A DNA stretch of 64,000 bases from an uncultured Desulfatitalea sp. (GTDB taxonomy: Bacteria > Desulfobacterota > Desulfobacteria > Desulfobacterales > Desulfosarcinaceae). The stretch is from assembly GCA_937868765.1 (NCBI GenBank), contig CALMNL010000004.1, positions 1,314,749-1,378,748 on the forward strand, in the 5' to 3' direction. Of the stretch, positions 1-64,000 are shown one piece after another. Positions within the stretch are counted from its first letter, which is position 1; each line of letters starts with the position of its first letter. The translations under genes and the position numbers were made by a program. Under the pieces are notes generated by a model. The model had not been told where the DNA came from. It did not search any database and saw nothing but the letters and a program-made list of their open reading frames with translations.

Positions 1-509
1 GCCCGGGAGGGCACCACGATGCCGTCGGCGGCCGCGGCCAGCCGTCGCTCTGCGGCCACGCGCAGGGCGCTTTCGTTCTCCCCCGAGCCGGGGGTGTTCT
101 TGGCCGCGCCCAGGGTGTGGAACATCACCAGATGCGGCCGCCGCCACCGGTCACGGGCCAGCGCACCCACCGCGGCCGAGATCCAGTAGTGGCTGTGGAT
201 CAGGTCGTAGCGCAGGCCGTTTTCAGCACGAAAGGCCTCCAGGGCGGCGAAGATCTCGGCCACGTGACCGGGCAGGCGCTCCTTGGCCATCCCGGACAGG
301 GCGCCGCGGCCGATATGAACTAGGCGTACGCGGGGCGCCAGCGCCTGGGGCGGCGCCGGCGGGCCGGCGCAGGTGAAGACGTCCACCCGGTGCCCGGCCG
401 CTCCCAGCCAGCGGGAGAGGTGGCGCAGGTAAACACTCATGCCGCCCGTGTCGCGGGTTCCCAGGGCCCCCAGGGGGCTGGCGTGGATGCTGAGCATGGC
501 GATCTGCAC
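1..509 (-). CDS. Glycosyltransferase family 4, MshA/sucrose-phosphate-synthase-like (partial, C-terminus outside window)
   Basis: Only the N-terminal GT-B Rossmann half lies in the window; the gene runs off the left edge. The translation opens with VQIAMLSIHASPLGALGTRD followed by TGGMSVYLRHLSR, and later has DLIHSHYWISAAVGALARD and FHTLGAAKN. These blocks match the N-terminus of MshA and sucrose-phosphate-synthase-type retaining glycosyltransferases, which use nucleotide sugars. The GTG start at 509 is chosen because a GGGGGAA box sits five bases upstream; an in-frame ATG lies at 497. It is the third gene of a minus-strand operon, 18 bp after the acyltransferase gene. Acceptor and donor cannot be told from this half. 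Family call is firm, substrate is not. Confidence 0.85.
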   Translation of the reverse strand, partial: MQIAMLSIHASPLGALGTRDTGGMSVYLRHLSRWLGAAGHRVDVFTCAGPPAPPQALAPRVRLVHIGRGALSGMAKERLPGHVAEIFAALEAFRAENGLRYDLIHSHYWISAAVGALARDRWRRPHLVMFHTLGAAKNTPGSGENESALRVAAERRLAAAADGIVVPSR

Positions 510-527
510 GGCGGTTCCCCCATGGCC

Positions 528-1499
528 TCAGAGGGTGAAGCGGCAGCGGTGCAGCGGCAGCTCCCGGCCGCCGATGCGGCGCTTGTAAATTTCGGCGCCC
601 TTGAGAAAGTCGTATTGCCGGCAGCCGCCGGCCACGGCATCCCGGATGCTGAACACCTTGCTGAGGATCCCGACGCTCAACGGTTCATACCGTTCTTCAT
701 AGCCGCTGTTATATAGGTAACGTACCCCGTCGTAATCGAAGCACAAGACGCCGGCCGCCGGTTCGCCGGCCACCTGCAGGAACATGAGCCGCAGCAGGCC
801 GCGGTGCGCCAGCACGTTGATCAGCGCGCGGAAATAGCCCACCATGGTGTCGTTCATGAAATCGGCCTTGTCCGCGCGGTTGCGGCGGAAAAGGCGCACG
901 AAGAGGTCGGCCCCCGCCTCTGGATCGGCCAGGGGGCCATAGGTGAAGTCGCTCTGGTTTTCCAGCCGGCGCACCTTGCGGCGCACCTCGTGGCGCTGTT
1001 TGCCGTCCAGCTGACCGAGATAGCCTTCCCAATCGGCGGGCAGGGGGGTCTCGAAGGTGACCTCGTCGGGCCCCAGGCCGGCCTCCCATGCGGGAAGGGC
1101 CCGCCGGCGCAGGGCGCCGATCATCTGGCTGTCGGGCCGCAGGGTGCGCAGGTCCATTTCTCGTATGCCCAGCCCGGCCAGATGATCCAGGAGCGCATCG
1201 AGCACCTGAACCTCGCAGCCCGGCACGCACACCAGGTCCTGGTAGTCGCACACCTCGTGGGTGCCCAGGAAGTGGGCCGTGGCGCCTTTCAGCGCCAGGG
1301 GTGCAAAACCGATCAGCCGCCCGTCGGCTTTGACGGCCACGATGTGCGGTTCGCCCGGCGCGCCCAGGTGGCGGAAGACCGTCTCCAGCCAGAAGGGGGT
1401 CACGAACGGAGAGGACCAGTGCAGGCCGTCGTTCGAAGCGGGCCAATGGGCGGCGAAGGTTTCGAAACTTTCGATCTGGATGGATGTGGTGGTCAGCAA
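528..1499 (-). CDS. FemAB/CelD-like GNAT acyltransferase (Acetyltransf_6 type)
   Basis: A 323-residue soluble protein of the tandem GNAT-fold family that includes BioF2-type, CelD-like and FemAB-like acyl or aminoacyl transferases. The central segment GKQRHEVRRKVRRLENQ and the later part with AGVLCFDYDGVRYLYNSGYE followed by an FLKGAE motif near the C-terminus are typical of Acetyltransf_6 proteins. It starts with TTG at 1499 behind a GGGAGA box. It lies 28 bp after the S51/CysRS chimera gene and 18 bp before the glycosyltransferase gene, so it is probably in one transcript with both. The context suggests acylation or aminoacylation of a sugar-containing product. Its substrate is not visible in the sequence. 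Confidence 0.8.
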   Translation of the reverse strand: MLTTTSIQIESFETFAAHWPASNDGLHWSSPFVTPFWLETVFRHLGAPGEPHIVAVKADGRLIGFAPLALKGATAHFLGTHEVCDYQDLVCVPGCEVQVLDALLDHLAGLGIREMDLRTLRPDSQMIGALRRRALPAWEAGLGPDEVTFETPLPADWEGYLGQLDGKQRHEVRRKVRRLENQSDFTYGPLADPEAGADLFVRLFRRNRADKADFMNDTMVGYFRALINVLAHRGLLRLMFLQVAGEPAAGVLCFDYDGVRYLYNSGYEERYEPLSVGILSKVFSIRDAVAGGCRQYDFLKGAEIYKRRIGGRELPLHRCRFTL

Positions 1500-1527
1500 C
1501 CGTTCTCCCTATGTCTTTCCGGCGTCA

Positions 1528-2790
1528 TCATCGGTTTTCGTCCAGGTGCCAGCGGGCCCCTTCGGGCGCGTCCTCCACTATCACTCCGGCTTGCGTCAGA
1601 CAATCCCGAATGGCATCGGCCGCAGCCCAGGCATTTTGGGCGCGGTAGGCGTCACGCCGCTCGAGCAGGGCCGTGACCAGGGGTTCCAGGGTCTTGCGGT
1701 TGCGGGCCAGCCGCTCGGCCAACCGGGTGCCGAAGAGCAGCAGGGTCTGGCGCAGCACCTCCCGGGCCGCGCCCAGGCCGTTGCGTTCCTGGAGCGCCTC
1801 GGCCTGGGCATGGATGTGCGCCTCCAGGGCCAGCAGGCACTGGACTGCCGGACCCACCTGGTCGAGGTCCAGCAGCGCCTGCACCTCTTCCGCGAGGGAC
1901 TCCACGGGCGGCCACACCGGGTCTGCGGCCGTCGGCGGGGGCGCTCCCTCCGATGCCGCGGGCGGTGCGTCGGTGGACGGAAAAACCCCTGTTTTTTCCC
2001 CCCGCAGCAGCGCCAGGGGGATCGGCGCCTCCCTGGGCAGCACCTGTTCGGCGCCGTTCCGCCGCACGACCACCTGGCCGACCCCCCGGATGTAAGCCTG
2101 ATCGGCGGCCAGGTCCAGGACCAGGGCGGTGTGTTCGTCCACTCCCACCAGCGTGACGCCCGGGGGGAGGCGGGCCTCCAGGAACTTCAGACGATCGGCG
2201 CCCATGAAGCAGTAGCGGGTGTCATGGTTGCCCCCTTCGGCATTGTTCCAGTGGGGCACCACCACCCAATCCAGGCCGAAGGCGGCCAGCAGATCGAGCC
2301 CGTCGACCCAGTGGGGCGCCTCGCCCACCTTGTAGATCTCATAGACCGGCAAAGTCAGCCGGCCCAGGGTCAGGGCCGCGGCGCTGGCCGCCACCAGGCA
2401 GGCGCCCAGGCGGATGCGCCGCTCGAGCAGCTCGGGCACCCGGGTCGCCCGCCATTGGCGCAGGGCATAGGTGGGGCTGCCGGGTCCCACCAGGATATAG
2501 TCGGCCGCACCCAGGCGGTCGTAGCACGCCGCCACCGTCCCGGCGTCGGCATCGGCCGCTGGCAGGGAGGCGACCCCCAGGTCGTGCCCCACCCGCTTGC
2601 GGAAATATTCCACCGCCTTGGCCGAAAGATGGTCCACGTTGAGCTGGAACCCGGCCGGTGTGTCCATGAAAAATGCCCGTCCCGTGCCGCCGTAGCGGGC
2701 CAGCAGCGCCTTGTGCAGTTCGACCATGCTGGTGGTCAGCTCGCCGGAGCCCATCAGCGTGATGATGCCTTGTGCCGTGCTCACAGCCAT
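1528..2790 (-). CDS. Peptidase S51/cyanophycinase-like domain fused to a CysRS C-terminal-like domain
   Basis: 420 residues. The N-terminal ~270 residues have the class-I-glutamine-amidotransferase-like fold of peptidase S51: GIITLMGSGELT at the start, LVGPGSPTYALRQW, a candidate nucleophile Ser in VAASAAAL (the position of GTSAGA in cyanophycinase), and GVDEHTALVLDL. A Pro/Ala-rich linker (about 285-305) leads to a helical C-terminus ending in AADAIRDCLTQAGVIVEDAP, followed by EGARW. That end closely resembles the C-terminus of cysteinyl-tRNA synthetase (ADxIRDxLxxxGIxLEDTPxGTRW). The HIGH/KMSKS catalytic domain of CysRS is absent, so it cannot be a synthetase. It is the first gene of the operon with the acyltransferase and glycosyltransferase; an AGGAAGGG box precedes the ATG. 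Catalytic activity and substrate are unknown. Confidence 0.75.
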   Translation of the reverse strand: MAVSTAQGIITLMGSGELTTSMVELHKALLARYGGTGRAFFMDTPAGFQLNVDHLSAKAVEYFRKRVGHDLGVASLPAADADAGTVAACYDRLGAADYILVGPGSPTYALRQWRATRVPELLERRIRLGACLVAASAAALTLGRLTLPVYEIYKVGEAPHWVDGLDLLAAFGLDWVVVPHWNNAEGGNHDTRYCFMGADRLKFLEARLPPGVTLVGVDEHTALVLDLAADQAYIRGVGQVVVRRNGAEQVLPREAPIPLALLRGEKTGVFPSTDAPPAASEGAPPPTAADPVWPPVESLAEEVQALLDLDQVGPAVQCLLALEAHIHAQAEALQERNGLGAAREVLRQTLLLFGTRLAERLARNRKTLEPLVTALLERRDAYRAQNAWAAADAIRDCLTQAGVIVEDAPEGARWHLDENR

Positions 2791-2954
2791 CCCTTCCTGG
2801 GTGGATTATAATCCGTTTCGCATCGTTCCGATTGTATTGAACGCGCACGAACTATGGGCAGCGATGGGCAGGTGTCAAGCGTCTCAATTGGACGCTGGCG
2901 GGAGGGAAGAAGCCTTTTTCACCCTTTTTGAACTCGAGGGGCATGCTTTGGTCG

Positions 2955-5762
2955 TCACTTCGCGTCCCTTTTGCACCGCAGCTTCACGGTAACCGAGGTG
3001 CCCTTGCCCGGCTCCGAGACAAGCGAGACCTCACCGTCGTGTTCCGCTATGATCTTTTGAACATTGGCCAGACCGAGGCCGGTGCCCCGGGCGCGGGTCG
3101 TAAAAAGGGGCTCGAAGGCATGTTTGCGCGTGGTTTCGTCCATGCCGGTGCCGTTGTCGCACACTTCGATGGCCACCATGTCATTTTCTTCGGTCGTGGT
3201 CACACGGATAACGGGTTGATAGGCCTTTGCCGCCTTGGCCTGCAACTCCGCCATGGCTCGGACGGCATAGGCGGCATTTTCGGTAAGGTTGATAATGACC
3301 CGTCGCATCTTCTCCTGGTCGTGGCGTACCGGCGGCACTGTTTTGGAAAGATGCTTTTCGATGGCGAGATTCTGCGTCTCGGCCAGCTGTTCGATGAGCT
3401 GCTCGAGCCAGGGGGTGATCGGCTGCTGCGCCAAAGCCACGGTGCGGCCCCGCGTGTACTCGAGCAGGTCCGCCACGATGAGGTCACAAAGGTTCACCTG
3501 CTCTTCTATTCGTTTGAAATGCTTATCCGCCTTTGGGTCTCCGGTGCCGATCTTTCGTTGGAGATAAAAATTGGAGGAACGGATGACCCCCAGCGGATTG
3601 CGCAATTCGTGGCTGACCGTCGCCGTCAGCTGGCCGAGCACCGAGAGCTTTTCGCGCTTGACCAGTTGGCTCTGCGCCGACTCCAGCTCCCGGGTGCGCT
3701 CGCGAACCATCTCTTCAAGGTTTTGGCGGTACCGTTCCAGTTCGGTCACGGCTTTTTTCTTCTCTGTAATATCCCGGGCAATGCCGAAAAATCCCACCGG
3801 CCGGCCGTTTTCATCCTTCCGCAAAGAAACGGAAGACTCGATCACGGCCAGCGATCCATCTTCTCTGATCATTTCGTAGTCGCGCAGCATGGCCGACGCA
3901 CCGGTCCGGCAGACGCTGTCAAAGGTCTGTATGATGTTTTTGGCCGTTTCGGGGGAGCTGCAATCCTGATATTTCTTTCCGATCAGTTTCTCGGCGGGAC
4001 AGCGGCGAATGCGGCATTCGGCGTCGTTCACAAAGGTGAAGTTGCCCTGAAGATCCGCCTCCCAGTAGCCCTCATCCATGTTCATCAACACATTACGATA
4101 CTTTTGCTCGCTGCGGCGCAGGGCAGTTTCGGCCGCTTTCTGCCGGCTGATATCCACCGACATGGAAAGCAGGCACGCTTCGCCCTGGTAGATGAACGGG
4201 GTGGTGGAAAAAAGGTAATCGACGAGACGGCCGTCCTTGGTGCGAAACTCGATTTGCATACCGTAAACGCGACCGTCCCGTTGCAAGTCTGCCAGCAACT
4301 TTTTCCGGTCGCTGGCGTCTTTGTAAATTTTCAGCTCCAGTGAGGTCTTGCCGATGACCTCCTCCCGGTCGTATCCGGTGGCGTCGCAGAAGGCATCGTT
4401 AACCTCGATATATTTTCCATCTTGCTGCCGCGTCACCATGATGGCGTACGGCGCCGTCTCCAGGATGGTACGGTAATTGACTTCCCGTTCGGCAAGGGCC
4501 CGCTGGGTCGCCTTGAGCGTGTCGATGTTGGTCGCCAACATCAAAACACACGGTTCTTTACCGAAGCGGATGGGCCTGGCCGAGACGAGATTTTCACTGA
4601 AGCTGCCGTCTTTTTTCCGGAAGCGCAGCTCCATTGCGTCCACGCGGCCCTGGGATGAAAAGGTCTCCCCAAAGCGGTCTTCATCGGCCCGATTTTCGAA
4701 CAGCTTCAGGTCCTGCAAGCGCCGTCCGACGACCGCCTCGCGGCTGTATCCCGTAAATCGCGTGAACGCATCGTTGACCAGAACGCAGCGGGAATCCGAA
4801 AGACGCGAAACGGCCACGGCGTTGGGCGAAGATTCCAGGATGGTGCGGTAGCTGCGCTCGCTCTCCTCGAGCGCCTCCCGCGCCGCGATCAGTTCGCCGA
4901 TGTCCCGGGTCACCACCAGCAAATGAGACTCGCCGAAGATGTCGATGATCCTGGCGGACCACAACTGAACGGAAGGGATGCCGTCTTTGAAATGGACCGG
5001 TACCTGGAACCCCTCCACCCGTCCTTCTTTCTTCAGGATGGCGACGAGCCTGTCGCGGTCCTCGGGATTGACGTAGATATTCAATTCCAGGGTGGTGCGG
5101 CCCAGACACTCTTCGGGCCTCCAGCCGGAGCGCTGGTAAAAGGCGGGATTGGCATGCACGATCCTGCCGTCGACCATGCGGGTCAGGACGATGTTCTCCG
5201 GGGCGGCATCCATGAGCGTGCGGTACAGCAACTCGCTCTCCTGCAGGGCGCGCTGCGTCTTCCTTGGATCGTTGACATCCATCTGGCTTTGCCGCAGGCG
5301 GGCCTCCAAAGCTTCGTCTTGGCCGGGGTCGACCGGTTGTCCGATCTGGATGATGCAGGCCTGGCCGGATTCGGAAACCGGAACCAGGGAAAGGGAAACC
5401 TGTTCCCAACGGTTGTGGTCGTCGCCCGGATGTTTGGGCTTCCGCCGGACCTTGCCGTGCCAGAAACGGTCCCGCGCGAGCCGGGCCATGATATCCCTGG
5501 AAATCTCTTCGGGCTGATCCCAGAAGGAAGTCATCGCCCGTCCGATCATATCGACAGGCTCGAATCCAAGGTTCTCAAGGGTTCGCGGGTTGACATAACG
5601 GACGATCCCCGCTGCGTCGGCCACCATGACATTGGCCGGCACGTAGGCGAGGCTGCGCGTGACGTCCTGAAGGGATGCCGGAGGCGGTGCGGCGCTCGGA
5701 GGTACTTTTCCCGCCGGCCGGTGCCCTTTTTTCCTGGAGGGTTTGGCATGCTCCTCGGACAT
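2955..5762 (-). CDS. Multi-PAS soluble sensor histidine kinase
   Basis: 935 residues with no membrane segment or signal peptide, so the sensor is cytoplasmic. About five PAS modules occupy residues ~30-665; several carry N-[AP]-x-[FT]-like cores such as IVHANPAFYQRSGW and KYIEVNDAFCDATGYDREE. A short coiled coil follows. The HisKA domain (~residue 700) carries the phospho-acceptor His in VSHELRNPLGVI. The HATPase_c domain has the N box NLTENAAYAVR, the G1 box DNGTGMDE and the G2 box GTGLGLANVQKIIAEHDG. No response regulator is adjacent, so it is an orphan kinase here. It probably autophosphorylates in response to redox, ligand or energy signals through PAS; the signal is not identifiable. The N-terminus is Lys/Pro-rich. 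Confidence 0.92.
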   Translation of the reverse strand: MSEEHAKPSRKKGHRPAGKVPPSAAPPPASLQDVTRSLAYVPANVMVADAAGIVRYVNPRTLENLGFEPVDMIGRAMTSFWDQPEEISRDIMARLARDRFWHGKVRRKPKHPGDDHNRWEQVSLSLVPVSESGQACIIQIGQPVDPGQDEALEARLRQSQMDVNDPRKTQRALQESELLYRTLMDAAPENIVLTRMVDGRIVHANPAFYQRSGWRPEECLGRTTLELNIYVNPEDRDRLVAILKKEGRVEGFQVPVHFKDGIPSVQLWSARIIDIFGESHLLVVTRDIGELIAAREALEESERSYRTILESSPNAVAVSRLSDSRCVLVNDAFTRFTGYSREAVVGRRLQDLKLFENRADEDRFGETFSSQGRVDAMELRFRKKDGSFSENLVSARPIRFGKEPCVLMLATNIDTLKATQRALAEREVNYRTILETAPYAIMVTRQQDGKYIEVNDAFCDATGYDREEVIGKTSLELKIYKDASDRKKLLADLQRDGRVYGMQIEFRTKDGRLVDYLFSTTPFIYQGEACLLSMSVDISRQKAAETALRRSEQKYRNVLMNMDEGYWEADLQGNFTFVNDAECRIRRCPAEKLIGKKYQDCSSPETAKNIIQTFDSVCRTGASAMLRDYEMIREDGSLAVIESSVSLRKDENGRPVGFFGIARDITEKKKAVTELERYRQNLEEMVRERTRELESAQSQLVKREKLSVLGQLTATVSHELRNPLGVIRSSNFYLQRKIGTGDPKADKHFKRIEEQVNLCDLIVADLLEYTRGRTVALAQQPITPWLEQLIEQLAETQNLAIEKHLSKTVPPVRHDQEKMRRVIINLTENAAYAVRAMAELQAKAAKAYQPVIRVTTTEENDMVAIEVCDNGTGMDETTRKHAFEPLFTTRARGTGLGLANVQKIIAEHDGEVSLVSEPGKGTSVTVKLRCKRDAK

Positions 5763-5887
5763 AAGCCTCGTTTCCTGCCAGTGTGAAATTATCCGATACC
5801 AAAAACTAACAAAACCTGCTTCACCTGTTCAACTCATAATTTACTGAAGGCTTTCCAATAGCTTTGAAGCCGCGCCTGTGCGTTTTT

Positions 5888-6790
5888 TTACAGCGCGGCC
5901 GGCCCGTCGTTGATGTGATGCAGCAATCGCACGGCGGCCTGGCGGACGGCGGCCGTGGGTTCTTGCAGCAGGGCCTGCAGGGGGGGGCGGAAGGGTTTCA
6001 GGGATTGCTTGTCGGCGCCGAGCAGCAAGGCAAAGGCTTGTTCGCGGATGCGCGGGTCGCCGTCCTGGAGGCAGCGCAGATAGACCTCCAGCGGCTTCTC
6101 GCCCTTGCTGACGGTGTCCAGGACCACCAGGGCGTCGTAACGCAGATCGGCGTCCTGATGAGCCAGAAACTCGGTGCAGATCACCGCGATTTCGGCCCGG
6201 CGGCGGGTAAAACAGCTCAAGTGGTACAGGATGGTGCGTTGCTGCTCTTTGGCGCCGCGCTTGAGCCGCTGGGCCAGGATCGCAAAGAGGCGGTCGTCGT
6301 TGATGTTGGTCAGGGCGCTCACGGCGGCCTGCTGGACTTCGGGGTCCTCGTCGCACAGGGCATCCACCAGGGGCGGAACAGCCGCCTGGTTGCCCTCCCA
6401 GCCCAGGGCGAACGCGGCATAGGCGCGCAATGCCGGGTCTGCCGCCATGAGATCGGAGATCAGGGCCTCTACGAGTTCCCCGCGCGCCGCCGGCGGCAGC
6501 AGGCTGCCCACCAGGCTGATTTGCACGGCCGCCGCCTGGCGCAGATTTTCAGCCTGGCCCGCATCCCGTAAAAGATCGTGGAGCGGCCGGATCACCCGGG
6601 GGTCGGCCATGGCGCCGAGCATCAGCACGATCTTGAGCTTCAGGTCGTTGTCGGCCAGGGGCAGGGCCCTCACCAGCGGATCCACGGCCTGGACACCGTC
6701 CTGGATCAGCTGGTCCAAAGCCTGGGCATACCCCCGGGCCTTGGCCAGGAGCCGTCCCTGGGCATCGAAGGGAATGATTGTTTCGGGCAT
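5888..6790 (-). CDS. HEAT-repeat protein
   Basis: 300 residues made almost entirely of HEAT/PBS-lyase-type helical repeats of about 30 residues, for example DPRVIRPLHDLLRDAGQAE, then MAADPALRAYAAFALGWEGN and DEDPEVQQAAVSALTNIND. Such solenoids are protein-interaction scaffolds. No catalytic motif, signal peptide or membrane segment is seen. It sits between the orphan PAS kinase and the PHP-helicase gene on the same strand, with gaps of about 120 bp on each side, so an operon is not certain. Function unknown. Confidence 0.85.
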   Translation of the reverse strand: MPETIIPFDAQGRLLAKARGYAQALDQLIQDGVQAVDPLVRALPLADNDLKLKIVLMLGAMADPRVIRPLHDLLRDAGQAENLRQAAAVQISLVGSLLPPAARGELVEALISDLMAADPALRAYAAFALGWEGNQAAVPPLVDALCDEDPEVQQAAVSALTNINDDRLFAILAQRLKRGAKEQQRTILYHLSCFTRRRAEIAVICTEFLAHQDADLRYDALVVLDTVSKGEKPLEVYLRCLQDGDPRIREQAFALLLGADKQSLKPFRPPLQALLQEPTAAVRQAAVRLLHHINDGPAAL

Positions 6791-6908
6791 GGGCGTTGTG
6801 GTTCAGAACTCCGGCCGAAAGACCGCTGCGTTTTTGGTTCAAGCTTCGTTGCGCATACTGCCACGATCGTCGCGTTTTTGTCCAGCGGCAAATCGAGATC
6901 GTCTCCGA

Positions 6909-9900
6909 TCAAAACAGGGAAAGCTGCTCCTGGACCGGTTTGCGGGGCGCACCGACCCTCTGGGCGATGAGCCGCGCCTCGATATCATCCACGAAGGGCG
7001 ACAGCCGGCGCTCGAGGGTGGCGCCGAACAAGGTGCGCCGGCGCGACCAGGAGAAGTAAAGCTGACGTTTGGCCCGGGTCATGGCCACGAAGAACAGGCG
7101 ACGCTCCTCGTCCGGGTCATCGACCCCGGCGCCGGCGCGCTGGTAGGGTATCAGGCCCTGCTCGCAGCCGGCCACGAACACCACGCCGAACTCCAGCCCC
7201 TTGGCCGCGTGCATGGTGAGCAAGGCTACCTTTTCCACCTCCGGCCGATAGAGGTCGGTGTCGCTCTGCAGGGCCTGGGCGGCCAGAAAGTCCGGCAGAT
7301 CGCCGTCGAAGGCTGCGGCGCTCTCGAGCAGCTGCCGGCGCATCTTGTCCGGAACCTGGCTTCCCAGGGTGGTCTGGGACAAGCACAGGTCGACGGCCGC
7401 CTCCACCGATTTGCCCGCGCACTGGCTTTTCAACCCGTGGATGAAACGCACCAGGGCCACCAGGCGCTGCTGGCGCGCCGTGATCATGCCCGGCAGGGGC
7501 AGACGCACCGCGGTGTGCATGGCCTGGTCCAGGGGCAGGGCCGCGGCATAGGCCCAGCGCTTGAATTCTTTGAGGGTCTCGCGGCCGATGCCCGGGGCCG
7601 TCAGGTCGGTGAGGATGTTCAGATCCACATAGCCGGCCTGGTCGGCCAGCACGCGCAGCAGTGCCAGCAACTTGGCCACGGCCCGATCGTCGGCCAGCAG
7701 GCCACGGTCCGGCGCCTGGCAGGGAAGGCCGGCGGCCGAGAGCACCTCGGCGATCAGCCGACACTGCTCGGTGGTACGGGCGAGCACGGCCATATCGGCG
7801 AAGCTGAACTCCCGGGCGCCGCGATCCACCCTGCCGAAATCGATGGCATGAAAGCCGGTGCCGCCCACCAGATCTTCGATGATTTTGCCGATGGCCACGG
7901 CTTCGGCCCGGGCCGTGGCCGCCTCCAGGACCGTCACCGTGGGACGGCCGGCGATATGCGAGTAGGTGCGCATGCGGGTTTCGTCGACGCCCTGGCGGGC
8001 ACCGGCCCGGATCACCTGGTGGGAGGCCGCCAGGATGGTTTCGGTGGAGCGGTAGTTGCGAGTCAGGCGCACCGACGTCAGGGTCGGGTAGTCGGCAGCG
8101 AACTGCTGAAAATATCGCACGTCCGACCCGCGGAAACCGTAGATGGCCTGGTCTGGATCGCCGATGACGCAGATATGGGCGTCGTCCGGCGCCAGCATCC
8201 GGACCAGGCGGTACTGGCCCGCGTTGATATCCTGGAACTCGTCCACGAAGAGGTGGGTGAAGCGGGCCTGCAGGACTTGGCGCCAGCGGGTGTCGGCCGC
8301 CAGGCCGTGAACCGTCTCGCAGATCAGGTCCTCGAAATCCAGCAGATGCTGGAGGCGCAGCAGGCGCTGGTAGGCGCCATAGACCGCGGCCAAGGATTCG
8401 ATGTCATGCCCCGTGGCGAGGGCCACGGGGCTCAAGTCGTCGGCCGGCGTCAGGAGCCGTTGCTTGGCCTGGACCACGGCCGCTACCGCCGCGGCCGCCG
8501 ACAGGCCGGCGGGCGCTTCGGCCAGCTGCAGGGCATCGGCCATGACGGCCAGGCGCGTGGGCTCGTCGATCACCGCGCCCTTGAACGCCTCTTGCGCCCT
8601 CTCCAGCAGGAGTCGGCGACACAGGCCGTGAAAGGTACCCGTGAGGGGCAGCTCGGCGCCGGGTCCCAGGGCGGCGGCCAGGCGCTGGCGCATCTCCTGG
8701 GCCGCCTTGTTGGTGAAGGTGACGGCCAGGATGGCACCGGGCCGCGCCGCACCCCTTTCGATCAAGGCCACCATGCGCTCGGTGATGGTGCGGGTCTTGC
8801 CCGTGCCGGGTCCGGCCACTACCAGCAAGGGACCGCCCCGATGGTCGACCACTCGCTGCTGCTCTAAATTGAGCTTGAAGGAGGAGGTCACGGGATTGTC
8901 CGGGGAGGGGGCGGTCGCCTCCGGTATAACCGGCGGCGCGACCCGGGCCTTGGCCGGCGCCTCGGCCTTAGGTGGCGGGACAGGCGTCGCATGATCACCG
9001 CCGGGGTCGAACAACACGCACTGGCCCTTGAGCCGCTCGCGCTCCTCGGGGTGGAAAATCCGCAGGGAGCCGAACAGACCGTCGTAGCCCGGCTCGAAAT
9101 GGATCTGGCCGGCCCGCATGCGCGTGATGGCTTCGCCCAGCAGGGGAATGGAACAGTCGGCCAGCGCTTCGGCGGGCAGCTCGCGCAGGATGTTGAATTC
9201 AGAACCGTAGCGGCCGAGCAGCTGCGCATAAGCCTGGGCCACCCGCTTGGATTGGGGGCCGATCTCGAACACTTCGGCCAGGAGCTCTTCCAAGGGGACG
9301 AGGCGCTCGAAGTCTCGTCCCCGCTCCGGTCGGACGCCGTCGGGTCGGTCGGCCAGCTGTTCCACCCGATGCAGCACCCCCAGTACCAGGGGCTTGGCGC
9401 ACACCGGGCACAGATCCTTCAGCTCCCGGCTCTTTTCCGGCAGGCAGCGGAAGTTGCAGTCGCGGTGGCCGTCCACGTGGTACTTGCCCTCTTCGGGGAA
9501 GAACTCCACCGTACCCAGGAAGCCATTCTTATCGGCATGGGCCATGGCCCGGTGCATGGCCGGGTAGGCCAGGTCGGTGTCGAACTGGTTGGCCTCGCGC
9601 CCCAGCTTGGCCGGCGAGTGGGCGTCGGAGTTGGAGATCAACGTGTAGCGGTCCAGTTGGGAAACGCGCCAGTTCATGGGCGGATCGGACGAAAGGCCGG
9701 TTTCCAGGGCGAAGATGTGGCCGCTCAAATCACCGAAGCACTCCTGCACGCTGTCGAAACCGGACTTGGATCCCAGGAGGGAAAACCAGGGGGTCCAGAT
9801 GTGCGCCGGCACCAGAAAACCCTGGTCGCTGGTCTCGAGCACCTCCTCGAGCAGGTCGCGGGCATCGAGCCCCAGGATCGGCCGCCCGTCGGAGCGGATG

Positions 9901-10292
9901 TTGCCGAGCTTGTCCAGGCGCTGGTTGAGCCGGTCGGCGCTCTCCAGGCCGGGCATGAAGATCAGGTTGTGATTCTTGCGGGTGCGGCCCTCTTTTTTAT
10001 AGATGTTGCTGATCTCCGTGGTCAGGATGAAGCGCACCGGCTGCCGGCAGGCCGGCGGCACCTGGCGTTCGCAGGCGGCCGCCAGGGCGGGGCGCAGGGC
10101 GAAGAGCCCCTCTTCGGCCGGAACGAGCTTATCCGAAATTTCCTGCCACCAGGCCGGGTGGGTGAAATCACCGGTGCCGACCACCGTGATGCCTTTGATC
10201 TGGGCCGCGATGTGGAGGTGCTCCAGGTCGAGGTTCCTGGCCGTGGCCCGCGAGTACTTGGAGTGGATGTGAAAATCGGCGATGAATTTCAT
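6909..10292 (-). CDS. EndoQ-like PHP endonuclease fused to UvrD/Rep-type helicase
   Basis: 1127 residues. Residues 1-~410 form a PHP-fold metal-dependent nuclease resembling endonuclease [16 protein letters not shown] at the N-terminus, [28 protein letters not shown], and a zinc-site-like segment with [20 protein letters not shown]. After a Pro/Ala linker (~415-455) comes a complete SF1A helicase: Walker [18 protein letters not shown], Walker [28 protein letters not shown], the motif IV region [30 protein letters not shown] and [16 protein letters not shown]. EndoQ cuts 5' of deaminated bases; the fused helicase would unwind from the nick. It is divergent from the rdgC-like genes, placing repair and recombination genes beside the putative origin. 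The specificity for damaged bases is inferred from the family. Confidence 0.9.
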
Positions 10293-10382
10293 TTATTAAC
10301 AGATGATTATGTAATTTTTAGGAATATGCGCGCAGCCCAGGCTAAGGGATTCATCCACTCAAGTCAACCCTTCAAAATCAGC

Positions 10383-10411
10383 TTGTTTTATCGGGTCAGA
10401 CCCGCTATATT
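10383..10411 (+). promoter_or_regulatory. Candidate promoter with palindromic operator for the rdgC-like genes
   Basis: A -35-like TTGTTT (10383-10388) and a -10-like TATATT (10406-10411) are separated by exactly 17 bp. The spacer contains the perfect interrupted palindrome CGGGTCAGACCCG (10392-10404). It lies 52 bp upstream of the ATG of the rdgC-like gene in the divergent region shared with the PHP-helicase gene. A protein bound to the palindrome would block RNA polymerase. The regulator is unknown. Confidence 0.45.
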
Positions 10412-10463
10412 TAGACGTTTTTTAGATGAAGAAATACACGATGTTGTAGTTTTCCGAGGAAAC

Positions 10464-11078
10464 ATGGGTCTACTATCAGCGAGCACATCGGCCACACGCT
10501 ACCGGGTGGACGGTCAACTGGAAAATCCGATCATCGAAACCGTGGGAGCGGCGCTCAAGCGTTACGCCATCACCGACATCGACGGGCAGCCGTCGGAGCA
10601 GGCCGCGGGGTGGACCAGCTTCCAGGATCCTTTTTCCACCGAGTTCGAAGGGTCGCGCTTTTTGATCGGTACCACCTTCATTTTTTCACTTCGTGTGGAC
10701 AAAAAGTCGATTCCGCCCAAACTGCTGCAAAAGCATTTGACCGCTGAAACGGCCCGGCGCGCCCAGGCCCTGGAGCGGGACTTTCTGTCCAAGGATGAAA
10801 AGAAAGCGCTCAAGGAGCAGATCGTCCAGCGCCTGCAGCAAAAGATCCCTTCGACCCCCAGTGTATACGATGTGGTCTGGCACTACGAAAAGAACGAAGT
10901 GTGGTTTTTTTCCAACCTGAAAAGCGCCAACGAACATCTGGAAACGCTCTTTCATAAATCGTTCGGCCTGCATTTGCTGCGCCTGATTCCCTACACGATG
11001 GCCGCTTTCGATGGCACGCTGACCGGCAGCCAGCGGGACGCTTTGGAAAAACTCTCTTTTGACGCAAACGAGGCTTGA
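10464..11078 (+). CDS. RdgC-like recombination-associated protein, N-terminal and central part
   Basis: 204 residues against about 300 for enterobacterial RdgC. The segment [20 protein letters not shown], then [20 protein letters not shown] and [20 protein letters not shown] matches the N-terminal and central RdgC fold (VICARKEEKILPS..., [37 protein letters not shown] in E. coli). RdgC forms a DNA-encircling ring and modulates RecA. The ATG at 10464 has a GAGGA box just upstream. The C-terminal RdgC portion appears to be encoded by the next gene, 10 bp downstream in another frame. Call from remembered family sequence; an HMM search was not possible. Confidence 0.75.
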
Positions 11079-11088
11079 TTCCTGACCG

Positions 11089-11625
11089 ATGCTTGATATC
11101 GCCGTTGCTTACAACCGTTACCGCTTCCTGGGAAATGAATTTCTCACCTGGCTCTGGTACGCCATTGAAAACGACATGGAAAAGATCCGCCAGTGCGATG
11201 CGGAGATGGTGGACCTGGATGTGGGCAACCGCATGGTGCTGGAAAACAAGCTGGCCAACGGCAAGGAGAACATCACCATCAAGGGCGATGCCGCCGGCCT
11301 GGAAGAGGCGCTGTTGGCCTTGCGCAAGGGAGCGTTGATCACCGACCTGCACCTTGTTTACAAAAGCGGATCGGTGGAGTGGCAGTTTGCGGTCAAAGGC
11401 GAGAGTCTGAGTTTTTCAGGGTTGAAACTGCCCGAAACCGGCCCATTGGAGGCCGGCGAAGAGATGGAGGGGATCATCCTGGAAAAGCTTTATCTGTACG
11501 AGAAACCGTTCCACCTGCTGGATGGCCTCTATCGGCAATACATCGAGTTGCGCTTGTCGGAAAAGTGGACTACCCAGACGGTGCCGTCCATTAAAAAATG
11601 GATCAACGCCTCGGAAAAAGAGTAG
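11089..11625 (+). CDS. Probable C-terminal RdgC-like half (conserved protein)
   Basis: 178 residues, starting 10 bp after the RdgC-like gene. The stretch KGALITDLHLVYKSGSVEWQ followed by FAVKGESLSFSGLKL can be lined up with [20 protein letters not shown] followed by CDDGSLKRLKF of E. coli RdgC, which lies in the C-terminal third. The N-terminal segment FLGNEFLTWLWYAIE is a conserved patch seen in larger RdgC-like proteins of other phyla. I infer that this and the preceding gene together make up an RdgC-like protein. No catalytic motif, signal peptide or membrane segment. If the alignment is wrong it is a conserved protein of unknown function co-transcribed with rdgC. Confidence 0.6.
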   Translation: MLDIAVAYNRYRFLGNEFLTWLWYAIENDMEKIRQCDAEMVDLDVGNRMVLENKLANGKENITIKGDAAGLEEALLALRKGALITDLHLVYKSGSVEWQFAVKGESLSFSGLKLPETGPLEAGEEMEGIILEKLYLYEKPFHLLDGLYRQYIELRLSEKWTTQTVPSIKKWINASEKE

Positions 11626-11639
11626 ATTTGAACGCATTC

Positions 11640-11876
11640 GACAAGGTTATCGACAACCGTTGTTCATGGATTGTTCATAACTCGGCCGTTATCGATAAGA
11701 CCGGCGGTCGTGTTGGCAACGCGCCTTTTATCGAATTTTTATCGACATGCTTATCGACATCGTAAAGAATCTTTTTAGGCTTTCATTAGAACCGGATAGA
11801 CGAGATTTCGACATATGCACAGGCCCTATTACCATCAATATTAATTTCTAATTAAAAAAGAATAGGGATAAGAAAA
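11640..11876. other. Candidate chromosomal replication origin (oriC) with DnaA-box-like repeats
   Basis: A 250-bp non-coding segment upstream of dnaN holds three identical TTATCGACA nonamers (11647-11655, 11739-11747, 11751-11759), the last two 12 bp apart. It also has TTATCGAAT (11728-11736) and the palindrome TTATCGATAA (11689-11698). TTATCGACA differs from the E. coli DnaA box TTATCCACA at one position. Two TTGTTCAT direct repeats (11660-11667, 11671-11678) lie between them. An A/T-rich stretch at about 11830-11876 could be the unwinding element. Genes to the left are mostly on the minus strand and dnaN-gyrB to the right is on the plus strand, as expected at an origin. Confidence 0.65.
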
Positions 11877-12995
11877 ATGAAGTGTACGATCGACAAGAAC
11901 AGCATTGTGGATGTATTGGCCAAAATCCAGGGACTGACCAATCGGCGCAGCAGTCTGGCCATAACCGAATGCATTCGGATCAAAGCTTCAGACACCTATG
12001 TGCATTTGACGGCCACCGACCTCGAGACCTGTTTCGAAGGCCGCCTGCCCGCTACGGTCAACACCCCCGGGACCATCGCCATCAGTTCGCGCAAGCTTTA
12101 CGAAATCGCCCGGGAATACCCCGATGACGATATCCTCTTGGAGGAAAGAGAGAACCGCTGGATCGACATCGGCACCGAGAAGGTTCAGTACCATCTGATG
12201 AGTATGAACGCCAACGACTTCCCGGAGACGCCCACCTTCGAGGAGGTCGATCTGTTCGAGGTTTCCGCGGCCGCGCTCAAGCAGATGATCGATAAATCCA
12301 TTGTCATCAGCGGGATCGGCGAGGATAAAAAACCGCATATCAACGGGGTCCTGTTCGAGCGGGCCGATCAGCTCAATCCATGCCACCTGCGCATGGTATC
12401 CACCGACGGCAGCCGTTTGTCCAAATTCGATCTGACCATGCCGGTCGATGTCCCGGTGACGGCCGGTCCCAACGTGCTGATTCCCAAAAAAGGCCTGCAT
12501 GAGGTCAGCAAGTTCCTGGGGATCAGCGGTACGATCCAGGTCGGCGTGCAGGCCAGCTACTTCATTGTCAAGAGCGCCAGCGACACCCTGGCCATCCGCC
12601 TGCTGGAAGGCCAGTTCCCCAAGTATGAAGAGATCGTGCTGCGCGAAAATGGCCACCTCATCCAGGTGGAAAAAGAACTTTTCTACAACATGCTCAAGCG
12701 CATGTCGATTCTGTGCACCGATAACTACCGGGCCGCCGTTTTCACCTTCGATGACGGGAAATTGCTGATCAACGCCACCAACCCGGACATCGGCGAATCC
12801 AAGGAAGATATGGCCATCGATTACAGCGGCGAGAAGATCGAGGCGGCCTTCAATCCCCGGTTTTTCATCGAGGCGCTCAACGGCGTGGATGATGAAAAAA
12901 TCGTGCTAAATATCATCAGCGACACCAAACCCTGCCTCATCGATGGAGTCGAAGACAAATCCTTCGTGAGTGCGGTAATGCCCATGAGAGTATAG
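11877..12995 (+). CDS. dnaN: DNA polymerase III beta subunit (sliding clamp)
   Basis: 372 residues, the usual length for the clamp, made of three homologous DNA-clamp domains. The N-terminus MKCTIDKNSIVDVLAKIQGL leads into GLTNRRSSLAITECIRIKAS, and the C-terminus has the clamp-typical end FVSAVMPMRV. The protein forms a ring dimer that tethers Pol III to DNA. It directly follows the candidate oriC and is followed by gyrB after only 6 bp. dnaA, normally upstream, and recF, normally between dnaN and gyrB, are not present here. Confidence 0.97.
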   Translation: MKCTIDKNSIVDVLAKIQGLTNRRSSLAITECIRIKASDTYVHLTATDLETCFEGRLPATVNTPGTIAISSRKLYEIAREYPDDDILLEERENRWIDIGTEKVQYHLMSMNANDFPETPTFEEVDLFEVSAAALKQMIDKSIVISGIGEDKKPHINGVLFERADQLNPCHLRMVSTDGSRLSKFDLTMPVDVPVTAGPNVLIPKKGLHEVSKFLGISGTIQVGVQASYFIVKSASDTLAIRLLEGQFPKYEEIVLRENGHLIQVEKELFYNMLKRMSILCTDNYRAAVFTFDDGKLLINATNPDIGESKEDMAIDYSGEKIEAAFNPRFFIEALNGVDDEKIVLNIISDTKPCLIDGVEDKSFVSAVMPMRV

Positions 12996-15401
<2,406 letters not shown>

Positions 15402-15412
15402 GCGGCGACAAT

Positions 15413-15476
15413 AAAAGAGCGAACCCCTAAGGCCTGCGGCCGGGCCTTAGGGGTTCTGAATTGGGTGCGCTCTTTT
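15413..15476 (+). terminator. Nested stem-loop terminator after gyrB
   Basis: A perfect 14-bp stem, GAACCCCTAAGGCC (15421-15434) with GGCCTTAGGGGTTC (15443-15456), has an 8-base loop. An outer AAAAGAGC/GCTCTTTT pair (15413-15420 with 15469-15476) encloses it and leaves a TTTT end on the plus strand. Position just after gyrB supports termination of dnaN-gyrB. Confidence 0.75.
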
Positions 15477-15630
15477 GCAATCGACCAGGCCCAGGTACGG
15501 CATGATGCCCGTTCAGCAATGACAAATCCGAAAGTAAGCAGAAGGAAGTGGTTAGGCGTAAGCGCACTTTCCATTCGCACAAAATAAGAATAGGTGTCAA
15601 TAAAAAATTTTTTCCCCAAGGACCCTGCTG

Positions 15631-16422
15631 ATGAACATACACACCATTCGTGCCCGTGATTTACCCGATTTATGGTTCCAGGCCGTTCACGATATCCTCG
15701 ACCATGGCAGAAGGTTTACCATTGACCGCGGATCGTATGCCGGTCAGACCCGGCTGGAGTACGATTATTTCATGGGGCATGTCCAATACCCGGGCACCCA
15801 ACCCCTGATTCCGGATATTCCCGCCAGTTGCGGCATTCCCAATCCCGTGGAAGAAGCCTATATCTACGGCGGCCAAGGCTACCAGCGCTCGTATATCGAA
15901 TATTTGATGACCGGTCACAAAGAACCCGGAGAATCCTACACCTATGGCGAACGGCTCACCCGGGTGCCCCTGCGGGGCGACAAGCTGACCTGGTGGGAGC
16001 AGAGCCAGCAGGAGATCATCGACCGGCGGCCGGTGGACGGCAAGATCGTCTTCGAAGAAGGGGGCCGGCTCTATCTGAACCAGATCGAATGGATCATCGA
16101 CACTTATAGACGATTCGGCCACCGCAACAACCAGATGGTTCTGCAAGTGGCCCACCCCTCGGATGTGACCCTCATCGATCCACCCTGCCTGCGTTCCATC
16201 GACACCCGTATCCAGGACGAGACCTTGCATTTTATCGTCTATTTCCGATCATGGGATCTGTGGGGTGGACTGCCGGCCAACCTGGCCGGGATACAGAACC
16301 TGAAAGAGTATATGGCCGGCCAGATCGGCGTCCGGGACGGTGAGATGATCGTGGAAAGCAAAGGGCTGCATCTGTATGGTTATGCCGAGGATCTGGCCAA
16401 GCTGCGTTGCCTGAGAGTCTAA
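15631..16422 (+). CDS. thyA: Thymidylate synthase, archaeal-type ThyA
   Basis: 263 residues. The nucleophile Cys is at ~186 in LIDPPCLRSIDTR. The downstream block YFRSWDLWGGLPANLAGIQN carries the conserved RSxDLxxGLPxN folate/dUMP site, and LHLYGYAEDL is the late motif (GDxHxY in classical ThyA). The N-terminal half is unlike E. coli ThyA and resembles the divergent form seen in methanogens and some deltaproteobacteria. It makes dTMP from dUMP with methylene-THF as carbon donor and reductant, so it draws on the same C1 pool as the MetF operon in this window. It sits alone downstream of gyrB and ends 31 bp before the convergent asnS. Confidence 0.85.
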   Translation: MNIHTIRARDLPDLWFQAVHDILDHGRRFTIDRGSYAGQTRLEYDYFMGHVQYPGTQPLIPDIPASCGIPNPVEEAYIYGGQGYQRSYIEYLMTGHKEPGESYTYGERLTRVPLRGDKLTWWEQSQQEIIDRRPVDGKIVFEEGGRLYLNQIEWIIDTYRRFGHRNNQMVLQVAHPSDVTLIDPPCLRSIDTRIQDETLHFIVYFRSWDLWGGLPANLAGIQNLKEYMAGQIGVRDGEMIVESKGLHLYGYAEDLAKLRCLRV

Positions 16423-16453
16423 CGCCTATCTTGAAATTTGGATGGGTAAGCGC

Positions 16454-17815
<1,362 letters not shown>

Positions 17816-17851
17816 GGGACCATCCTTTATCAATTGCGGTCGCGGCACCCA

Positions 17852-19228
17852 TTAAGGCGACAGGCGCACGGTCAGATGGTATACCTGGGGTCCGCGTTGC
17901 ACGAGCATCAGCAGGGAGGATTTGAGGCGGCAGCGGATCATGGCATTGGCGAACTGCTGTTCATCGGCGATGGTTTGGTCGTCCATCTGTAAAATCAAGT
18001 CGCCGGAGGCGACGCCGATGTGATGCAGATAGGAGCCCGGGCGCAACTCGGTGATGACGACTCCCTGTTTGGCGTTCAATCGGAAACGGCGGCGAAGCTC
18101 CGGGCTCATGGTCTGTACCGCGACGCCCAGGCGACGCCAGGCCAACTGAGGCGCCCGCGCTTCGGGATAGGCCGTGGTGCGGATGTCGGCTTTCCGGGTG
18201 CGCCCATCGCGCCAGTACGACAGCTGGACTGTGTCGCCCGCGGGGATGGCGCGCTCGACCGCCTGGTAGTCGTCGAAGGATTTGATCTTGGTGCGTCCCA
18301 GAGAGAGGATCAGGTCGCCGTCCCGCAAGCCGGCCTGGGCTGCCGGGCTGCCGTCCTCCACCTGGGTGATGATGACCCCCTGGGCATCCTGGCGATCCAG
18401 GTAGTTGGCCAGCCGCGCGTCGATATCCTGGACCACCACCCCGACCCAGGCCTGGATCACGTGGCCGTACTGGATCAGGTCGGCGATGGTGCGCTTGGCC
18501 TTGTTGATGGGGATGGCGAAGCCGATGCCCTGGGCCTTGGCGTAGATGGCGGTATTGATGCCGATCAGTTCGCCGTTGATGTTGAGCAACGGCCCGCCGC
18601 TGTTGCCCGGATTAATCGAGGCATCGGTTTGGATGAACTGGCGGTAGACCCGGTCTTCGCTGTTGATGGTGCGGTCCACGGCGCTGATCACGCCGGTGGT
18701 CACGGTGTGGGAGAAGCCGAAGGGGTTGCCGATGGCGATGATGGTCTCGCCGATCATGATGTCGTCGGAGTCGCCCATCTGAACCGCCGGCAGAGGGGTA
18801 TCGGATTTGATCTGCAGCACGGCCAGATCCGAATCGGCATCGGCGCCCACGATGCGCGCCTGGAACTGGCGTTCGTCGAGAAGGGTTACGGTCACGGTGG
18901 CGGTTTTTTCGAGCACATGGGCGTTGGTCAAGATGAAGCCCCGGGCGCCGTCGATGATCACCCCCGATCCGAGACTGACCCGCTTCTGGGGTCCTGGATC
19001 GAAAAAGTCTTTGAAAAAATTGTCGAAAAATGGATTGGCGCCGAAGGGGTTCGGCTGGTTGTGGACCTCCACTTCCGAACTTATGTTGACGACGGCCGGG
19101 CCCACCTTGCGCACCGCCTGCACCACCGGGGTTTCACGGTCGAAGGCCTGGAGCGGCGCGGCCAGCAGTAGTAGCGCAATGAACAGCAGTGCGGTTTTGA
19201 GCTTGCTTTGGAATCGAAAGTTTGCCAT
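17852..19228 (-). CDS. HtrA/DegP-family periplasmic serine protease (Do)
   Basis: 458 residues. A signal peptide (TALLFIALLLLAAPLQA) exports it to the periplasm. The trypsin-like triad is visible: His in ILTNAHVLEKT, Asp in DADSDLAVLQ and Ser in INPGNSGGPLLNING. Two PDZ domains follow (about residues 265-355 and 370-455), the first with a GVIITQVEDGSPAAQAGLRD type ligand loop. This is the Do/DegQ layout of protein-quality-control proteases and chaperones. It is divergent from the radical SAM gene and upstream of asnS on the minus strand. Confidence 0.95.
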   Translation of the reverse strand: MANFRFQSKLKTALLFIALLLLAAPLQAFDRETPVVQAVRKVGPAVVNISSEVEVHNQPNPFGANPFFDNFFKDFFDPGPQKRVSLGSGVIIDGARGFILTNAHVLEKTATVTVTLLDERQFQARIVGADADSDLAVLQIKSDTPLPAVQMGDSDDIMIGETIIAIGNPFGFSHTVTTGVISAVDRTINSEDRVYRQFIQTDASINPGNSGGPLLNINGELIGINTAIYAKAQGIGFAIPINKAKRTIADLIQYGHVIQAWVGVVVQDIDARLANYLDRQDAQGVIITQVEDGSPAAQAGLRDGDLILSLGRTKIKSFDDYQAVERAIPAGDTVQLSYWRDGRTRKADIRTTAYPEARAPQLAWRRLGVAVQTMSPELRRRFRLNAKQGVVITELRPGSYLHHIGVASGDLILQMDDQTIADEQQFANAMIRCRLKSSLLMLVQRGPQVYHLTVRLSP

Positions 19229-19275
19229 GAAGGGCCTTTTTCTTAATTTTCTCCAACAATTGGAAGGCGAACGGG

Positions 19276-21819
<2,544 letters not shown>

Positions 21820-21876
21820 CATGCAGCGGCGAACGGGATAGCTTAAATTTTTAACTAAATTAAATTATTATAGATT

Positions 21877-23433
21877 ATGCCAAACAAAAAAATCATTATC
21901 AACGACATGCCCCACGAAACCCGAGTGGCGCTGCTGGAAGAGGGAGAAATCGCCGAACTGTTTATCGAACGCCAAGGCTCTTCGGACAGCTCCGGCAACA
22001 TATATAAAGGTAGGGTGCAACGGGTCTTGCCCGGAATGCAGGCCGCCTTCGTGGACATCGGTCTGAGTCAGGCGGCCTTTCTCTATGTCAACGACATCAA
22101 GACCGACAATTACGAGGATCTCGAGGCGGCCTTCGGTGAAAGCGTGGAGTTGGGCTACGGCCAATCGGACGAAGTGGCCATGGGCGGTCATACGATCCGA
22201 GGATCGGAAAAAAGCCCGCCCAACATCGTGGATCTGATCACCGAAGGCCAGGAGATGCTCGTGCAGGTGGCCAAGTCGCCCATCGGCACCAAAGGGGCTC
22301 GCATCACTTCCTACATATCGCTGCCCGGGCGCTTTCTGGTGTTGATGCCTACCTCGAGCCATATCGGCGTCTCACGACGCATCGAGGACGAGGCCGAACG
22401 ATTGCGTCTCAAGGAGATGGTCAGCGAACTGCGCAAGGATCACCTGGGCTATATCGTGCGCACCGCCGCCGAAGGCGTGGGACCCGAAAAGATCGCCCAG
22501 GAAATGGATTTTCTCAAGAACCTGTGGAGCGGCATCCAGCGCAAATATCAAAACGCACCGGCCCCCTGTCTGATCCACCAGGAACTGGACATCAGCCTGC
22601 GGGCGGTGCGCGACCTGCTGGTGCACGAGGCCGAAAAACTGATCGTGGATTCGCGCAGCGGCTGTCAGGAGATTCTCTCGTTTCTGGACACCTTCATGCC
22701 TAACCTGAAGGACTCCGTGGAGTTGTACGAGGGCAGCGAACCGATCTTCGATGCCTACAACCTGGAAGGGGATATCTTTCGGGCGCTGAAAAAAAAGGTA
22801 TGGCTCAAATCCGGCGGGTACATTATCATCGAGCACACCGAGGCGCTGGTGGCCATCGATGTCAACACCGGCCGCTATGTGGGCAAGCACAACCTGGAGG
22901 AAACGATCCTCAAGACCAACCTGGAGGCGGTCAAGGAGATCGCCTATCAGATCCGGTTGCGCGATATCGGCGGCATCATCATCATCGATTTCATCGACAT
23001 GGAGAAAAAGACCAACCAGGAAAAGGTCTTCAATGCACTTACCGAGGCCTTTGCCAAAGATCGCAGCAAGACCCACATCCTGCCCATGTCGGAAATGGGA
23101 CTGATCCAGATGACCCGCAAACGTATCCGCAAGCCGCTCTACCGACAGTTGTGCGAGCCTTGTTTCTACTGCGAGGGCGAAGGCCACCTGTTGTCGGGCA
23201 AGACCATCTGTTACAACATCCATCGGGAAATCCTGCGCAACTCCCGGGATATGATGGGCGCCGGGCTGACCCTCAAGGTGAATCCTCAAATCGCCGAGAT
23301 GCTCCTGGGGGATGAAAACCATATCATCGTATCGCTCGAAAAGAGCATCGGCCGGCAAGTTACCATTTACCCGGAAAGCCGCTTTCACCTGGAAGAGTTC
23401 GACGTTCTGGAAACCTACGGAAAACCGGGTTGA
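21877..23433 (+). CDS. rng: Ribonuclease G/E family endoribonuclease
   Basis: 518 residues, the length of RNase G rather than full RNase E with its scaffold tail. The S1 domain has IYKGRVQRVLPGMQAAFVDI. The catalytic DNase-I-like core has VAIDVNTGRYVGKHNLEETI with the metal-binding Asp and GGIIIIDFIDMEKKTNQEKV with the second. A Cys pair lies in CEPCFYCEGEGHLL, the zinc-link region. It cleaves single-stranded AU-rich RNA and matures 16S rRNA 5' ends. It starts 57 bp after the radical SAM gene, so co-transcription is likely. Confidence 0.93.
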   Translation: MPNKKIIINDMPHETRVALLEEGEIAELFIERQGSSDSSGNIYKGRVQRVLPGMQAAFVDIGLSQAAFLYVNDIKTDNYEDLEAAFGESVELGYGQSDEVAMGGHTIRGSEKSPPNIVDLITEGQEMLVQVAKSPIGTKGARITSYISLPGRFLVLMPTSSHIGVSRRIEDEAERLRLKEMVSELRKDHLGYIVRTAAEGVGPEKIAQEMDFLKNLWSGIQRKYQNAPAPCLIHQELDISLRAVRDLLVHEAEKLIVDSRSGCQEILSFLDTFMPNLKDSVELYEGSEPIFDAYNLEGDIFRALKKKVWLKSGGYIIIEHTEALVAIDVNTGRYVGKHNLEETILKTNLEAVKEIAYQIRLRDIGGIIIIDFIDMEKKTNQEKVFNALTEAFAKDRSKTHILPMSEMGLIQMTRKRIRKPLYRQLCEPCFYCEGEGHLLSGKTICYNIHREILRNSRDMMGAGLTLKVNPQIAEMLLGDENHIIVSLEKSIGRQVTIYPESRFHLEEFDVLETYGKPG

Positions 23434-23454
23434 AGCCGGCCGCGGAATTAAATA

Positions 23455-23483
23455 TTGACAAGCTTTAAAGCTTAGGGTTAAGT
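23455..23483 (+). promoter_or_regulatory. Candidate sigma-70-type promoter of the rpmH operon
   Basis: A perfect TTGACA (23455-23460) is followed after 17 bp by TTAAGT (23478-23483), a weak -10. It lies about 105 bp upstream of rpmH and just after the end of rng. Confidence 0.45.
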
Positions 23484-23589
23484 TTGCGGTTTGAACAAGC
23501 GGCCGCACCGGTTAAACGGTCGATTTATTTCGAGAATCAGGGGCGCCGACCCGTATCCCAATACACTGGAACAATAAGGGAAAAGCATC

Positions 23590-23724
23590 ATGAAAAGAAC
23601 GTATCAACCGAGCAAGATCAAACGCGTCAGAACCCATGGATTCCGCAAACGTATGTCCACCAAAGGCGGCCGAATGGTGATCAACCGTCGGCGCGCCAAG
23701 GGGCGCAAGCGGCTGGCGCAATAA
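23590..23724 (+). CDS. rpmH: 50S ribosomal protein L34
   Basis: 44 residues, starting [20 protein letters not shown] and ending [12 protein letters not shown], an almost canonical L34. It opens the conserved rpmH-rnpA-yidD-yidC-jag-mnmE block found next to replication origins. A plausible promoter lies at 23455-23483. Start ATG follows a purine-rich AAGGGAAAAGC stretch. Confidence 0.97.
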
Positions 23725-23890
23725 GGGCCGAGCGAAGCGTCGGGCGGGTCAGAGCGGGTCCCCCGGCGCCGTGATTTTCACCCTTGGATGGCATCGTAAA
23801 CTTTTTAGCTGCGGTCGATTGCAGAACAGAGACGGGAGGGTTGCTTCCGGATTCGGACATTCTGAATCTCGGGGGCTCCTTCCGTTTACG

Positions 23891-24289
23891 ATGACCTCAA
23901 CATTGGAATCCGAAGAAGGATCGTTGAATTACCGCTTCACCAAGGCCGATCGGCTGCTCAAACGCGCCCAGTTCGTGCACCTGGCAACCCAGGCGAAGAA
24001 AGTCCACAGCCATCTGTTTGTCGCTTTCTTCGAACCCAGTCCCCACGGCAGCAGCCGCATCGGCATCACGGTCAGTCGTAAAGTTGGCAATGCCGCGACG
24101 CGCAACCGCATCAAGCGCCTCGTGCGAGAGTACTTCCGGCAGAATCGCCGCACGCTGGAACACCCTTGGGATATCCACGTGATTGCCAAAAAAGAAGCGG
24201 CCGAGAGCGGTAATCAGGCGGTGACTGGATCTCTTGAGAAAATTTTCAAACGGATTGAAGCATCCATCGAGCCTCCCAAGGCCGTATAA
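23891..24289 (+). CDS. rnpA: Ribonuclease P protein component
   Basis: 132 residues from the ATG at 23891; the frame stays open about 120 bp further upstream but without family similarity. The N-terminal helix [17 protein letters not shown] and the RNR signature [20 protein letters not shown] are diagnostic. It binds the RNase P RNA and helps mature tRNA 5' ends. It follows rpmH after 166 bp, a longer gap than usual, and its end overlaps or abuts yidD depending on the yidD start. Confidence 0.95.
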
Positions 24290-24506
24290 TCGCATTGGCG
24301 TAGCTATTGCCAAAGTGGTGATCCGCGCCTACCAACTCGTCATTTCACCACTGATAGGGCCGGCCTGCCGGTTTGAGCCTTCGTGCTCGCGCTATGCAAT
24401 GGAAGCGCTGGAGCGATACGGGCTTCTGAAGGGAAGTCTTCTCGCTGGCCGGCGGCTGTTGCGCTGCCACCCGTGGTGTGATGGAGGTTTCGATCCGGTC
24501 CCCTGA
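24234..24506 (+). CDS. yidD: Membrane protein insertion efficiency factor YidD
   Basis: The conserved core [20 protein letters not shown], then [16 protein letters not shown] and [14 protein letters not shown] is a textbook YidD. It is a small amphipathic inner-membrane-associated protein that aids YidC-dependent insertion. The start is uncertain: no ATG is in frame. The TTG at 24234 overlaps rnpA by 56 bp, while a GTG at 24315 would give a 63-residue protein without overlap. Position between rnpA and yidC is canonical. Confidence 0.85.
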
Positions 24507-24631
24507 ATTCGGCCGATCCGGCCTCTTCTCAAGAGCCGCCCTGCGCCCACCCTTCACGTCCTTCCGGCCGTCGATAGAACCTTCGGTTTTTTGGAGCGAT
24601 AAGCAGGTTTACGATCATCAAGGAGAAACAA

Positions 24632-26296
24632 ATGGAACAAAAACGGCTTCTGCTGGCCATCGGGCTGTCCTTCCTGGTTTTTTTCGTTTGGAGCATTACC
24701 TTCGCACCTAAACCATCCGAAACTCCCACCGAACAAACGCTGGCCCAAAAGCCGGCCGAAAGCCCTGCCGCGAAGGCCGGCGAAGGCGCAACGCCGGCGC
24801 CTGCGGCCACCCCTGCCCAAGAAACCACCGCCCGAAACGTTGAAGCTTCGCCCGTCGATCGGGCCGCACGCGAGATCGTCGTGGATACACGGCTTTACCG
24901 CATGACCCTCTCTGAACAGGGGGGGGCGGTGAAAAGTATGGTGCTGAAAAATTACCGGGAGACAGTGGAGAAGGACTCGCCACTAAAGGAGCTCATCCCG
25001 GAAGGGACCGGCAGCACGGTGATCTCCTCTTTCGGTGCCGAAAGCGGCAGCGGCGGAGCCCAGGCACTGTACACAGCAGGGATCGAAGGAAATAAGATCG
25101 ACGTTCAAGGCCAGCCGCAGGAATTGCGCTTTACCTACGCCAGCCCGTCCGGCATCCGCATCGAAAAAACGTACCGGTTTTCTCCGGAAAGCTATCTCAT
25201 AGACCTTAAGGTACAGATTCAGAACCAGGGCAGCCAGGCCGTTCAGGGCGTCCTGAAGCTTGGGCTGCGGCATCCAATTCCCAAAGACGCCTCCAGCTAC
25301 GGTTTCCAGGGCCCCCTGGGCTTGATCGATGGTTCCCTGAAAGAGGTTAAGATCAAGGATATCGAGAAGGAAGGGCAGTTGCAGGGGAACCTGCACTGGA
25401 TCGCCATCGAAGAGCACTACTTCATGGAGAGCCTCATCAACAACACGCCCGGGCCGGGCATCATGGCCGTATCCTACGCTGTTCCCATCGTTGAAAATCA
25501 GCTTGTCAAGGAAACCGGAGAGATCGCTCCCGGCAGCAGTTATAGCCTGGATTGCAGCATTTTCATGGGGCCAAGAAGCCTCTCGGTGCTCAAAGCCGCC
25601 GGCAACGACCTCGACAAAGCCATTAATTTCGGCTGGGTCGAGATCATTGCCAAGCCCTGCCTGTATTTCATGAACTTCATCTACAGCTTTATCCCCAACT
25701 ACGGCATCGCCATCATCATCCTGACCATCATTACCCGCTTGATTTTCTGGCCGCTGGCGACCAAGAGCTATAAATCGATGAACGACATGCGCAAGTTGCA
25801 GCCCCTGATGCAGGAGATCCGCCAAAAATACAAAGATGATAAGGCTCGCATCAATCAAGAGACAATGGCCCTTTACAAAACTTACAAAATCAACCCCATG
25901 GGCGGATGCCTGCCGATGTTGATCCAGCTCCCGGTCTTTTTCGCGCTCTATCGCATGCTCTACCAGGCCATCGAATTGCGCCACGCCCCATTTTTCGGCT
26001 GGATCAACGACCTGTCGGCGCCCGACAGGCTCTTTCATTTCGATTTTAAAATACCCTTCATGACCGAACCGTACGGTATCCCCGTGCTCACGCTGATCAT
26101 GGGTGGCACCATGCTGTTGCAGCAAAAGATGTCACCGCAGGCGGGAGACCCGACCCAAGCCAAGATGATGATGCTCATGCCCATCGTTTTCACATTCATT
26201 TTCATCAACTTTCCTTCCGGGCTCGTTCTTTACTGGCTGGTCAGCAACATCGTCTCCATTGGACAGCAATACTACATCATGAAGAAAATGAGCTAG
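24632..26296 (+). CDS. yidC: Membrane protein insertase YidC
   Basis: 554 residues. An N-terminal signal anchor (LLAIGLSFLVFFVWSITF) is followed by a Pro/Ala/Glu-rich linker and the large periplasmic beta-sandwich domain of Gram-negative YidC. The conserved insertase core starts near residue 345 with NYGIAIIILTIITRLIFWPL, including the substrate-groove Arg, and continues with NPMGGCLPMLIQLPVFFALY and a last membrane span VLYWLVSNIVSIGQQYYI. It inserts membrane proteins alone or with Sec. An AAGGAG box precedes the start codon. Encoded after yidD and before jag. Confidence 0.97.
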   Translation: MEQKRLLLAIGLSFLVFFVWSITFAPKPSETPTEQTLAQKPAESPAAKAGEGATPAPAATPAQETTARNVEASPVDRAAREIVVDTRLYRMTLSEQGGAVKSMVLKNYRETVEKDSPLKELIPEGTGSTVISSFGAESGSGGAQALYTAGIEGNKIDVQGQPQELRFTYASPSGIRIEKTYRFSPESYLIDLKVQIQNQGSQAVQGVLKLGLRHPIPKDASSYGFQGPLGLIDGSLKEVKIKDIEKEGQLQGNLHWIAIEEHYFMESLINNTPGPGIMAVSYAVPIVENQLVKETGEIAPGSSYSLDCSIFMGPRSLSVLKAAGNDLDKAINFGWVEIIAKPCLYFMNFIYSFIPNYGIAIIILTIITRLIFWPLATKSYKSMNDMRKLQPLMQEIRQKYKDDKARINQETMALYKTYKINPMGGCLPMLIQLPVFFALYRMLYQAIELRHAPFFGWINDLSAPDRLFHFDFKIPFMTEPYGIPVLTLIMGGTMLLQQKMSPQAGDPTQAKMMMLMPIVFTFIFINFPSGLVLYWLVSNIVSIGQQYYIMKKMS

Positions 26297-26336
26297 CGGC
26301 ACCGGGACCGGAAACAGCGCTCGGAGGGAGGGTATA

Positions 26337-27128
26337 ATGGAGGTTTCAACCATGAGCGAATATGTGGAGTTCGAAGGTAAGAATGTGCAAAAAGCCCTGG
26401 AAAAGGCCGGCCAGGAGCTGAACAAAGCAGTGGACCAATTGGAATACGACGTGGTTTCACACGGATCATCGGGCATTTTCGGATTCGTGGGCGTCAAAAA
26501 AGCGAAGATTCGGGTTAAAATCAACGGCAGCACCCAGCGCCAGCTCCAGGAAGATGCACGTGAACAGGCACGCAACCTGGTCGCCAACGCTTTCGATGAA
26601 GAAGAGGGTGATGAGATCGAAGAGGAGGTGGCCGCTGCCGAGATTGAATCGGTCGATATGGATCAGGCGATATTGGACGGCAAAGCCGCATTGCAGCGGA
26701 TGATCGATTTCATTTCCGAGGGTTGCCAGGTCGACGCCGAAACGCGCAACGGCCGTATCCTTTTCAAGGTCGCAGGCGGCAACAGCGCCTTGTTGATCGG
26801 CAAGCGGGGACAGACGCTCGAAGCGATTCAGTATCTGGTGGAAAAGATCATCAACAAGAAGAACGACACGCGTATCCGGGTCATGGTGGACGTGGAGGGT
26901 TACCTCAGCGCCCGCAAGAGCAATTTACAGAAGCTCGCCTCCAAGCTTGCCGAAAAGGCGAAAAAAATAAACAAGCCCGTGACCATCGGACAAATGAACG
27001 CCTACGATCGGAGGATCGTGCATCTGCACCTCAAAGACAATCAGGAGGTGCGCACCCAGAGCGTGGGCGAAGGCTATTACCGCAAGCTCGTCATCTTTCC
27101 CAAACGGCGGCGGCGGGGGAAGAGTTGA
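26337..27128 (+). CDS. jag: Jag/KhpB RNA-binding protein (Jag-N, KH, R3H)
   Basis: 263 residues. Jag_N domain (SEYVEFEGKNVQKALEKAGQ), an acidic linker, a KH domain with GGNSALLIGKRGQTLEAIQY, and an R3H domain with NAYDRRIVHLHLKDNQEVRT. It binds RNA and is regularly encoded after yidC. The ATG at 26337 has its own GGAGGG box; a second ATG at 26352 has GGAGG 8 bp upstream, so the protein may begin at MSEYVEF. Its stop codon overlaps a possible TTG start of mnmE. Confidence 0.93.
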   Translation: MEVSTMSEYVEFEGKNVQKALEKAGQELNKAVDQLEYDVVSHGSSGIFGFVGVKKAKIRVKINGSTQRQLQEDAREQARNLVANAFDEEEGDEIEEEVAAAEIESVDMDQAILDGKAALQRMIDFISEGCQVDAETRNGRILFKVAGGNSALLIGKRGQTLEAIQYLVEKIINKKNDTRIRVMVDVEGYLSARKSNLQKLASKLAEKAKKINKPVTIGQMNAYDRRIVHLHLKDNQEVRTQSVGEGYYRKLVIFPKRRRRGKS

Positions 27129-27142
27129 CCCCCAATTTTAAA

Positions 27143-28606
27143 ATGGGGGATGGTGAGCGCCACCAAACCATCCCCGCGAAGGGATCGGTCGCCGGAGCCG
27201 ACGGCGACACGATTGCGGCGATTGCCACCGCCGCAGGAAGCGGGGGCATCGGGATCATCAGGATCTCCGGCCCAAAAGCAGGCGCCATCGCCCAACGGCT
27301 CTTCCGGCCCGGAAGCGCCCGGCCAAAGGAAAAACCACCCCAAAGCCAGCCTTTTAAACCTTACCGTTTGAACTACGGACACCTCGTCGGCCCATGCAGT
27401 GGACAGCCTTTGGACGAAGTCTTGCTGGCCTTCATGCCAGGACCGCGCTCGTATACCCGGGAAGACATCATCGAAATTCAGTGCCACGGCGGCCAGATTG
27501 TTCTCCAAAAGATTCTCGACATGGTGCGGACGTTGGGGGCGCGGCTGGCCGAACCCGGGGAGTTCACCCGGCGCGCCTTTCTTAACGGCCGTATCGACCT
27601 CAGCCAGGCCGAAGCGGTCGCCGATTTGATCAATGCCCGCAGCGAGATGGCCTTGAAGCTGGCTGCGCGGCAATTGAGCGGTGAGCTTGGATCTCGGATC
27701 AACGGCATCGTCGATGCGGTGACCGATATGCTCGCAGAGATCGAGGCAGACCTGGAATTCGGGGAGCAGGGCAGCGTCGGTGTCAGCGCGGCAGCCATCG
27801 ATGACCGTGCGCTCCAGGAGAGGGTCATCGAGCCGATTCAGGGCCTCTTGCGTGGATACGGTTTTGGGCGGATTTTGAGGGATGGGCTGAAGCTGGCCAT
27901 CGTAGGAAGGCCCAACGTGGGCAAATCGAGTCTGCTGAATCGGATCATCGATCGCGAAAAAGCCATTGTCACGCCCTTTCCCGGCACCACCCGGGATCCC
28001 GTGGAGGCCAGTGCCACCATCGAGGGCGTCGGCATCAGGTTGATCGACACGGCCGGGTTGCGGGAGAGCCAGGACCCGATAGAGCGCATGGGCATCGAGA
28101 AGACCCGGGAAGCCCTGCGGTCTGCAGACCTGGTGCTGTTCGTCATCGAGGCTCAAACAACGCCAGGTGCCGAGGATCAGCGGATTCTCGCTGAAATAAA
28201 AGGGCGAGAGTTCCTCCTTGTCGTCAACAAATGCGATCTGGTAACAGGTGCAGAAATGATCCGTCTGCCGGAAGCCTATCGGGTAAACCCGGCCATATTC
28301 GTGTCGGCCAAAACAGGCGACGGGCTCGACCGGCTTAAGAAAGGCATCGGCGCCTTATGGGGACAAGGAGCGAGAGAGGAAATGGGCGAGACGTTGGTCA
28401 GCGACCTCCGGCACAAGCTCGCCCTTGAAGGCGCATTGTTCGACGCCCGCAATGCGGCCCGCGGCTTGAAAGACAACCGGGCGGCGACCGACATGGTTGC
28501 CATGGATCTCAAGCACGCCCTGGTACAATTACAAGGAATCACGGGCCAGGCCGCCGGCGGTGATGTTTTGGACGCCATTTTCAGGAAGTTTTGCATCGGG
28601 AAATAA
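27143..28606 (+). CDS. mnmE: tRNA modification GTPase MnmE (TrmE)
   Basis: 487 residues from ATG 27143. The N-terminal folate-binding domain begins DTIAAIATAAGSGGIGIIRI. The G domain has G1 GRPNVGKSSL, G2 TTRDPVEA, G3 DTAGLRES and G4 NKCD. The C-terminal CIGK carries the catalytic Cys. With MnmG it makes the cmnm5U modification of wobble uridine using methylene-THF. No clear RBS precedes the ATG, which sits inside a CCCCC...GGGGG inverted repeat; a TTG at 27125 overlapping the jag stop has a GGGGGAAG box and would add six residues. mnmG, rsmG and parAB, often next, are absent here. Confidence 0.95.
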   Translation: MGDGERHQTIPAKGSVAGADGDTIAAIATAAGSGGIGIIRISGPKAGAIAQRLFRPGSARPKEKPPQSQPFKPYRLNYGHLVGPCSGQPLDEVLLAFMPGPRSYTREDIIEIQCHGGQIVLQKILDMVRTLGARLAEPGEFTRRAFLNGRIDLSQAEAVADLINARSEMALKLAARQLSGELGSRINGIVDAVTDMLAEIEADLEFGEQGSVGVSAAAIDDRALQERVIEPIQGLLRGYGFGRILRDGLKLAIVGRPNVGKSSLLNRIIDREKAIVTPFPGTTRDPVEASATIEGVGIRLIDTAGLRESQDPIERMGIEKTREALRSADLVLFVIEAQTTPGAEDQRILAEIKGREFLLVVNKCDLVTGAEMIRLPEAYRVNPAIFVSAKTGDGLDRLKKGIGALWGQGAREEMGETLVSDLRHKLALEGALFDARNAARGLKDNRAATDMVAMDLKHALVQLQGITGQAAGGDVLDAIFRKFCIGK

Positions 28607-28641
28607 TCAAAACGTCTAGCGTGAAACCCATCGCCGTCGAT

Positions 28642-28657
28642 TGTTTCACGTGAAACA
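28642..28657. promoter_or_regulatory. parS centromere site (ParB-binding palindrome)
   Basis: TGTTTCACGTGAAACA is a perfect match to the bacterial chromosomal parS consensus and is fully palindromic. It lies between mnmE and the YkgJ-type gene, about 17 kb from the candidate oriC. ParB nucleates on such sites for chromosome segregation. parA and parB are not in this window. Confidence 0.9.
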
Positions 28658-28673
28658 ACAAGGAGATTTTTAT

Positions 28674-29360
28674 ATGGATTTCAGCATGTTTTTTAAGCAA
28701 TACGAAGCGCTGGTTCAACAAGCGGACGCTCTTTTTGGGCGCGTGCGCCAGGAGTATGGACCGTGTGTGCGTTGCCAAGAGGGGTGTTCCGATTGCTGTC
28801 ATGCGCTCTTTGATCTGACCCTGGTCGAGGCGCTTTATATCAAAGCCAAATTTGATGAACAGTGCGAGGGCAAGCCCCGGGAGGAGTTGATCGAGCGGGC
28901 CAACGAGGCGGATCGGCAGATTTACCGCCTCAAACGCCAAGCTTTCAAGGAGCACGAACAGGGCCGGCCCGAGGATCAAATCCTGGAGGAAATGGCCACC
29001 CAGCGGGTGCGCTGCCCGGCGCTGAACGCCCAGGATCGATGTGATATATATGCTTTCCGGCCAATCACCTGCCGCATATATGGCATTCCGACGGTGATCG
29101 GCGGCAAGGCCCACACTTGTGGTCTTTCCGACTTCAATCCCGGAGAAACCTACCCCACGGTCAAGATGGATGCGATCTATCAACGTCTGTATGAAATTTC
29201 GCTGGCGCTCTCCCAGGCCATCGAGAGCCGTTATCCGGGCCTGGCGGACATGCTGGTGCCGTTGTCCATGGCCCTGCTCACCGACTACACCGAGGAGTAC
29301 CTCGGCGTACGCCAGAAAAAATCGGACACGGACGCAACATCCGCCGGCGACAAGGAGTAG
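28674..29360 (+). CDS. YkgJ-family cysteine-cluster protein
   Basis: 228 residues from the ATG at 28674, which has an AAGGAG box; an earlier in-frame ATG at the parS site is less likely. The cluster CVRCQEGCSDCCHALFDLT and the second part RCPALNAQDRCDIYAFRP followed by ITCRIYGIP match the YkgJ/UPF0153 zinc- or iron-chelating Cys cluster family. The role of the family is not established. It is followed 6 bp later by a small unknown gene, so the two are co-transcribed. Confidence 0.85.
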   Translation: MDFSMFFKQYEALVQQADALFGRVRQEYGPCVRCQEGCSDCCHALFDLTLVEALYIKAKFDEQCEGKPREELIERANEADRQIYRLKRQAFKEHEQGRPEDQILEEMATQRVRCPALNAQDRCDIYAFRPITCRIYGIPTVIGGKAHTCGLSDFNPGETYPTVKMDAIYQRLYEISLALSQAIESRYPGLADMLVPLSMALLTDYTEEYLGVRQKKSDTDATSAGDKE

Positions 29361-29366
29361 GGGGCC

Positions 29367-29714
29367 ATGGCCGATCAGCACAGCTATTCCGATCAGCGCA
29401 AGAAGGCGATCTTCGACAGCATGTCACCCCGCCGCCAACGACATATTCTAAAGCGCGGCTATGACCAATGGAATCCCTTCGAAGAGCCCAAGGACCCCAT
29501 CGACATTCGTCGCGATCCGACCAAACGAACGACCCAGCAACTGGTTCGCGAATTTTTGCAACAATGCGGCCAGGAGAAATACAGCAACGCCTATGGCCGC
29601 GGAGTGCTGGAAATGGCGGTGGGGATCATCAACAACGATGACCGCTTCATCGGCATGTTCGAATTTGCCAAGTGGTATGCCGAAGAGCTGAAAAAGGCCG
29701 AGGTTGCTGAATAG
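29367..29714 (+). CDS. Conserved small protein of unknown function
   Basis: 115 residues, hydrophilic, starting 6 bp after the YkgJ-type gene. It has MSPRRQRHILKRGYDQWNPF followed by EEPKDPIDIRRDPTKRTTQQ and an alpha-helical C-terminus. No Cys cluster, signal peptide or membrane segment. I do not recognise a domain. The tight spacing suggests it works with the YkgJ-type protein. A clean hairpin terminator lies 65 bp downstream. Confidence 0.75.
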   Translation: MADQHSYSDQRKKAIFDSMSPRRQRHILKRGYDQWNPFEEPKDPIDIRRDPTKRTTQQLVREFLQQCGQEKYSNAYGRGVLEMAVGIINNDDRFIGMFEFAKWYAEELKKAEVAE

Positions 29715-29779
29715 CGCATATGGGAAAACGGCGCATGGTGCGCAAGCGTTGCCGGCCAAGCGAAGTTGAAGCGCCAATC

Positions 29780-29814
29780 GGCCTTGCCCCCTGTTCTCCG
29801 GGGTAAGGCCTTTT
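29780..29814 (+). terminator. Rho-independent terminator
   Basis: Stem GGCCTTGCCCC (29780-29790) pairs with GGGGTAAGGCC (29800-29810) with one G-U pair, loop 9, then TTTT. It ends the YkgJ/small-protein transcript and overlaps the region just before the methyltransferase gene. Confidence 0.75.
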
Positions 29815-29837
29815 CTGCGCGGGGAGCGTCATTGAAG

Positions 29838-30671
29838 ATGCCGATGCAAGCGCAATTGTTGAGGCTGATCGCCGAAAGCGTCGGCGGCTTGACTGTCGAC
29901 CGGCTTTTCCGCAGCCTGCGGGAAACGTTTCCGGCTCTGGTACGGCGCGACTTTCGGGAGATGCTTCAGCAACTGGTGACCGATGGACGACTTCACTATC
30001 GCCAACACCATGGCGTCACTCGCATTGCTTTGGGGGGTTATCGCCCCGCAAAAATCTCCGAACGCATCTATTTAATGGCAGCGCCGATGTCCGCAAGGAT
30101 ACCGCCGGGCTCGGCAGGCGTGCGCCTGGCGGAAGGAACAGCCTTCGGTGCCGGCGATCATCCGACCACCTGCCTGATGCTGCGAGCCTTGGACCCGGCG
30201 ATAATCGGGAGGGGCGCGCCGGGAAAGAGAGCGCAAATTCTCGATGTGGGGACCGGCAATGGCGTATTGGCAATTGCGGCGCTTTTGCTGGGTGCCGAAA
30301 GGGTGGTGGGGTTGGATATCGATCCCCAGGCCTGCCACGAGGCGCGGCACAATGCCCGGCTGAACGAAGTGGCGGAGCGCTTTCTTGTCGTCGCGGGTTC
30401 GGTCGAGACGATGGCGTCTGGATGCTACGATCTGTTGTTGGCCAATTTACGGCCGCCCACCTTGGCCCGACTGCTTCCCCGCTTCGGCGCGTTGCTGGCA
30501 CCGACGGGGTTGCTCATGCTTTCCGGATTCAGGTGCGCAGAGCGAACGGGTGTGGAAAAGGGGTTGCCGAGTGGGTTTCAGGTTGTGCAGGCGGATCAAG
30601 ACAGGGATTGGGCCATGCTTGTTGCGCGGAGGGGTGCTCCGCTTTTCGGGTCCATCCTGGGAGGTCCGTAA
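29838..30671 (+). CDS. PrmA-like class I SAM methyltransferase with N-terminal winged-helix-like region
   Basis: 277 residues from ATG 29838; a TTG at 29832 with GGGGAG six bases upstream is an alternative. The first ~75 residues look like a winged helix (LTVDRLFRSLRETFPALVRR). The SAM domain has GTAFGAGDHPTTCLMLRAL, motif I LDVGTGNGVLAIAALLLGAE and motif II VVGLDIDPQACHEARHNARLN, followed by LLLANLRPPTL, as in ribosomal protein L11 methyltransferase PrmA. The usual PrmA N-terminal substrate domain is replaced, so the target may differ from L11. It stands alone between two terminators. Confidence 0.72.
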   Translation: MPMQAQLLRLIAESVGGLTVDRLFRSLRETFPALVRRDFREMLQQLVTDGRLHYRQHHGVTRIALGGYRPAKISERIYLMAAPMSARIPPGSAGVRLAEGTAFGAGDHPTTCLMLRALDPAIIGRGAPGKRAQILDVGTGNGVLAIAALLLGAERVVGLDIDPQACHEARHNARLNEVAERFLVVAGSVETMASGCYDLLLANLRPPTLARLLPRFGALLAPTGLLMLSGFRCAERTGVEKGLPSGFQVVQADQDRDWAMLVARRGAPLFGSILGGP

Positions 30672-30726
30672 AAAGGCGCCCCAATGTATTGGTGACGAAG
30701 CGATCGCCCGCTGTTGGGCCTGTGGT

Positions 30727-30780
30727 TGCGTCGCCCCCGCAAACCCGCTTCAGATAAGGGTTTGCGAGGGCGACGCATTT
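30727..30780. terminator. Bidirectional terminator between convergent genes
   Basis: A 20-bp stem (30727-30746 with 30758-30777) with a single mismatch and an 11-base loop, followed by TTT on the plus strand. It lies between the PrmA-like gene (+) and the rubredoxin membrane protein gene (-). Confidence 0.7.
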
Positions 30781-30807
30781 TCGTGGCATGCGGGTGACCG
30801 GGCCGTA

Positions 30808-31638
30808 CTATTTGAAAACCAGTTTCCCGCCGAACCAGCCGGCCAGTCCGGCGACGCCCAGATCGACGAGATGGAGCAGCACGAAGAACCAGTTGGCCCA
30901 AAACCCGTTCTGGTAAATGTCGGGTACGGCCAGCCACCAGATAGTCAGCACCAGGGAGAGTGCAGTTACAACCCCGGCACAGATGAGCTTGTTTTTGAAG
31001 ATCGAGGTCATATGGCCGCCGAATCGGTTGAGCCAGTCGACCAGGCCGGTGGCGATCACGATGGGCATGGCCAGACAGACGAATACCAGGTTGTAACGCG
31101 CGGCGATGGCGAAAGATTCGCACTTGAAAAGCAAGGCCAGCAGGCAGAACAGCACTGTGACCGGCAGGACCCCATTGGGGATGTGCACGGCAATAGGGTG
31201 ACCATGCAACCGGGTGAGGGTTTGGGCAATGAAGGTAAGCCGTGGGTTGCCTTCCCAGGGGGGCTTAAAGCCTGTGCCCTGGGGCTTGGGCGCGGGCGTC
31301 CCTTCCGGCTCAGTGCTCTCCGGGGGGGTGCTGCCGGTGGCAATGGCCGGTTGGGCATCCTCGGTCACCGGAACGAAAAGGGATCTGTCGGCGCCGCATA
31401 CCGGGCAGTTTTCCGGCGGTTCACTGCCGTGGTGAATATATCCGCACACGGTGCAGCGCCACTGATTGGCGGTGACCGCCGCCTTGGCCGGCGCCTCGGC
31501 GGGTGTGGCCGCCGGCTCGCCGGCATCTGGCTGGTAGGGAACGAACAGGCTCTGGTCCGCACCGCACACCGGGCACTTTTCCGGAGGCGTATCGCCCTGG
31601 TGAATGTAACCGCATACCGAACATTGCCACTTCTTCAT
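30808..31638 (-). CDS. Membrane protein with two N-terminal rubredoxin-like domains (DUF2231-like)
   Basis: 276 residues. Two rubrerythrin-type rubredoxin domains sit at the N-terminus: [20 protein letters not shown] followed by VCGA (residues ~4-27), and [20 protein letters not shown] followed by VCGA (~60-83), each with the Fe(Cys)4 pattern CxxC...CxxC. Ala/Pro linkers follow, then four to five hydrophobic helices ([68 protein letters not shown]) resembling DUF2231. It would pass single electrons at the inner membrane, possibly for oxygen or peroxide defence. A 20-bp gap separates it from the ABM-domain gene upstream. The combination is unusual; function is inferred only. Confidence 0.82.
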
Positions 31639-31658
31639 GTATCATCCTTTGCTTCCGA

Positions 31659-31967
31659 TTATTCGTCGATGGACAGGGCGGTGCCGAGTAGAAATTCTTC
31701 GTATTCGGTGGGCCGCTCCTGAAGTAAATCCAGCATGGCTTCATACTTCTTGCGTTCGTCGCTGTCGCGCCATCGCTGCCACTCATCCAGACTCTGCCAT
31801 GTTCCGATGACGATCAGATTATTGGGAAATCCCCTTTTGGAAAGGGTCTCTCCGGAAATGTACCCGGGCTGATGCATGGCCCTTGAGCGCAGTTCGTTGA
31901 GCAGCGCGATGACTTGCCGTGATTTTCCCGCCTTGAAGCGCCTTTTGATGATGATTTTGGCGATCAT
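31659..31967 (-). CDS. ABM-domain (antibiotic biosynthesis monooxygenase-like) small protein
   Basis: 102 residues with the dimeric alpha+beta-barrel pattern of ABM proteins: beta strand MIAKIIIKRRFKAGK, helix ALLNELRSRAMHQPG, then YISGETLSKRG, LIVIGTWQSLDEWQRWRDSD and a helical C-terminus. Family members include cofactor-less monooxygenases and heme-degrading proteins, but many are of unknown function. It precedes the rubredoxin membrane protein by 20 bp, so both are likely one operon. Putative RBS GGAGG lies upstream of the ATG. Confidence 0.8.
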   Translation of the reverse strand: MIAKIIIKRRFKAGKSRQVIALLNELRSRAMHQPGYISGETLSKRGFPNNLIVIGTWQSLDEWQRWRDSDERKKYEAMLDLLQERPTEYEEFLLGTALSIDE

Positions 31968-32182
31968 GGGACCTCCTTGTCATGAAGGGTTATGGGACTC
32001 GGCAGTGGGGGTGGTGGTTGGCGCCGGTCACTGCCGGTGATCACGTGAAAGCATCCGGTGGCAGATCGTTCCGATTCGAATGGGCACAGCAGGTAATGGC
32101 CCGGTCAGCACCGTCGGTGCAGCAGCGATTCGCTTGATTTCATGGTGGCACAGGCCGGTAAGAGGGTCAAGCGAAATGCTAC

Positions 32183-32216
32183 CCCGCAGGTCGTTACGCG
32201 CCTGTCGACCTGCGGG
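32183..32216 (-). terminator. Hairpin downstream of the decarboxylase genes
   Basis: Perfect 11-bp stem CCCGCAGGTCG (32183-32193) with CGACCTGCGGG (32206-32216). It is about 35 bp beyond the stop of the minus-strand beta-subunit gene. No strong T-run follows, so efficiency is uncertain. Confidence 0.45.
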
Positions 32217-32250
32217 AGACAGGTATCGATAGGGGTTGCAAGCGTGCGGA

Positions 32251-33381
32251 TTACTTCATCAGGAAGCTCCACAAAATACCGGCGCAGATGGCGGATCCGA
32301 TGACCCCGGAGGCGTTGCAGGCCATAGCGTGCATCAGCAGGTAATTGCCGGGATCCTCCTTTTGCGCCACCATGTGGACTTCGCGCGCCGATCCCGGCAC
32401 CGCCGAGACACCGGCGGCACCCAGCAGGGGGTTGATCTTCTCTCTCATAAAGAGATTCATGATTTTGCCAAAAATGACGCCCGAAGCGGTGGCGATGGAG
32501 AAGGCGATGGAGCCCAGGAAAAAGATCTTCAACGAGGTCGGGGTGAGAAATACGTCCGCCTGGGTGCTGGCGCCCACCGTGAATCCCAGGAAAATGGTAG
32601 CCGTGTCGATTACGGCATTGCTCGCGGTTTTGGCCAGCCGGTCCACGACACCGGAGACTTTCATGAAATTTCCCAGGAAGAAGGGCCCGAGCAGGGGGAT
32701 CGAGGCCGGGGCCAGCAGGCAGCAGAGCACTACCCCGACAACGGGAAAAATGACCAGCTCTTTGCGCGATACGTGGCGTTCGTCGTCCGGCATGCGGATC
32801 TGTCGTTCCTTTTTGGTGGTGAGCAGTCGCATGATGGGCGGTTGGATGATGGGGATCAACGCCATGTAGGAGTACGCTGCGATCGCGACCGGTCCGATCA
32901 GATGCGGTGCGAGCTTGGCGGTGAGGAAGATCGAGGTAGGCCCGTCGGCGCCGCCGATAATGGCCACCGAGGCGGCCTCGTTGGGTGCGAACCCCAGGGC
33001 CAGCGCGCTCAACAGGGTGAAGTAGATACCCATCTGCGCGGCGGCGCCCAGCAGCATGAGTTTGGGCCGCGCCAGCATCGAAGAAAAGTCGGTCATGGCG
33101 CCTAATCCCAGAAACACAATGGAAGGGTAGATACCGGAGGTCACCCCGAAGTAAAGGTAGTGCAGCACGCTGTTGTTTTCGTAGATGCCCAATCCGAAAC
33201 CCTTGAAAAATGGCAGGTTACCAACGACGATGCCGAAGCCGATGGGCAGCAGCAGCAGCGGTTCATAGTTCTTGGCAGCGGAGAGATAGCAGAAGAAAAA
33301 GCCGACGCAGATCATGACGATGTATCGCCAGTCGACCATGGCGAATCCGGTGTTTTTCAGAAATCCAAGCGCCAGTTCCAT
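32251..33381 (-). CDS. Sodium ion-translocating decarboxylase, beta subunit
   Basis: 376 residues and about nine to eleven hydrophobic segments. The family signature IIGGADGPTSIFLTAKLAP and the region SGIYPSIVFLGLGAMTDFS are those of OadB/GcdB/MmdB, the membrane subunit that couples biotin decarboxylation to Na+ export. The oxaloacetate, methylmalonyl-CoA and glutaconyl-CoA versions cannot be told apart from this subunit. The gamma-like subunit lies 34 bp upstream. The carboxyltransferase alpha subunit and biotin carrier are not in the window. Confidence 0.93.
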   Translation of the reverse strand: MELALGFLKNTGFAMVDWRYIVMICVGFFFCYLSAAKNYEPLLLLPIGFGIVVGNLPFFKGFGLGIYENNSVLHYLYFGVTSGIYPSIVFLGLGAMTDFSSMLARPKLMLLGAAAQMGIYFTLLSALALGFAPNEAASVAIIGGADGPTSIFLTAKLAPHLIGPVAIAAYSYMALIPIIQPPIMRLLTTKKERQIRMPDDERHVSRKELVIFPVVGVVLCCLLAPASIPLLGPFFLGNFMKVSGVVDRLAKTASNAVIDTATIFLGFTVGASTQADVFLTPTSLKIFFLGSIAFSIATASGVIFGKIMNLFMREKINPLLGAAGVSAVPGSAREVHMVAQKEDPGNYLLMHAMACNASGVIGSAICAGILWSFLMK

Positions 33382-33415
33382 AATTTGTCCTCAGGTCTTT
33401 AGGAGTAAACTTGAA

Positions 33416-33817
33416 TCAAGAGTCCTGTTTCCAGCAAAAGTGGCCCTTTTCGGCGGGAACCAGGATGCCCTGTTCGCGCCAGGCACGGATGGTCAAGTGC
33501 GGGTGAGGACAGTCGTTCTTCACGAGTTCCTCGTAGAGTGCGGTGAGTTTGAAGCCTTCGCCCATGTGCGCGGTGAACAACTGGCACACGCGGGCGGCGC
33601 CACCCGGATCGCAGAGCCAGTCCACCACCTCGATGGGAGGGCACTCCGCTTCGGCGGCGTTCGCGGGTGGTGCCGGTTTTTGGGTGTCGAAAAGGGCGAG
33701 CACTTTGTGCAACTGGGAGATGACGAAGGCGAGACCGGACAGACCGATCATGACGATGATAGCGCCCGTAACCGCCATGGCCCATCCGTTGTTGGCCGCA
33801 ATTAGATCTAAGCCCAT
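33416..33817 (-). CDS. OadG-family (gamma-like) decarboxylase subunit with extra C-terminal domain
   Basis: 133 residues. One N-terminal membrane helix (AMAVTGAIIVMIGLSGLAFVI) followed by a Pro/Ala linker is the OadG layout. The C-terminal ~70 residues, from EVVDWLCDPGGAARVCQLFT to WREQGILVPAEKGHFCW, form a small globular part not found in short OadG proteins and look like a helical domain. It precedes the beta subunit by 34 bp. It likely anchors the decarboxylase complex at the inner membrane. Confidence 0.7.
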   Translation of the reverse strand: MGLDLIAANNGWAMAVTGAIIVMIGLSGLAFVISQLHKVLALFDTQKPAPPANAAEAECPPIEVVDWLCDPGGAARVCQLFTAHMGEGFKLTALYEELVKNDCPHPHLTIRAWREQGILVPAEKGHFCWKQDS

Positions 33818-33984
33818 GGTGCAAAACCTCCTGGACCGACTGTGCCGTGCCCGCAGAGCGGCGGCCCCGTCGTTTTCGCGAATGGATCCTGCTATGTGCC
33901 CCTGGAATTCCCTAAAAGGCCTTTTTTTCGATCATACTTGGGCTCAAATGTCAACAGATTATTGATCTGTAACTTTTTAAGCGC

Positions 33985-34004
33985 TGGAAATTGATGGATT
34001 TCCA
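33985..34004. promoter_or_regulatory. Inverted repeat upstream of the pepD promoter
   Basis: TGGAAAT (33985-33991) and ATTTCCA (33998-34004) form a perfect 7-bp inverted repeat with a 6-base centre, 6 bp before the -35 element. A second repeat ACAGAT-N5-ATCTGT lies at 33954-33970. Either may be an operator. Confidence 0.35.
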
Positions 34005-34010
34005 TTGTTG

Positions 34011-34039
34011 TTGACATCAAGCGGCCACCACCATATGCT
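34011..34039 (+). promoter_or_regulatory. Sigma-70-type promoter of the dipeptidase gene
   Basis: TTGACA (34011-34016), 17-bp spacer, TATGCT (34034-34039). The expected transcript start near 34046 leaves a 60-base leader before the ATG at 34107. Confidence 0.6.
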
Positions 34040-34106
34040 CGCCGGACATTCGGAGCCGTCGCCGAGACGCGCGCCAGGATCAACCCTCGATTCGGGAGAG
34101 ACACCC

Positions 34107-35552
34107 ATGCAAGACAGCAGTACCCTGATATTGGACTATTTTGAACAGATCAACGCCGTTCCCCGTTGTTCCAAGAACGAAGCGGCCCTGTGCCGCTGGC
34201 TGCAGGCATGGGGCAAAGAGAGAGGTTTCGCCGACGCCACGGATGCCGCCGGCAACCTGGTACTGCGGTTGCCGGCCGGCCCGGGTGCTGAAAGGGCGCC
34301 CACGGTCGTGATCCAGGCGCACATGGACATGGTGTGTGAAAAGACGCCCGACTCCGATCATGATTTTTCCCGTAATCCCATTCGGTCGGTGCGCAAGGGC
34401 GATTGGCTCATGGCGGACCGCACCACCCTGGGCGCGGACAACGGCATCGCCATCGCGTATGCCCTGGCGGTGGCCGACCATTCCGACCTGCGCCGGCCTC
34501 CCATGGAATTGCTCTTTACGGTGGACGAGGAAACCGGCCTCACAGGGGTCAAGCAGATGGGCAAGGATCTGATCCAAGGCCGTATTCTGATCAATCTGGA
34601 TTCCGAGGACGAGGGGATTTTCACCATCGGGTGCGCCGGCGGCGTGGACAGCAACCTGAGCCAGGATTTGCCGGCCGAGCCGATACCGCACGGCTGGGGG
34701 CTTTATCAATTAGTAGTCGGCGGGCTCAACGGCGGCCATTCCGGCATCGACATCCATCGACATCGCGCCAACGCCAACAAACTGCTCGCCCGCACGCTGG
34801 CTGCCCTGCACAAGCGCGCCGAGTGCCGCATTATGACGCTCGCAGGAGGATCCCGCCACAACGCCATCGCCAGGGACGCCCAGGGCCTGTTCGCCTGCGG
34901 CGCCGTGGAGGGGAGCATAAAAGGCGTCGTGGCCGAGATGGAAAAGACTTTTCGCGACGAGTATGGCGCCAACGAACCCGGCCTGTTCGTCCGCGTCGAT
35001 TCGGCCCGGAGCGATGCCGCCATCGTGCTGACCCGCCAGGCCAGCGAACGCGTCGTCTCCCTGCTGCTGGCCTTTCCCCACGGCGTGGCCGGCATGTCGC
35101 CCCATCTGCCCGGCTTGGTCGAGACCTCCAGCAACCTGGCCAAAGTTTCGGTCCAGGCCAGCCGCCTGCGTGTCCTTTCCAGCCAGCGCAGCAGTGTGGT
35201 CACCAGGCTTGCGGAAATTACCGGCACGGTGCGCGCGCTGGCCGAACTGTCCGGCGCCGATGTGTCCGATGAGAACAAATATCCGCCCTGGCCGCCGCGC
35301 ATGGAGGATCCCCTGCTGGAACGGGCCAAAGCGGTCTACACCCGGCTCTTCGGGAAAGATCCGGTGATCCAGGTGATACATGCCGGCCTGGAGTGCGCCA
35401 TCATCGGCGCGCTTTATCCCGGCATGCAGATGATCTCCCTGGGACCCACCATCCGCGATCCCCACTCGCCCTCGGAACGGCTCCATATACCTTCGGTGGG
35501 GCGGGTGTGGCAATTCCTCAGGGCCCTGTTGGAAGACTTGGCGCGGGTGTGA
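34107..35552 (+). CDS. pepD: Aminoacyl-histidine dipeptidase (M20 family, PepD type)
   Basis: 481 residues from ATG 34107, which has GGGAGAG upstream. Metal-site and catalytic motifs of M20C: VIQAHMDMVCEK, TTLGADNGIAIAYALAVAD, the Glu pair in TVDEETGLTGVKQMGKD, and LINLDSEDEGIFTIGCAGG. A dimerisation (lid) domain with GGHSGIDIHRHRANANK is inserted, then the C-terminal His in the GLECAIIGALYPGMQM region. It hydrolyses Xaa-His and other dipeptides in the cytoplasm with zinc. Monocistronic by layout, with its own promoter and a downstream hairpin. Confidence 0.93.
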   Translation: MQDSSTLILDYFEQINAVPRCSKNEAALCRWLQAWGKERGFADATDAAGNLVLRLPAGPGAERAPTVVIQAHMDMVCEKTPDSDHDFSRNPIRSVRKGDWLMADRTTLGADNGIAIAYALAVADHSDLRRPPMELLFTVDEETGLTGVKQMGKDLIQGRILINLDSEDEGIFTIGCAGGVDSNLSQDLPAEPIPHGWGLYQLVVGGLNGGHSGIDIHRHRANANKLLARTLAALHKRAECRIMTLAGGSRHNAIARDAQGLFACGAVEGSIKGVVAEMEKTFRDEYGANEPGLFVRVDSARSDAAIVLTRQASERVVSLLLAFPHGVAGMSPHLPGLVETSSNLAKVSVQASRLRVLSSQRSSVVTRLAEITGTVRALAELSGADVSDENKYPPWPPRMEDPLLERAKAVYTRLFGKDPVIQVIHAGLECAIIGALYPGMQMISLGPTIRDPHSPSERLHIPSVGRVWQFLRALLEDLARV

Positions 35553-35578
35553 CGTTTCAAAAGAGGCCTAAAAACAAC

Positions 35579-35609
35579 GAGCAGCACCGGATGTTTGTCG
35601 GTGCCGCTC
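35579..35609. terminator. Hairpin between convergent pepD and lipoprotein genes
   Basis: GAGCAGCACCG (35579-35589) pairs with CGGTGCCGCTC (35599-35609) with one mismatch and a 9-base loop. It sits 27 bp after the pepD stop and 36 bp beyond the end of the minus-strand lipoprotein gene. Confidence 0.5.
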
Positions 35610-35645
35610 GGTTTGCTTCCGTGGGGTCGGGCGAAGGTTCCGCGG

Positions 35646-36686
35646 CTAGGGCAGGGGGCAGCTGGGGTTCAAATCTTCGCAGGAGCCATATAGCGTCTCG
35701 CCCACCAGAACGCTGCCGTCGCCGTAGTAGATCACGTCCATGGCGTAATCGCCATAGATCACCAGATGGCCGTCTACCGGACAGGAGCCGTAATCGCTCA
35801 GGATGATCGGAAGATAGGGATCGGATTCCACGTAGGCCCATCCATCCACGCAGGGGCCGGTGAGCCCGCCGGAGATGTCGAGGCTCAGGTAGTAGAAGCC
35901 GTCGTCTCCCAAAAAGGTGCTGGCGCTTTCAGTATAGTCATAAAAAGCCACGGCGATTTCCGCACCGCCGTCCTGTCCGATGGCCTGTCCGTTCAACACC
36001 GTGGTGCCGGAGTAGAGGGTTCCGCCGGACCAGACCAGCCCATAGGCTTCGATATCCAGGTAAGGGGAGAGCAGCCGGCTGTCATAGACGCCCATGGTGA
36101 AGTCGGTCAGGGCCATGGCCATGGCCGTTGGATAACAGGCGTCGCCGGTGAATTGAAAGTCGATCCGACCATCCATCATGCTGTCCGCGTCCATCCAGCA
36201 ATCGTACATGACCATGGTGCCGGTCAGATTGAGCAGGTCGCATTCGGTCTGCGGGTCCTCTCCGTCGAAGGCGAAGGTAATCGCGTAACTGCCCCCGTAG
36301 GGGCATCCTTGCCGGTCCGAGCCGGAACCGGACGCCTGGTAGTGGTCGGTGGCGAGGTGGGAACGGATCTGGTCGAGCACATCGTGCCAGAGGACCTGCC
36401 GCGCTGCGACCTGCCGGGCGGAATTGGTTCGATTCTGGGAGATATAGCCATTCAGCGGCCCTGCCAGATTGCCGACGCCATGTGCGAAGCTGACCATGCT
36501 GGCGGTCGTCGATGCGCTGTATTCGTCGACGGTCATGGGGGTGTCCACGGAGGCGGGGGTAAAGCCGGGGAAATAAGTGCTGTCGCCGCCGTCGCTATCG
36601 CCGCCGCCGCCGCACGACAGGCAGAGCAGGGCCACGCCGGTGATGAAGATCATCCTGATTTGCTTGCGCCGAACAATCGTTTTCAT
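35646..36686 (-). CDS. Lipoprotein of unknown function
   Basis: 346 residues from the ATG at 36686, which has a GAGGAGATACTT leader. The signal sequence MIFITGVALLCLSC carries a lipobox (LCLS|C) followed by a Gly/Asp-rich spacer. The mature part is acidic, rich in Tyr, Asp and Gly, with beta-strand-like alternation (DFTMGVYDSRLLSPYLDIEA, GDDGFYYLSLDISGG) and five or more Cys, including one at the C-terminal CEDLNPSCPLP. I recognise no domain. Likely surface or periplasmic-side lipoprotein. It stands alone; the upstream neighbour is the sigma-54 regulator on the same strand, 233 bp away. Confidence 0.75.
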   Translation of the reverse strand: MKTIVRRKQIRMIFITGVALLCLSCGGGGDSDGGDSTYFPGFTPASVDTPMTVDEYSASTTASMVSFAHGVGNLAGPLNGYISQNRTNSARQVAARQVLWHDVLDQIRSHLATDHYQASGSGSDRQGCPYGGSYAITFAFDGEDPQTECDLLNLTGTMVMYDCWMDADSMMDGRIDFQFTGDACYPTAMAMALTDFTMGVYDSRLLSPYLDIEAYGLVWSGGTLYSGTTVLNGQAIGQDGGAEIAVAFYDYTESASTFLGDDGFYYLSLDISGGLTGPCVDGWAYVESDPYLPIILSDYGSCPVDGHLVIYGDYAMDVIYYGDGSVLVGETLYGSCEDLNPSCPLP

Positions 36687-36919
36687 AAGTATCTCCTCTG
36701 AATTTTTGAAAAATCCATGACGCAGCGGCCCTTTTCGGACATCATGCGCTAAGATGCAATGCGTGGCAGCTATGGTGGGATGGCCGGAACTATAGGATAG
36801 GTCGTTGAAGATTGGCAATGGAAAAGAGAGCGTCGCAATCGAACGCGGGCCCGCCGGCGCCGCCCCGCGCGAGCCGATCCCAGGGTCGGGCACCTGCCTC
36901 GTTCCCGAGCGGCCGGAAG

Positions 36920-38293
36920 TTACTCCACGCCGTAGGCCGCCAGCTTTCGGCGTAGGGTGTTGAGGCCCAGGCCGAGCACTTTGGCGCTCTGGGATTTGTT
37001 CTGGGCCAGCAGGTTGTAGACGCTTAAAATGTGCTCTTTTTCGACTTCGGCCAGGGGCCGCAGCCCTTTTTCCACGGGGTGGGCGGGAGCTGCGGCGCGC
37101 CGGGGCAGAGCGCGCATGTGCTCGGGCAGATGGGCCAGGTCGACGGGCGCGCCCTGGGCCAGGTTGGCGGCCGACTGCAGCATGGATTTGAGCTCGCGCA
37201 CGTTGCCCGGCCAGCCATAGGCGGCCAGCGCCGCCAGGGCGGCCGGGGTGATGCGCCGCCCGGCGGGCGCTTTGGCGTCGTACTTGGAGAGAAAGGCTTC
37301 GGCCAGGAGCGGGATGTCCTCCGGCCGTTCGCGCAGGGGCGGCAAGTGCAGCCAGCCGCCTCGGATGCGGTAGTAGAGATCTTTGCGAAACGCCTTGCGC
37401 GCGATCATGCGGTCGAGGTTTTCATTGGTGGCGGCGATGAATCGCAGGTCCACCCTGACCCGGTCGCTGCTGCCCACGCGGGAGAACTCCCCTTCCTGCA
37501 GGACCCGCAGCAGCTTGCCCTGCAGTTCCAAGGGCAGGTCGCCGATCTCGTCCAGAAAGAGCGTTCCGTGATGGGTGTGCTCGAGAAATCCGGTGCGTGC
37601 GCCGGCTGCACCGGTGAAAGCGCCTCGGGCGTGGCCGAAAAATTCGGCTTCGAAAAGCGTGGCGGAGACCGAGGCCATGTTGATGGGCGTGAAGGGATGG
37701 CGCGCCCTGGGGCTGGCCTGGTGGATGGCCCAGGCCAAAAGCTCCTTTCCCGTGCCGCTTTCGCCGGTGATCAGGATGGGCACGTTGCTGGCGGCGTGCA
37801 GCTCGGCCTCTTTGAGCACCCGGCGCATGGCCGGGGCCTGAGTGAGGATCGGTGCAAACGGCGCCGGGTTGACCAGTTCCGCCAGGGATTGACGCTTCTC
37901 CAGGTCGAGAATGTCCAACAGGCGCTTGCGCTCCAACGCCCGGGGCAGCGTCAGGGCCAGGACATCTTTGGCCACCGGCTTGACCAGATAGTCGTAGGCT
38001 CCCCGGCGCAGGCATTCCACGGCCGTGCGCGCCTCGTTGATGGCCGTGACCATGATGCACTCGGTGCCCGGGCTGGTGTTTTTGATGTGGTCCAGCAGGG
38101 CCATGCCGTCCATATCGGGCATGGTCATATCGATGAGGGCCAGGTCGAAGAGCTCCCCCCGTTCGAAGGCCGCCGCGGCTTCAAGGGGGTTGTCTGCCAG
38201 CCGCAGGTCCGCATAACCGAGATCCTGCAACTTGCCGGCCAGCAGTTGCAGGTAGTCATGGTCGTCATCAATGAGAATGATATGGTTGCTCAT
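36920..38293 (-). CDS. Sigma-54-dependent response regulator (NtrC/ZraR type)
   Basis: 457 residues. Receiver domain 1-~120 with the phospho-acceptor Asp in LALIDMTMPDMDG and the Lys in YLVKPVAKD. AAA+ domain ~145-380 with Walker A ITGESGTGKELLAWAIHQAS, the sigma-54 contact loop GAFTGA, Walker B LFLDEIGDLPLELQGKLL and the Arg region VDLRFIAATNENLD. Fis-type helix-turn-helix at the C-terminus (NKSQSAKVLGLGLNTLRRKL). It is divergent from the hdrA-mvhD-metV-metF operon, which has a -24/-12 promoter, so it probably activates that operon and may bind the TTGGCA/TGCCAA repeats between them. Its kinase is not adjacent. Confidence 0.95.
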   Translation of the reverse strand: MSNHIILIDDDHDYLQLLAGKLQDLGYADLRLADNPLEAAAAFERGELFDLALIDMTMPDMDGMALLDHIKNTSPGTECIMVTAINEARTAVECLRRGAYDYLVKPVAKDVLALTLPRALERKRLLDILDLEKRQSLAELVNPAPFAPILTQAPAMRRVLKEAELHAASNVPILITGESGTGKELLAWAIHQASPRARHPFTPINMASVSATLFEAEFFGHARGAFTGAAGARTGFLEHTHHGTLFLDEIGDLPLELQGKLLRVLQEGEFSRVGSSDRVRVDLRFIAATNENLDRMIARKAFRKDLYYRIRGGWLHLPPLRERPEDIPLLAEAFLSKYDAKAPAGRRITPAALAALAAYGWPGNVRELKSMLQSAANLAQGAPVDLAHLPEHMRALPRRAAAPAHPVEKGLRPLAEVEKEHILSVYNLLAQNKSQSAKVLGLGLNTLRRKLAAYGVE

Positions 38294-38316
38294 GCCGCTT
38301 CACCCCCAGCGCCCTG

Positions 38317-38358
38317 TGCCAATATGGCAGGTTCGAAAATTGCCGTTCCAGTTTGGCA
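38317..38358. promoter_or_regulatory. Candidate enhancer (UAS) repeats for the sigma-54 activator
   Basis: TGCCA-ATA-TGGCA (38317-38329) and TGCC-N10-GGCA (38341-38358) are dyads built on the same half-site, with further TTGGCA copies at 38411 and within the promoter. They lie about 170-210 bp upstream of the -24/-12 element, the usual range for NtrC-type binding sites, and just upstream of the regulator's own start. Confidence 0.5.
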
Positions 38359-38525
38359 CACTCGCATTAATCGCCTGTTTTAACGCCCTTTTCCAGGAAA
38401 ATATCCCATTTTGGCATGGTTGTCCAGCCGCAATGAAGGCCCCCCTTCGATGGCAGGGTCAGCGGCCGCAATGAATTAATGTTATATATCAATGCATTAA
38501 TTCGTTGATGGGGATGGGTTCCAAA

Positions 38526-38542
38526 TTGGCATATAGGTTGCT
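38526..38542 (+). promoter_or_regulatory. Sigma-54 (-24/-12) promoter of the hdrA-mvhD-metVF operon
   Basis: TTGGCATATAGGTTGCT matches the RpoN consensus TGGCAC-N5-TTGCW; the invariant GG (38528-38529) and GC (38540-38541) are exactly 10 bp apart. It lies 54 bp upstream of the hdrA-like start codon. Confidence 0.8.
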
Positions 38543-38595
38543 TTGGAATCTCTTGGCTTCAGAAACCAATCTCATAATCGAACAGGGGAATTTCG

Positions 38596-41500
38596 ATGGC
38601 ATCCAAACAAACGTCCGAGACGAAGAAGAGTGTGGTGGGCTCCGTCATGGTGGTCGGTGGCGGCATCGCCGGTATTCAGGCCTCCTTGGATCTGGCCGAT
38701 TCCGGCTACCTGGTCAAGATGGTGGAAAGCAAAAGCGCCATCGGCGGGGTCATGGCCCAGCTGGACAAGACCTTTCCCACCAACGACTGCTCCATGTGCG
38801 TCATCTCGCCCAAGCTGGTCGAAGCGGGCCGGCATCTGAACATCGATCTGTTCACGACCAGCGAGGTGGAAAAGGTCGAAGGCGAGGCCGGCAATTTCAA
38901 GGTCACCCTGCTGCAGCGGCCGCGTTATGTCGAGCTGGACAAGTGCACGGCCTGCGGCGAATGCGCCAAGGTCTGTCCCATCAACGTACCCAACAACTTC
39001 GACGAAGGCTTGCGCGAACGCAAGGCCGCCTTCAAGCTCTATCCCCAGGGCATGCCCAGCGCTTACGCCATCGAGAAGCGCGGCACCGCACCCTGCAAGG
39101 CCACCTGCCCGGCGCACGTGAGCATCCAGGGCTACATCGCCTTGATCAACGACGGCCGCTACAAGGAGGCCTTGAAACTGTTCAAGCAGGAGCATCCCTT
39201 CCCCGGCGTGTGCGGCCGCGTGTGCCACCACCCCTGCGAAGGCCAGTGCACGCGCAACGATGTGGACAAGCCCCTGGCCATCCGCGAGCTGCATCGTTTT
39301 CTGGCCGACTACGAGCGCCGGAGCGGCGAGACCTACGTACCGGAAATCAAGGAAGCCAAACGGGATGAAAAGATCGCGGTCATCGGCTCCGGTCCGGCCG
39401 GCCTGACCGCGGCCTATTATCTGGCCCAGAAGGGATATAGCGTTACCATCTTCGAAAAACTGCCCGAACCCGGCGGCATGATGCGCGTGGGCATTCCCGA
39501 ATACCGCCTGCCACGGGACATCCTGGCCATGGAGATCGACACGGTGCGCAAGCTGGGCGTGGAGATCCGCTGCAACGTGGCCTTCGGCAAGGATGTCACC
39601 CTGGAAAGCCTCAAAAAGGATGGCTATAAAGCCTGCTTCATGGCCATCGGCCTGCACGGCGGCCGCCGGCTGGGGGTCGAGAACGAGGATGCCGACGGCG
39701 TGCTGCAGGGCGTGGATTTTCTGCGGGATGCGGCCATGGGCAAAGAGGTCCAGATCGGTGAAGAGGTGATCGTGGTGGGCGGCGGCAACGTGGCCATCGA
39801 CGTGGCCCTCACCGCCAAGCGCAAGGGGGCCAAGAAGGTCACCCTGATCTGCCTGGAAAAGCGCGAGGAGATGCCCGCCTGGCAGCACGAAATCGAGGAG
39901 GCCCTGGAAAGCGATATTCAGATCGTGAACAGCTTCGGTCCCAAGAGCTTCTTCATCGACAAGAATAAAAAGGTATCGGGCATCGAGTTCAAGACCTGCA
40001 CGGCGGTCTTCGACGAGAACAAACGTTTCAACCCCAAGTACGACGATAACGCCTGCCAGCCCTTTTTCGGCGACACCGTGATCATCGCCATCGGCCAGAG
40101 CACCGATCTATCCGGCCTCAAGGAGCAGAACATCGCCATCTCCCGGCCGGGCGGCTTGCAGGCCGATCCCGTGACCCTGCAGACCCCCATCGAGTGGGTC
40201 TTTGCCGGCGGCGACGCCTTCTACGGCCCCAAGTCGGTGGTCGACGCCGTGTCCTGCGGCAAGGAGGCGGCCGAGAGCATCCACCGCTTCGTCAACGGCC
40301 TGGACCTCAAGGAAGGCCGGGAGAAGACGTGGGAGTTCGTGAAGCCCGAGACCGCCCGGGAACCGAAGAAGGATCGCGTCAAGGTGCGCTGCCTGGACCC
40401 CGCGGCCCGGGAGTGCAACTTTTTGGAAGTCTCGTTCGGCTACGACGAAGAAGAGGCCAAGCGCGAGGCCGAACGCTGCCTCAAGTGCGGCATCTGCTCA
40501 GAGTGCTACCAGTGCGTCGAGGCCTGCCTGGCCAAGGCGGTCAACCACAACCAGCAGCCCACGCGCACGGTGGTGGAGGTCGGCTCGATCATCCTGGCGC
40601 CGGGCTTCTCGCCCTACGACCCGAGCAAGCACGAGTACTACGCCTACGCCAACCATCCCAATGTGGTGACGGCCCTGGAGTTCGAGCGCGTCCTCTCGGC
40701 CTCGGGCCCCTACCAGGGCCACCTGATCCGGCCGTCGGACCACAAGGAACCGAAGAAGATCGCCTGGCTGCAGTGCATCGGTTCGCGCGACATCAACAAG
40801 TGCGACCACAGCTACTGCTCGGCGGTATGCTGCATGTACGCCGCCAAGCAGACGGTCATCGCCAAGGAGCACAGCAAGAGCGGCCTCGACACGGCCGTCT
40901 TCTTCATGGACATGCGCACCTACGGTAAGGAGTTCGAGCGCTACTACATGCGCTGCGAAAAGGAGAAGGGCGTGCGCTTCGTGCGTTCGCGGGTGCATAC
41001 CATTGATCCCCTGGAGGGCGGTGATCTGCGCCTGCGCTATGCCAACGAAGAGGGCGAGCTGGTCGAAGAGATCTTCGACATGGTCGTTCTATCGGTGGGC
41101 CTGGCGCCCAACGATGCGGCCGTGCGCCTGGCCAACACCATGGGCGTGGAACTCAACAGCCACAAGTTCGCCAAGACCCGGGACCTGGCACCGGTGGCCA
41201 CCAACCGCGACGGCATCTACGTCTGCGGCGTCTTCCAGGGACCGAAGGACATTCCCCAATCGGTCATGGAGGCTTCGGCCGCCGCCGCCTCGGCTACCAA
41301 GAATCTGGCCGAAGCCCGCGGGACCCTGATCCGCACCAAGCAGCTGCCGCCCGAGCTCGATGTCTCCGGCGAGGCCCCCCGGGTGGGCGTCTTCGTCTGC
41401 AACTGCGGCATCAACATCGGCGGCGTGGCCGACGTGCCGGCCGTGCGTGAGTACGCCCGGACCCTGCCCCATGTGGTGCACGTGGAAGACAATCTCTTCA

Positions 41501-43059
41501 CCTGCTCCCAGGACACCCAGGACAAGATGAAAGTGGTGATCAAGGAGAAAGGCATCAACCGGGTGGTGGTGGCCTCCTGTTCGCCGCGGACTCACGAGCC
41601 GCTCTTCCAGGAGACGATCCGCGAGGCCGGCCTGAACAAGTATCTCTTCGAGATGGCCAACATCCGCGACCAGAACACCTGGGTGCACATGAACAACCCG
41701 GAAAAGGCCACCGAAAAGGCCAAGGACCTGGTGCGCATGGCCGTGGCCAAGGCGGCCTACATCGAACCGCTGCATCAGGTGAGCCTGGAAGTAAAACACG
41801 CGGGCCTGGTGGTGGGCGGCGGCGTGGCCGGCATGGAAGCGGCCCTGGGGCTGGCCGACCAGGGGTTCCAGACCTACCTGGTGGAACGTTCGAGCCATCT
41901 GGGCGGCAATGCCCTCTGGCTGCGGGCCACCTGGCAGGGGGAGAAGATCCAGCCCTACGTGGAAGCGCTCGTCGAGCGGGTGAGCAATCACCCGAAGATC
42001 AAACTCTACCTGGACGCGGAAGTGATCGAGACCTCCGGCATCCTGGGCAACTTCACTTCGACCATCGCCATCGGCGGCACCACCATGACCACGGTGTCCA
42101 TCGAGCACGGCGCCACGGTGCTGGCCACCGGCGGCAAGGAGTATGTGCCCACGGAATACGAGTACGGCCGGCATCCCAATATCCTGACTCACAAGCAGAT
42201 GGACGAGGCCATGACCGGTGGCGATCCGCGCATCGCGGCCGCCGACACGGCCGTCTTCATCCAGTGCGTGGGCTCGCGCATCCCCGAGCGGCCGTCGTGC
42301 AGCCGCGTCTGCTGCACCCACAGCGTCAAGACGGCCATCGCCCTCAAAGAGCAGAAACCAGAGATGAACATCTTCATTCTCTACCGCGACGTCCGCACCT
42401 ACGGTTTCCGCGAAGATCTCTACCGCAAGGCCCGCGAAAAGGGGGTGATCTTCATCCGTTTCGATCTTACGGCCCCGCCCCAGGTGGTGCAGAACAATGG
42501 CGAACTCAGCGTCACGGTCAAGGATCACATCCTGGGCCGGCCCATCGAGCTGAACCCGGACCTGCTGGTGCTGGCCACGGCGATTCTGCCCAACGAAAAC
42601 AAGGATCTCTTCGAGCTGTTCAAGGTGCCCATCAACGCTGAAGGCTTCCTGGTAGAGGCCCACGCCAAGCTGCGGCCGGTGGACTTCGCCTCCGAAGGCA
42701 TCTTCATGGCCGGCCTGGCGCACTACCCCAAATCCATCGACGAGACCATCGCCCAGGCCCAGGCCTCGGTTTCCCGGGCCGCCACCATTCTGAGCAAGGA
42801 CGCCATCTGGGTGGGCGGCGTCACGGCCATTGTCGAACCGGACCGGTGTGCGGTATGCTGCACCTGCGTGCGCACCTGCCCCTACCATGTGCCCTACATC
42901 GGCAGCGAAGGCCACGCGGTCATCGACCCGGCCGGCTGTCACGGGTGCGGCTGCTGCGTGGCCGAATGCCCGGGCAAGGCCATCACCCTGAAGCATTTCA
43001 CCGATCAGCAGTTGATCGCCAAGACAGCGGCGCTCTTCGCCGAATGCGTGGCGCGGTAA
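38596..43059 (+). CDS. Triple-fusion HdrA / NfnB-GltD-like / HdrA flavin-iron-sulfur oxidoreductase
   Basis: 1487 residues. A first HdrA FAD domain (VMVVGGGIAGIQASLDLADS, ~18-110) leads to a 4Fe-4S motif CTACGECAKVCP (~117-128). Then an inserted GltD/NfnB-like unit (~160-575) has the N-terminal Fe-S cysteines at ~167-218, FAD site AVIGSGPAGLTAAYYLAQKG (~261) and NAD(P)H site VVGGGNVAIDVA (~393). A cluster CLKCGICSECYQCVEAC (~628) precedes the rest of the first HdrA. A second HdrA starts at ~928 (VGVFVCNCGINIGGVADVP) with FAD site VVGGGVAGMEAALGLADQG (~1071), and ends in two ferredoxin motifs, CAVCCTCVRTCP (~1417) and CHGCGCCVAECP (~1446). HdrA is the flavin-based bifurcating module; the insert suggests direct NAD(P)H use. 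First gene of the operon with MvhD, MetV and MetF. Confidence 0.9.
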   Translation: MASKQTSETKKSVVGSVMVVGGGIAGIQASLDLADSGYLVKMVESKSAIGGVMAQLDKTFPTNDCSMCVISPKLVEAGRHLNIDLFTTSEVEKVEGEAGNFKVTLLQRPRYVELDKCTACGECAKVCPINVPNNFDEGLRERKAAFKLYPQGMPSAYAIEKRGTAPCKATCPAHVSIQGYIALINDGRYKEALKLFKQEHPFPGVCGRVCHHPCEGQCTRNDVDKPLAIRELHRFLADYERRSGETYVPEIKEAKRDEKIAVIGSGPAGLTAAYYLAQKGYSVTIFEKLPEPGGMMRVGIPEYRLPRDILAMEIDTVRKLGVEIRCNVAFGKDVTLESLKKDGYKACFMAIGLHGGRRLGVENEDADGVLQGVDFLRDAAMGKEVQIGEEVIVVGGGNVAIDVALTAKRKGAKKVTLICLEKREEMPAWQHEIEEALESDIQIVNSFGPKSFFIDKNKKVSGIEFKTCTAVFDENKRFNPKYDDNACQPFFGDTVIIAIGQSTDLSGLKEQNIAISRPGGLQADPVTLQTPIEWVFAGGDAFYGPKSVVDAVSCGKEAAESIHRFVNGLDLKEGREKTWEFVKPETAREPKKDRVKVRCLDPAARECNFLEVSFGYDEEEAKREAERCLKCGICSECYQCVEACLAKAVNHNQQPTRTVVEVGSIILAPGFSPYDPSKHEYYAYANHPNVVTALEFERVLSASGPYQGHLIRPSDHKEPKKIAWLQCIGSRDINKCDHSYCSAVCCMYAAKQTVIAKEHSKSGLDTAVFFMDMRTYGKEFERYYMRCEKEKGVRFVRSRVHTIDPLEGGDLRLRYANEEGELVEEIFDMVVLSVGLAPNDAAVRLANTMGVELNSHKFAKTRDLAPVATNRDGIYVCGVFQGPKDIPQSVMEASAAAASATKNLAEARGTLIRTKQLPPELDVSGEAPRVGVFVCNCGINIGGVADVPAVREYARTLPHVVHVEDNLFTCSQDTQDKMKVVIKEKGINRVVVASCSPRTHEPLFQETIREAGLNKYLFEMANIRDQNTWVHMNNPEKATEKAKDLVRMAVAKAAYIEPLHQVSLEVKHAGLVVGGGVAGMEAALGLADQGFQTYLVERSSHLGGNALWLRATWQGEKIQPYVEALVERVSNHPKIKLYLDAEVIETSGILGNFTSTIAIGGTTMTTVSIEHGATVLATGGKEYVPTEYEYGRHPNILTHKQMDEAMTGGDPRIAAADTAVFIQCVGSRIPERPSCSRVCCTHSVKTAIALKEQKPEMNIFILYRDVRTYGFREDLYRKAREKGVIFIRFDLTAPPQVVQNNGELSVTVKDHILGRPIELNPDLLVLATAILPNENKDLFELFKVPINAEGFLVEAHAKLRPVDFASEGIFMAGLAHYPKSIDETIAQAQASVSRAATILSKDAIWVGGVTAIVEPDRCAVCCTCVRTCPYHVPYIGSEGHAVIDPAGCHGCGCCVAECPGKAITLKHFTDQQLIAKTAALFAECVAR

Positions 43060-43109
43060 TGTATGTGGATCATCACAAACCCGAGACTCACTAAAGGAGA
43101 GGAAAAGCC

Positions 43110-43529
43110 ATGAGCGCGACCTACGAACCCCAGATCGTCGCCTTCTGCTGCAAGTACTGCGCTTACGCGGCCGGCGACCTGGCCGGCTCCATGCGGCTGA
43201 ACTACCCGTCCAACGTGAAGGTGGTCCAGGTGCCCTGCACCGGCCGTGTGGACATTCTGCACCTGCTGCGCGCCATCGAGGAGGGCGCCGATGCCGTCTA
43301 TGTGGCGGGGTGACTGGAGGGTGAATGCCATTTCCTGGAAGGAAATCTCAAAACCCGTCGTAAAGTCGAATACGTGAAACGCGCTTTAAAAGAGATGCAA
43401 ATGGAAGAAGGGCGTGTGGAGATGTTCAATCTCTCGTCGGCCCAGGGACCGCGCTTTGCCGAGATCGCCACGGAGATGACCGAACGGGCGAAGCAAATGG
43501 GGCCCAGCCCGCTGAACCCCTGTAACTAG
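43110..43529 (+). CDS. mvhD: MvhD-like electron-transfer subunit, selenoprotein (in-frame UGA = Sec)
   Basis: 139 residues if the TGA at 43311-43313 (codon 68) is read as selenocysteine. Upstream: MSATYEPQIVAFCCKYCAYA, then VKVVQVPCTGRVDILHLLRA and DAVYVAG. Downstream in the same frame: LEGECHFLEGNLKTRRKVEY, VEMFNLSSAQGPRFAEIATE, ending TAG at 43527. Cys-containing MvhD proteins have VAGC-LEGxCHFxEGN, so UGA stands exactly where a 2Fe-2S-ligand Cys is expected. MvhD passes electrons between HdrA and a partner. The ATG has AGGAGAGG upstream and lies 50 bp after hdrA. Conventional gene calling would truncate it at 67 residues. Confidence 0.92.
43311..43349 (+). promoter_or_regulatory. Candidate bacterial SECIS element
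   Basis: Sixteen bases after the UGA codon a 6-bp stem ATTTCC (43330-43335)/GGAAAT (43341-43346) closes a TGGAA loop with exposed G and U. GAG (43317-43319) can pair with CTC (43347-43349) to extend it across an internal loop. Distance and G/U loop fit SelB-binding bSECIS hairpins. Confidence 0.65.
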
Positions 43530-43646
43530 TAAGGTGAGGGCTGGTTTCAGGCGAAGACTCGGGTCGAAGGCGGCCGGTAGCGGTCGCCCGCCAGTCATGA
43601 CGGATAATGTCTGCTGTTGACGGATTAAACCATATCGAGGTGAACC

Positions 43647-44315
43647 ATGATTATAGCGGATCGAAAACCCCTGGGCGAGATTCTGGAGATGATCAAGCCC
43701 TATGACAACATTGCACTGGTCGGCTGCAAGGGGTGCGTGACGGTGTGCAATGTGGGCGGCCTGAAAGAGGTGGAGATTCTGGCCTCCACCCTGCGGATCG
43801 CCCGCAAGAAGGAAGGGCGTCCCCTGAAGGTGGACGAACGGATGCTCGAGCGCCAGTGCGACCCGGAATACATCGAGCAGCTGCGCGATGTCCATGACCA
43901 GTATGATGCGGTCCTGTCCATGGCCTGCGGCGTGGGACCCCAGTTTCTCTCCGAAGCCTATCCCCTGCAGCGCTTCTTCCCCACGGTGAACACGCGCTTC
44001 ATGGGCGGCGCCGTTACGCACGGCATCTGGGAAGAGCGTTGTGCGGGCTGCGGTACCTGCATCATCCATTACTTCGACGGCCTGTGTCCCATCGCGCGCT
44101 GTTCCAAGAGTTTGCAGCACGGTCCCTGCGGCGGCAGCAGCCACGGCAAGTGCGAGGTCTCCAAGGATATCGTCTGCATCTGGGACCTGATCGTGCGCAA
44201 GAAGATGGAGCAGGGCCGCCTGGAGGACCTGCGCAATTACAGGGCTGCCAAGGATTGGCGCACGGCCCGGGACGGTGGACCCCGCAAGAGCATGAGAGAG
44301 GAGCTGGTGCGATGA
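43647..44315 (+). CDS. metV: MetV-like methylene-THF reductase C-terminal-domain (zinc/Fe-S) subunit
   Basis: 222 residues of the MTHFR_C/MetV family. N-terminal Cys motif VGCKGCVTVCNVGG; the C-terminal cluster region has ERCAGCGTCIIHYFDGLCPI, then ARCSKSLQHGPCGGS. In acetogens MetV partners MetF and links it to HdrA-type electron donors. The gene follows mvhD by 117 bp and overlaps metF by an ATGA junction, which ties MetV and MetF translation together. No membrane segment. Function inferred from family and context. Confidence 0.85.
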   Translation: MIIADRKPLGEILEMIKPYDNIALVGCKGCVTVCNVGGLKEVEILASTLRIARKKEGRPLKVDERMLERQCDPEYIEQLRDVHDQYDAVLSMACGVGPQFLSEAYPLQRFFPTVNTRFMGGAVTHGIWEERCAGCGTCIIHYFDGLCPIARCSKSLQHGPCGGSSHGKCEVSKDIVCIWDLIVRKKMEQGRLEDLRNYRAAKDWRTARDGGPRKSMREELVR

Positions 44316-45253
44316 GCGACAACGGTTATAAATCCGGAAGCAATCTGGAAAAGGTCCTGAGAGCCGGCCATTTCGCCTTTACCGGTGAGTGCGGGCCGCC
44401 CAAGGGCGCCAATGTGGAGCACTTGAAAGAGAAGATGAATCCGCTGCGGGGCGTGGTGGACGCCATCAACGTCACCGACAACCAGACCGCCGTGGTGCGC
44501 ATGTCCAGCAAAGCCGCCAGCGCCCTGATGGTGCAGGCCGGCCTGGAACCCAACTTTCAGATGGTGTGCCGCGACCGCAACCGCATCGCCATGCAGAGCG
44601 ACATCCTGGGCATCCATGCTTTGGGCATCCGCAACATGCTCTGCCTGTCGGGCGACCACCAGACCTTCGGCAACCACCCCGAAGCCAAGAATGTCTACGA
44701 TCTGGACAGCATGCAGCTCATCGCCCTGGTGAAGAAGATGCGCGACGAGGGCAAGTTCCTCAACGGCGAAGATATCGACGGACCGCCCAAACTCTTCATC
44801 GGTGCGGCCGCCAACCCCTTCGCCGAGCCCACCGAATTCCGCGTCTACCGCCTGGCCAACAAGATCGACGCGGGCGCCGACTTCATCCAGACCCAGTGCA
44901 TCTACAACATGCCGCGCTTCCGGGAGTTCATGAAGCGGGCCGTGGACATGGGGCTGACCGAAAAGTGCTACATCCTGGCCGGGGTGACCCCCTTCAAGAG
45001 CGCCGGTATGGCCAAGTACATGGCCAAATCGGTGCCGGGCATGGACGTGCCCGACGATGTGATCAAACGCATCGAGGGGGCCGGCAAGGGCAAGATGGCC
45101 GAAGAGGGTATCAAGTTCGCCATCGAGCAGATCCAGGAGTTCAAGGAGATGCCGGGCGTGGCCGGCGTCCACCTGATGGCCATCGAATGGGAGCACAAGG
45201 TGCCCGAGATCGCCGAGCGGGCCGGCGTGCTGCCCAGGCCCAAGGTAGACTAG
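44312..45253 (+). CDS. metF: Methylenetetrahydrofolate reductase
   Basis: 313 residues, TIM-barrel MetF. The start ATG overlaps the metV stop (ATGA). Key parts are FTGECGPPKGANVEHLKEKM with the active-site Glu, INVTDNQTAVVRMS, LCLSGDHQTFGNHPEAKNVYD and DFIQTQCIYNMPRF with the conserved Gln in TQ. It reduces methylene-THF to methyl-THF in the methyl branch of the Wood-Ljungdahl pathway, or makes methylene-THF in the oxidative direction. With the HdrA fusion, MvhD and MetV it predicts an electron-bifurcating or confurcating MetFV-HdrA-MvhD complex. Last gene of the sigma-54 operon. Confidence 0.93.
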   Translation: MSDNGYKSGSNLEKVLRAGHFAFTGECGPPKGANVEHLKEKMNPLRGVVDAINVTDNQTAVVRMSSKAASALMVQAGLEPNFQMVCRDRNRIAMQSDILGIHALGIRNMLCLSGDHQTFGNHPEAKNVYDLDSMQLIALVKKMRDEGKFLNGEDIDGPPKLFIGAAANPFAEPTEFRVYRLANKIDAGADFIQTQCIYNMPRFREFMKRAVDMGLTEKCYILAGVTPFKSAGMAKYMAKSVPGMDVPDDVIKRIEGAGKGKMAEEGIKFAIEQIQEFKEMPGVAGVHLMAIEWEHKVPEIAERAGVLPRPKVD

Positions 45254-45368
45254 TCGTTTCTTGCCATTCAGTGAAGTACGTTGCCTGCAACCACTGGGTC
45301 GCGCGTTCCGGTGTCGCCCGTCGGCCGCCGGAACGCCGGCCTTCCGCCCCAGCAGGGATGAGCCCCCC

Positions 45369-45758
45369 ATGAGCGTCAAAAAGAAAATTCTGGTGGTGGA
45401 CGACGAGCCCGATCAGTGCGCCCTGGTGCGACGCATCCTGGAGCGTGCCGGGTATGAAGTGGAGGAGGCGTACGACGGCCACGAATGCCTGGAGAAGGTG
45501 CGCGCCAATCCGCCCGATGCCATCGTGCTGGACGTGGTGATGCCCGAAATCGACGGGCTGGCCGTGTGCAAGATGCTCAAGGGCGACGGCAAGTACTGCC
45601 ATATTCCGATCCTGATCCTCTCCGCGGAATCCTCCTGCGTGACTTCCACGCGTTTTTCCCGCAACCCGGAACTTTACCGTCCGGCCGACGACTTCCTGCC
45701 CAAACCCGCCTCGGCCGAAGAGATCACCCGCGGCCTGGCCGCGCTGCTCAAGCGCTAA
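45369..45758 (+). CDS. Single-domain response regulator (CheY-like)
   Basis: 129 residues from the ATG at 45369. Receiver fold with the acidic pair in ILVVDDEPDQCALVRRILER, the phospho-acceptor Asp in AIVLDVVMPEIDGLAVCKML and the Lys in DFLPKPASAEE. No output domain, so it acts by protein contact. It lies 115 bp after metF and 128 bp before a hybrid histidine kinase on the same strand. It may be a partner of that kinase. Confidence 0.9.
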   Translation: MSVKKKILVVDDEPDQCALVRRILERAGYEVEEAYDGHECLEKVRANPPDAIVLDVVMPEIDGLAVCKMLKGDGKYCHIPILILSAESSCVTSTRFSRNPELYRPADDFLPKPASAEEITRGLAALLKR

Positions 45759-45886
45759 CGGCCGAAGTTGGCATCACCGCGCATTGCACCTTGCGTGGCA
45801 CAACCGCTTTCTGCTAATCCCTTGGCATTTCCGGCAACTGCCGACCCGCCCGCGGCGGGCCGGGCGCAACCCCTAGGAGGCCCCCC

Positions 45887-48800
45887 ATGCCTTCATCCGC
45901 TGGGCAGCACGATTCCTCCACGCCGACACGCTTCTCGTTTTTCCAGGTGGCCCGCTTCGTGATGGGCCTCCCCTTATTGCGCAATATCCTGCTGGCCTGT
46001 TTGGCGGTGGCCTGCCTCTTCCCGCTTTATCACAGCCTGCTGCTCAAGCCGGCCTACCGCCACCTGCTGCTGCGGATGAGCGAGGATGAGGCACGGCGCA
46101 CGGCCGTGCACCTGATGCGCACCTTAAAGATCGAGACCCGACCCTTGAACGCCGACATGCTGCCGCCGACGCTGATCGAGGCGGTGGCCCAGCTCAAGGC
46201 GGATTTCCAGTTGGAAAAATTAAAGATTTTCGATCCCGACGGCCGGGTGATCTTCTCCACCGATGAGCAGGAGGTGGGGTCGATCCACCAGAGCCCTCTT
46301 TTCACCGAACGGGTCGCCAGGGGCGAGATCTGTTCCCAACTGGTGGTCAGGGGCGGCCGCACCCTGGAAAACCGGCTCGTCTCACGCGACGTGGTGGAGA
46401 TCTACGTTCCGATCCTCTCCCATCAGGTATTCCTGGGTGCTTTCGAAATATACTATGATATCAGCGCGCCCCGGGCGATGCTGGCGGACCTCCTGCAGCG
46501 CAGCAGCCTGACGCTGCTGTGCATTTCGCTGAGCATGCTGCTCATCGTGGGCACCGTGCTCTACCGGGCGGCCAAAGCCATCCTGGCCCATCGCGAGACC
46601 GACGAGGCCCTGCGGCGCACCCACGCCGAACTGGAAAAGCGGGTGGACGAGCGCACCGCCGAACTGATCCGTTCCAACAAGGATCTGCAGCTGGAGATCG
46701 TCGAGCGCAGCCAGGCCGAGGAAGCCCTGCGGGCCAGCGAGGCGCGTTTCCGCAGGCTCATCGAAACCATGCCCAACGGCATTCGCGAGATCGATACCCG
46801 GGGAACGATCACCTTCGTCAACCCGGCCCATGCCAAGCTCTACGGCTATAGCGAGGAGGAGTTGACCGGCCGCTCCATGTTTGATCTGATCGCCGCCGAG
46901 AGCGAGCGGCGCCAGCTGGCGCAGCACCTGGCCTATCTGGTGGCCCAGCAGCCGCGGCCCAGCCCCTGGTTCAGCCGGGATCGCACCAAGGAGGGCCGCA
47001 TCATCGAAACCCAGGTGGACTGGAGCTACCGGCGGGACGCCCAGGGGCAGGTACAGGGCCTGACCACCGTGATCTCGGACATCACCCACCGCAAGCAGGC
47101 CGAAAAGGCGCTGCTGGACAACATCAAATTCATGAACACCCTGCTCGACACGATTCCCAACCCGGTCTTCTTCAAGGATGACGAGGGGGTATACCTGGGA
47201 TGCAACACCGCCTACAGCGAAACCCTGGGGATCGCCAAGGAGGAGCTGTTGGGGCGGCGCATCATCGATCTGCCCGATCTGCCCTTCCAGGCGATGGTGC
47301 CTGAGTATCATCGCCAGGACATGCTGCTGATCCAGTCCCCGGGCATCCAGATTCACGAGCAGCAGGTGGCCACCGCCAATGGCGAGCTCAAGGATTTCAT
47401 CATGTTCAAGGCCACCTTCCGGGACGCCGACGGCCAGGTGGCCGGCCTGGTGGGCATCATGCTCGACATCACGGCCCGCAAGCAGGCCGAAAAGGAGCTC
47501 AAGGAGAGCCAGGAGCTGTTTGACGCCTTCATGCGCTACCTGCCCGGCCCGGCGTTCATGAAAGATCCGGATGGCCGCTACCGCTTCATCAATCCGGGCT
47601 TTTCCCGCCTGGCCGGCACCACGGCGCCGGCGCCCGTCGGCCTGCGGGACGACCAGGTGTGGGACCCCCAGACCGCCCGTCAACTCCAGGCCAACGACCA
47701 GGCGGTGCTGGAGAGCGGCACGGCCGACAGCGCCACCGAAACCATCCAAATGGCCGACCACCAGACGCGCCACTTGCTCACCACGCGTTTTCCCATCTTC
47801 CAGGAGAACCGCCTGGCAGGCCTGGGCGGTGTCTCCATCGACATCACCGAGCGCACCGAGGCCGAAGAACGCCGCCAGCAGCTGGAGCGCCAGCTGCAGC
47901 AGGCCCAGAAGATGGAGGCCCTGGGCACCCTGGCCGGCGGCATCGCCCACGACTTCAACAACATCCTGGCCGGCATCATCGGCTATACCCAGATCGCCCT
48001 GTCCGAGGTGCAGAAAGAGTCGCCCCTGCACGGCTACCTACAGCGGGTGTTAACCGCCGGCGAGCGGGCCGGCGATCTGGTCAAGCAGATCCTGGCCTTC
48101 AGCCGCCGCAGCGAGATCGAACCCACCCCGACCAGGATCAAGACCTTGATCAAGGAGGTGCTCAAGCTGGTGCGTGCCACCTTGCCCGTGACCATCGAGA
48201 TGGTGCAGCAGATCAAGAGCGACGCCACGGTGATGGCCGATCCGGTGCAAATCCACCAGGTGATGATGAACCTGTGCGCCAACGCGGGCTACGCCATGCG
48301 CGAAAAGGGCGGGCGCCTGACCGTGAGCATGGAGGACACGGTGCTGGACGAAACCTTCACCCGTCAGTTCACCGATCTCAATCCCGGCCCCTATTTGAAG
48401 CTGTCGGTGGCCGACACCGGCCACGGCATCGCCGCCGAGCACCTGCACCGCATCTTCGAGCCCTTCTTCACAACGAAACCCAAGGGGGAGGGCACCGGCA
48501 TGGGGCTCTCGGTGGTGCACGGCATCGTCACCTCCCTCAAAGGGGTGGTGACGGTGCACAGCACGCCGGGCCAGGGCGCCCGGTTCGACGTCTACCTGCC
48601 GGCCCTGGAAGGCGAGCCGGCCCCCAAGACGGCCAGGGCCGAGGCCCTGCCGGTGGGCACCGAACGGATCCTGTGCGTGGACGACGAGTCATTCCAAAGC
48701 GACATGAGCCGACACATGCTGGGATTGCTGGGGTACAAGGTGGAGACGCGCACCAGCGGGGCCGAGGCCCTGGCCCTGCTCGAGTCCGATCCCGGCGCCT

Positions 48801-49072
48801 TCGATCTGGTGATCACCGACATGGTGATGCCCGGGATGACCGGCGACGTGCTGGCCACCCGGATCCTCACGCTGCGCCCGGACATGCCTATCATCATGTG
48901 CACCGGGTACAGCGACAACATCACCGAGGAGCGAGCCAAGATGCTGGGCATCCGCGCCTTCGCCCTCAAGCCCCTCGCCATGGAAAACCTCTCCCGGTTG
49001 ATCCGGCAGGTGCTCGACGCCCAGCCCGCGCAGGCCGAAAGCCAAGGGGACGGCGGCGAACATTCTGTTTGA
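45887..49072 (+). CDS. Membrane-bound hybrid histidine kinase (PAS x3, HisKA, HATPase, receiver)
   Basis: 1061 residues. Two membrane spans ([19 protein letters not shown] near residue 35; [19 protein letters not shown] near 215) frame a ~150-residue periplasmic sensor. Three PAS modules follow (~285-400, 405-535, 540-660), then HisKA with [20 protein letters not shown], HATPase_c with [20 protein letters not shown] and [13 protein letters not shown], and a C-terminal receiver with [15 protein letters not shown] and the acceptor Asp in [13 protein letters not shown]. The PAS cores resemble signal-sensing rather than heme-binding types, but no ligand can be read. It is codirectional with the preceding single-domain regulator; an AGGAGG box precedes the ATG. 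Confidence 0.93.
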
Positions 49073-49112
49073 GGCTTGGGAAAAGGGCGGTGCTGCGGCT
49101 AAGATCCGGACC

Positions 49113-49472
49113 ATGCATGCAATACAGGGGGTGGTTCATAACACCGCCGCAGGAATCAAACGATGGCGCGGGCGACTGCTTCTGGGCGCCCTGGCGTGCC
49201 TGGTGCTCGTGGTGGGCCCAGGGACAGCCCCTATCGCGATTACCGCTTCGACCGAGCCTTTTTCAATGACCTCATCCAGAGCCAGGCGGTGACCCTCGAC
49301 GACAGCGCGGAGGCAGCGCAGGTGGCCCGGCTCTATCTTTTTCCTCACCGCCACCGGCAGCGGGAAGGCGCGGGTCGAGATCAAAACCCTGGAGGTCCGG
49401 CCCCAAGGCCGGCATTTTAGCGTGCGGGCCGGGCTGCCGCTCTCCCCGTTCCGGCCTCGGTCCGAAGATTAG
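49113..49472 (+). pseudogene. Probable decayed gene for a small exported protein
   Basis: No single frame spans the segment. One frame from ATG 49113 encodes a positively charged start and a hydrophobic run (GRLLLGALACLVLVVGPG) like a signal peptide. A second frame continues with YRDYRFDRAFFNDLIQSQAV, then TLDDSAEAAQVARLYL. A third frame has LFLTATGSGKARVEIKTLEV followed by RPQGRHFSVRAGLPLSPFR and ends at TAG 49470-49472. This reads like one short secreted or lipoprotein gene with two frameshifts, or sequencing errors in a GC-rich tract. The original function cannot be named. The rest of 49073-49592 shows no gene. Confidence 0.4.
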
Positions 49473-49592
49473 ATCGAGCGCATTGCGAAGATGTGGTCCA
49501 AACCGCGGGCCCGCATCAAAAGGGCCCACGATCTTTGCGGGGAAGAAGCAACGCTTCTCGGCGGCTGGGGGGATGAGGGAGCCCGGCGGTGC

Positions 49593-50726
49593 CTAAAACC
49601 TGGTCGTTGCCGCGATGCATAGCGACCAACCTTGGTAACTGCGCTCCTGGCCGGGGTGGATCCAGTTGGGGTCGTCATCCATGAGAAAACCGGCGAGGGC
49701 GGCCTGCAGGTGCAGCCAGTCGTTCAGTTCGTGGCCCAGGCCCAGGGAGAGGGAGGTCTTGGTCCGCTGGCCCACATAGTAGATGTTGCTCGGGTCGTAG
49801 TCGTTTTCGGCGACATACAAATAGCCGAGGAGGGCGCTGGCGGTGGTGGCCTTGCTCAATTGGTAGCGGGCGTCCAGATCGGCCCCCCACTCGTCGCCGT
49901 AGCCGTTGTGCGGCTCGGTGCCGATGCCGGTGCCGGAGACCAGACGGTACTCGCTCTTTTGGCGGGTGATGGTCCGGACGGTCAGGCCCAGTTGATAAGC
50001 CTCCTGCTTGTAGCGCACGCCGGCGCCCACCAGCAGGGTATCGCCTCGTTCGAGCAGATCTTCGCCGGCCAGGGTGTCGGTGTCGAACATGGCGTACTGG
50101 CCGAAGAACCGGGCCTGCCAGCCGCTTTGCCATTCGTAGAGGATCTCGGCCGCGACATTCCAGATGTCGCCCGGATCGTAATCCCGGTCCACGGAACTAT
50201 AGTCATATTCCCCCTGGATGGCGTACCCCGTGCCGGCGCCGAAGGTCCAGTTCTGCCAGCGCCGGGCCACGTTCACGAAGGGGTTGAAATCCAGGCCCCG
50301 GCCCGGGGTGACGATGGAGACCAGGTCCGGGTCGAGCATGACCCGCAGGTCCCGGGGGTCCAGCCCGGTCCGGCCGGTGGGCAGGTTGGTGTCCACCCCG
50401 AAGAGCCAGTCCAGGCCCAGGGTATGGGCCAGGACATAGGAGAGATTGAGCTGGGTGTCCAGGAAGCCGCTGATCGAGCGATCGCCGAGGACTTCAAACT
50501 CGGCGCCGGTGTCCGCATAACCGGCCACCACCTCCCAGCGGAACTGGGACAGGGCGCCGCGCAGATAGAGCGGCACGTAGGTCTGGTAGCCGTCTTCATC
50601 GGCGTCGTTGGACCAGGCCTGGTAGTGGAAGGCGGTTTCGGCTTCAAAATCCGCGGCACGGCCGGGAGCGGCCGGGCAAAGCAATGCAACGGCCAGCAGC
50701 ATACAGCTTAGAGCTCTCTTCGTCAT
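49593..50726 (-). CDS. Outer-membrane beta-barrel protein
   Basis: 377 residues from the ATG at 50726, which has an AGAGGA box; an upstream in-frame ATG at 50759 would add 11 residues. Signal peptide ALSCMLLAVALLCPAAPGRA ends in a typical AxA-like site. The mature chain is a series of amphipathic beta-strands with aromatic girdles (RYKQEAYQLGLTVRTITRQ, TSASALLGYLYVAENDY-like) and ends in the OMP-type terminal Phe (SLCIAATTRF). It resembles porin-like or phenol-degradation-MetA-like barrels. It is the last of three genes with the FN3-like lipoprotein and the CsgG-like protein. Confidence 0.8.
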   Translation of the reverse strand: MTKRALSCMLLAVALLCPAAPGRAADFEAETAFHYQAWSNDADEDGYQTYVPLYLRGALSQFRWEVVAGYADTGAEFEVLGDRSISGFLDTQLNLSYVLAHTLGLDWLFGVDTNLPTGRTGLDPRDLRVMLDPDLVSIVTPGRGLDFNPFVNVARRWQNWTFGAGTGYAIQGEYDYSSVDRDYDPGDIWNVAAEILYEWQSGWQARFFGQYAMFDTDTLAGEDLLERGDTLLVGAGVRYKQEAYQLGLTVRTITRQKSEYRLVSGTGIGTEPHNGYGDEWGADLDARYQLSKATTASALLGYLYVAENDYDPSNIYYVGQRTKTSLSLGLGHELNDWLHLQAALAGFLMDDDPNWIHPGQERSYQGWSLCIAATTRF

Positions 50727-50786
50727 GGGGTATCCTCTTGTCGTTGCAAAGCAGAACATGAAGAAGCAATGGGTCCGTCGCCGGGT

Positions 50787-51908
50787 TCAGGGGGCATACT
50801 TGGCGACCAGCTCGTCCTTCAGCGTCACGAGGGTGCTCACGCCGGTAGTCCAATCCACCGGATCGCAGACTTCCGGCAGGATCGAAAATCCATAGGCGTT
50901 CGCGTTGTAGACCATGGAGACCGTCAAGCCGCTCCAGCCCGTGCAGGGGGCCGGTGTCACGGTGATGTCCGACTGGCCCAGGAGCTCATAGGTGGTGATG
51001 ATCTCCTGGAGCGCGAAGTAATCGGTGGAGTCCATCGGCGCCGACCATTGGGCAATGACAGCGTCGCTTTGCTCCTGGGAAAAGGCGATGGCGGCATAAT
51101 TGAAAATGACGGTGGTGGTCACCTGGGGCGCGGCCGTGCCGGCCGGATCGTCCCCCACGAAGGTGATGGCGGTGATCTGTACCTCCCGCAGGGTGAACTG
51201 CCGGATGGTGGAGGCGGCCCCGGGCAGGCCGCCGGCCGATAGCCCCACCACGCGCCAGTAATAGGGCTGGTCGAGGATCAAACCGGTGGTATCCGGCTGT
51301 AAACTGGTGATGGCCGGGCTGACGACGTCATACTCGCCGATGATGGTTTCGGCGGCGAAAGAACTCGAATCGGCCAGGGTCACCCGGTAGGCAGCGGCCC
51401 CCACCAGCCGCGTCCACTGCAGGGTCAGGCCGTCAGGGGCCACGATGGCGGCGTCGGCAGGAGCGAGCAGTTGGGGCACGAACGGCCCGGCCGTTATCAA
51501 TCCGCCGTCCACGCTTCCCGGGGTCAGGTAGATGGGGGTGCCGCTCTGCCCGGAATAAAGGGGGCTGCCGTCCGGGCCATAGCCCGCCACCTGGATGGTT
51601 GCGTAATAATTGGCCGGCAGACCGGAGATGACGCCGCTGCCGGTGGCGCAATCCCACGGGCCGCCCGCCCCGAGCAGTTCTCCGCTCTCGGCATAGACGG
51701 CGGCCGTGACCGTGGCCACATCCAGGCAGTCGGTGAGGCTTTCGCGCTGGTAATCGGGCCGGTCCCAGACCACCTGGAAGGAGAGGGCGCTGGTGCCGCC
51801 GCTCTGCTGGGAGGAGGCGCCGCCGCCGCAGGCGGCCAGCACGAGGACCGCAAGCGCCGCGAACCGGCGAAGTCGTAGACAGCGTTCAGATCCGCCGCGG
51901 AAACTCAT
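50787..51908 (-). CDS. Lipoprotein with fibronectin-III-like domains
   Basis: 373 residues from ATG 51908 (GGGAG box 7 bp upstream). A signal sequence with a lipobox (ALAVLVLAAC) precedes a Gly/Ser spacer. A central region LLAPADAAIVAPDGLTLQWT, then RLVGAAAYRVTLADSS and DQPYYWRVVGLSAGG is a typical FN3-like fold in which a W...Y...Y pattern is read. Two Cys lie near the C-terminus. No enzyme motif. It sits between a CsgG-like protein and the barrel, 60-bp and 23-bp gaps, so it is likely a surface-anchored component of the same system. Confidence 0.8.
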   Translation of the reverse strand: MSFRGGSERCLRLRRFAALAVLVLAACGGGASSQQSGGTSALSFQVVWDRPDYQRESLTDCLDVATVTAAVYAESGELLGAGGPWDCATGSGVISGLPANYYATIQVAGYGPDGSPLYSGQSGTPIYLTPGSVDGGLITAGPFVPQLLAPADAAIVAPDGLTLQWTRLVGAAAYRVTLADSSSFAAETIIGEYDVVSPAITSLQPDTTGLILDQPYYWRVVGLSAGGLPGAASTIRQFTLREVQITAITFVGDDPAGTAAPQVTTTVIFNYAAIAFSQEQSDAVIAQWSAPMDSTDYFALQEIITTYELLGQSDITVTPAPCTGWSGLTVSMVYNANAYGFSILPEVCDPVDWTTGVSTLVTLKDELVAKYAP

Positions 51909-51931
51909 GATCATGCTCCCTATGGATGGGG

Positions 51932-52855
51932 TTAGCGCCAGCGCACGTTGACATCGGAACTCTGCACCTCGACGGGGTGCTCGCGTTTTAAGATCTCGTC
52001 CGGCTCGGGCCGGTCGACCACCGACACCTTCTGGCGCAGCCGTTCCAGGACCTCGATGGTATCGACGGGTCTGGCGACGAGTTTGAGGGCGCGCAACTCG
52101 TTCAGGTCGTCGGTGGCCTGCTTGAAGCCGGGATCGGCCTCGATGGCCTTCTGATAGGCCTCGGCGGCCTGGTCGTATTTCTGCTGATCGCTCAGGTCGA
52201 CCCCCTGGAACCACTCCATGAGGGCCGTCAGGTCGGTGGTCAACGGCTTGCGCAGCGTTTCCATCTGGGCCGGGGTCAGGTCCAGTTGCAGCAGCCGCAC
52301 GATCTCGAAGAGCAGCTCCTTTTCCATGCGTATCAGCTCTTCGAACGGCCCGGTGCTGGCCGGCCGGCCGAGGGTGTCCTGGCGCGAGACGCGCACCACG
52401 TCCGAGTCGATCTGGAGGCCGTTTTGCTGCGCCGGCACCAGGCGCCCGCCCACCAGATAGGCGGCCCCCAGCAGGCGGCCCACCCGGGGCGCGGTCTGCT
52501 GGTCCACCAGCCCGGTGGTGCCCAAGCGGAGCTCTTCCAGCAGGGCCTGGATCCGGGAGCGCTCCACCAGTTGCAAGGACTCGATCTTGGAAAGGTCGGT
52601 GATCAGCATCAGGGTCAGGCCCTTTTGCAGCGGGTCCAGATCGGGGCGCCTGGTCTGGTTCTGGAAGTAGAGAACGCTGACCGTGTTGACCGCGGCCTTG
52701 GAATCCAGGGCCTTTTCGCTGGCAACGGCCTCCCGGGCCCATTGGCGCAGTTCGTCGGTGATTACCTGGCCGGCGCCGGCCGGGACGGCCCCAAGGCCGA
52801 TGAGCAATACCGTCAGTAACAGAAGCGATCGGCGTCCGAAACCATGGATGCGCAT
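51932..52855 (-). CDS. CsgG-like outer-membrane-associated protein with TPR-like tail
   Basis: 307 residues. Signal peptide LLLLTVLLIGLGAVPAGA, then the CsgG-type core VSVLYFQNQTRRPDLDPLQK, LITDLSKIESLQLVERSRIQ, and LLGAAYLVGGRLVPAQ. A TPR-like pair (QKYDQAAEAYQKAIEADPGF) follows and the C-terminus is charged. CsgG family members form outer-membrane secretion pores or assist lipoprotein-linked export. It lacks a lipobox Cys after the signal peptide, so it is likely periplasmic. First gene of the operon with the FN3-like lipoprotein and the barrel. Confidence 0.82.
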   Translation of the reverse strand: MRIHGFGRRSLLLLTVLLIGLGAVPAGAGQVITDELRQWAREAVASEKALDSKAAVNTVSVLYFQNQTRRPDLDPLQKGLTLMLITDLSKIESLQLVERSRIQALLEELRLGTTGLVDQQTAPRVGRLLGAAYLVGGRLVPAQQNGLQIDSDVVRVSRQDTLGRPASTGPFEELIRMEKELLFEIVRLLQLDLTPAQMETLRKPLTTDLTALMEWFQGVDLSDQQKYDQAAEAYQKAIEADPGFKQATDDLNELRALKLVARPVDTIEVLERLRQKVSVVDRPEPDEILKREHPVEVQSSDVNVRWR

Positions 52856-53091
52856 GAGGGGTAGCCTCCGGTAATGGTTCGTTTGTTCGAGGGGTGCGTC
52901 TGTCTGTATATGGTCTCCCGGCCGCCGGGAGTCAAGCCCTTTCAGCCGGCCGTCGCGGGAGCCCTTTAGCAGGCTTTGGGGGGCCTGTATACTCCCTTCG
53001 AACGGATCCGGTCCAAGTCGTGCGCTGCGGTTTCTTCCCGATCAGCCCTATCCACCGCATGGCGGCCCAATTTTTTAGAAAACCTTGAAAG

Positions 53092-53652
53092 TCATGGGCT
53101 GGCTTTTTGCAGGTGCACCGTTTTGTTGAGGAAGACTCGGGGCGGGTCGTGGGAAAAACCGGCATCGCGGGCGGTCTGGAGCATGGCCGCGAACGCCTTT
53201 TTCGAAACATGCAAGGGTGGTTCGACCGCCAAGATCTGCGCGCCGGGCTTGAGCAGGGCGCCAATCTCCTGGAAGAAGGCGCGGGGATTGACCAACTCGT
53301 GGAGGATATAGAAGGCCAGCACGAAATCCAGCGGCAGGGCCAGGCCGATGCGCTCGGCCTGGCATTGGTGCAGCGTTACGCGGCTTTCCAAACCGCTGCC
53401 CGCGAGGCGCCGACGGATGAGATCAAGCATGCCGGACTGCAGGTCGCAGGCCACCACGCAGCCGGAGGGGCCCACCAGGCGGGCCATTTCCAGGGTGAAG
53501 AAACCCGGGCCGCAGCCGAAATCGAGGACGGTCATCCCCTCGCGCAGGTAGGGGCCGAGGATCTTGGCCGGATTCTGCACCCAGCGGCGGCAGCGGCTGG
53601 CCAGGGGGCCGGCAAGAGCCACCGGGCAGATGTGAGGCTTGGTCTTTTCCAT
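53092..53652 (-). CDS. Class I SAM-dependent methyltransferase
   Basis: 186 residues from the ATG at 53652, which has AGGAG six bases upstream; another ATG two codons earlier abuts the box. Motif I VLDFGCGPGFFTLEMARLVG and the acidic residue in VVACDLQSGMLDLIRRRL define the UbiE/Methyltransf_11 type. Later, FYILHELVNPRAFFQEIGAL is motif IV-like. Substrate unknown. It lies 49 bp after the aminotransferase gene on the same strand and may be co-transcribed with it and the GNAT gene. Confidence 0.87.
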   Translation of the reverse strand: MEKTKPHICPVALAGPLASRCRRWVQNPAKILGPYLREGMTVLDFGCGPGFFTLEMARLVGPSGCVVACDLQSGMLDLIRRRLAGSGLESRVTLHQCQAERIGLALPLDFVLAFYILHELVNPRAFFQEIGALLKPGAQILAVEPPLHVSKKAFAAMLQTARDAGFSHDPPRVFLNKTVHLQKASP

Positions 53653-53700
53653 GATCATCTCCTGATCGAGGCCGTCGGTATCTTCCGGTTACTCGACGTT

Positions 53701-54996
53701 TTACTGCGCCGCCCACTCCACGATCAGGCGCATGGCCTTGATCACGTTGAAGCACCACAGGTCGGTGAAGTTCTCCGGCAGCGGCTGATCCAGAGGGATG
53801 GTTTCGCTGGCCGAGAGCGCCTTGGCGCCGTCGAAGTCCACATAAGCCAGGCGGGCGGTGAGCTCTTCGGCCGGCCGTCCGAAGGCCTCGCCCGGCAGCA
53901 TGGCCACGCCGGTATCGGCTAGTAACTTTTCACACAGGGCCTTGCCCGTTTTGATGCCCTGCCGGGCCAGGGGTTCGGCCAGGGGCGCGAAGCTGGGGAA
54001 GAGGTAAAAGGCCCCTTCCGGGGGATGGACCCGGATGCCGCCGGCCGAGAGGAGCGCGGCGCACTGGGTGCCCAGGGCCGCCAGGATCCGGCGGGCGTGC
54101 CACAGGTAACGCTCGATGCGGATATCTCCGCGGAAAGCCGAGATGGCCGCATGCTGGATGGGCGCGCTCACCGAAGTGAAGGTTTCGCTGGCCACCGCGG
54201 CCATGGAGTCCAGCAGCCAGTCCAGGGCCGGCGAAAAGGTGAAGGTGCCCAGGCGCCAGCCGCCCGCGCCGCACCACTTGGAGAGGCCCGAGCTGACGAT
54301 GGTGCCCTCGGGGTAGTAGCGCGCCACGGAGATGTGCTGGCCGCCGTGGTGCAGCTGGCCGTAGATCTCGTCCGAGAGCAGCACCACCTGGTACTTGCGG
54401 GCCACCCGGGCGATATCTTCCAGCTCGGTCGCGGTGTAGGTGCAGCCGTCGGGGTTGCCGGGGTAGTTGAGGATCAGCACCCGCGGCCGGAAGTCGTCTT
54501 CTTCGCCGGCGCAGTGCCGTTCGAGCAGTTCGGCCGTCATGCGCCACTTGTCTTCGATGCGCGTGTGGATCAGGCTCACCCGGCGGCCGGCGATCAGCGC
54601 CTGGGGAATGTACGAGACCCAGCAGGGCGTGGGCACGATCAGCTCGCCGTAGTAGACCAGCTGCAGCAGAAACATCAGCTCCTTGGAGCCCGGGCCGATG
54701 AGCACGTCTTGGGGCCGCGCCTCCACGCCGTCCTTCTTGCGATGGAAGCCGGCCACCGCCTCGCGCAGGGCCGGCAGCCCCGCGGCCGGCAGGTAGTCCT
54801 TCTCGTGAGCGTGCAGTTTCAGCGCCTCCACCACCGGCATGGGCACCGGAAAGGGCGACTGGCCCAGCCCCAGGCGGTACACCGTGCGGCCCTGCTGCTG
54901 CAACAGCTTGCTGCGGTCGTTGATGGCGATGGTGGCCGACTGGCCCAGGCCGCGGATGTTCAAGTTCAGGCTGACCTGCTTGCTTAAATTCATCAT
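53701..54996 (-). CDS. Pyridoxal-phosphate aminotransferase, class I/II
   Basis: 431 residues from the ATG at 54996 or 54993, both behind GAGGAGG. Fold-type I aminotransferase: RLGLGQSPFPVPMPVVEALK, LILNYPGNPDGCTYTATELE, VVLLSDEIYGQLHHGG with the PLP Asp and Tyr, and the Schiff-base Lys in SSGLSKWCGAGGWRLGTFTF. The C-terminal Arg lies in EELTARLAYVDFDGAK. Aspartate/aromatic/alanine-type substrates are possible; specificity cannot be read. It is in a likely minus-strand cluster GNAT-aminotransferase-methyltransferase. Confidence 0.93.
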   Translation of the reverse strand: MMNLSKQVSLNLNIRGLGQSATIAINDRSKLLQQQGRTVYRLGLGQSPFPVPMPVVEALKLHAHEKDYLPAAGLPALREAVAGFHRKKDGVEARPQDVLIGPGSKELMFLLQLVYYGELIVPTPCWVSYIPQALIAGRRVSLIHTRIEDKWRMTAELLERHCAGEEDDFRPRVLILNYPGNPDGCTYTATELEDIARVARKYQVVLLSDEIYGQLHHGGQHISVARYYPEGTIVSSGLSKWCGAGGWRLGTFTFSPALDWLLDSMAAVASETFTSVSAPIQHAAISAFRGDIRIERYLWHARRILAALGTQCAALLSAGGIRVHPPEGAFYLFPSFAPLAEPLARQGIKTGKALCEKLLADTGVAMLPGEAFGRPAEELTARLAYVDFDGAKALSASETIPLDQPLPENFTDLWCFNVIKAMRLIVEWAAQ

Positions 54997-55105
54997 GAAC
55001 CTCCTCGTTTTCGACCCCGGGAAACGCGGGCCGGTGGGTGCGTTCAATGAAACACACATGGTCCATGATTTCAAGGCTTGATCCCCGGCTGGGCGGCCCG
55101 GCGCA

Positions 55106-55771
55106 TCAGCCGCAAAGGGCCGCGGCCGTGGCCCGCTCGGCCGCCTCGGCGGCTTCGGACAAAAAGCAGATCAGGCTGGCTTCGTCCAGGGCTTCCCCGA
55201 GATCGATGATTGCCGTCACGCAATCCATCGACCGGTGTTTGCCCAGCGGCCGGCCGCAGGTATCCAGCAGGTGCAGCATCTTCTTGTTCTGCGGCAGTAC
55301 ATTGGCCTCCATCCAGCGCACCCCGTTGGCCAGGGCCCGGTCGCACATGTGTTCGAGCATGGCCCGGCCGAGGCCTTTGCCCTGGAAGTCGTCCGCCACC
55401 GTTACGCCGAATTCGGCCCGGTCGCTCTCCGGCGGTTTGCTGCGGATGTAGTAGATCAGGCCGACGATATGCTTCGCGGGCCCCACGGATTCGGCCACGA
55501 AGGCCTCGCCACTGTCGGACGTGAGCCGGCCGAGGGCTTCCATTTCCGCCTGGTCGGGCACATACGGCGCCATGTAGCGCTGATAGCGCGACAAGGGCGA
55601 AAGGCGCCGGTGCATTTCGGTCAGGCGGACGGCATCGTCGGGAACAGCCCGGCGGATCAGGACCGGACCGGTCGATGTCGATGCGAGGGTGGCCTCGGCG
55701 GGCAGCGGGCGCAGCGGGAGCCAGGTGTCGCCGACGAATGATTGGTCGGTATTAGTTTGATATGGCGTCAT
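55106..55771 (-). CDS. GNAT-family N-acetyltransferase
   Basis: 221 residues from ATG 55771 (GGGGAGGAATTGCC leader). The acetyl-CoA-binding P-loop is in VTVADDFQGKGLGRAMLEHM (Q/RxxGxG/A). The N-terminus has TGPVLIRRAVPDDAVRLTEM and the C-terminal strand has MDCVTAIIDLGEALDEA. It acetylates an amine or protein Lys with acetyl-CoA. Divergent from a TetR regulator; the intervening inverted repeat suggests shared control. Confidence 0.85.
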   Translation of the reverse strand: MTPYQTNTDQSFVGDTWLPLRPLPAEATLASTSTGPVLIRRAVPDDAVRLTEMHRRLSPLSRYQRYMAPYVPDQAEMEALGRLTSDSGEAFVAESVGPAKHIVGLIYYIRSKPPESDRAEFGVTVADDFQGKGLGRAMLEHMCDRALANGVRWMEANVLPQNKKMLHLLDTCGRPLGKHRSMDCVTAIIDLGEALDEASLICFLSEAAEAAERATAAALCG

Positions 55772-55804
55772 GGCAATTCCTCCCCTTGGCAGCATGATTG
55801 AATG

Positions 55805-55845
55805 ATGGTTGTAATATTATAGCCGTCATGTTATATGTCAACCAT
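55805..55845. promoter_or_regulatory. Inverted repeat between GNAT and tetR genes (candidate operator)
   Basis: ATGGTTG (55805-55811) and CAACCAT (55839-55845) are perfect inverted arms 27 bp apart. The centre is AT-rich and suits overlapping promoters. It lies 33-73 bp from the start of the acetyltransferase gene and upstream of the TetR gene. Confidence 0.4.
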
Positions 55846-55945
55846 AATTTTATAGGAGGGCGAAAAAAGGGCGTTTATGGGGAAAAATACCGTTGAAAAG
55901 CGGGAATTCAGACCCCATATTTCAGGTCATGAAAGGATCTCAGCC

Positions 55946-56536
55946 ATGCGATATGAAAAGGGTCACAAAGAGCTGACGCGCGAGCGCATCGTCAAAATCG
56001 CCTCCCGCCGGTTCCGCAAGGACGGCATCGACTCGGTGGGCCTGGCCAGCCTGATGTCCGAGGCCGGACTCACCCATGGGGGGTTTTACAATCACTTCAA
56101 GTCCAAGGAAGACCTGGTGGCCACGGCCCTTGGCAGCGCCCTTCAGGACAGCTACAAGAAGCAGGATCGCCAGACCTCGGAAGAGAATTTCGCCGGCCTG
56201 GAAAAATTCGTGCGCGCCTACCTGCACCCCGATCACCGCGACCATCCGGACAAGGGCTGCGCCATCGCCGCCACGGCAGCCGAAATCGCCCGCCACCCCG
56301 AAGCCACGCGACAGGTTGTCGCCGAGCGCATCGAGATCCTCTATGCCCTGATCGAACGCCACCTGCCGGCCGGCCTCACCCCCGACCAGAAACGGCAGAC
56401 CGCCATGGCCGTCTTTTCGGTGATGGTGGGCGCCCTGCAACTCGCACGCATCGCCACCGACCCGGCAGCGTCCGAACAAATCCTTCAGAGCGGCATCGCG
56501 GCGGCCCTGGCCCTGGCAGACGCGGCGGCCGGATGA
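55946..56536 (+). CDS. TetR/AcrR-family transcriptional regulator
   Basis: 196 residues from ATG 55946 (AAAGGATC box upstream). The N-terminal DNA-binding domain is ERIVKIASRRFRKDGIDSVG followed by LASLMSEAGLTHGGFYNHFKSKE, with the TetR helix-turn-helix. The C-terminal ligand domain (~100-190) resembles TetR_C members that sense small hydrophobic or xenobiotic compounds. Ligand unknown. It is divergent from the GNAT gene and probably binds the inverted repeat between them. Confidence 0.93.
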   Translation: MRYEKGHKELTRERIVKIASRRFRKDGIDSVGLASLMSEAGLTHGGFYNHFKSKEDLVATALGSALQDSYKKQDRQTSEENFAGLEKFVRAYLHPDHRDHPDKGCAIAATAAEIARHPEATRQVVAERIEILYALIERHLPAGLTPDQKRQTAMAVFSVMVGALQLARIATDPAASEQILQSGIAAALALADAAAG

Positions 56537-56869
56537 ACGATCAGGGCAAAACCATAGACGATAAAGAGGTCCGCAAAAGGTTTGGTGTGGCGGTCTTGGG
56601 CGGTGAAATCCGTACAGAGGTCGATGCGACCGCTGGGTTTTAAGGCTTGATCCACGGTCAATGCGCGGTGATCCTACACCCATTGACCGCTGTCGTGCAC
56701 AAAGTAGAGAATCTTTTAATAGCAGGAAGTCGGATGGCACCAGTCGAAATTTGCGGGACCGCCTTTTTATCGCAACCCAAGCCCGCCATATTTATGGATG
56801 TTTCCGGAGGGTCCGCGACAAAACGGTTGACCCCCACCGGAGCTTGGTGTTAAAAGCGGTTACTTTGAG
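56537..56869. other. Non-coding stretch before the tRNA-Ser genes
   Basis: 333 bp with no supported gene. Short open frames here have no family similarity. The distal part contains the candidate tRNA promoter at 56827-56855. I see no repeat or RNA motif. Confidence 0.5.
56827..56855 (+). promoter_or_regulatory. Candidate promoter of the tRNA-Ser pair
   Basis: TTGACC (56827-56832), 17-bp spacer, TTAAAA (56850-56855), 15 bp before the first tRNA-Ser. Confidence 0.45.
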
Positions 56870-56955
56870 GGAGGGATGGCCGAGTGGTTTAAGGCGGCGG
56901 TCTTGAAAACCGTTGAGCGAAAGCTCCGTGGGTTCGAATCCTACTCCCTCCGCCA
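56870..56955 (+). tRNA. tRNA-Ser (UGA anticodon)
   Basis: 86 bases including encoded CCA. The acceptor stem GGAGGGA pairs with TCCCTCC, G is the discriminator. Anticodon loop CTTGAAA with TGA at 56904-56906 inside CGGT/ACCG. A long variable arm and GGTTCGAATCC T-arm make it a type II serine tRNA. It reads UCA-type codons. Confidence 0.95.
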
Positions 56956-56972
56956 GTTAAAAGGTTCATCTC

Positions 56973-57065
56973 GGAGAGATGGCCGAGTAGGCTGAAGGCG
57001 CTCGCCTGCTAAGCGAGTGTGGGGGGAAACCTCCACCCCGGGTTCGAATCCCGGTCTCTCCGCCA
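56973..57065 (+). tRNA. tRNA-Ser (GCU anticodon)
   Basis: 93 bases including encoded CCA, 17 bp after the first tRNA. Acceptor GGAGAGA/TCTCTCC. Anticodon loop CTGCTAA with GCT at 57008-57010 inside CTCGC/GCGAG. Long variable arm and GGTTCGAATCC T-arm. It reads AGU/AGC codons. Confidence 0.95.
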
Positions 57066-57077
57066 TTTTTGGTTCCA

Positions 57078-57111
57078 GGCCCAGCCGGTCGTCCGGCTGG
57101 GCCTTTTTTTT
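57078..57111 (+). terminator. Rho-independent terminator after the tRNA-Ser pair
   Basis: Perfect 11-bp stem GGCCCAGCCGG (57078-57088)/CCGGCTGGGCC (57093-57103), tetraloop TCGT, then eight T residues. Confidence 0.93.
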
Positions 57112-57220
57112 GGGCGCCGGCGGCGGACGGCTTCATTATCGCGTCCAAAGATGATATGGTCCGCCGGCCGACCATACCGTGCCTTGAAAGGCCCCGGCGG
57201 GGGCTCACCGGAGGATGCCC

Positions 57221-57796
57221 GTGAACGAGTTTACCATCAAGGAGCTGCTGGTTCCGCTGTCCGAGTATGCCACCGTATCCGTGGGGGCCACGTTGTATGA
57301 CGCCATTCTGGCCCTGGAAAAGACCCAGGAGGAGTTCGATCACCTCAAGTACCGCCACCGGGCGGTGCTGGTTCTGGATGACCGGGGCCACGTGGTGGGC
57401 AAGCTGTCCCAGCTGGACGTCCTGTACGCCCTGGAGCCCGAGGAGACCGATAGCCGGGATGCGGACCGGCTGCGCCAATTCGGGTTCAGCCCCAACCTGA
57501 TCTGGACCGTCGAGAAGGAGAAGCGGCCCGATGGGGCGCTGTCCGACGCCCATTTGCAAAAGGCCGCCGGCCTGAAGGTGGAAAAATTCATGAAGGCGCC
57601 CACCGAGGGCGAGTTCGTGGACCTGGCCGCACCCCTCAAGCAGGCCATCCATCAATTGATCGTGGGCCGCCATTTTTCCCTGCTGGTCACCGAGGAGAAG
57701 CGGATCGTGGGCATCCTGCGCCTGACGGATGTATTCGCGGCCGTATTTCACATGATGAAGCACACCCCACCCGGGAACAAAGAGGAAATCACATGA
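57221..57796 (+). CDS. CBS-domain protein
   Basis: 191 residues. GTG 57221 is chosen because GGAGG ends six bases upstream; an ATG at 57215 abuts the box. Two CBS motifs, EYATVSVGATLYDAILALEK followed by HRAVLVLDDRGHVVGKLSQL and, at the C-terminus, VDLAAPLKQAIHQLIVGRHF followed by SLLVTEEKRIVGILRLTDVF, form one Bateman-type pair that binds adenosyl ligands. A 60-residue insert separates them. It overlaps the next gene by an ATGA junction, so it likely regulates or partners the beta-helix protein. Confidence 0.85.
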   Translation: MNEFTIKELLVPLSEYATVSVGATLYDAILALEKTQEEFDHLKYRHRAVLVLDDRGHVVGKLSQLDVLYALEPEETDSRDADRLRQFGFSPNLIWTVEKEKRPDGALSDAHLQKAAGLKVEKFMKAPTEGEFVDLAAPLKQAIHQLIVGRHFSLLVTEEKRIVGILRLTDVFAAVFHMMKHTPPGNKEEIT

Positions 57797-59214
57797 AAGA
57801 GTTGTTCAAGCTGTTCGACCGCATCATCCAGCGGGTCAACATCAACCTGCGCGAGATGGCCTTCGACGCCACCCCTTATGTGAGCCAGCTGATCCGCCTC
57901 GAGCACATGCTCAAATTCTACGCCTTTTACGGTATCACTCCCAACCATCCGTTGAGCCTCGAATTCCAGCACTCCAGCCTGGCGGGCAGCTATTTCCTGG
58001 GCAAGTGCCGCACGACCAACTCCATTCTCTACAAGAGCGACATCCGGGGAGACGAACTGAAGAAAAAAGGAGATGTGCTGCGTTACCAGGATTTCGAGAT
58101 CCACATGACCAAGGACGAAATGATCGACATCGAGGACAGCATCCTGATCAAGACCCTGGTGCACAATTACTCCCACGACCCGGAAACCATCGAGAAGTTC
58201 TTCATCCACAACACGGTCTCGACCCAGTACGCCAACATCCACGGCTCGCCCAGCGAGGGCTGTTTCGTGGGGCCCTTCGCCACCGTGGATTTGACCACCC
58301 AGACCGACTGCGTCATCGGGGCTTATTCCTACATCCAGGCCGGCGAGATCAGCCACCTGAACATCGACCCGGGAACGATCTGGGTGCGCGGGGGCGAGAA
58401 GTTCAACTTTCTCTACCGCCATCCGGCCGAGGCGCTGCGCCGCTACATCCATTTCGAGGCCGGCCAGGCCCCCAAGGGGATTTTCATGGAGTTCGTGGAG
58501 GCGCGCAAGCACGAGTTCCAGCGCATTTTCGACGTGGTGCACATCGAACCCTCGGTGCCGGTGCCCAACACCGCCTCCCTGGACCGTTACGCCGTGGTGC
58601 GGCCCAAGACCCGCATCAATGAAAACGTGCTGGTCTCCCAGCGGGCCTACCTGCAGAACGCCTGGATGGGCAAAGGGGCCAATGCCCAGGAGAACTGCTA
58701 CATCATCAACTCCCGGCTGGAGGGGTACAATGTCACGGCCCACGGCGCCAAGATCATCGACGCCGACCTGGGCGAAAACGTCTTCGTGGGCTTCAACAGC
58801 TTCCTGCACGGCAAGCCCGAATGCCGCCTGAACATCGGCCGGGACAGCGTGATCATGCCGCATACCATCATCGATACCGACCGGCCCCTGGCCGTTCCGG
58901 CCGGCCGCCTGGTGTGGGGCCTGATCACCGACGAGGCCAGCTTCGAGGCCAACAGCATGAGCCTGGAGGCCTTCTCCCGGATCGAGCGGCCCTTCTGCCA
59001 GGGAGACATGTGCTTCGAGGGCAAGGGCGCGGCTTTCGTGAAGGCTTTCAAGGACCGCATCCACCATATTCTCGAAGCCAACGGCGCCTTCTTCGACGGG
59101 GAGAAAAACAAGGGCCACGCCCAGAAGAACCAGAACATCTCGTTCAACACCATCCAGCCCTATCCCAAAGGCAAGCTGGAGGGGCTCTACCCCACCATCC
59201 TGATCAAGCCTTGA
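57793..59214 (+). CDS. Left-handed beta-helix (hexapeptide-type) protein, transferase-like
   Basis: 473 residues. Mid-to-late region has hexapeptide-style turns (VIGAYSYIQAGEISHLNIDPG, NVLVSQRAYLQNAWMGKGAN, NCYIINSRLEGYNVTAHGAK, IDADLGENVFVGFNSFLHGK, GRDSVIMPHTIIDTD). Such folds are found in acyl- and nucleotidyl-transferases. An N-terminal ~150-residue helical part (FKLFDRIIQRVNINLREMAF) and a C-terminal extension are not standard. Translation is coupled to the CBS gene (ATGA). It ends at TGA, where the convergent TPR gene also ends, so the two stop codons overlap by 11 bp. Substrate unknown. Confidence 0.75.
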   Translation: MKELFKLFDRIIQRVNINLREMAFDATPYVSQLIRLEHMLKFYAFYGITPNHPLSLEFQHSSLAGSYFLGKCRTTNSILYKSDIRGDELKKKGDVLRYQDFEIHMTKDEMIDIEDSILIKTLVHNYSHDPETIEKFFIHNTVSTQYANIHGSPSEGCFVGPFATVDLTTQTDCVIGAYSYIQAGEISHLNIDPGTIWVRGGEKFNFLYRHPAEALRRYIHFEAGQAPKGIFMEFVEARKHEFQRIFDVVHIEPSVPVPNTASLDRYAVVRPKTRINENVLVSQRAYLQNAWMGKGANAQENCYIINSRLEGYNVTAHGAKIIDADLGENVFVGFNSFLHGKPECRLNIGRDSVIMPHTIIDTDRPLAVPAGRLVWGLITDEASFEANSMSLEAFSRIERPFCQGDMCFEGKGAAFVKAFKDRIHHILEANGAFFDGEKNKGHAQKNQNISFNTIQPYPKGKLEGLYPTILIKP

Positions 59215-62200
59215 GCGCCGCGCGGGTCAACGTCCCGGCCTGCCGGCGCTTGACCCGCTGCCTCCATGCCGGCATGACCCAGGCCCCCGCGCGCTGCCAG
59301 GCCATGTCCTTCTTGAACAGCTTGGCCAGCTCGGGTACGGCCTGGGGCTCGGCCCGCAGCAGCTGGCGGAACTTCAAGAGGACCAAGGCCTGGTGGTTCT
59401 CGCCTGCCCGTTTCCAGTAGCCGCTGTCGGTGTCTTCCAGCACGCTGGCATACTGGTCGGTCCAGGCCAGAAAGTCTTCATCCATGCCCAGGCGCAGGGC
59501 TGCCTCGGCATACTTGCCGACCACGAACTGCAGGGTGTGGTCCGTCGGCAGGGTGCGCACGGCTTCCCGGGCGGTCGCAAGGATCAGGCGCAGCTTGCGC
59601 TCGCGGCCGAGTCCGCGGCTGTCTTCGATGGCGATGAGATAGTTGGTGACCACCCACAGCTCGCAGCCGGGATGGGCCTGCCAGCGCGCCATCCACCGGC
59701 GGGCCTGCCGGCCTTTCTTGCGCGGGGCGGTGGCCAGGGCATGGCCGATGATCTGCCACACCTTGGTGCGCGTTTCGGCAAAGGCAGCGTGCTTTTTGGC
59801 GAAGCGGAACAGGTAGCGCCGCAGGCCGAAATCTTCCAGCTTGCTGAGGATGGCCGCCGTATAACTGCCCATGGGGTTGTCGCGGTCCTGGGCCGTGGCC
59901 AGCATCTGCTTCAACTGCTTCACCGCCTGGGGTTCAATCCCGATCCGCCACAGCAGCCGCCCCAGGCTGCCCGGGCCGGGCAGAGGCCAGGCCTGGACGG
60001 TGTCGGCCACCAGCATCTCGAAGCAGGTGGCCCCGATGGCCGCCCCGTTCCGCCAGGCGCCCAGGCCTTCCCGGACCAGGCGGCCCAGTTGATTGTGTTC
60101 CTTGAAGGCCTTGCGGACCGTGTGACGGCACCAGTCGCCCGCATCGGCCGGCAGCTGCATCAAGGCCAGGGCCGCCGCCAGGGCTGCGTCGAACTCCTGC
60201 AGGTCGGCCTTGAGCGCCACTTTGCGGGCCAGTAGATAGGGCGAGTCCGGGTAGACCTTTTCGATGGCCGCCAGGATCTTTCCGGCCGGGGTATACTTCT
60301 CCTGCGCGTAGAGAATGTCGAAGCGCAGGCAGTGAATCTTCTCGTTTTCGGGAAAGTCGTGCAGCAGTCGCGCCCACTGGGCCCGGGTGGCCTCGTCGTC
60401 CACGCCGGCCTTGTGCAGCAAAAAGAGCTTGTCGCAGGCGAAATCGGGATTTTCTTCGAGCACCGGCGGCACATCGCCCAGCACGCGCCGGGCGAACTCC
60501 CAGTTCTCGTCCGCTTTGATCCACTCCAGCAGCAGCCGCCAGGGCCACGCTTCTTTGGGAAAGCGCTTGACGATGTCGGCCACCTGGTCGAAGGCCTCGC
60601 TCTTTTTGCCTTCCATGCGGTCGATCCAGGCCAGCCGGGTGAGCAGCTGGCATTGGTCCACCGCGTAGGGCTGCTGCTCGGCCATGACCCGGCGCGCCTC
60701 GTCGAAACGCTTCTGGTGAGCGCACAGCCGGGCCAGGCGGTCGGCGGCATCGAAGAAGCGTGCGTTGCACGCAAGGGAGCGTCGGTAGGCGGCGGCCACG
60801 GCCTCCATGTCCGAGGTCAGGCTGCTGCGCCACAGGGCGTCCCCGTACTCCTTCCACAATACGGCGCCCCGGGGATATCGCCGGGTGCCGCCCTCGGCCG
60901 CGCTCACGGCCATTTCGTCCAGGCCGTTGTCGAAGAGCAGCTCCACGACGGCGCCCCGGAAGCCCACGTCTTCGGGGATCTTGGCCAGGCTGTCGGCCAC
61001 GGTGTCGGCGGCCGCCTCCTTTTTGCCCTGCTTGAACAATAGATCGATCAGATCATAGCGCACCCGGCCGTCCAGGGGGGTCAAGGCGACGCCCTCCCGC
61101 AGCAGCGCCTCGGCCCGGGCCAGTTCGCCCTGGTACTGGTAATAGTCGGCCAGTTGCCGGCGCTGGATGCTGCTGAGGGGAAATTGCTTCAGGATGGCCA
61201 GCGAGCCGGCCACCCACTTCTCCTGGTCGCGCAGGATGCGGTGGGCCCGGGAGAGCAGGAACTTGAAGTCGGCGTGATGGGGAAAGCGCGCCATGGCTGC
61301 TTCCAGCAGGCCCACGGCCCGCTCGGCATCCGAGCGGCCCTGGCCGTGGTAGAGCAGCAGGCGGGCCTTGGCCTTGATGATTTCAGGATCGTCGGGGAAT
61401 CTTCGCTGCCAGCGGTCCACCAGGCTGCGGGCGGTGCGGCTGCCGAAGCACTCGGCGGCCATCTCCACGAGCTCCTTGGCCATGTTCAGGAAGCCGGTGC
61501 ATTTGAACATGGCCTGTTCCAGTTCGGCGAACAAGGCCTTGCGGGTGTCTTGCTGCAGCTTGCCGGACAGGTACCAGGCCTGCTGGAAGGCGTGGCTGTA
61601 TTCGGGATCGAGGTGCACGGCCTTGAGATAGAGATCGATGGCCCCCTGGATGCGGCCGGCCAGGGCGGCGGCTTCGGCGCGGATGGCGAAGAGCACCGGC
61701 TCGTGGGGCGAGAGCCTGCGGCATCGCAGGAGCGTTTGGGCGATCTCGCCGCGGATGGCGCCCTGGGCGTGGTACGGGTCGAGATCAATGAGATGCAGCA
61801 GTGCAAAAGCCAGCTCCCGCAGGCCCCAGGTGTCGAAGGTGTTGCGTTTGATCCGGTTGCGCAGCAGCGTCAGGCGCTCTTCGTCCATGAAAAGGGCCTT
61901 GAGGAAATCGTAGTGCAGCATTTCGAAACCGTCGTGGTCCGGGTTGTCCGCCATCCATTGCCGGGTCAGGTCCAGCGCGGCGTCCATGCCGTGGGCCAGG
62001 GAGCACAGGTTCGCCAGAGCTCGGCGGGCCTCCAGGTTGTGGGGCTGCTCGGCGCTCCACTGCTCGCAGTGGGTCAGGGCTGTGGCCCAATCGCCGTTGG
62101 AGCGGTAAAAGGCGGTGGCGGCCTCCAGAAATGCCGGCCGATGGCCGATCTGCTGCAGGGCTGCCAGGCTCTCGCGCTCCTCCGCCTTGAAGCCCATGCG

Positions 62201-64000
62201 GCCCCAGAAGCCCACTGCATAGGCCAGCAGCCAGGCGTCCCGGGGGCGTTTGCAAAGTGCCTGCCGCAGGCCGGCCACGGCTTCGTCGGGATAGCCGTAG
62301 TCCTCGTAGGCATCGATCAGGGTGCTCCAGACCTCGCCCCCCGCCACCGTGTCGCCCAGTTTGTCCGTGCGCGCCTTGAGAAATTCGAATCCTTCCCGGA
62401 GCCGATGGTTTTTGGCCAGGGCGTCCAGATAAGCGCGGGCGTAATGGTGGTTCTCCAGTTCGAGCAGGGCGGCGCAGCGAAAGGGCAGGGTGCTTCCGGA
62501 AAAATCACCCTCTTGCACCCGCAGGTCGCCCAGCACATGGTAGCTGGCCGCATGGGACGGTTCGCGGCCCAGGGCGTCGTAAAGCTGCTGCGCCGCGACC
62601 GCCTGCCTGGTTTTGACCATGCCGACGTAGCTGGCGTACTGGGAGACATATTCAGCGGGCGGATAGTGCCACTGCTGGGTGGCCCGGATGCCGGGCATGC
62701 GTTTGTGAAAGACGATGCGCGACAGCATCTTGCGGATGCGGCTGCGATTGCCGGTGCGGTAGAGATTGGCCAGCAGCTCCTGGCGGATGTGTTCGCAGTC
62801 GGGAAATCGGGCCAGCAGCTGCTCCTGGACTTCGATGGCCTCGCCCAGCCGGCCGGACAAACCCAGGTGGATGCCTTCCAGGCGCGTCACGAAGGGATCT
62901 TCGGGAAAATCGGCGCGCAGGCCCTCGATGATCTGGCGGCCTTCGGCCAGGCCGGCTGTTTCGCGCGTCTCCTGGTAGGCGATGAAGGCGCTGTAGGGGG
63001 CGCTGGCCGCTTCGGGAATGGCGGAGAGCCGGTGGGCCTCGGTCGGCGGGACCACGGCGATGGCCTCGAGCCCGAACGGTCCCTCGTCATCGCCCAGGCG
63101 CGTCAGCAGCACTTTATCCAGGCGGGTGCTGGAGGGGTCGTGTATCAGCAGCACGCTGGCCGCCTCATCCACCCCCACGGCCGCCATGGCGTGATAGTAA
63201 TAGATGGACTTGACCATCACCACGAAAGGCAGATCGCTCTGGATCAGCCGCCGGGCCAGTTCGCCGTCCACGATGAAGGCCTTGGCCCGCAGGCCCTGGA
63301 CCTTAAGCCAGTCGAGCATGCGCCAGGCGGCAGTGCCGTTATAGGTCAGCTCGTCGGCCAGCCGGTCGCTGTCGATGGTCTGGCCGAAGCGACCCAGGAC
63401 CGAAGCCACGCTGGCCGGCAGACAGGTGTTGTGCTTTTGGAAGACCGGATCATAGCCCGTGACCGTCTCCCGGCCGGCGGGATTGGCCTCGATGTTGGCC
63501 AGCACGGTCTGGTAGAAGGGGTGTTGGACCGCGGCCGCCTCGGCCTGCATGGCTGCTCGGTCCTTGCGCAGCCAGGCGATATCCAGGCGCACCAGGGCCA
63601 GGTGCTCGTGGAGCTCTGCGTCCGCCAGGGGCGCCAGGACTTCCAGATCCTGCGCCAGCTGCGCCGCCTGACCGGTCAAGCGCAGGTTTTCTTCCCGGGG
63701 GGCGCGTTCGGCCACCGCACACAGGTACCAGATGGCGGTCAGCGCCAGTTCGTACGACTGCTTCTGCTGCGCAATCGCCTGCAACCGCGCCGCGGCCTGG
63801 TCGGTGCGGCCCAGCTTGGTCAGAATGCGTCCGAGGGTTGCGGCCCCCTGGGGCATGCCGGGGGAAAGGGCCCAGGAGGCTTCGATGGCTTCCAGGGCCT
63901 GGGGCCAACGGTCTTCGAAGCAGAGCACTTCGGCTTCGCAACAGCGCACCCAGGCACTTTCGATGCCCAGCGTCGCAGCCGTGGCGAGATGCCGGCGGGC
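59204..64000 (-). CDS. Giant TPR protein with embedded C39-like peptidase domain (partial, N-terminus outside window)
   Basis: About 1598 residues are visible and the frame stays open to the right edge, so the N-terminus is missing. TPR-like helical pairs run through most of it. At about residues 150-275 of the visible part sits a papain-fold domain like C39 bacteriocin-processing peptidases: FQKHNTCLPASVASVLGRFG with the nucleophile-like Cys, IYYYHAMAAVGVDEAASVLL with the His, and IHDPSSTRL with the Asp. It is then followed by a long TPR array to the C-terminus. No signal peptide visible. Function unknown; likely a protein-processing scaffold. It overlaps the beta-helix gene by 11 bp tail to tail. 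Confidence 0.82.
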   Translation of the reverse strand, partial: ARRHLATAATLGIESAWVRCCEAEVLCFEDRWPQALEAIEASWALSPGMPQGAATLGRILTKLGRTDQAAARLQAIAQQKQSYELALTAIWYLCAVAERAPREENLRLTGQAAQLAQDLEVLAPLADAELHEHLALVRLDIAWLRKDRAAMQAEAAAVQHPFYQTVLANIEANPAGRETVTGYDPVFQKHNTCLPASVASVLGRFGQTIDSDRLADELTYNGTAAWRMLDWLKVQGLRAKAFIVDGELARRLIQSDLPFVVMVKSIYYYHAMAAVGVDEAASVLLIHDPSSTRLDKVLLTRLGDDEGPFGLEAIAVVPPTEAHRLSAIPEAASAPYSAFIAYQETRETAGLAEGRQIIEGLRADFPEDPFVTRLEGIHLGLSGRLGEAIEVQEQLLARFPDCEHIRQELLANLYRTGNRSRIRKMLSRIVFHKRMPGIRATQQWHYPPAEYVSQYASYVGMVKTRQAVAAQQLYDALGREPSHAASYHVLGDLRVQEGDFSGSTLPFRCAALLELENHHYARAYLDALAKNHRLREGFEFLKARTDKLGDTVAGGEVWSTLIDAYEDYGYPDEAVAGLRQALCKRPRDAWLLAYAVGFWGRMGFKAEERESLAALQQIGHRPAFLEAATAFYRSNGDWATALTHCEQWSAEQPHNLEARRALANLCSLAHGMDAALDLTRQWMADNPDHDGFEMLHYDFLKALFMDEERLTLLRNRIKRNTFDTWGLRELAFALLHLIDLDPYHAQGAIRGEIAQTLLRCRRLSPHEPVLFAIRAEAAALAGRIQGAIDLYLKAVHLDPEYSHAFQQAWYLSGKLQQDTRKALFAELEQAMFKCTGFLNMAKELVEMAAECFGSRTARSLVDRWQRRFPDDPEIIKAKARLLLYHGQGRSDAERAVGLLEAAMARFPHHADFKFLLSRAHRILRDQEKWVAGSLAILKQFPLSSIQRRQLADYYQYQGELARAEALLREGVALTPLDGRVRYDLIDLLFKQGKKEAAADTVADSLAKIPEDVGFRGAVVELLFDNGLDEMAVSAAEGGTRRYPRGAVLWKEYGDALWRSSLTSDMEAVAAAYRRSLACNARFFDAADRLARLCAHQKRFDEARRVMAEQQPYAVDQCQLLTRLAWIDRMEGKKSEAFDQVADIVKRFPKEAWPWRLLLEWIKADENWEFARRVLGDVPPVLEENPDFACDKLFLLHKAGVDDEATRAQWARLLHDFPENEKIHCLRFDILYAQEKYTPAGKILAAIEKVYPDSPYLLARKVALKADLQEFDAALAAALALMQLPADAGDWCRHTVRKAFKEHNQLGRLVREGLGAWRNGAAIGATCFEMLVADTVQAWPLPGPGSLGRLLWRIGIEPQAVKQLKQMLATAQDRDNPMGSYTAAILSKLEDFGLRRYLFRFAKKHAAFAETRTKVWQIIGHALATAPRKKGRQARRWMARWQAHPGCELWVVTNYLIAIEDSRGLGRERKLRLILATAREAVRTLPTDHTLQFVVGKYAEAALRLGMDEDFLAWTDQYASVLEDTDSGYWKRAGENHQALVLLKFRQLLRAEPQAVPELAKLFKKDMAWQRAGAWVMPAWRQRVKRRQAGTLTRAALKA

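Follow-up and report, generated by a model that had tools for sequence, protein, structure and literature searches.

The window analyzed here, a 64,000-nucleotide stretch of a contig from an uncultured Desulfatitalea sp., holds a gene for an MvhD-like protein that is interrupted by a TGA codon. The question it raises is whether this codon terminates the protein or is translated as selenocysteine (Sec). The first-pass annotation had interpreted it as Sec, and this interpretation is supported by our comparisons of related sequences, based on which the premature-looking stop is almost certainly a Sec codon.

Codon 68 of mvhD and the hairpin that follows it

Between its ATG and TAG the mvhD frame (Table 1) has a sole internal stop, the TGA at codon 68. 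Under the standard code the product ends at residue 67, and the gene is missing from a list of open reading frames of at least 80 residues, so that the operon can appear to be without its electron-transfer link. The same annotation loss applies to the other 44 distinct copies that we found to have TGA at codon 68 (TGA-68 copies), and the Sec codon is an ordinary, easily mis-annotated feature of sulfate-reducing bacteria.

Table 1. Features of the mvhD locus (window coordinates).
Feature	Coordinates	Strand	Remarks
hdrA with GltD-like NAD(P)-binding module	38596..43059	+	1487 residues; upstream partner of mvhD
Ribosome-binding-site-like stretch AAGGAGAGG	43094..43102	+	Before the mvhD ATG; read from the letters
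mvhD	43110..43529	+	139 residues, Sec (almost certainly) at codon 68; stop TAG 43527-43529
In-frame TGA, probable Sec-68 codon	43311..43313	+	Replaces conserved Cys; TGA/TGC/TGT 40/28/12 in best 80 of 96 relatives
Predicted bacterial SECIS hairpin ATTTCCT-GGA-AGGAAAT	43330..43346	+	Located in codons 74-79; distance from TGA to apical loop 23 nt
metV-like gene (PF12225)	43647..44315	+	Ordinary TGA stop overlaps metF start
metF, methylene-tetrahydrofolate reductase (PF02219)	44312..45253	+	Downstream of metV

As the first-pass annotation had claimed, the TGA stands in place of a conserved MvhD cysteine and the frame remains open past it to the TAG, with a full-length match to the FlpD profile PF02662 (156.6 bits, cut-off 22.3, E 3.8e-46, profile positions 1-123 of 123). 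The score against the NCBI VhuD model was 149.7, which is under the cut-off of 215 for that model. By similarity, the protein matches the fold of solved MvhD. Six cysteines (C13, C14, C17, C43, C68, and C73) were invariant among 19 chosen MvhD rows when TGA was read as Cys, and C13 is absent from two MvhD paralogs of the same genome, L004 and L006.

If the TGA were a true stop, as the interruption of the frame under the standard code would suggest, mvhD would be a pseudogene or would encode a 67-residue protein. Against this, the median dN/dS relative to the window copy was 0.070 in the part preceding the TGA (codons 1-67) and 0.109 in the part beyond it (codons 80-136) (medians from the 20 of 30 comparisons in which both ratios were computable). 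Purifying selection thus acts on both sides of the TGA, and the downstream part is less constrained and clearly protein-coding. The closest relatives of the gene are labeled Desulfatitalea and other Desulfobacterales, and an alignment with Cys- and Sec-type MvhD, as the first-pass annotation had proposed, gave TGA at the homologous codon in 40 and a Cys codon in the other 40 of the best 80 of 96 loci from named genomes, with no other codon in any of the 80. Together with the frozen hairpin of the TGA-68 copies (see below), these data make a true stop very unlikely.

A sequencing or assembly error might have produced the TGA of the window from TGC or TGT. We consider such an error exceedingly improbable, based on the fact that the 40 loci with TGA include two complete Desulfosarcina chromosomes (L045, L051) and that TGA goes with a hairpin which is not complete in 64 of 67 Cys copies. 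Cultured relatives with the TGA include Desulfatitalea alkaliphila (L038) and Desulfosarcina widdelii (L051).

A related pattern is seen in a solved relative, probably a methanogen VhuD. Like the window MvhD, the delta-subunit chain of PDB 9sfi (9sfi_K) has a non-standard residue, X, aligned at the column of U68; unlike it, 9sfi_K has another X where the window protein has C17. Both are likely Sec, as excerpts of a review list the family with the motif CxxU and two Sec and note several Sec in some archaeal members (PMC13188914).

The first-pass annotation placed the start of the hairpin 16 nt after the UGA, and it does begin there, at the coordinates given in Table 1. Bacterial SECIS elements are described, in the excerpts of the same review, as having G in the first two loop positions and a loop 16-37 nt after the UGA, and as being unlike archaeal ones (PMC13188914); the window hairpin has the loop GGA at a distance within this range. 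Its folding energy did not set it apart from shuffled sequences in any of four cuts (z of +0.30, -0.62, -0.20, and +0.23), and we rejected energy as proof of a SECIS. Similarly, searches against Rfam gave no SECIS match in a 151-base segment surrounding the TGA, where there was one irrelevant match (E 3.4), or in the whole window, where two tRNAs alone reached threshold.

To compare the hairpin among relatives we assembled 116 distinct copies: 45 TGA-68 copies (the window gene, three paralogs from its own genome, and 41 others), four copies with TGA at codon 17 (TGA-17 copies), and 67 Cys copies, all of which were checked for TGC or TGT at codon 68. All seven pairs are kept in 45/45 TGA-68, 0/4 TGA-17, and 3/67 Cys copies, the last three having loops of CAA, GAA, and TGA, not GGA; since the copies are related these counts are of non-independent events, and the other codons of the same copies vary freely. 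Where the encoded peptide is the same, H[FY]LEGN, the full hairpin is present in 44/44 TGA-68 vs. 1/16 Cys copies. The TGA-68 copies differ synonymously in codons 74-79 at 170 of 5770 same-residue codon pairs (2.9%), which is the lowest value for any six-codon window, while the corresponding values are 40352 of 77080 (52%) for codons 1-67 and 80-136 of these copies and 4681 of 9024 (52%) for codons 74-79 of the Cys copies. In the three own-genome paralogs one stem pair is altered on both sides, from TTC/GGA to TAC/GGT. By its position, loop, and conservation the hairpin is a predicted bacterial SECIS, a call for which the comparative evidence is decisive and the energy unremarkable. The frozen hairpin also provides a clean signature for the re-annotation of TGA-68 copies.

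Selenocysteine machinery and other TGA-containing genes

All four of the genes that the first-pass annotation had required for its reading are present in the genome, which comprises 5.36 Mb in 18 contigs and has a listed completeness of 100%. Those for selB (360.6 bits), selA (614.5 bits), and selD (386.1 bits) exceeded curated cut-offs and the tRNA-Sec gene, selC, scored 72.4 bits against a gathering threshold of 47.

Several other genes hold an in-frame TGA. Among the genome's 12 MvhD-like matches, a single TGA is found in four, namely the window gene and its paralogs L004, L006, and L007, all of which have it at codon 68. One TGA is also present in 3/14 molybdopterin oxidoreductase matches and in 6/33 HdrA-like matches, although some of the latter are pieces of one gene. 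These families appear as selenoprotein families in the excerpts of the review cited above (PMC13188914). The TGA-bearing HdrA-like matches include C7:440390-440863 and C3:222991-223446; the HdrA of the window has no TGA. The selD gene (L018, G000:C6:34195-35121) has an in-frame TGA of its own and is likely to encode a selenoprotein itself.

The presence of in-frame TGA in several genes could also be expected if TGA were reassigned throughout the genome, for instance to Trp, or were read through without Sec. However, metV ends in TGA, which is therefore still a stop in this operon, codon 68 alternates with no other than Cys codons in the best 80 of 96 relatives, and the Sec machinery is present. 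Reassignment or readthrough is, consequently, scarcely credible, and decoding as Sec is the reading that we retain.

The distribution of selB across the order was uninformative for sorting TGA copies. This gene was found in 164 of 194 genomes, and by hand tally among the matches listed it was not found at E <= 1e-60 in 12 of ~86 genomes with TGA copies, so that it cannot separate TGA from Cys copies. We re-tested those 12 genomes along with five more of the 30 without selB. A TGA-bearing MvhD-like match is present in all 17, and selA in 15; the other two genomes are 65% and 82% complete.

Operon context and proposed function

The gene order of the locus is hdrA-mvhD-metV-metF. Among rows with an alignment score of 400 or more, duplicates kept, HdrA precedes mvhD in 47/48 TGA-68 rows, the remaining row having 165 bases of flank, and metV follows mvhD in 45/48 TGA-68 rows vs. 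29/50 Cys rows. The gap between mvhD and metV (43530-43646, 117 bases) is the longest in the operon.

Clustering of metVF with hdrA and mvhD is a trait of the Type IV (Hdr-type) methylene-THF reductase, which literature excerpts describe for Moorella and Sporomusa. For Moorella, these excerpts propose an HdrCBA-MvhD-MetVF complex whose HdrA is similar in size to that of the window, and for Sporomusa ovata they report that HdrB, HdrA, and MetF are recovered in pull-downs with tagged MvhD. Unlike the HdrCBA-MvhD-MetVF systems, the window (C4:1314749-1378748) has no match to the CCG domain of HdrB-type proteins, as none of the 34 matches to this domain in the genome falls within it. According to the excerpts of PMC6019823, methanogen MvhD delivers electrons to HdrA via a [2Fe-2S] cluster.

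We consider it highly probable that the window gene encodes a Sec-containing MvhD, decoded through SelB, that would relay electrons between HdrA-GltD and MetVF. SelB with Sec-tRNA-Sec would bind the hairpin and decode UGA-68 as Sec, as the machinery and the conserved hairpin suggest. The product would be a small electron-transfer subunit, with its fold assigned by similarity and a putative [2Fe-2S] cluster expected from its relatives. Electrons would pass via MvhD between the upstream HdrA-GltD flavoprotein and the downstream MetVF methylene-THF reductase, a role as link that we infer from the conserved gene order and from studies of Moorella and Sporomusa. The conserved cysteines surrounding the cluster probably have Sec-68 in their midst, where it would tune the redox behavior of the cluster; this is the least certain step.

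The Sec reading is not new. Sec-containing MvhD/FrhD proteins of Deltaproteobacteria have been in print since 2006 (PMC1794560), and the earlier statement that such proteins are known in this group is borne out by the excerpts of three papers (PMC1794560, PMC2702500, PMC5109826). The window gene therefore belongs to a known selenoprotein family, of which it is a well-supported, ordinary member. Its counterparts in Syntrophobacter fumaroxidans, Desulfobacterium autotrophicum HRM2 (mvhD1, 2, 3, and 5), and Desulfococcus multivorans are of the same family and broad group, have UGA-encoded Sec, and, as in the window, are often beside hdrA (PMC1794560, PMC2702500, PMC5109826). The passages on those copies give neither the Sec position nor metV-metF neighbors of the Sec copy. 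In the excerpts of PMC1794560, FrhD and HdrA are each listed with one Sec member for Moorella, and a table gives three Sec/Cys conversions each way in FrhD.

A second TGA site at codon 17

In four MvhD copies (L096, L099, L124, and L125) the TGA is found at codon 17, and codon 68 encodes Cys. All four lie between HdrA and MetV and share the hdrA-mvhD-metV-metF gene order. Downstream of codon 17, each of them carries a hairpin with 6/6 pairs; the same site is fully paired in 2/45 TGA-68 and 3/67 Cys copies. The copies examined in the hdrA-mvhD-metV-metF order comprise 45 with Sec-68 and four with Sec-17, as predicted from their TGA codons, and none with both; similarly, TGA at both codons was not found in any of the 133 MvhD hits examined for both. 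The proposal that bacterial MvhD never has Sec at both sites was nevertheless rejected because both codon 17 and codon 68 are TGA in L153 (G037:C259:13000-14100), a paralog from a different genome within the order.

We tentatively suggest, as a possibility that we consider somewhat less probable than its alternatives, that bacterial MvhD may have Sec at 17, at 68, or at both, each with a hairpin of the same plan, and that the two sites might serve as alternatives for positioning a single selenium close to the iron-sulfur cluster in the electron-transfer chain of the methylene-THF reductase, with a Sec/Cys state that is switchable among sulfate reducers. No description of the 17/68 alternation in bacterial MvhD was found in the literature searched, which covered few subscription journals. 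This two-site pattern is the part of our analysis that is worth specialist attention, and the copies, which differ in whether position 17, position 68, both, or neither would be Sec, are natural comparisons for the role of selenium in an electron-transfer protein. A tree of 102 rows, which has few columns and many open forks, gave 10 changes among the three states. L153, which is outside the 45 counted TGA-68 copies, has 6/7 pairs of the codon-68 hairpin as read from its letters, and its double TGA is the pattern seen as X/X in PDB 9sfi_K.
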